NCBI RefSeq assembly: GCF_000003605.2
Contig: NW_003139322.1
Location: 257,567 to 300,282, forward strand
Reading direction: 5' to 3'
DNA length: 42,716 nucleotides
DNA from: Saccoglossus kowalevskii
Taxonomy: Eukaryota > Hemichordata > Enteropneusta > Harrimaniidae
Shown here: positions 1 through 42,716 of the stretch, piece after piece
How positions within the stretch are numbered: the first letter of the stretch is position 1
How the letters are laid out: each line of letters starts with the position of its first letter
Made by a program: the position numbers and the translations under genes
The notes under the pieces: generated by a model
Told to the model about the DNA's origin: nothing
Database searches by the model: none
Seen by the model: only the letters and a program-made list of their open reading frames with translations

Positions 1-959
1 GAGAGGGAACATATCGAAGAGTGTCTGTGCGAAAAATTAGTATAATGCGTCCACTAAAACTCAAGATGAAAGGCCTGAAGTTGCCGTGAATCGCTGTTTT
101 GTTTAACTGAGAAAATGGCAAAAACAACTTAGCAGCAACTTATCGTCGGCTAACTCAAAATTCGTTTGTCCCATGGATCAAAACAAACTCATAATGAATA
201 GTCATGGTATCTGTCTGTCATAATCACCTGATGTGTGGATATGCGTGGTCGCAATTGGTTATAAAGTACGAAATTATGCTCCCGAATCCAATAGGAAATA
301 CTGTTTCACGGCGTGACAAAGCCGCGCCAAAATGACGTCATGATTTACATATTCATTAATACGTTGTGGGAGGAGACGCTCCTTTTCTGGAAGACTCATT
401 ACCATACATTGCCCTCCATGGAAGGTCATTCTCTTGCTCAGCTGCTGAACCAATAACCGTGGCTGAATGCACCACCAGAGTCAACTACATGTAGTTTTCC
501 TTCCAAGATTTTTTTTTTACTGCGCGAGATGTCTCGACGAAGATCTGTATTATCTGATTTGAATGGCAATGAGAGGGAGAGAAGTCACAGCGAGTGCTGA
601 ACTGAATCGGGAGATGCGAACGCTTAGGTTTAAAGTTGTCTGTTGATCGGGCGGTGAATTTTCAGTTTGTTTGCTTCGTTATTATTTTGTTGATTTGTAA
701 AATAACCTGTTCGCCATAAATCATGTTTTTCGTTTTTTAGTTCCCAAAACTGTTGTGACAAAATTAGTGTAATGATTCTTTTTCCATCTTCAATGCGTAA
801 TACATAGTACCGGAATAAATGCTGGCGGGAACTACTGCTGGTATCTTACATTCAGTTCACTTTCTATATCATGTATAACAAATCTAACTTCATTGAATCC
901 GTCAAATTATTTATTGAGAATGTGAAGATTAAGAAAAACAAGCAGCCTCTCGGCTGAGA
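1..959. other. Promoter-like non-coding stretch, no confirmed gene
   Basis: No long open frame is present. The stretch has a perfect palindromic CRE (TGACGTCA, 333-340), CCAAT boxes near 288 and 449, and a short plus-strand ATG frame at 529-600 (23 codons, beginning MSRRRSVLSDLNG). That frame could be part of a first exon or a chance ORF; no good splice donor is visible before its stop. The features together resemble a promoter region, but I cannot assign a gene to it. Confidence 0.3.
333..340. promoter_or_regulatory. Palindromic CRE (CREB/ATF site)
   Basis: Exact TGACGTCA. CREB/ATF factors bind this palindrome in animal promoters. It lies about 190 bp before the short ATG frame at 529. An isolated 8-mer can occur by chance, so function is inferred only from the nearby CCAAT boxes. 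Confidence 0.35.
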
Positions 960-1968
960 TAGCTCCGCTGTTAGCTAGTCAGAAGATATATTAGAAAATG
1001 AACAATATGCATAGTATCAATGCAATGGGACTTGCTGTTTTAAACAAGAATTCAAAAATATAATTTTTCACCATAAATGATTGTGGTTTTTAACAAGAAG
1101 AAAATATCACTTTTTACCAAAAATTACAAAAATGTTCACCAAAATTAGAAAGTTAAAGATATCATCATGAAATGAACAAATTTGAGAGTGGTCCACATGT
1201 AGTACCTATATATGTAATATCAAAGAAATTGGACTTGCGGTTTTTAAAAAAAAGTTGAAAATATCACTTTTTACCAAAAATGACAAAAATATTCACCAAA
1301 ATTAGAGAATTGACGATGTCATTACACAATGAACAAATTTGAGAGTGGTCCACATGTAGTACCTATATATGTAATATCAAAGCAATTGGACTTGCGGTTT
1401 TTAAAAAAAAGTTGAAAATATCACTTTTTACCAAAAATGACAAAAATATTCACCAAAATTAGAGAATTGAAGGTATCATTACAAAATGAACAAATCTGAG
1501 AGAGATCCACATGTAGTACTTATATATGTAATATCAAAGCAATTGGACTTGGGGTTTTTAACAAGAAGTTGAAAATATCACTTTTTACCAAAAATGACAA
1601 AAATATTCACCAAAATTAGAGAATTAAAGATATCATTACAAAATGAACAAATCTGAGAGAGGTCCACATGTAGTACCCACATATGTAATATCAAAGCAAT
1701 TGGACTTGGGGTTTTTAACAAGAAGTTGAAAATATCACTTTTTATCAAAAATGACAAAAATATTCACCAAAATTAGGGAATTGAAGATATGATCATGAAA
1801 TGAACAAATCTGAGAGAGGTCTACCAAAGGTACATATACACCAAGTATCAAAGCATTCAGGCTTGTAGTTTTCAAGAAGAAGTCGAATAAGTAAAACATT
1901 GACACGGACGACGACGGACAATCAATCATATGATAAGCTCCGGTCGACTTTGTCGACAGCGGAGCTAA
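960..1968 (-). mobile_element. Hairpin-headed element with internal 157-bp tandem units
   Basis: The right end is a near-perfect palindrome at 1936-1966 (AGCTCCGGTCGAC, spacer TTT, GTCGACAGCGGAGCT). The left end carries the matching terminal repeat AGCTCCGCTGTTAGCT at 961-976. Reading inward from the hairpin on the minus strand there is a GTCCGTCGTCGTCCGTG tract and then about five tandem 157-bp modules. No transposase is encoded. A hairpin or short TIR, tandem core units and a following CTAAT resemble non-autonomous 'pearl'/Helentron-like elements of marine invertebrates; that class assignment is inference. Confidence 0.6.
1216..1860 (-). repeat. 157-bp tandem repeat array
   Basis: The landmark ARTATCAAAG recurs at 1216, 1373, 1530, 1687 and 1844, a period of exactly 157 each time. 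A more divergent unit starts near 1013, 203 bp earlier. Each unit contains GTTGAAAATATCACTTTTTA, CAAAAATATTCACCAAAATT and GAGAGWGRTCCACATGTAGT blocks. The array is internal to the hairpin-headed element. Confidence 0.85.
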
Positions 1969-2613
1969 TAAAACAGGTAAAACAAGGATGCTCACACACG
2001 CGCTTTTACAGCTGCTTGTCTCGTGCTTTATGTGTAGCCATGGTGTAGCCAAGTCCGAGCCCAAGCGTTTCACTTTCGACTCATTGTGGTCGGAGTCCAT
2101 GACACGTAATTTGGTCACGAAAACTAAGTCTGCTATGTGCTCAAATTTTCTACCTTCTGTTTATACCTCCATGTCTGATCAATTAAATCGTGGAAGGTAC
2201 CTTCCATGATTAAATTTTCATAATAATCGCTTTACATACTGTCGACGTTCTTCTCCAAATTTCCTTGCATTCGTTTTCTTTCGTCACTGTCATAGTCAAC
2301 CCCAAGACGGTTTCATAGTCGACTGCTTGAAGAGCGAGAAATTCAACGAAATTAAATTTGTAGACGATCGTAAATGGAATGTGTGTAACTTGTACCTCGG
2401 ACTACTAATACTTGTATTACTAGTCTGTGCTTGTACTGAATGCAAGAGACTGTTTATATTTGCTATGGGTGGTGACTATTATGCAAATTATCTGTCTATT
2501 ATGTCTTTGGCTGATTAATTAAAACATAGCTTTCAAAACAATGACATGTGCTTTTGTTTTTAATTTACAAAATTTGATTTTTACACCCTATAAAAACATC
2601 CAATTCACTTTTT
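1969..2613. other. Gene-free spacer
   Basis: Small frames exist on the plus strand, including one at 1988-2209 that starts with a hydrophobic leader-like stretch. None has splice context, similarity or length to support a gene. I see no repeat structure here. Confidence 0.4.
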
Positions 2614-3340
2614 TAGTCCCCGTTCGGACGTAGTCCAAAAACGGGGACTTATGTTTTGCCCTGTGTGTGTCCGTGCGTGCGTCCGTCCGTGATCACCTGT
2701 ATCTCGAACATGCATGGACCGATTAAGTTCAAACTTCACTCATACATCACACATTATATGGGACATATGCACATGCATTTTTTTCATGATCCCATTAACG
2801 ATAGCCGAATAGCGGCCATTTTAAGGCCGAAAATGCATCAAAATCACACATTTTCACCATTCCGGACCCGGATCTCAGTTATGCATGGACGGATTTTGTT
2901 CAAATTTGGTACATACATTAAACATAATAGGACCTTGATGCACGTTATTTTTTTTTCCGGATCAAGTTCGAAATGGCCGACTGGTGGCCATTTTGTTTTA
3001 AAGAATTCAGTTCTGGATCCGTATCCGAGACATGTCTGGATTGATCAAGTTCAAACTTCACACACACAAGGTACATCATGTCACAAATAGATATGTGCAT
3101 TTGTTTCATGATCCGCTTAACAATAGCTGAATGATGGCCATTTTAAGGCCGAAAATGCATCAAAATCACGTATTTTCACAATTCCGGAACTGGATCTCAG
3201 TCATGCATGGATGGATTTTGTTCAGATTTAGTACAATGTGTTGTACATATGCAGGTGCATTTCGGTCATGATCTGCTTTGAATGTATATGTCACTCAAAT
3301 ATGAACGGAACGGAACGGGGACGTGTCATTTAGTCCAGCA
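2614..3340 (+). mobile_element. Hairpin-headed modular repeat, second family
   Basis: It begins with a palindrome at 2615-2649 (AGTCCCCGTT ... AACGGGGACT). A GTCCGTGCGTGCGTCCGTCC tract follows, and then two diverged modules. Each module has a CATGCATGGAYNGATT block, a TTCATGATCC block and a GGCCATTTTAAGGCCGAAAA block. AACGGGGAC returns at 3314-3322 near the far end. The open frame at 2656-3090 is pseudo-coding repeat sequence. The plan (hairpin, GT-rich tract, modules) is the same as in the element at 960-1968, with unrelated sequence. Confidence 0.6.
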
Positions 3341-3490
3341 TTGAAAAATACAAAAAAGTAGAATTTTGGGTTTCAAAGCAAAAAAAGGTGTACAGCATCC
3401 TTAACTACCAGGATAATACAAACCCCTTGATTTTTTTTTTTTTTTAAATCTGACCAGAACAAGTAATAACAGGTTTCTCATGATTTCTAG

Positions 3491-3667
3491 ATTTCTGTTG
3501 GCAGTACCAATGTACGAGTAGGAAGTGCAATCTTTGGTGCAAGGCCTGATGCAACTAAACAGTCCAAGTCAAGAACCAAGAATGTTGTCAGTAAACCAGA
3601 AGCTAGTAATGACAATGCTGCTATGAATCATGTATCCCAGAATTTGGATAGCTTAACAGTGTCATAA
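3491..3667 (+). CDS. PLPBP: PLP homeostasis protein (PLPBP/PROSC/YggS family), last coding exon
   Basis: The exon follows an acceptor (ATTTCTAG) and reads ISVGSTNVRVGSAIFGARPD in frame, then a hydrophilic tail of about 39 residues to TAA at 3665-3667. The GSTNVRxGSxIFG block is the conserved C-terminal phosphate-binding end of the TIM-barrel YggS/PROSC family; the vertebrate form reads VGSTNVRIGSTIFG. These proteins bind pyridoxal 5'-phosphate without known catalysis and buffer cellular PLP. The rest of the gene must lie left of the window, because none of its conserved blocks is visible upstream; the last intron is therefore at least 3.49 kb and is packed with repeats. The tail after GARPD is Ser/Asn/Lys-rich, as is common in animal orthologues. 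It is convergent with HSPA9. Confidence 0.9.
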   Translation: MSVGSTNVRVGSAIFGARPDATKQSKSRTKNVVSKPEASNDNAAMNHVSQNLDSLTVS

Positions 3668-4234
3668 GAGATGTGTATACCGGGTTACATGAAGACTCTA
3701 TGAAGCTCCTATTTCAAGAGATTATTTTATACTGTTACAGTGATAATAATACTGTCTTGTTAAACATTTGAAAATCCAATATCATTCATTGATGTATTAC
3801 TATTATATTTTTCATCATGTTTGTATATAAAATGGGAGTTCTTCATATTTTCCAGGCACTAAAGTGATATTGTGATTGGATAATGTAAATATTTAAATAA
3901 TAATGCTACTGCAGCTTTTTCATATTTTGGTGCTATATTTTACTCTTTTCAGATACCGTGTCATGTGTCCATTGTACTTTTACTATTTTTTTTCTCCCTG
4001 GTATTTGCTTGAACTGTATTACCTAAGTAGTCTTTGTTTATTGTATAACATCAAGTATACCTGATGCAAAAATTGTACATACAACCAGTAAATGATTGCT
4101 GTGGGATCTATTCCCAGCTGGCAGCTAGGGGATTCTGACATATCACATTACCAAACTTGGAATGTACTTTTGAACAGCTAGGAACTCAAGGGATGTGCTG
4201 TATCTATTGTTTCTCTCATATATACCACTAATTC

Positions 4235-4240
4235 AATAAA
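4235..4240 (+). promoter_or_regulatory. Candidate PLPBP polyadenylation signal
   Basis: AATAAA lies about 570 nt after the PLPBP stop, in an AT-rich stretch suited to a 3' UTR. It is the best-placed canonical hexamer before the next repeat element. Confidence 0.5.
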
Positions 4241-4500
4241 ACCATAAACTGGAGGATGATTACTGATTGCTCAGTAAGTTGCATTCCATAAAAACTAATT
4301 ATGCTTATTGAGGGTATATATTTTGAAAATGGATATTGTTATTTTTTTCAACACATGTGGTGCATACTATACCTAGTTGTTTGTAAACAAGTTTATTATT
4401 TATCATTTTGCAAACTTAAAATGTGCATTGGTTCTTTTCAGTCATCTTCAACATATTCTGTTATTTATACTATCTCTGGCTAGCAGGTACCTGTATTTTT

Positions 4501-4880
4501 AGCTCTGCTAGAGCAGAGTTGTTTATATCGATGATTGTCTATCATCATCAATAATTGTATTTCCATCTTATTCTTGAAAACTACCAGCTCAATTGCTTTG
4601 ATATTTGATATGTAGGTACCTTGAGTGGACCTCCGTCAGATTTGTTCATTTCGTAACGTTACCTTTAATTCTCTATTTTTTTTTGATGACATACCGTATA
4701 TTGGATGTTGTCGTTAAAGTCAATGTGAAGTCCCAGAGCCCCCAATCACTGTTTTTATCTCCACTGTCGAGTGTTTGTTGTCCGCCGTTTTGTCTGAATG
4801 CTTTGGTATCATACATACAGGTACCTCAGGTGGACTGATCTCAGATTTGTTCATATTGTGATATCTTCAATTGAAATGTG
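4501..4880 (+). mobile_element. Inverted, degenerate copy of the 157-bp-unit element
   Basis: It starts with a hairpin (AGCTCTGCTAGAGCAGAG, 4501-4518) like the AGCTCCG head of the 960-1968 element. At 4587-4650 it has TCAATTGCTTTGATATTTG, then GTAGGTACC, GTGGACCTC and CAGATTTGTTCAT. These are the reverse complement of blocks in the 157-bp units. A second partial unit follows at about 4807-4870 (GGTACCTCAGGTGGACTG, CAGATTTGTTCAT). It belongs to the same family in the opposite orientation. Confidence 0.6.
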
Positions 4881-7235
4881 CATTGCTGACAGCATAGCTA
4901 TAGGCTGCTCAGTTGTTTACCAATATTATGAATTACATGTTATTCAGATTTGTTTATTTTATTATTTCTTGTACGTAAATCTGCCATGTGTTCATCTTTG
5001 TAAAAATCCACCAAACAGAATGTTGTGTGAATGTGGATGACAGTTTTGTATATTAAATGACCATCTATGGTCTAATTGTTTCATTCTCTGCCTCATGCCT
5101 ATTGTACGTTTATTTTTGACAGTTACAAGGCAAGTACTTTTTGTTCTAACCAATGCTAGTTTACTAGAAAAGGACCATTTCATTGTTGATAACAGTCTGC
5201 GTTTACGAATAAGTGGACTAGGTTAGTTGTGACGAAATGAAACGCATAGTACACTGATAGATACTGGCAAGTACGAGGGGTGATCAATAAATTTCTGCCT
5301 TGCCAGGAAACTAGGGGAGGAACTTTACACTGTCTTGCATAGCAAGTCACTACCTATAGATCAAGATGAAACATTCCAAAAAATTGTGTAAGAAAAATTT
5401 TCCTTCTATAACGTTTTATGAGAAAGCAGTGACTAAATGATCAGCACTAGATTGTGATCGGCTGAGAAAGTGTTGCCCATAACAGGGACATAGTGTAACA
5501 GTTGTGTGTGCATGTACATCTAATAACAGCAGCATCCAATGCCACAATAACTTATATTAAATCTCACCGTACAGATTAAGTCTACTACACCCTCCACTGT
5601 TAACCCAATGCACCAGTAGATTCATCTTGGGCATCATGCCTATAAATGTTTCACAATGCATTTATAAGGATTCCATCTTCCATACTGAATTTCACTAAAC
5701 TGGTTCAATTAAGGTTTTGAGTCCTTGATTTGTGCCCCCCCAATATTACTGCGCAAACCAAACCCTTTAGTGTCTCAAGGGCAGCAAAATTTCATTTTTG
5801 ACTCCCATATGCGAAGCACACAAAGATTCTTTGCAGTTAGCGAGTTTGTTCCACTAATCTTAAGAACCAATTACCAGATTTTAATGAAACTTGGTACACA
5901 GATGCTCTGCTCATACTTTATTAATATGCAGATTTTAACCAAAAAATAATTACCTAATTTTAAGAATTTTCATTTGTTTCTCATTTACCATTTTACAGAT
6001 TGCATTGGAATACTGCCAGACAGGATTTGGAATTGAAATCATTGCATGTCAATTAGCTAATTTTAGGTATTTTCACTCATTTCTATTGTACCATTCAATG
6101 ACCTTATGTTTCTTTTGAAACCATGCATATTATTGAAACGTGGTACATAAACGTTCTGGGATAATAGGCAAACCTTATTAGTTTTTGATTAGAATAATGC
6201 AACCTCATTAATATTTCAATACGTTTTTGGACGAGATATACAACCAAAATATCAAACCATTATGCATGCTATTAATTCAGTAAATGTTTATAATTGTTGG
6301 AACCACGCTCATTGCTTGCAGTTATATTTTCATTTGCTCTAATAGAAGCACATGTGCTAACTTCACCCCCCCCCCCCCAATAACTTCAGCACACAGGAGT
6401 TCTTTCTAAGCTTTCTTTGATTTGCCGTTTTAATCTAGTCATTCATACAAAAATCAACCCATTGATCTAATACATTTTACTATCTTGTTTTTTTCACACA
6501 AAATTTATACAAAGTTGGGCAATACACAAATAGAGTCATTGTTATGACAATGTAAAAACGCTCATAGCAGACAAATACATTTCGAACTATGTATGTAATA
6601 TTTTTTAGATATATTCAAGCATTAAATACACAAGTCGGAGCCGTACTAAATGAAACGCATTCATATTGCTTGTAAAAGACATTGCGATGGCATTATATTT
6701 GAATCAAATGCAAGTTTCATTCAAAATTTGTTTCTTGTGATAAACAATTTCAACTATATGTACGAAACATAAATAAATAGCAGATATTGTTTCCATGGTA
6801 ATATCGTATGATGCAAAGTCTTGTTCCCTTTACTGCAGCTAAATACAAACCTTTAAGAACTTGGAAGAGGTCACATAACTTTAAGTCCGCAATTCAAGTG
6901 CAAGCATAATACCCTGGATTTTTATAATTAACACAACGTGCATGTAACACGTTCTGTTATAGTACAGAACTACAGAAATGTACTATATGGCAGGAGTAAA
7001 ATACAGTTCATGTTGCGGAGAAAGTAGGGCTAGTCATGTAAACAATTTATAGGACTATTATTTATACACATTTTTTTGCAAAGTAATATTATTAATGTCT
7101 AATAACATGCCACACATGCTGAAATATCTCCAGTCATTCTATTCGCTCCTCAATTGATGGCTAACTATATCAGCGAACATAGTTTGAAATATGTTACAGC
7201 GCCCTCTGGTGACAAATGTTTTTACAGATGGGTAA
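4881..7235. other. Convergent intergenic region and HSPA9 3' UTR
   Basis: No gene is seen. The right part must include the HSPA9 3' UTR. A minus-strand AATAAA lies at 5917-5922, about 1.3 kb after the stop, and is the nearest canonical signal I find, so its use is uncertain. GAGGGGTGATCAATAAATTT near 5275 resembles a mariner-type terminal sequence, but no partner repeat was found. A poly-C run lies near 6365. Confidence 0.4.
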
Positions 7236-18358
<11,123 letters not shown>

Positions 18359-18418
18359 GTTATAAAGTTCAAGACGCGCACAATTTTTTAGCCTCTGAAT
18401 AGCAGAGCGATGTACTAC

Positions 18419-18424
18419 CACGTG
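18419..18424. promoter_or_regulatory. E-box (CACGTG) upstream of HSPA9
   Basis: The palindromic CACGTG lies 61-66 bp before the chosen HSPA9 start codon. bHLH-ZIP factors of the MYC, USF and TFE families bind it. Position supports a promoter or 5' UTR role; there is no direct proof. Confidence 0.4.
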
Positions 18425-18455
18425 GGTCAAATCTCGATGATGAATAGTTGACCTC

Positions 18456-18467
18456 TGCGCATGCGCT
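18456..18467. promoter_or_regulatory. NRF-1-like palindrome in the HSPA9 promoter
   Basis: TGCGCATGCGCT matches the NRF-1 consensus YGCGCAYGCGCR at 11 of 12 positions. The GCGCATGCGC core is at 18457-18466, about 100 bp upstream of the HSPA9 ATG. NRF-1 drives many nuclear genes for mitochondrial proteins, which fits the product. Confidence 0.6.
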
Positions 18468-18469
18468 GC

Positions 18470-20108
18470 GACATTTAATGGTCTCTAAATGTTGTCACCG
18501 AGTGGTGGCGCTATGACCAACTACCCTCACGTCACTGGGTGAATTTGCCTCGTAGATATGATGTACCAGGCCCAGTGTGGTGGCATTCATTCATGGTATG
18601 CTTGTTCCTGATTTTTAATAACATGTCTTTCCCCGGACTTCGCACATCGAGAACTGGTAATGCAGATTTCACAGCCTGGGCTTATGTGACATTCGGGATT
18701 AACGCTTATAATTTACTATTCTTTCAATAACTATGAAAAAACAATGTTTTTTTCTCCCCGAAAAATACTCCTTATTTATGATTTCACGGACCATGGTATA
18801 ACACAAAACGCAGATACTTACCCCGGGGATCACTGTATATTAAAACCTTACACCATGTGCTAAAAAAAATAATAGGCCCCTAGGACTGGCAGCACACTGG
18901 CAAACCATACCCCATATTGCGGACGCAATATAAATGTAGTACCCCCTAGAGCAGACATATTGATCAAATCAAACAAGCTACTTAGGTTGCTGTGTACATT
19001 CGTTGTTTTCTGGGTCCGCCAATGCAAGAGGCCCCTACAGCGGGTACAGCAACCCTGTGAGTTTATTCCTGGAGGCCTATTGCAGACATTAGCATTTTAA
19101 AGGGTGCTTATTTGCCTCCCGCGCGCGCCCGCTTTAGAAGGTGAAAACACCCTCCTTTCCCGCTAAATCTGGAACGCACATGGGGTAGTAACGGCATATA
19201 GAGTGACCCCCGGGATAGTTACGTACTTTGGGAGTGCCACCACAGGGTGTTCAAACAAGATTATTGTCCACACCTCAAATAACAATGGGCGATAATAGAT
19301 ATAATACGGTTACTTCAAATATAGCTTGATATTCAACATTCAGTAATTATCGTAGATACGATAATTGTAAATCCGAACATTTAATTATGTATTGAACTGT
19401 CATAACAAACAATATATTGCAGCATCAGCTCGATTGGCAGCATCACCAGATCTTTCTACTGTAGACTAGGAATTCTCCAAACACCGAATAAAGAACCATA
19501 TGTTTCGTAAAAAAACATTAAAAAAAGGAATTTATTAGTTCACAAATATAACATACACGTATAACGTAATTACATTCCACATGGTTGTTGGTGCGGGTAT
19601 TTCTCACATAAACGTTCCACAGTACAGGAGGGAATTGACCATCAAAGTATGTGAGTTGAATGTAATAGCAATCTGGGCGTCAGAATAACCTCTGCCTTGA
19701 TCTGGATGCAATGAATCGTTGAAAATTCTGAATAATGGCAAGGGAAAGGTACCCAAGCAATTGCTGTAACTTGCATTGAGTTCAGTACAGCTTGGATGAA
19801 ATGGAAACTTCTTTGTGCAATGATCCGACAAACTTGGTTCTCGACAGGCTCCCAGGTTTCAATCGTCATTTTTTTTTTAATATAATTATATGGTCTCCAC
19901 ACCGAGTACCCAACTCCGACGGCAGTGTTGTAACATAGCATTGAACTATACCTTGTAATTATTGATAAAAAGGAAACCTCTCGTTTGAACATACTTAAAC
20001 CAGGTTATTGAATATACTATGAAAAAAATAAATTAATATAAGATCTGAAAACATCCGAAATTTATAGCAGTGTATTTTGGCCAATAGTCATGGAAATTTC
20101 CTGGATAT
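18470..20108. other. Upstream flank of HSPA9, no gene confirmed
   Basis: The part nearest HSPA9 is relatively GC-rich up to about 19250. Open frames at 18539-18730 (+) and 19604-19992 (-) have no recognisable family. An inverted repeat TTATCGTAGATACGATAA lies near 19347. No divergent partner gene is evident. Confidence 0.4.
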
Positions 20109-20560
<452 letters not shown>

Positions 20561-22007
20561 GATTCACTTGGGTTCATTTGATTTACCCAATCAGAACTCA
20601 CGATAGAAACGACATATGACTTGGTAAAATCGTGGGACTAGCTCTGGTTGAATATAGAAATCAACGTGTTGCTAGCCTCTTCGCTGTGAACTAGCTTACT
20701 GACCTTCAAAAGAAAACACTGTTTCTAAGGGAAATGATGTGTTGCAACGAAGAACGGATCGGACAAGTCGATATTTTATCTGTTTCGACAGTTTTGTCAG
20801 TTTTCTAAAACACGGTTTGCACAAATATTTAAACATTCCATAGACTTCATTCAATTGGAAACGTATCAACGAACATAAACCTTCTGTTCTTGACTCCTGG
20901 TGAGATAACGCCTCGCTGCCTTTTTCTCTTCTTCTCTTTTCTTACAAAGTCTTACAAACTCTATCATAAACTCTAAGTCGTGGTGGAGTAAACATGTGAC
21001 CAGCCAATCGCTGCAGTCTTTGGCACGATCACGTAATTACCAGGGATGTGTCTCACCTTGAAAATTGAGAATATGGAAGCAAATTTCCAAATTTCATTTT
21101 CGGGTTGAACAAATTGCATTTAATATAATATCACAATTCGCCGTCATTCGATTCGTAACATAACTATATGGTCTCTACAACACGTTATTCTGATTCCCAA
21201 AACATTTGAAACACTTTCCAGACAATTCTCTTTTGAAAACCGACGCGTCGAACAGTATTGTGTTAGTATTGGGTCAGGTTTAATTTTTCGCCTCTTGATT
21301 TTATATCCAAGCGCCTTTCCTTCGGCTGGAGTCGGAAAACCTGGAACAGTCGACTGTTTCAGGATAGGTGGACGTGGCTACAACACGAGAACTATCTCAA
21401 ATTTACTCCGACACGAGTAATCATTTTCAACCAAAAAGTCAAAACTGTCTATTTCATTGGACCACAAATCCAAAATGGGAAATGTATGGGTGGGTATTTC
21501 ACAGGCACTTTAATATAAATATGTAATGCCATCTCCTCCACCCATTCGTCAATCGTTAACTTCGATTTATGTTAAAGTTTGAACTCCTAGTATGTTTCAG
21601 GTTTGAGCGATCTTTTCTCAGCAACAATAATGACAGAATAATGGTAATGATACGCCCACTGTTTAAGTATAACATAAACCCAACAGATTAAAAAGAACAT
21701 GAGGTGCAAGGTACCGTTCTCAAAAGAGTTTGATGCCAAAACGTCCATTCCCATTCCAATATACAACACACGTAACACAATGTTCCATTATACGCCCCGT
21801 TTTATTCTGAACCAAAACAAGTACAGTACAGTAAGGTGGACAGATTTTGCTGATAATATTTCGAGAACCAACCCCCATTAGAATATGCAGTAATTATGTC
21901 TAGCCAAAATAAGTTAAAACAAAATTCGAAAACATAATGTATCATGATATAATCCATAAAGCACCGTAGCAGCATAATCACACAATCGCGTATCATCAAT
22001 GGCACCT
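20561..22007. other. Gene-free spacer and 3' UTR of the VWD gene
   Basis: No gene is seen. A minus-strand AATAAA (plus-strand TTTATT, 21801-21806) lies about 200 nt after the stop of the VWD gene and is the likely polyadenylation signal. Confidence 0.45.
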
Positions 22008-25000
22008 TTAGGGACAGCTGAAATGTAAGGCAAACATGTAAGTTGTAGAGTACACACACTGTCAAATATATTGATTTTGTAATAGTGGATGAAATTTTTT
22101 TATTTTGTGGTTACTACTGAACAAATGACAAATAATTATATAATGATAATTACATATACCTGCAAACGTAAATAGAGTGTAGATCCATAAATAAACACGT
22201 GGATACATTTTTATAAAGTTTACTAACAACTAACTAAACATGCTTAATTATAGATAAACATATACCTAAGATTGATATGTGTATTAATTAATATATTCAC
22301 CTGTCGGGAATTACCCAACTATTTCCAAACTCCTCGGAGTGAAACGTTCGTCGTCCATCCGGAAGAGTGAAGTCATTGTGTGGATTACCATCATCATTTC
22401 CAAGCAATCCACACACTTTACCACGCAGGTTGATGTCATTAAATCCAATGTTTAAACCATGAATCCGTCTCTCCCATGTCAAAGATAAAGCAGGTTCCTT
22501 CAAATGTATTTGGATTCTATTTTGTTCTACATCGACGTAGCCTTCATCATTGCCAATCTCTGCCGATGGTGGCGTCATGGGCTGTCCTTTGATCTGTATA
22601 AATTAAACAACGTATGGATGTCTGGGAATGCATGGACTTATGCAGTGTGTTTCGGTTTCCATAAAATCACATCCCCGTAAATATATTGAAAGGTCAAACG
22701 ATTTCCCAAAATACAATATTGCGAGCTAAGATTGTCTGTAATAACGGACAAGAGGTATTGTAAATGAAATAAGCACACTCTAATAATACAGTTCAGTATT
22801 CTGCAAAATGTGAAACGAATGTTCTTTAACAACAACATAAAATAAGCATATAGGGACTGCCGCCGAACCATGTATTTGTATATATGAAATATATGTATAC
22901 ATGATTTTAGTGTATAATTATAATTTAACTAACCAACACTGTATCGTCTTCATTTATTCGAATCAGTTGTCTTCCATTTGAGATCACATTGAACGCAACC
23001 ATGAATGTCACTGGTTTGTATGGGTAGCTACGGTTTCTTGCACGGAAATCAGCAGTGACTTCAAACGATGGGTGGATACCACTATCACAGCTCTTAGTCA
23101 ATGTATATGAACAGTTTCCATTGAAGTTATACTTGAGTCCATCAAATGTGGTTACGTGTGGGTCTTTTTCGACTGAACCACCTGTATAAATGTAACAAGT
23201 ACCATTATTTGTTTCTTTCAACTGTCATTTAAATGTCTCGCCAACTGTTATCTTATTTGAACACAATAAATAACACACAAACATAAAATATTTTCACTTT
23301 TGTTATAGAAATTCATGCAACTAATAACAAAATTTCCACACTCTAAATATGTATTAACTAGCCACAAACATAGAACATTTACTAATGTAATATTAAGTAC
23401 GTGGAAAGCAATACTAGTCTCTTCAGCTAACATGCTTACTTACAGTCAACTGGTTGACTGCTGCTACTAACGCCAGTGCTACTAGTATACTGGAAGGTAT
23501 ACTGAGTGTTATTATCTGGTTTGAAATCGGAAGCTACTTCAACTTCTGTTTCACCATCCGCTATGTTAACAGGTCCTTCCCACACGATTTCCCCTGTCGT
23601 ATCTGATGTGATAGTTAGCCCGATCTCGGTGGATCTGTAAAACGAAGACCGTTTTTTGCCCCATTCGATGTCTATTGTACAAATACCGAATATGTGAATC
23701 CTGATCTTGCCACCTCCTGCATTACAAATAAAGATGTGACAATCAACAATATAACCATGATGAAGTTAGCTTTAGCACAATGTTGAAACAGTGTAATATG
23801 AGTTAATTTGCTCCTGAAATAAAGAATTCAGTCACCATACACGATAAGTCGGTATGCACTTACCGTCCCGCAAATATATCACATGCAATATCATCAATGG
23901 GGCCTATATAATGTGGGGGGGGGGGCATACAGGGCTGGCCTGATTCAATTGAGCTGAAACTATATCTGGGAAAGAGGAGAGATCACAAACAAATTAAAAT
24001 TTACATATCAGTATACTGACTATACCATGAGTTGAATTTGTTTTATTCTACCAGACAAACGTCATTTTAATATTGCAATACATACACAGCGTTACTTGTA
24101 TCAGTTGTGCATTTATTTATATAGCGTTTTTGTGGATTTAAGCTTATTATACGTAAACAATGTGGTAAGCTTTCATTATTATTAAATAATATTTTAAAAT
24201 CAATTATATAGAAATCATCAGGTAACATGATGTTGATTTTGTTTATGAATAAACCGATTTGTAATATTATATATAGTTATATACTATCTTTATGTACCGG
24301 TACTTTTATTATTTATAAATGATTTCACTTTCATTAATGAAATGTTATTTATTAATTAAATTCATGAAAACAATCGTTGTTGCAACATTTATTTACAAAC
24401 TATGGATCAACATATACTATACTTTGTAAATCATTAATGAAGAAATAGTATATTTCGGAATTGTTCATGGCCTTTGTAAACAAAAAAACAAAATTGATAT
24501 TTTTTTTACATGTCCGATATAATATGATAACTAAATAATTTAGGTGCAACTAAAATCATTATATAGCAAAACGGGAAATCTAGAGTTTTGGATTAATAAA
24601 TAAGTGGTTTTGGTACGCTGGTATTGTTAGCACTCAGATATAAAAATTGAATGTAACGATTTCGTAGTTGTGAATGGTACAAAGTAAAGCTCAAATAATG
24701 GCTCTCTGATATATTTAGAGGTTTTATCAATATTTCAATATATCATTTTAAAATTCTCTGTACATTGCTGAAGCCCTTGAGTAGTACTGGGATTGCGTGG
24801 CCTACAGTGAGACGATTCTGGCTGACTGCGAGCAGGATATAGAAATGAATCATGCTGGAGTAGTTATTGTATGAATTGTATGAGTACACTCACGTTTTGC
24901 GAGTTCGTGAATTTCATCTCCAGAAGTTGCCTCTATATCGTTGACTGTCACTGGAGAAGCCTGTCAGTTCAAACAAATAAGTTAAATAAAAAGGAGAGTT

Positions 25001-25179
25001 GATCATATTTGGACATTCGCTTGCGTCTATCAATTAACTCATGGTCATTTCCAACGACAAAATAAGAGATAATAGCAAAGGTAATTCTGCGCCAAAAGAG
25101 TGAAACTAACCTTTATTTCAGTAGACGTGGTAGAAATGACAGCTATTAACGCAAAGGAAAGAAGAATCAAGCGATGCAT
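22008..25179 (-). CDS. Small secreted protein with one von Willebrand factor type D domain
   Basis: Exons (descending): 25179-25111, 24960-24894, 23716-23444, 23181-22934, 22593-22301, 22017-22008. All junctions are GT-AG and phase-compatible, and 960 nt give 319 aa. Residues 1-23 contain a signal peptide with core LILLSFALIAVIS. Residues 24-136 are a Thr/Ser/Asp-rich, mostly beta-type region of unknown fold. The VWD domain runs from C137. It opens with DPHVTTFDGLKYNFNGNC (143-160) and continues through CGLLGNDDGNPHNDF (280-294) to EFGNSW (307-312). It closes with SWVIPD-S-C-P-stop, so the tiny last exon supplies the final VWD cysteine. VWD domains occur in secreted or matrix proteins; no TIL, C8 or EGF module follows. 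The exact role is unknown. The third exon has an equally phase-consistent alternative (see findings). Confidence 0.8.
23864..23939 (-). other. Possible alternative exon of the VWD gene
   Basis: The 76-nt stretch has a strong donor (GACG then GTAAGT) and an acceptor after GAATCAG. It reads QPCMPPPPHYIGPIDDIACD plus IFAG in frame. It joins exon 2 at its start. Its end joins a shortened third exon starting at 23634, after the strong acceptor TCTTCGTTTTACAG. The result is a 317-aa form. It includes an 11-base C run, which makes the frame prone to sequencing error. Confidence 0.4.
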
Positions 25180-25255
25180 GATTTCAGGTACGGAAGAACT
25201 TCAGGTAAACTCGGCAATATCAGTTACAGTTGTCAGTGATCTAAATGAGTCTCTG

Positions 25256-25262
25256 TTATATA
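25256..25262 (-). promoter_or_regulatory. TATA box of the VWD gene
   Basis: The minus strand reads GTATATAA about 77-84 bp before the ATG at 25179. That spacing leaves room for a start site some 25-30 bp downstream and a short 5' UTR. Confidence 0.6.
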
Positions 25263-26865
25263 CCCTTCACACGCATAAATTAAAAGTCTAACATTGACGT
25301 CACAATAACGAATCATCAGTTTGCGGCGGTAATCCAATATAATCCGTTAAAGAAACTGCTTATTTTGCAAATCTAGCAGGAATGAGCTCAGCTAAATCTG
25401 GTCATGTGATATAGCTGTTCGCGATTCTTTGCGTGTTGGATGAAATTTAACGCTACGCTGACTGGTCTTAACTACATCTGTTCTGCTGTCACCACACTGT
25501 ATAGATTCAACTTCAACTCAGCAGGGTAACATTTAGTGTCGTGATTAATTGTCCTAACATTTTTATTAAATAGATGTGAAAATACTGGAATATACGAGAT
25601 TTTGTTAAAATTATAAATATAAACAGGATATACATGCATGAAAACACCATGGGTAGCATAGAAAAGGTAGTAAGTTAGTGGTACAAACACCATCACATCG
25701 TTACCTCTATTGTTGGATGTGTTACGAATTTCCCTGTTCGTCCAGGCTTGTAGTACAATAAAAACAGCGTGTATTACTTTTGTACATGATAAGAATCATT
25801 TTACAGTAAATAGAAAACATATTCCACGTCAGCTATATGATGTGTTAGCTGCAATGCCGTGGTCACTGTAATCTAACTAGTTTTAGAAAGTCAGCACTAG
25901 ACACACAATGAAGGCACCTTTGGTCATTGCAAACTAATAGACAAAAACAGTTTGTTGAAGAGAATTAATGTTTCCTTTGACAGCATTTCTTGAATTAGGT
26001 CGAATATGTTCAGAAATGGACAAAAAATCACTCGTATTATACTATCTAAAATACCTTAAGTGTATGCATTTGCAAAAGATATTATCATTTCAGCATGTCC
26101 AAGTCACACCATTTCATCTAATCAAGCCATGTTTTTTTATTCAGATTGTGCCACCAATTCCGTTTCTCAGAGAAAACGTATGATACACAGCGACATATCA
26201 ACGAACAATATGACATTTCTGGGGGTCAGGACCCCTCTGAAAAAAAATAATTAATTGCCACTAATCACATGTTGAAATTATGTATAGCTAAATGCTTAAT
26301 ATGTTTATGTATGAAAACATTGACTACAAACTACAAACAATTGACTACAAGCTCTTAACTGCAATTTGTATAGTTATTTTTATTCCGTAAATAGGTGGAG
26401 TGGTCCGTGTATTACCAACCATATTTTTACTAACAATCAATCAGATATGTAATGCCAACCTTATTTGTATTGATTAACCGAATCTGTAATAACAAACAAC
26501 ACGATTTGTGATAACAATCAACTCTACTTGTAACAACGACTAACCCTATTTGAAATATCAACCCTATGTGTAATATGATTGGATATTCCCCTACCTGTTC
26601 ATTATTAAATGATGTCATTGGTGTAGGCTTAACATTACGTATAATATGAAATTACTACTAACTCGTCTAATGCTCTTTGTATAAAAAATATTTTAACAAG
26701 AAGAGTACTAAACTATGTATACATAACTTACACTAGATAGATAGAGATAAAATATACATTTCAAATGTAAAATCCATTAAACCTACAACATACATGTATA
26801 CATATGCATTAAGTATTTTACATTTTATTTTACTTCAGGCAGTTGATCGTCATGGTATTCGTTTT
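25263..26865. other. Upstream region of the VWD gene
   Basis: No further gene is seen. The part at 25631-25862 has a diverged copy at 39081-39322. The remainder is AT-rich with short chance frames. Confidence 0.4.
25631..25862. repeat. Duplicated upstream flank, copy 1
   Basis: It shares ordered blocks with 39081-39322: AACACCATGGGTAGCATA, CATTTTACAGTAAATAGA, ACGTCAGCTATATGATGTGT and GTTAGCTGCA. It lies upstream of the intact VWD gene, and its partner lies upstream of the broken exon copy. Both therefore belong to one segmental duplication. Confidence 0.65.
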
Positions 26866-27500
26866 GAATCTGTGACCGCGCGCGTCGCGACATAACTTCC
26901 AACCACACCAAGATGGTGACTTCATCAAACTGAATATCACATACAGTTTGAGAAAATTGCTGAAAACTAGTGTTAGTCAGAGGACATTTAAAGTCTGGTA
27001 AATTTTGTTTTTAATTCAGACTCAGTTTGAAAATTCGTTTATAATAACCGTATTTTAATTATTTCTATTGCATGAAGTCATATTTCAGGCCACGGACAGA
27101 GGGCGTATGTTGGAACCACAGTGAAATCAATCAAGCAGTGTGCAGTATGTCGTACCAAATAAGTTAAATGTGTAACATCTGTATCCGTGGTTTTTACAGT
27201 AATTAACGTGCATGAACAAAATGTGCGGATTTTAAATGATCATTAACATGTTTTCATCTTCCTCTGGCGTCCAGTTACACGAATTCAATATATTTCGTGT
27301 GTATTTGTATGCGGTGTGCTTATCTCTTATATATCTGATTAACTGACGTCCGCAAACGTGTTCCGATTAACAGTAATTTGATTGCACAGATAGCAATTTG
27401 TTGCTAGCATAATGGGTACTTTAGTTGGACAGCAGCACTCGAGAGACCATTTTACAGCCAAATGTTGAATGTAGCATTACCTGTAATTTGGGTTTCCTGC
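26866..27500. repeat. Intergenic duplication, copy 1
   Basis: It shares blocks in the same order with 28305-28770: GCGCGTCGYGAC, CAAATAAGTTAA, AACATCTGTATCCGT, ATCTTCCTCTG, TTCAATATATTTCGTGTGT and CCATTTTACAGCCAA. Copies are about 1.3-1.4 kb apart. No coding potential is recognised. Confidence 0.7.
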
Positions 27501-28304
27501 TTTTATACTCCTGTTTTTGAATTTGAACGAATGTGTGTATGACCTACACATTTGTTGTTTTCTTTGCTTCAGTATTGGTACACATGTTGTTTATACGACC
27601 GCTTTACAACACTTCCAGTTTTCGTGTGGCTTGTTCCGAGAATGAAATGAAAAGATTTAAGTCCAGAGGAATTACATTGAGTTTATCTTGCACCAACAGA
27701 AAATACGCTGTTCTACACAAAATATATTTTCAACTACTTCTACATACTGCATGTATCTCGTATTGGCTGTCTGGTTTGTTTTAATCAATGACAATGTTTT
27801 TCTAATATCAGTGAATTAATGTTAACTTCCAGTGGAAAGTGATATTTTCAACAACCTATTTTAATGTTTGTTTTCATGCAAGGCATTTTGTGTTATGAGC
27901 AATTTGTTTATGTGTTGCAAGGACTAACTGTACATATAATAGTATATTATGTCAAGGGAAATAGGTAATATGGTTTGGCCTACGCGACATCTTCCTACCA
28001 TATGACTATCAGTTACCTGCAGTTCTACGTCGCATTAAATAAATCTCTGTGGCTTTGAACTCTCCATTAAGTATGGGAATACTCCCGCTGAGTATGGATC
28101 GATCCATATGTTGGGGTTCAAGCTCAGAAACATGTTAAACGTTTGAGGTGGTAGAGATAATGTGTGTTGTCACGCCCCCTATTAAATATGTCTTCCGCAT
28201 AAAATGCAATAATTTCTTTGTATATAGAAAAGTTCAAAAAGTGAATCTATGTACGGCAGCATTGTGAAATCAATGTAGTTGTAGATATGAATTTGGATAT
28301 GCAC
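27501..28304. other. Spacer between the two duplication copies
   Basis: I see no gene or repeat that I can name. Confidence 0.3.
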
Positions 28305-28770
28305 GAGACTGTAATAGTGCGCGTCGTGACGAAACGTCGTGTCAAATAAACAAGTTGATGACGTCATCAAATAATATACCACAAATATATTAGAGGTCAA
28401 AAGAAAAAAGTATACTGAGAAAGTTGTTAAAAATAAGGTGACAATTGAATCAAAAGTGTGCAGAGCGCCATGGCAAATAAGTTAATTCTGTATAATGTTA
28501 ACATCTGTATCCGTCTTGAAATTGTTATCTTCCTCTGAATTTCATTTGCACGATTTCAATATAGTTCGTGTGTGCTCATTTTATATATCAGATTAACTGT
28601 ATTCCGAAAAAGCCAATAGATTAAAAGTACTTACATTGCCTACATAAAAAGTATCATTAGGCGCCGATTTAATTACATTAGACAACAACAGCCGACACCA
28701 TTTTACAGCCAACAAGTTAAACGTTGGCATGGTAACCAGCAACTAATAACCAGCAACTGGTATTACTGCA
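28305..28770. repeat. Intergenic duplication, copy 2
   Basis: Partner of 26866-27500 in the same orientation, shortened by internal deletions. It ends near CCATTTTACAGCCAACAAGT, shortly before the assembly gap. Confidence 0.7.
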
Positions 28771-29142
28771 ATTTGTCAAGATATTGAAGATATATTCAAA
28801 TATGTTGGAACCTTTAGTGGTCGTAGGATGGAAGGAAGTACCAATTCTAAGACTCAATTCATATGGTGTTTCGATGAAAAGAACTTTTTATTATTCAAGG
28901 GTTAGGGGTCAGTTGGTATCGATAGCATTCACGACACAGTTGAGGAAGAGGTTGAATTTTACCGAACAAAGTTTGAAAGGGGTTCTCATTCACATTAACA
29001 TTTTAATATAGTCGTTTATCACATCTCACTGCTGTTACGCTTGCTGTGATTGGTTGAGACTCGGTCACATGATATTTAATAAAAATGTATATTGCATGGT
29101 ATATAGCACGGTGTTGCTCCGTTCGAACATTTCTCCCTCCAC

Positions 29143-30134
29143 NNNNNNNNNNNNNNNNNNNNNNNNNNNNNNNNNNNNNNNNNNNNNNNNNNNNNNNNNN
29201 NNNNNNNNNNNNNNNNNNNNNNNNNNNNNNNNNNNNNNNNNNNNNNNNNNNNNNNNNNNNNNNNNNNNNNNNNNNNNNNNNNNNNNNNNNNNNNNNNNNN
29301 NNNNNNNNNNNNNNNNNNNNNNNNNNNNNNNNNNNNNNNNNNNNNNNNNNNNNNNNNNNNNNNNNNNNNNNNNNNNNNNNNNNNNNNNNNNNNNNNNNNN
29401 NNNNNNNNNNNNNNNNNNNNNNNNNNNNNNNNNNNNNNNNNNNNNNNNNNNNNNNNNNNNNNNNNNNNNNNNNNNNNNNNNNNNNNNNNNNNNNNNNNNN
29501 NNNNNNNNNNNNNNNNNNNNNNNNNNNNNNNNNNNNNNNNNNNNNNNNNNNNNNNNNNNNNNNNNNNNNNNNNNNNNNNNNNNNNNNNNNNNNNNNNNNN
29601 NNNNNNNNNNNNNNNNNNNNNNNNNNNNNNNNNNNNNNNNNNNNNNNNNNNNNNNNNNNNNNNNNNNNNNNNNNNNNNNNNNNNNNNNNNNNNNNNNNNN
29701 NNNNNNNNNNNNNNNNNNNNNNNNNNNNNNNNNNNNNNNNNNNNNNNNNNNNNNNNNNNNNNNNNNNNNNNNNNNNNNNNNNNNNNNNNNNNNNNNNNNN
29801 NNNNNNNNNNNNNNNNNNNNNNNNNNNNNNNNNNNNNNNNNNNNNNNNNNNNNNNNNNNNNNNNNNNNNNNNNNNNNNNNNNNNNNNNNNNNNNNNNNNN
29901 NNNNNNNNNNNNNNNNNNNNNNNNNNNNNNNNNNNNNNNNNNNNNNNNNNNNNNNNNNNNNNNNNNNNNNNNNNNNNNNNNNNNNNNNNNNNNNNNNNNN
30001 NNNNNNNNNNNNNNNNNNNNNNNNNNNNNNNNNNNNNNNNNNNNNNNNNNNNNNNNNNNNNNNNNNNNNNNNNNNNNNNNNNNNNNNNNNNNNNNNNNNN
30101 NNNNNNNNNNNNNNNNNNNNNNNNNNNNNNNNNN
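29143..30134. other. Assembly gap (992 N)
   Basis: A continuous N run. The long frames that cross it on both strands are artefacts. The true gap length is unknown if 992 is only an estimate. Confidence 1.
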
Positions 30135-33100
30135 TCACATACACATATTCCTAATGAAATACTTCAAGGTGACAGTGGAGTGCTTCGCCGGAACATTCAC
30201 CTTGAAAATTCAAGATGGGTATATTGCCCGCCAAGTGAATATTACATGGGTATATCACAGGGAGCCCAGGAACCATAATCAACTATCAACTGTAGTACGC
30301 AGTCTCTATGAGCGGGGGGTGGGGGTGGGGCGGTGGTATCGGCTGGTATCTAGTGTAAGAAATAGACAAGGGATGAAGGCTCCAGCCAGCTCACATTTTT
30401 TAAACTCGAAAAAACAGACGAAAAAAATAAAAAATAAAATCTAAAAAAAATACCAGGTTGAAGAATTTCGCCAAAGCCTTACCTATATTTTACCGATATC
30501 TGCAGAATAAATCAAGAAAACTACACAAATTGACTCCATTTAGGAATTCCTAACGGTTAGTCCGAACGCACGACACCGTTGGAGAGGCGTGGCCTGTTCA
30601 GCATTTGTCAACAACCAATCACAAGACTGGTTACGAACCAGTTGAGCAAGGCTAACCGAGTCGTGACCTCGATGTGGAATAAATATAATATATATATATA
30701 AATATAATGTAATGACCCGCTTACCAATGACCTTCAACAATATTATTGTCTACTTGTTAAACATCAGTCAATCAAACGTTTTTTTTTATTTTCGGATAAA
30801 TTGGTTTGGCAGTCATTATATAATCTCCATTTTTAAATGGGTTACGGAAAGTATAAATTCCACGAACAGAAACAAATTAAACAAAATGCATCCTTGTTGT
30901 TGAGGCTGCTATGTCAGAAATACGTGAATAGTCTTGTCCACCAATATTTAATAAATATGACATACGCCCCATGGCAAAGACTTATAATGGACACACAAAC
31001 ACATGTTCGGCTGGCTGATAAAAACATTTTATGTATCCCCCAAGTTCAAATGGAACATCACTCAAAATTACTTTTTACATCATTCAGTTGGCATCTAGAA
31101 CGACATCCCCGTCTATTAGATTATATGGCCTGGTTGATACCAGCTACGCGTGATTGACATGAGGCATAGTTTAGCGCATACAAATGACAACATACTAGTA
31201 TGTAAACAGCAGATAAACTACTCATAACTTTCCCTGTATATGTATGGGAGGCCAGATCACAGAATATGGCAGGGATATCATTACATATGTGGGACAGATC
31301 ACAGTATCAGGTGTACTACAAAGGGTAGGGACAATCACAACATATTGTGGGAAGATTATGCAGACAGATCATACATATGAATGAGTTAATCAACTAAGTA
31401 GAATGTAGACAAAATAATTAAGTTACTCATAATAACTCTTCAAGAAAAAGTGTAATGTAGAGTCTGTATTGTATATATGTTGTTAATTTAAGTTGAATGA
31501 CCCGATCTTTCTTTCACAAAATCAACACCATTGTTAACTTTTTTTTTTGAACCTCAACACAATTTCCCAATAAATCTGATTAAATTAGATATATGCTAAA
31601 AATCATGACTTCAAATCCCTCCCTATTTATTATTTTGCTGAATGGTTAAGCCATAATTAGTACCAACATTGTCATTTTAATATAGTCAAACAAGCGAACA
31701 GTTCTAGTTGATATTTGTTATTAAATTCATTGAAATCATGAAAAAGTCAAAGGGCGCCATCTAGCGATAACATTTCCAAACAAACGTGATATTACAACAA
31801 TACTGAGAAAATGATGAAAACGAAATAAATAAATTGAAGAAAAAACACAATTATAGAATTCCTCATTCCCCACTACTAAGACTTTCCTACCACTTCATTA
31901 GAGGGAAAGAAACAAATTTACTTTTCTTATTAGTCAAATTAATTTAACTTGCTTTGTTCAGTATCCTTAAACTGCTAAATAACAACACTAGCTGACGTTT
32001 TGCAAACAAGAGGAAGCTGAGAAAATTAATTTAAAGTAAATAAACGTATTACTTACAAAGCTTATTCTGTCAATTTCAACATATTTCTGTTTACAACTCT
32101 TTTTTAAATGAAAAAGTGCGCATTTTGACCATTCTCTACAAATGTTTTATACGTTGGTTATCAATCAGCTCAAGAGATGAATCAAACTACCAATGTCAAT
32201 AGAGTAGCCAAATTATTACAGGAGTTACAGTATTATAGTGGTTGCTGATCTCAATGGTATGTCACAGAAGCATCAATAAGGCTGTCTCGGCACCTACAAG
32301 GTGACAGTGTTGAAGGACAGGGAAAAATATAGTAGATGCGGGCAAGTACTTTATTGTTGTGTTAGTTTGATATTTAATACAACAAAAAAACAACTTACCA
32401 TCAAAGCTACACAATTCATTATTATGGCTGACGATGTTGCTATATCATACTTACATAACAAATGTTCCTTTGTATACATTGATTTATATAGTCTAAGGGT
32501 GTCACGCAGCGGGAAACTGTTTTTAAAAGGTATGTAAATAGTATTTTACACAACATTTCTGATTAAAATATTACATTAGTCGAAACAGTAATGATAAGAA
32601 ATTAAAAAAATACTTTAACATTTTTCAGATTGACGAAAATATTAATGGATGAGATGAGATAATTTTGTTAATAATAGGAATTAATTTTGTCCGGTTAATA
32701 TGGATTGTTGTTAGTTGTCCTCGTCCTCTGTGCCAAAAGAACAGTTTAGGTAAATATACTTATAAAATACTACACTGCTCCGTTTTAAGGAAGATTTTAA
32801 AAGTGATGATAATAAACAATTGGATGAAGGGTGAATGAAATGGGATGGAATCAACTATATACCAATTTGCTGCTTTTCAGATACGGTATTTGTAATCGCA
32901 TTCTCATTTAAAATACATGTACGTCATAAAAAAACAGCATGATTAACAGCTTTCTGGAACACAAACACATTTATGTTCTAAATTTGCAGTGAGTGATGAC
33001 ACCTGATAAAATAATTTGCCATTGTACTATTCAATGTTGGAAGGCTATGCTACATGAAAAATGTTCATTATTGCAGTTGCCAAACATGTCTGATGCAAAA

Positions 33101-34100
33101 CCATTCTCTGTATATGGGGACCCAGCAACCTTCCTTCAAAGTTTTCAACAGACATGTCTATTGTGAGACAGTCGGTAGAATGAGGAGATGGCACAGACAA
33201 ATCATTCAACTGATTCCATTTCTGGATTAAATATTACTCCAACCACCAGCTAGAAGATTCGTTTGAGTGGGCACCACGCACACTAAGAACAACATTTAAA
33301 TAGACAGTAGTATTTAAATGGCCGGAGAAAGCGATGGATCCACAATACTTTTGGTTTGTTTCAAATGCCATTGATATATAGGTTTAGGGTGACACTATTG
33401 AAAGACAAAACATGTCTTGTGACTTGTTACTATTTTAACCAGCTGTCACACATGCCTGTATCACTTTTATAACAGATTGTTGTTAGGATCGCCAATAATT
33501 GATGACTGTTTGTAAAAAAAAAAAAAAACAAGTGATGAAAGAAATAGATAATATCATGATGTGGTAATGTGCTATAGAGCTAAAATATAAAAGAAATGTG
33601 AAGTGTACAACAAATAAAATATGATAATTATTGCACTAGAATAACCAAAAAAATAAAATCAAATTGAACAATATTTTAAACACACATATGATGTAACTCA
33701 GTATCGTTTTTTGTTTCCTAATATTTCTAACACTTCTAATCACGTATTTCTTATGTTTGTCGTTGATTAGTCGATGCGTCACAGTGGCGCCCACCAATAT
33801 GCAATACATTGCCATGCAGGTGTTCGATTTTCGAACCCGACGAAAGCGTACGCGTTGTTTGTAGATTCTGTCTGTTTTCAAAGCGAGAAGCTCACTTTTT
33901 TACTTTCCGTGGCACAAACGGAGTGGCAATAGGACGAGTTAGCTGTCAATACCAATCATTTTATCGCGGACTATGTTTTGCAAGGAAATGTTATTGTAGT
34001 GAAATGGCGCACGTGATGGGAAGGATAATGGTGGCAGTAGTGAGCAATTTCTCAGGCGGAGTTCTATTTCTATTTATTGCTGCAGTATTTTCCTATCGTA
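30135..34100. other. Long gene-free AT-rich stretch
   Basis: Short frames at 30154-30444, 30837-31157, 32301-32537 and 33809-34111 have no recognisable domain and no splice context. A 17-bp palindrome (ACTGGTTACGAACCAGT, 30626-30642) and a degenerate GGCCAGATCACAG / GGGACAGATCACAG repeat near 31250-31310 are the only structures seen. The part at 33780-34100 is less AT-rich and may be the 5' leader of the LINE that follows. Confidence 0.4.
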
Positions 34101-35054
34101 ATTTTTGTTAAATCTTAAATTTGTACCATTGTTTTTATATCAGCTGCATTTCCAATTTATTTCTTCTTTTTTTATTATCAGCAGCATCCCTCTCTTTCAT
34201 TTTTCTTTCCAACTGTTTTTATACAAAATATCAAACATTAGGCTGGGCAGTTGGAATATTAACGGTTTGAGCAACAAATCACAAGATAATGATTTCAGGA
34301 AACACATAGCTTCACTTGACATCATATGTGTTCAAGAAACATGGCTCGGCAGTTACAGTAGATATGTTTACTTACCTTGACAAAAATGATTGTGTTAAAA
34401 CCCTAAAAACAGAAGGGGGTTGCTGTTTTATTCAGAAATAGTATAAAACACCTCATTGAAGTTAAAGGCTGTACAAATAACTTTATTCGGTGCAAAATCA
34501 ACAAAGCAATACTCAATTCAGACAAATACCTGTGTTGGTTGTATTTACATTCCCCTTGAAAATTCCTTTATATATAAAAACAAAGATCTTGACCTATTTA
34601 GCCTCTTAGAAAAAGACATCATAATATTCTCATCTGACGCCATCCTATTAGGTAATTTTAATAGTAGAATTGGCAACTTAAATGATGTAGTCGATGACAG
34701 TAAAAAACAGCATCTTCCCTTGTCAACTTATTATATCAATGGCAATTTTCGGAAACAAAATAACATAGATGTCCACTGTCACACGCAACGTAATATTACC
34801 GTAATTGGTATAGTACAGGTGTGATGGTTCAAATACCAAAATGGCAACAGTAACAGAAAGACTTCCCTGGCGGCGATGATAAAATACGAACACGGAGCCA
34901 ACAGATGAGCTTTCAACTGGTACTGGTATTATTATACTCTGCAAACATCAAGTACAATAACGCGGTAAAACTCCACTACTCCAATGACTAGATACTTAAA
35001 CTCCAATACAATTCAACGAGATCTCCGATCTGACTCAGTGCTGAACAACTCCCC

Positions 35055-35062
35055 TATATATA
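35055..35062 (-). promoter_or_regulatory. LTR TATA box
   Basis: The minus strand reads GGGTATATATAGGGG, with a start-like TTCAGCACTGAGTCAG about 10-25 bp downstream. A second AT element (CTATTTATAG) lies just upstream. This sits in the middle of the LTR, where the U3/R border is expected. Confidence 0.55.
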
Positions 35063-35127
35063 CCCACACTGTCTATAAATAGACCATTACATCAGCATAC
35101 ATAATGAGTCTGGAATTTACTACAAAT

Positions 35128-35243
35128 TTCTAGAATGTTCCATTACCTTCTATTGCCTCCTACAGTGTTCTATTACCTATTCAACCAGTTTTTAAAAAAA
35201 TCTAGAATATTCCACCCAGACACAGTACGGTTCTAGAACATTC
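35128..35243 (-). promoter_or_regulatory. Cluster of three heat-shock-element matches
   Basis: TTCTAGAATGTTC at 35128-35140 and TTCTAGAACATTC at 35231-35243 are perfect TTCnnGAAnnTTC trimers. ATCTAGAATATTC at 35200-35212 has one mismatch. HSF trimers bind three alternating nGAAn units. On the minus strand all three lie upstream of the LTR TATA box, the nearest 65 bp away. Confidence 0.65.
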
Positions 35244-36826
35244 TCAGTGACACGGAAGTGGTAAATAAGTCGTATGCGACATCCACTCATCATACAGTGT
35301 AAACAAATTTGGCAGAAAACTGATTAAATTATGAATTGACTGCAACCTAATTATTGTATACGGTAGAAGTATGGGTGTTTCAATGGGTAAATACACATGC
35401 CACACACCAAGAGGTAGCAGTACCATTAACTTTGCCATTACTTCTAAACCATTATTTGATAAAATTAATTACTTTAAAGTACATGGACTCTCACTAATCT
35501 CAGATCAGATCAGATAACCATACAAGTGATAAAAGATAATCTTCCTCAAATAATAAAACATCAAAAAATATAGTTGATCCCTGCAATCTAAATATATATA
35601 GGATAACCAGGCAAAACAAAATTTCGAAACATCGCAGATATTTAATATAATCTAAGCAACTCATATAATGACAATGATGCAGATACAATATTATCGATTT
35701 TGAAAATTAAAAACAAAAACACACACACACAAACAAAGAAAAATTGATTTGACCAAGTTTGTTGGTTCAACAAAAAAGAGCAGAGAAGTCTTTCAAATTT
35801 GCTGGAACAATTTTCCCCCAAACCTAAATATACGCGGACGTATCGAAATATCGAAGACGTTCAATTAATTAAGTTATTGTCAGTATCTACTAGGGGTGTC
35901 ACAATACACACCAATTATGGCCATGTATAGCGAGTTAGGCAGATACCCCCTAGATGTATTTATATATATAAAAAATTAAATATTACAGTCGAGCCATGAA
36001 TTCTAATAACGTGTTACTCAAGGAAGCATTTGTGGTAACCAAAACATTAAAAGTAAATGGTATTTAGAAGTAATATCGTTATTAAACAATAATATCATTC
36101 AGTTAACAACTGTGATAAATTAACCTCGGCACAAATGAAACAAATTGATTTGGGCATCAAGGATTTATTCTTAACAAGATGGAAAGGTGAGGTTCATAAT
36201 GACAACCGCACCAAAGCAAATGAGAAAAACAAACTGAGAAAATATCGACTAATCAAATCAGATTTAAACCTTGAGCCATATTTAGTCAAGCTAAAAAACT
36301 TTGAACTGCGTAGTGTGCTTACCAAATTTCGTCTAAGTGACCATAGTCTCAAAATTGAAATCGGTCGTCATAAAAAAATCCCATTAAACAGGGTTTGTGA
36401 CATGTGTAAAAAAGGTCTAATTGAGGATGAAATGCATTTTCTTATGGAATGCAACAAATATAATGAGTTGCGTACCAAACTGTTCAATAAAGCTAAGGAT
36501 ATGATCCCATCATTTGAAACAAACCTGCAGAGAAAAAATTTCATGGAATTGTTACAGAATGAAAACATTATTATACCAGTAGCACAGTTCATAAGTAAAA
36601 GCCTTGAAGTCAGGAAGCAGGGTCTTAATTGACATCTTAATGCCTGCTGTCAATTTAGTAATTTCATATTATTTAGTATTTTAGAGATTGTGTATTATTT
36701 AGTAATTTAGTGATTGTATTTGTTATTTAGTATAATATTTTTGTTTTGTTTTTTTCCTTGCACTTTGTGACCATTTTCTTTCCCTCCGGGGATTGTGTAA
36801 GAGTCAATAAGTAAATAAATAAACAC

Positions 36827-37543
36827 AACTTTACCGCTATGAATTTCTATATTGTTTATATTAGGCTCGTTTTTTTAAAAATATGCACAATTTTGTTGTA
36901 TACTGCCCTCTATGTTTTATCAATGACCATGACGTATACTGTCGTTTTCATCGTGCCAGTAACACCTACGAATGATAGGAAATACGTGGGTCATAGCCCC
37001 AAAATAAGTTCAGCTATTCAAAATGTTCAAAACCGAATTGTCATCTAAGCGTTAGGCCGTCGCTGATTGGCTGCTGTGCTGGAATGCCAATTTTAGTGTT
37101 CTATGTTCTTCGCGTAATTAGGTGTTCGTATGCAAGGGATTTTTCCACACAAAAACGACGAATTCGGCCGAATTTTGTTATCGGTTGGCTTAATATAACC
37201 CCAACGGACCGTATTTTTGTGAAAGATTGGTATTTTTGTCCTGATTTGTAGGAATCTGAAAAACGCGTTTCACAACTTGTCTCTTATTTAGTTTTATGCG
37301 TCATTCAAGATGGCGGCCCCCATATAGTAAATATCGTATTTATTTTATTATCACGTGTGCGCCAGCTGACTGTGGGCTATAGTATCATTAAAATCAGTCC
37401 TGTATTTCGTTTTGCCTGAGTTCAAATATATATCAGATATATGCTCTTTTGTCTTAAGTGGAACTTGTTAAATTGGTGGTTAAGGTATACAGACGGTACT
37501 TTGAAAGTTCAGCTGTTGTGTATTTTAACACCTTTTGTTTACC

Positions 37544-37618
<75 letters not shown>

Positions 37619-38126
37619 CATATATCATATATATTCAGCTGTCAAAGTGGAGACATTGACTACATATGTGATGCAGACATAGTTTTGTCATTTTTTTCAT
37701 CAAAGCTAGTGATATATAAAGCTCAGTGTGATAATGGCTTGTCGGTGCACTATTTACTATATTTGCACAATTATATATTAATGCAATGTCATAAATCAGT
37801 ATCCAAATCCAAATGGTGGCTGTCCCTTCAAAAGTGTAAGCCCCACAATAAGCTGCTTTTAGAAGTTATATGACAATCAGACAGCTTTTAATCAACTTCA
37901 TTTGAATGCTGTACCGATCAGGCTATCCAGTAACCATGAATTACGTAACAGCGTCCTGTGCATTAAAAAAACGAATATGAAATAAAGAAATAAATCTCAA
38001 ATATAGAGGGCCTCATTCACACTAGCGAGTATACTTTTTAGGAAAATGCTTGGATATATATATTTATTAAAGCATTCTCTAAGAAACCCAAACTTCATGA
38101 GATTGGTTTCATTATATGTAACTAAT
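36827..38126. other. Gene-free stretch with a promoter-like cluster
   Basis: At 37060-37360 there is an inverted CCAAT (GATTGGCT), a YY1-type CAAGATGGCGGC (37306-37317) and an E-box CACGTG (37352-37357). No open frame of note follows, since the ATG in the YY1 motif is closed after five codons. An (AT)n array lies at 37548-37616. Confidence 0.35.
37548..37616. repeat. (AT)n microsatellite
   Basis: About 34 perfect TA units. Open frames of alternating Tyr-Ile through it are artefacts. Confidence 0.95.
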
Positions 38127-38360
38127 CGTCTTTATTGATTCGAATCAGTTGCCTTTCATTTGACGCCATGTTGAATTAAACCAAGATGGTCACTAGTTTG
38201 TATGTGTAGCTACGGTTTCTTTAATTGATGAGAGGATATCAATAATGCAGCTCTTAGTCAATGTATATGAACAGTTTCCATTGAAGTTATATTTGAGTCC
38301 ATCAAATGTGGTCACGTAGGGGTCTTTTAGGAATATGGTACCTGTACATGTGTAACATGG
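38127..38360 (-). pseudogene. Broken copy of the VWD gene's fourth exon
   Basis: Closely matches exon 23181-22934. On the minus strand it keeps the acceptor, the KDPYVTTFDGLKYNFNGNC block and SYTLTKSC. It then has a deletion of roughly 20 bp and a frameshift that leads to a stop at a TAG in CAAACTAGTG. Read in the parental frame, the later part also has a TAA where the parent encodes GCG (Ala). The flanking exons are not recognised. It is non-functional and tied to the duplicated flank at 39081-39322. Confidence 0.85.
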
Positions 38361-41329
38361 GAGAGTTAGTATTTTTCAATTGCCATTTGATTGTTTAATC
38401 TACTATCAATGTATTCGAGGACAATGGATAATAATGAAATCACAAAGAAAATCCAATTCTTCTAACATACATTGTTCACAGGGAAATTGCAGATTGCCGG
38501 TGTGGCCCTTATTGCCAGAATAGTCAACGGTATTTGGTTCATGTGCGGAATTTACATAAGCATCTGAGCCTTAGCATAAAGTTTCAATTGTGTATTGTGG
38601 TTATTTTGGCTCCTGAAACAAAGGTCAGTTAATTTGTTAATATTCACAATAGTTCCTATTGTCAAATATTCATATATCAATTTATCAAACTGCTAGACCT
38701 GCTCACGTTCACGAGTGCCCCGTGCCTGGTCCCGCGGGGGACAATTAGAAGTTTGTCACTAGATTTTCTGTTTAAACTGTTCCAAGGTTTTTCAGTCATT
38801 AATCATGGAAATAAATCAACCTACACCCACCCTAGACTAAATGGTTGGTCATACCCACAATCCAAGCCGTCGCCCAGTTGCTATGAGCCATACGCTGAGT
38901 AAAGAAATGCATGAATGTAAACACGCTGCAAAAGTGAAAGCAACAAATGGTTATTAAACGACACTTTCTGAAGTCTCGCCCAGTGACAACTGTGGATTAT
39001 CCGTGTATAACAGACATTATTATTATTTATATGAGAGAATACTAGCATATATATTGTGTTATCAAATCTAAAAAAGGTGATACACAAGCATGAAATACAA
39101 ACACCATGTGTAGCATATGAACAAACATTGTATTTCATCTTCACATCATTACACTATTTTTAAATATGTTACTAGCTTTCCTGTACTCGTTAGGGCTTGT
39201 GTGGCAATATAAATGCTGCGTATAATTTGTTACTCGCTAGAAACCATTTGCAGTAAATACTAAAACCATTTTACAGTAAACAGACGCCACGCCAGCTATG
39301 TGATGTGTCAGTTGCAGCGCGTCGTAGGACAATCAGTTGTTTATTTGGTACACAGCTGTTATCATTTCAACCACAGGTGTTATTTCCGTGTGCTAACATC
39401 TTATGCTACACAATCATCTGTTTTGAAAATATATATATTGGCACGCTTTGTTCAGTGTTCAAAGAAGCCATTGAATATATTGAATGCAGTTTTCTGTTTT
39501 GTTTCACTCGTTGTCAAACACTATTCCTGTAAACAATTACAGTATTGCTATGATCATTACCGTGTTTCGCAAATAATATTTCTAGAACACACGCCGTAAA
39601 ATCTAGTCGACAATGCAACTAATGCCATTTTAGTTGCTTCTTTAGCTGGCTGTTTTCTCCCAGAATAAAATTATGCATATAGGTACGACATTGAATCTGG
39701 TAGATCCAAACCAAACGGCCCTTTACAGGGCCACCAAATATTCCAAAATACAGTGTCATCAATATCGTCATCATTGAGCTCTTCGCATTTAGCCTCGTGT
39801 GTACACGACGTGCTCATCCGACCAGTGTTGTATTGTATTGTATTTATATTGCTACCACAATTTTGACTGAGCCAGTTTCACATCTCACAAGATTAATATT
39901 TTATTAATATTAATATTTACATTTTACAATTGTTTTCTGGAAAAAAAATGTTCCTTACAGTTTTCACCCTTAACATTAGACTAATATGTTTGTTTAATAT
40001 TTATCATAATCCTAGTTATAAATTAAGGGATTAATTTGAATTTCTTATTATTTGTAGCACTAATCTCCTGAAAGCACTCAGGAAAAATATTGGTATTTTT
40101 AAATATTAATGTTGGCTACATATGTGATATGTGTAGTCTTGTATAATAGCTCTGTGGGAAGAAGTTCGATGTAGAAGGCGAGGGAAAGACCGAAACGTTT
40201 CAAAACTATTGAAGTACTGCTTTATTTTTCCAACTATGAAGTTAATGCATACGTTGTTCACAAAGATGAAATTAGAAAGCCAATATGAAGAGACGAAGCT
40301 GATAAAATAGAATATCTCAAAAATATAGAAAACTGTAGGTGGTGCAGTTTCTTCTTTTATATGATACACGTTCACGGATAGCATCTGGTAATCATGTATT
40401 TTCCGACAAGCTCAGTTACAATGCCCAATTCATTAATTCCTGTAAATTCAATGATACTTTTACTTCATCTTAACATTCACATTTAATTCATGGTTTGATA
40501 TTTGTTGCAATATTATAGTTTCAAAACGAATGGTTCAGTCAATCACCTTAACGCCTATACTGAGCTTCCCACTGGTGAGCTAATAAAATTTATCTGATGT
40601 GATTGTTAATTGTTAAATTGCAACTCATCTAAGAGGCCGGATCCAATTTCTGTGATATGTCTATGATTGTGTTCAGTATAACTATTGAGCAAGTGGTTTC
40701 GTAACTTAATCTCCAATATCGGGAAATATATACAGTTGTATTGCCGCTTAGTATTATATTGAAAAATTATATAGATTATTTTAAAATCGCCCCACCTTGT
40801 ATAAACATGCACAATGCAACATAAAGCAATATAGTTAATGCTTGTCACAGTTCTAGAATAGTCAAGCCTCTGATAACTACTACTGCAAGAAGAGAAATAT
40901 TGTACAATGTGATGAATGTTATACAATAACCGAGCGCCAGTCTATTCGTGGTTACAAGGTATACACAATACTACCCATGTTGTCAGATCTTGGAGAGCAT
41001 ATTACTAACATCTCTGTCTCATTATCTGCAGTTTAAATATCATCATTCTGTCCAAAAAGTGTTACGACGGGGTCAATGACGACGACCATGACACCACCAA
41101 CAACAACGAGGACATTTTCTTCTTTTCTCTTATATTTGTTTGTAAGCCAACTGTTAGGACAGTGGTAACTATGCTAGTGTAGTGTGAGCCAAGCATGATA
41201 TTTATCTTTTGAAAACCATCTGAGACGTTTGTGGTAGAAATCGTTGTTGTGTTAATACGAACATGGCATGTTGAATATACAGGTCTGCATTCTTTGGACG
41301 AGCTGGCCTTTGAGCCCTATATGACTAAA
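38361..41329. other. Mostly unannotated intergenic DNA
   Basis: Apart from the duplicated flank at 39081-39322, I see no gene. Short frames at 39300-39599, 40106-40384 and 40606-40926 have no recognisable family. TTTTATTAATATTAATATTT near 39899 is simple AT sequence. Confidence 0.35.
39081..39322. repeat. Duplicated upstream flank, copy 2
   Basis: Partner of 25631-25862, with CAAACACCATGTGTAGCATA, CCATTTTACAGTAAACAGA and GCCAGCTATGTGATGTGTCA. It lies 720 bp beyond the pseudo-exon, against 2.45 kb in the intact locus, so this copy lost about 1.7 kb in between. Confidence 0.65.
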
Positions 41330-41520
41330 TTGTTTCAAGACTGACATCTTGAATCGGACCATGAAACAAATGCGCGTCCTTATGTCTAATATAATACCTG
41401 ATGTATGTATGATCTTTGAAATTGAACGGCCCAAGCATGAGTGAGATATAGATGGATACAGACGGGTGTACGCATGCATGCTCACATAAACGCTCAATCC
41501 ATAATTCCCAGTTTTCGGAT
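41330..41520 (-). mobile_element. Degenerate copy of the second hairpin-headed family
   Basis: On the minus strand it has a CATGCTTGGGCCGTTCAATTT block, a GATCATACATACATCAGGTA block and a GCATTTGTTTCATGGTCCGA block. These follow the order and spacing of the first module at 2700-2810 (CATGCATGGACCGATTAAG, TCATACATCACACATTATAT, GCATTTTTTTCATGATCCCA). The hairpin head is not preserved. Confidence 0.5.
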
Positions 41521-42340
41521 ACAATTATATTATAAATTGACATTGTCAATCCATTACTGTGTATACCATCAACACTGCACAATATTCATCGTAATAAATC
41601 TCATTATCATTGCAATCAAAACAAATAATCATTTCTCATATCACATTATACAATGCATTCACGTTATTATGCCTTCGTTATTGTTGCATGTTACTATATG
41701 CTGCTTTGGTGTAAATATATCTTGCGTTGATGTTGTGCGTTTCTTTGTTCATGTGCAATAGACCGGAAAAGTGATTGATTTAATAAACTTTTAAATTCAG
41801 CCTCCAAATTTGAGGGCTGATCTGCAGCAGCTCGGAACTCAGATATCATTGGCCAGTTTGAAAATACATTATTTGCATATTAAAATTTGAAAAAAAAAAT
41901 TGTAGGGTTGTATGTGAAAGCCATGAAAGGGAAAGTTTTGGGGGGGAAAGTTCCTAAAGGTCCCCTCACTACTAACCTGAACAATCACCCTATCACTCCA
42001 GCCCCAAATGTAATTTAACATGCCCCTCCAAATAACTGCAATGATACAAAGAAGGTATAGGGAGAGGCACTAGATGGGCACGTTTAGAGCTATTGGTGAG
42101 GTGGTTGTTGCAGACGTCAGGTACACTATTTGTACTGGTTATGTTTTTATTATAATTGACTTTAATTTAGATCATTTTAGTCACCTGTGTATGTTCGGCA
42201 GTAGCCGTGCTTAACATTATTGTTTCGATAGTTTTGTTTTGGGTTCCAAATGCAACTGGGACACCACCAGTTATAATCTGTTAATTAAAGTCACAGCTTT
42301 ATACATATCCACTTCATTTATTTGTTTGGAATGGATTTTG
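41521..42340. other. Gene-free spacer before the minisatellite
   Basis: No gene or named repeat is seen. A G-rich run lies near 41939. Confidence 0.3.
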
Positions 42341-42716
42341 TCAAATTCATCTTTTCATTTGGTTGAACAGGTTGAACGTGGTTGAACGAGGTTGAACGGA
42401 GATGAAATATATTTTGTCAAATTCATCTTTTCATTTGGTTGAACAGGTTGAACGTGGTTGAACGGGTTGAACGGAGAGGGAATGGATTTTGTTAAATTCA
42501 TCTTTTCATTTGGTTGAACAGGTTGAACGTGGTTGAACGAGGTTGAACGGAGAGAATGGATTTTGTAAATTCATCTTTTCATTTGGTTGAACGGTTGAAC
42601 GTGGTTGAACGAGGTTGAACGGAAAGGGAATGGATTTTGTCAAATTCATCTTTTCATTTGGTTGACTGGTTGAACGTGGTTGAACGAGGTTGAACAAGTT
42701 TGGAGTGAATTTTGTC
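42341..42716. repeat. 75-bp minisatellite with nested 11-bp units, cut by the window end
   Basis: The block TTCATCTTTTCATTTGGTTG recurs with starts of the larger unit near 42341, 42417, 42492, 42565 and 42640, a period of 73-76 bp. Each unit contains about four shorter repeats of GGTTGAAC plus two or three variable bases (AGG, GTG, GAG, GGG). The array continues past the window. Confidence 0.95.

Follow-up and report, generated by a model that had tools for sequence, protein, structure and literature searches.

Introduction

Did a retrotransposon of the hemichordate Saccoglossus kowalevskii place its own transcription under the heat-shock pathway? The question is raised by a candidate solo LTR that carries a cluster of heat-shock elements (HSEs). 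It lies in a stretch of 42,716 nucleotides, which is called the window here and in which all positions are counted. Use of the heat-shock pathway by retroelements is documented in plants and has been proposed in fungi. In this study, we asked whether the unit is an LTR insertion, whether its HSEs exceed chance, whether they stand where a promoter would need them, and which known systems it resembles. The coordinates of the features are collected in Table 1.

Table 1. Features of the candidate LTR and of its surroundings (window positions; LTR positions are counted on the minus strand)
Feature	Window position	Strand	LTR position	Remarks
Decayed LINE-like relic hosting the LTR	34240..36632	+		Exo_endo_phos start, frame resuming right of the LTR, perhaps 3' ORF; outer limits approximate
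TSD TCCAC, left copy	34772..34776			perfect 5-bp match to right copy
Solo LTR (best reading)	34777..35281	- (predicted)		505 bp; 5'-TGTCGC...GTGACA-3' on the minus strand; called from ends and length
TSD TCCAC, right copy	35282..35286			perfect 5-bp match to left copy
HSE1 GAATGTTCTAGAA	35231..35243	-	39-51	perfect trimer
HSE2 GAATATTCTAGAT	35200..35212	-	70-82	one mismatch
Extended HSE3 array	35108..35150	-	132-174	43 bp; nine alternating GAA/TTC-like units, 5-bp register
HSE3 core GAACATTCTAGAA	35128..35140	-	142-154	perfect trimer
Competing TATA-like TATAAATAG	35074..35082	+		opposite strand
TATA box TATATATAG	35054..35062	-	220-228	downstream of all three HSEs
Initiator-like TCAGATC	35027..35033	-	249-255	putative start site

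Results

Boundaries of the insertion and the relic around it

On the plus strand, the unit starts with TGTCACACG and ends with GTATGCGACA, giving the termini TGTC...GACA. The TG...CA ends and the TSD of 4-6 bp by which an LTR is recognised are both present. The preliminary description had called this stretch a solo LTR, and its coordinates proved exact to the base at both ends, with TCCAC on either side. No second copy of the LTR was found within the window.

The sequence around the LTR is LINE-like. The ORF 34102-34380, upstream of the LTR, encodes what Pfam recognises as the beginning of a LINE-type endonuclease (Exo_endo_phos, E 4.4e-06). The ORF interrupted by the LTR (34447-34824) had no Pfam match above threshold, the best being DUF3755 with an E of 0.025; its LINE identity is taken from the neighbouring ORF and from its own continuation. 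When the two flanks were joined minus one copy of the TSD, a single frame ran over the insertion point, reading ...FRKQNNIDVH up to the junction and then SSYSVNKFGRKLIKL, a stop and IDCNLIIVYGRSMG... (the right side begins SSYSVNKFG). The stop lies 16 residues past the junction and is followed by approximately 60 open residues, as would be expected of a decayed LINE. The ORF 36093-36632, on the same strand as the relic, gave a sub-threshold zf-RVT match (E 0.11) and may be the 3' end of the LINE. Because of the TSD, the clean ends and the frame that runs across the joined flanks, the unit is best read as a precise insertion, probably now a solo LTR, in an older LINE-like relic.

CpG content was considered as a clue to the age of the LTR and was dropped. 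The observed/expected ratio of 0.83 was equally high in 141 of the 393 other 505-bp pieces of the window, so this ordinary value is uninformative on recent activity or age. A tRNA scan of the window found none. A scan for bacterial-type promoters was set aside as irrelevant to the host.

Heat-shock elements and tests against chance

The trimer sought was GAAnnTTCnnGAA, in perfect and near-perfect form. The preliminary description had reported two perfect trimers and a near-perfect one within a 116-bp part of the LTR. This was confirmed: HSE1 and HSE3 are perfect, HSE2 has one mismatch, and the total span is 116 bp. An HSE is defined by three or more alternating nGAAn/nTTCn units that keep a 5-bp register, and at the sequence level the LTR has them. 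All three cores point the same way and have TA in the middle (GAAYRTTCTAGAW). From centre to centre, the successive distances are 31 and 72 bp, which corresponds to 2.95 and 6.86 helical turns; with three sites, these values near 3 and 7 turns are no more than a hint that the sites lie on roughly the same side of the helix. A wider internal duplication was considered as the origin of the HSEs and rejected, since HSE3 matches HSE2 over just 14 nt (13/14) and HSE1 over 8 nt.

The cluster was compared with shuffled sequences. Two perfect trimers occurred in none of 5000 dinucleotide shuffles of the LTR (mean 0.0036). Three non-overlapping trimers within 116 bp, at least two of them perfect, occurred in 0/20000 shuffles of the LTR and 0/1500 shuffles of the window. 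When overlapping trimers were counted separately, this looser cluster count was reached in 7/1500 window shuffles, and the significance of the cluster is thus sensitive to its definition. The whole window contains 3 perfect HSEs against a shuffle mean of 0.47 (1500 shuffles). It also contains 24 near-HSEs against a shuffle mean of 14.0, a number reached in 21 of 1500 shuffles; four of the 24 belong to the LTR, two of them overlapping. These results support the view that the HSE cluster in the LTR is non-random. The excess of near-HSEs in the window and the looser count also mean that the genome may favour HSE-like strings.

An extended array around HSE3, absent from the preliminary description, is added here. 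At exact 5-bp steps its units read GAA, TAA, GAA, TTC, GAA, TTG, GTA, TTC and GAC. Five of the nine units are perfect, and 22 of 27 bases agree with an ideal alternating array. By a post hoc statistic, the best LTR score for runs of 6, 7, 8 and 9 units was reached in 0/3000 shuffles of the LTR and nowhere else in the window. By the same post hoc statistic, the best scores for runs of 3, 4 and 5 units were reached in 10, 9 and 3 of 3000 LTR shuffles, respectively; the 3-unit score was reached at one other position of the window.

Promoter layout and orientation

In promoters of the hsp70 type, GAA/TTC trimers precede a TATA box and an initiator, with a strong HSE near the TATA box and in flies also with GAGA sites. 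The preliminary description had placed all HSEs of the LTR upstream of a TATA box on the transcribed strand and had seen in this the architecture of hsp70 promoters. The first part holds for the minus strand, where the TATA box (35062-35054) follows every HSE. The identity of the transcribed strand is itself a prediction. Because TATA boxes are present on both strands, the orientation of the LTR can only be a presumed one; besides the competing box in Table 1, the plus strand of the LTR also carries TATATATAC. A plus-strand reading of the LTR would put the HSEs downstream of the TATA boxes.

If the minus-strand orientation holds, transcription would start at the A at 35031 (LTR 251), 31 bp from the first T of the TATA box. 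This position, predicted from the TATA box and the initiator-like match, falls inside the range 35030-35045 on the minus strand that had been proposed for the start. The HSE centres would then stand at about -206, -175 and -103. In this orientation, the LTR would share with hsp70 promoters the trimers upstream of a TATA box and an initiator-like site. It differs from them in its wider spacing, in the absence of GAGAG and in having no strong HSE adjoining the TATA box. The hsp70 label is therefore too strong. The count of GAGAG/CTCTC in the LTR was 0.

Other signals in the LTR were also searched for. Read on the minus strand, its downstream part is rich in T, with 34 to 39 T per 101-base piece from position 203 on; U5 regions are often T-rich. 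The polyA signals AATAAA and ATTAAA were found on neither strand of the LTR, and the variant hexamers on the minus strand (LTR 108, 128 and 161) all lie upstream of the predicted start. No perfect STAT, TEAD, CRE or full GRE string was present in the LTR, judged by their consensus strings. Two GRE half-sites are present, and so is an AP-1-like TGAGTCA across the predicted start. Because of these sites, factors besides HSF could contribute to the activity of the LTR.

Other features of the window

The minus strand at 10451-16441 carries exons of a mitochondrial-type HSP70 (mortalin/HSPA9), with four ORFs matching Pfam HSP70. One of these ORFs (16124-16441) was compared with PDB sequences, and its best match was Stress-70 protein, mitochondrial. 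A perfect HSE (15890-15902) and an HSE with one mismatch (15908-15920) lie downstream of exon 16124-16441 and are apparently intronic. Inside the span of the HSP70 gene, an Rfam Histone3 3' UTR stem-loop was found at 12314-12359 on the minus strand (39.8 bits). No histone reading frame was seen beside it by eye in six frames, and a Pfam scan of the overlapping plus-strand ORF, the only ORF scanned there, gave no match. The stem-loop is perhaps a histone-derived or SINE-like relic.

A VWD-domain gene is represented at 22297-23224 on the minus strand by exons in two of the three adjacent ORFs that were tested; ORF 23436-23765 gave nothing above threshold. Like the intron-split exons of the mitochondrial-type HSP70, these exons speak for an animal host. 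The VWD exon 22925-23224, approximately 11.8 kb from the LTR, is the nearest domain-matching exon identified downstream on the minus strand. Tandem arrays occupy 1081-1821 (a 157-bp unit, 4.7 copies) and 42328-42695 (a 75-bp unit rich in GGTTGAACG, 4.9 copies). An assembly gap of 992 N extends over 29143-30134.

Relatives and known systems

Nine patterns derived from the LTR were scanned against bacterial, archaeal and viral contig collections, and no relative was found in them. Eight of the nine patterns gave nothing. The other one led to three viral-contig loci in which 16-17 bases are identical to the LTR end (E 0.003 to 0.010); all further pieces shared by these loci with the LTR had an E of at least 0.036, and the loci were taken as chance. 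Because a eukaryotic LTR is not expected in such collections, this silence is no evidence against a family.

The closest functional parallels come from plants. According to the available excerpt of a study of Brassicaceae copia elements, at least three adjacent nGAAn units define a basal HRE; elements with predicted perfect 3-unit HREs show heat induction up to hundred-fold and those with 4 units up to thousand-fold, while the gap and step types are mostly insufficient for heat induction (PMC5059998). Judged by this yardstick, the LTR has two putative 3P sites, one of them inside a longer degenerate array. Like ONSEN/COPIA78 and the other heat-responsive Brassicaceae copia elements covered by that excerpt, it has clustered potential HSF sites with at least three adjacent units; solo LTRs are mentioned for those elements too, and their transcription is heat-driven (PMC5059998). 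The heat-responsive ONSENs of A. thaliana carry a 4P and a gap HRE, and their induction by heat has been shown (PMC5059998), whereas the present LTR has two putative 3P sites, one near-3P site and a long degenerate array, all read from the DNA letters. Membership of the ONSEN (COPIA78) family itself is implausible because the host is an animal.

Similar cases are described in fungi and animals, again as far as excerpts of the cited papers go. The Cryptococcus elements TCN3 and TCN12 also have putative HSEs in their LTRs (two in TCN3, one in TCN12), which are tied to mobilisation at 37 °C; they are fungal, Hsf1 binding is suggested for them, and they are likened here by description, not by sequence (PMC12810828). 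In bovine leukaemia virus, whose U3 was tested in a reporter assay reviewed in PMC10236774, the LTR promoter, again an animal one, receives its HSF1 input ahead of the start. This retrovirus, likened by description, has one short HSE against the cluster of three sites here (PMC10236774). For the HIV-1 5' LTR, also a retroviral case likened by description, activation by HSF1 is accompanied by HSF1 ChIP (PMC4870680). Helitrons have carried many HSEs round the genome of Caenorhabditis, an animal, but they are rolling-circle DNA transposons and not LTR elements (PMC6927752); the Helitron HSE work is cited together with TE insertion into Drosophila HSP promoters in PMC13104882. In Drosophila, the LTRs of copia and gypsy have predicted HSF sites, one each, which were picked by matrix score and do not form an array, and those of Tirant and springer have predicted Cad sites (PMC10745035). 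Beyond the predicted copia and gypsy sites, a partial coverage of the literature, including the excerpt of PMC10745035, yielded no invertebrate LTR family for which an HSE array is described. The LTR is thus a candidate further case of a known functional kind, the HSE-bearing LTRs, and not an ONSEN.

Discussion

We believe that the unit is a solo LTR whose U3 most likely served as an HSF-dependent promoter or enhancer, its parent being expressed and copied under stress, and we put the probability of this reading at about 0.58. It is favoured because the HSE cluster is non-random, the array is in register, and a TATA box and an initiator-like site follow downstream. The single copy, the TATA boxes on two strands, the absence of AATAAA and GAGAG, and the distance of the HSEs from the TATA box count against it. 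In the proposed sequence of events, a retrotransposon would have inserted in an old LINE, and its two LTRs would later have recombined, leaving the present LTR behind. Its U3 would correspond to the minus strand from 35281 down to about 35032 and would act as the HSF-dependent promoter or enhancer. HSF trimers would bind all three HSEs, including the extended array closest to the TATA box. Transcription would start at about 35031, downstream of the TATA box. Under heat or other forms of proteotoxic stress, the parent retrotransposon would be expressed and would make copies of itself, and this property would be conserved in the family.

Other explanations have to be weighed against this one. 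The HSEs may be real HSF sites that served mainly developmental, germline or general stress input instead of acute heat, in a promoter otherwise ordinary and silenced by the host. The excerpted Drosophila study ascribes LTR stress activation to several stress and regeneration factors (PMC10745035), and the AP-1-like string at the predicted start would suit such input; the HSE array is nevertheless the strongest feature of the LTR among the motifs tried, and we consider this explanation unlikely. It is less probable again that the cluster occurs in this copy alone, or arose by accident from the composition of an AT-rich LTR, and has no regulatory role in the family. That the LTR is known from a single copy, the general excess of near-HSEs and the looser shuffle count would agree with an accident, but the non-overlapping cluster never appeared in the shuffles, the HSEs lie upstream of a TATA box, and the array keeps its register.

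The nature of the unit can be questioned as well, since the LTR call rests on the ends, the TSD and the promoter-like content of a solo unit without an internal region. Similar features could belong to a short, non-autonomous DNA element whose inverted ends are as tiny as TGTC/GACA. The TG...CA ends combined with a 5-bp TSD and the promoter-like motifs in their expected places speak against such an element, as does the absence of a terminal inverted repeat among the inverted pairs listed (25 of 27), and we regard it as highly improbable.

The reading as a solo LTR with an HSF-dependent U3 can be extended to a family. In that case, an animal LTR family would carry an unusually strong HSF platform in its U3, would be induced by heat, and would seed HSF-responsive promoters through its solo LTRs, as an animal counterpart of ONSEN. 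This extension is put forward tentatively. A single solo LTR makes a test of the relation between stress and transposition concrete and does not itself provide proof. If true, an animal family of LTRs in which strong HSE arrays are conserved would connect temperature stress, directly and testably, with transposition and with a rewiring of the stress response.
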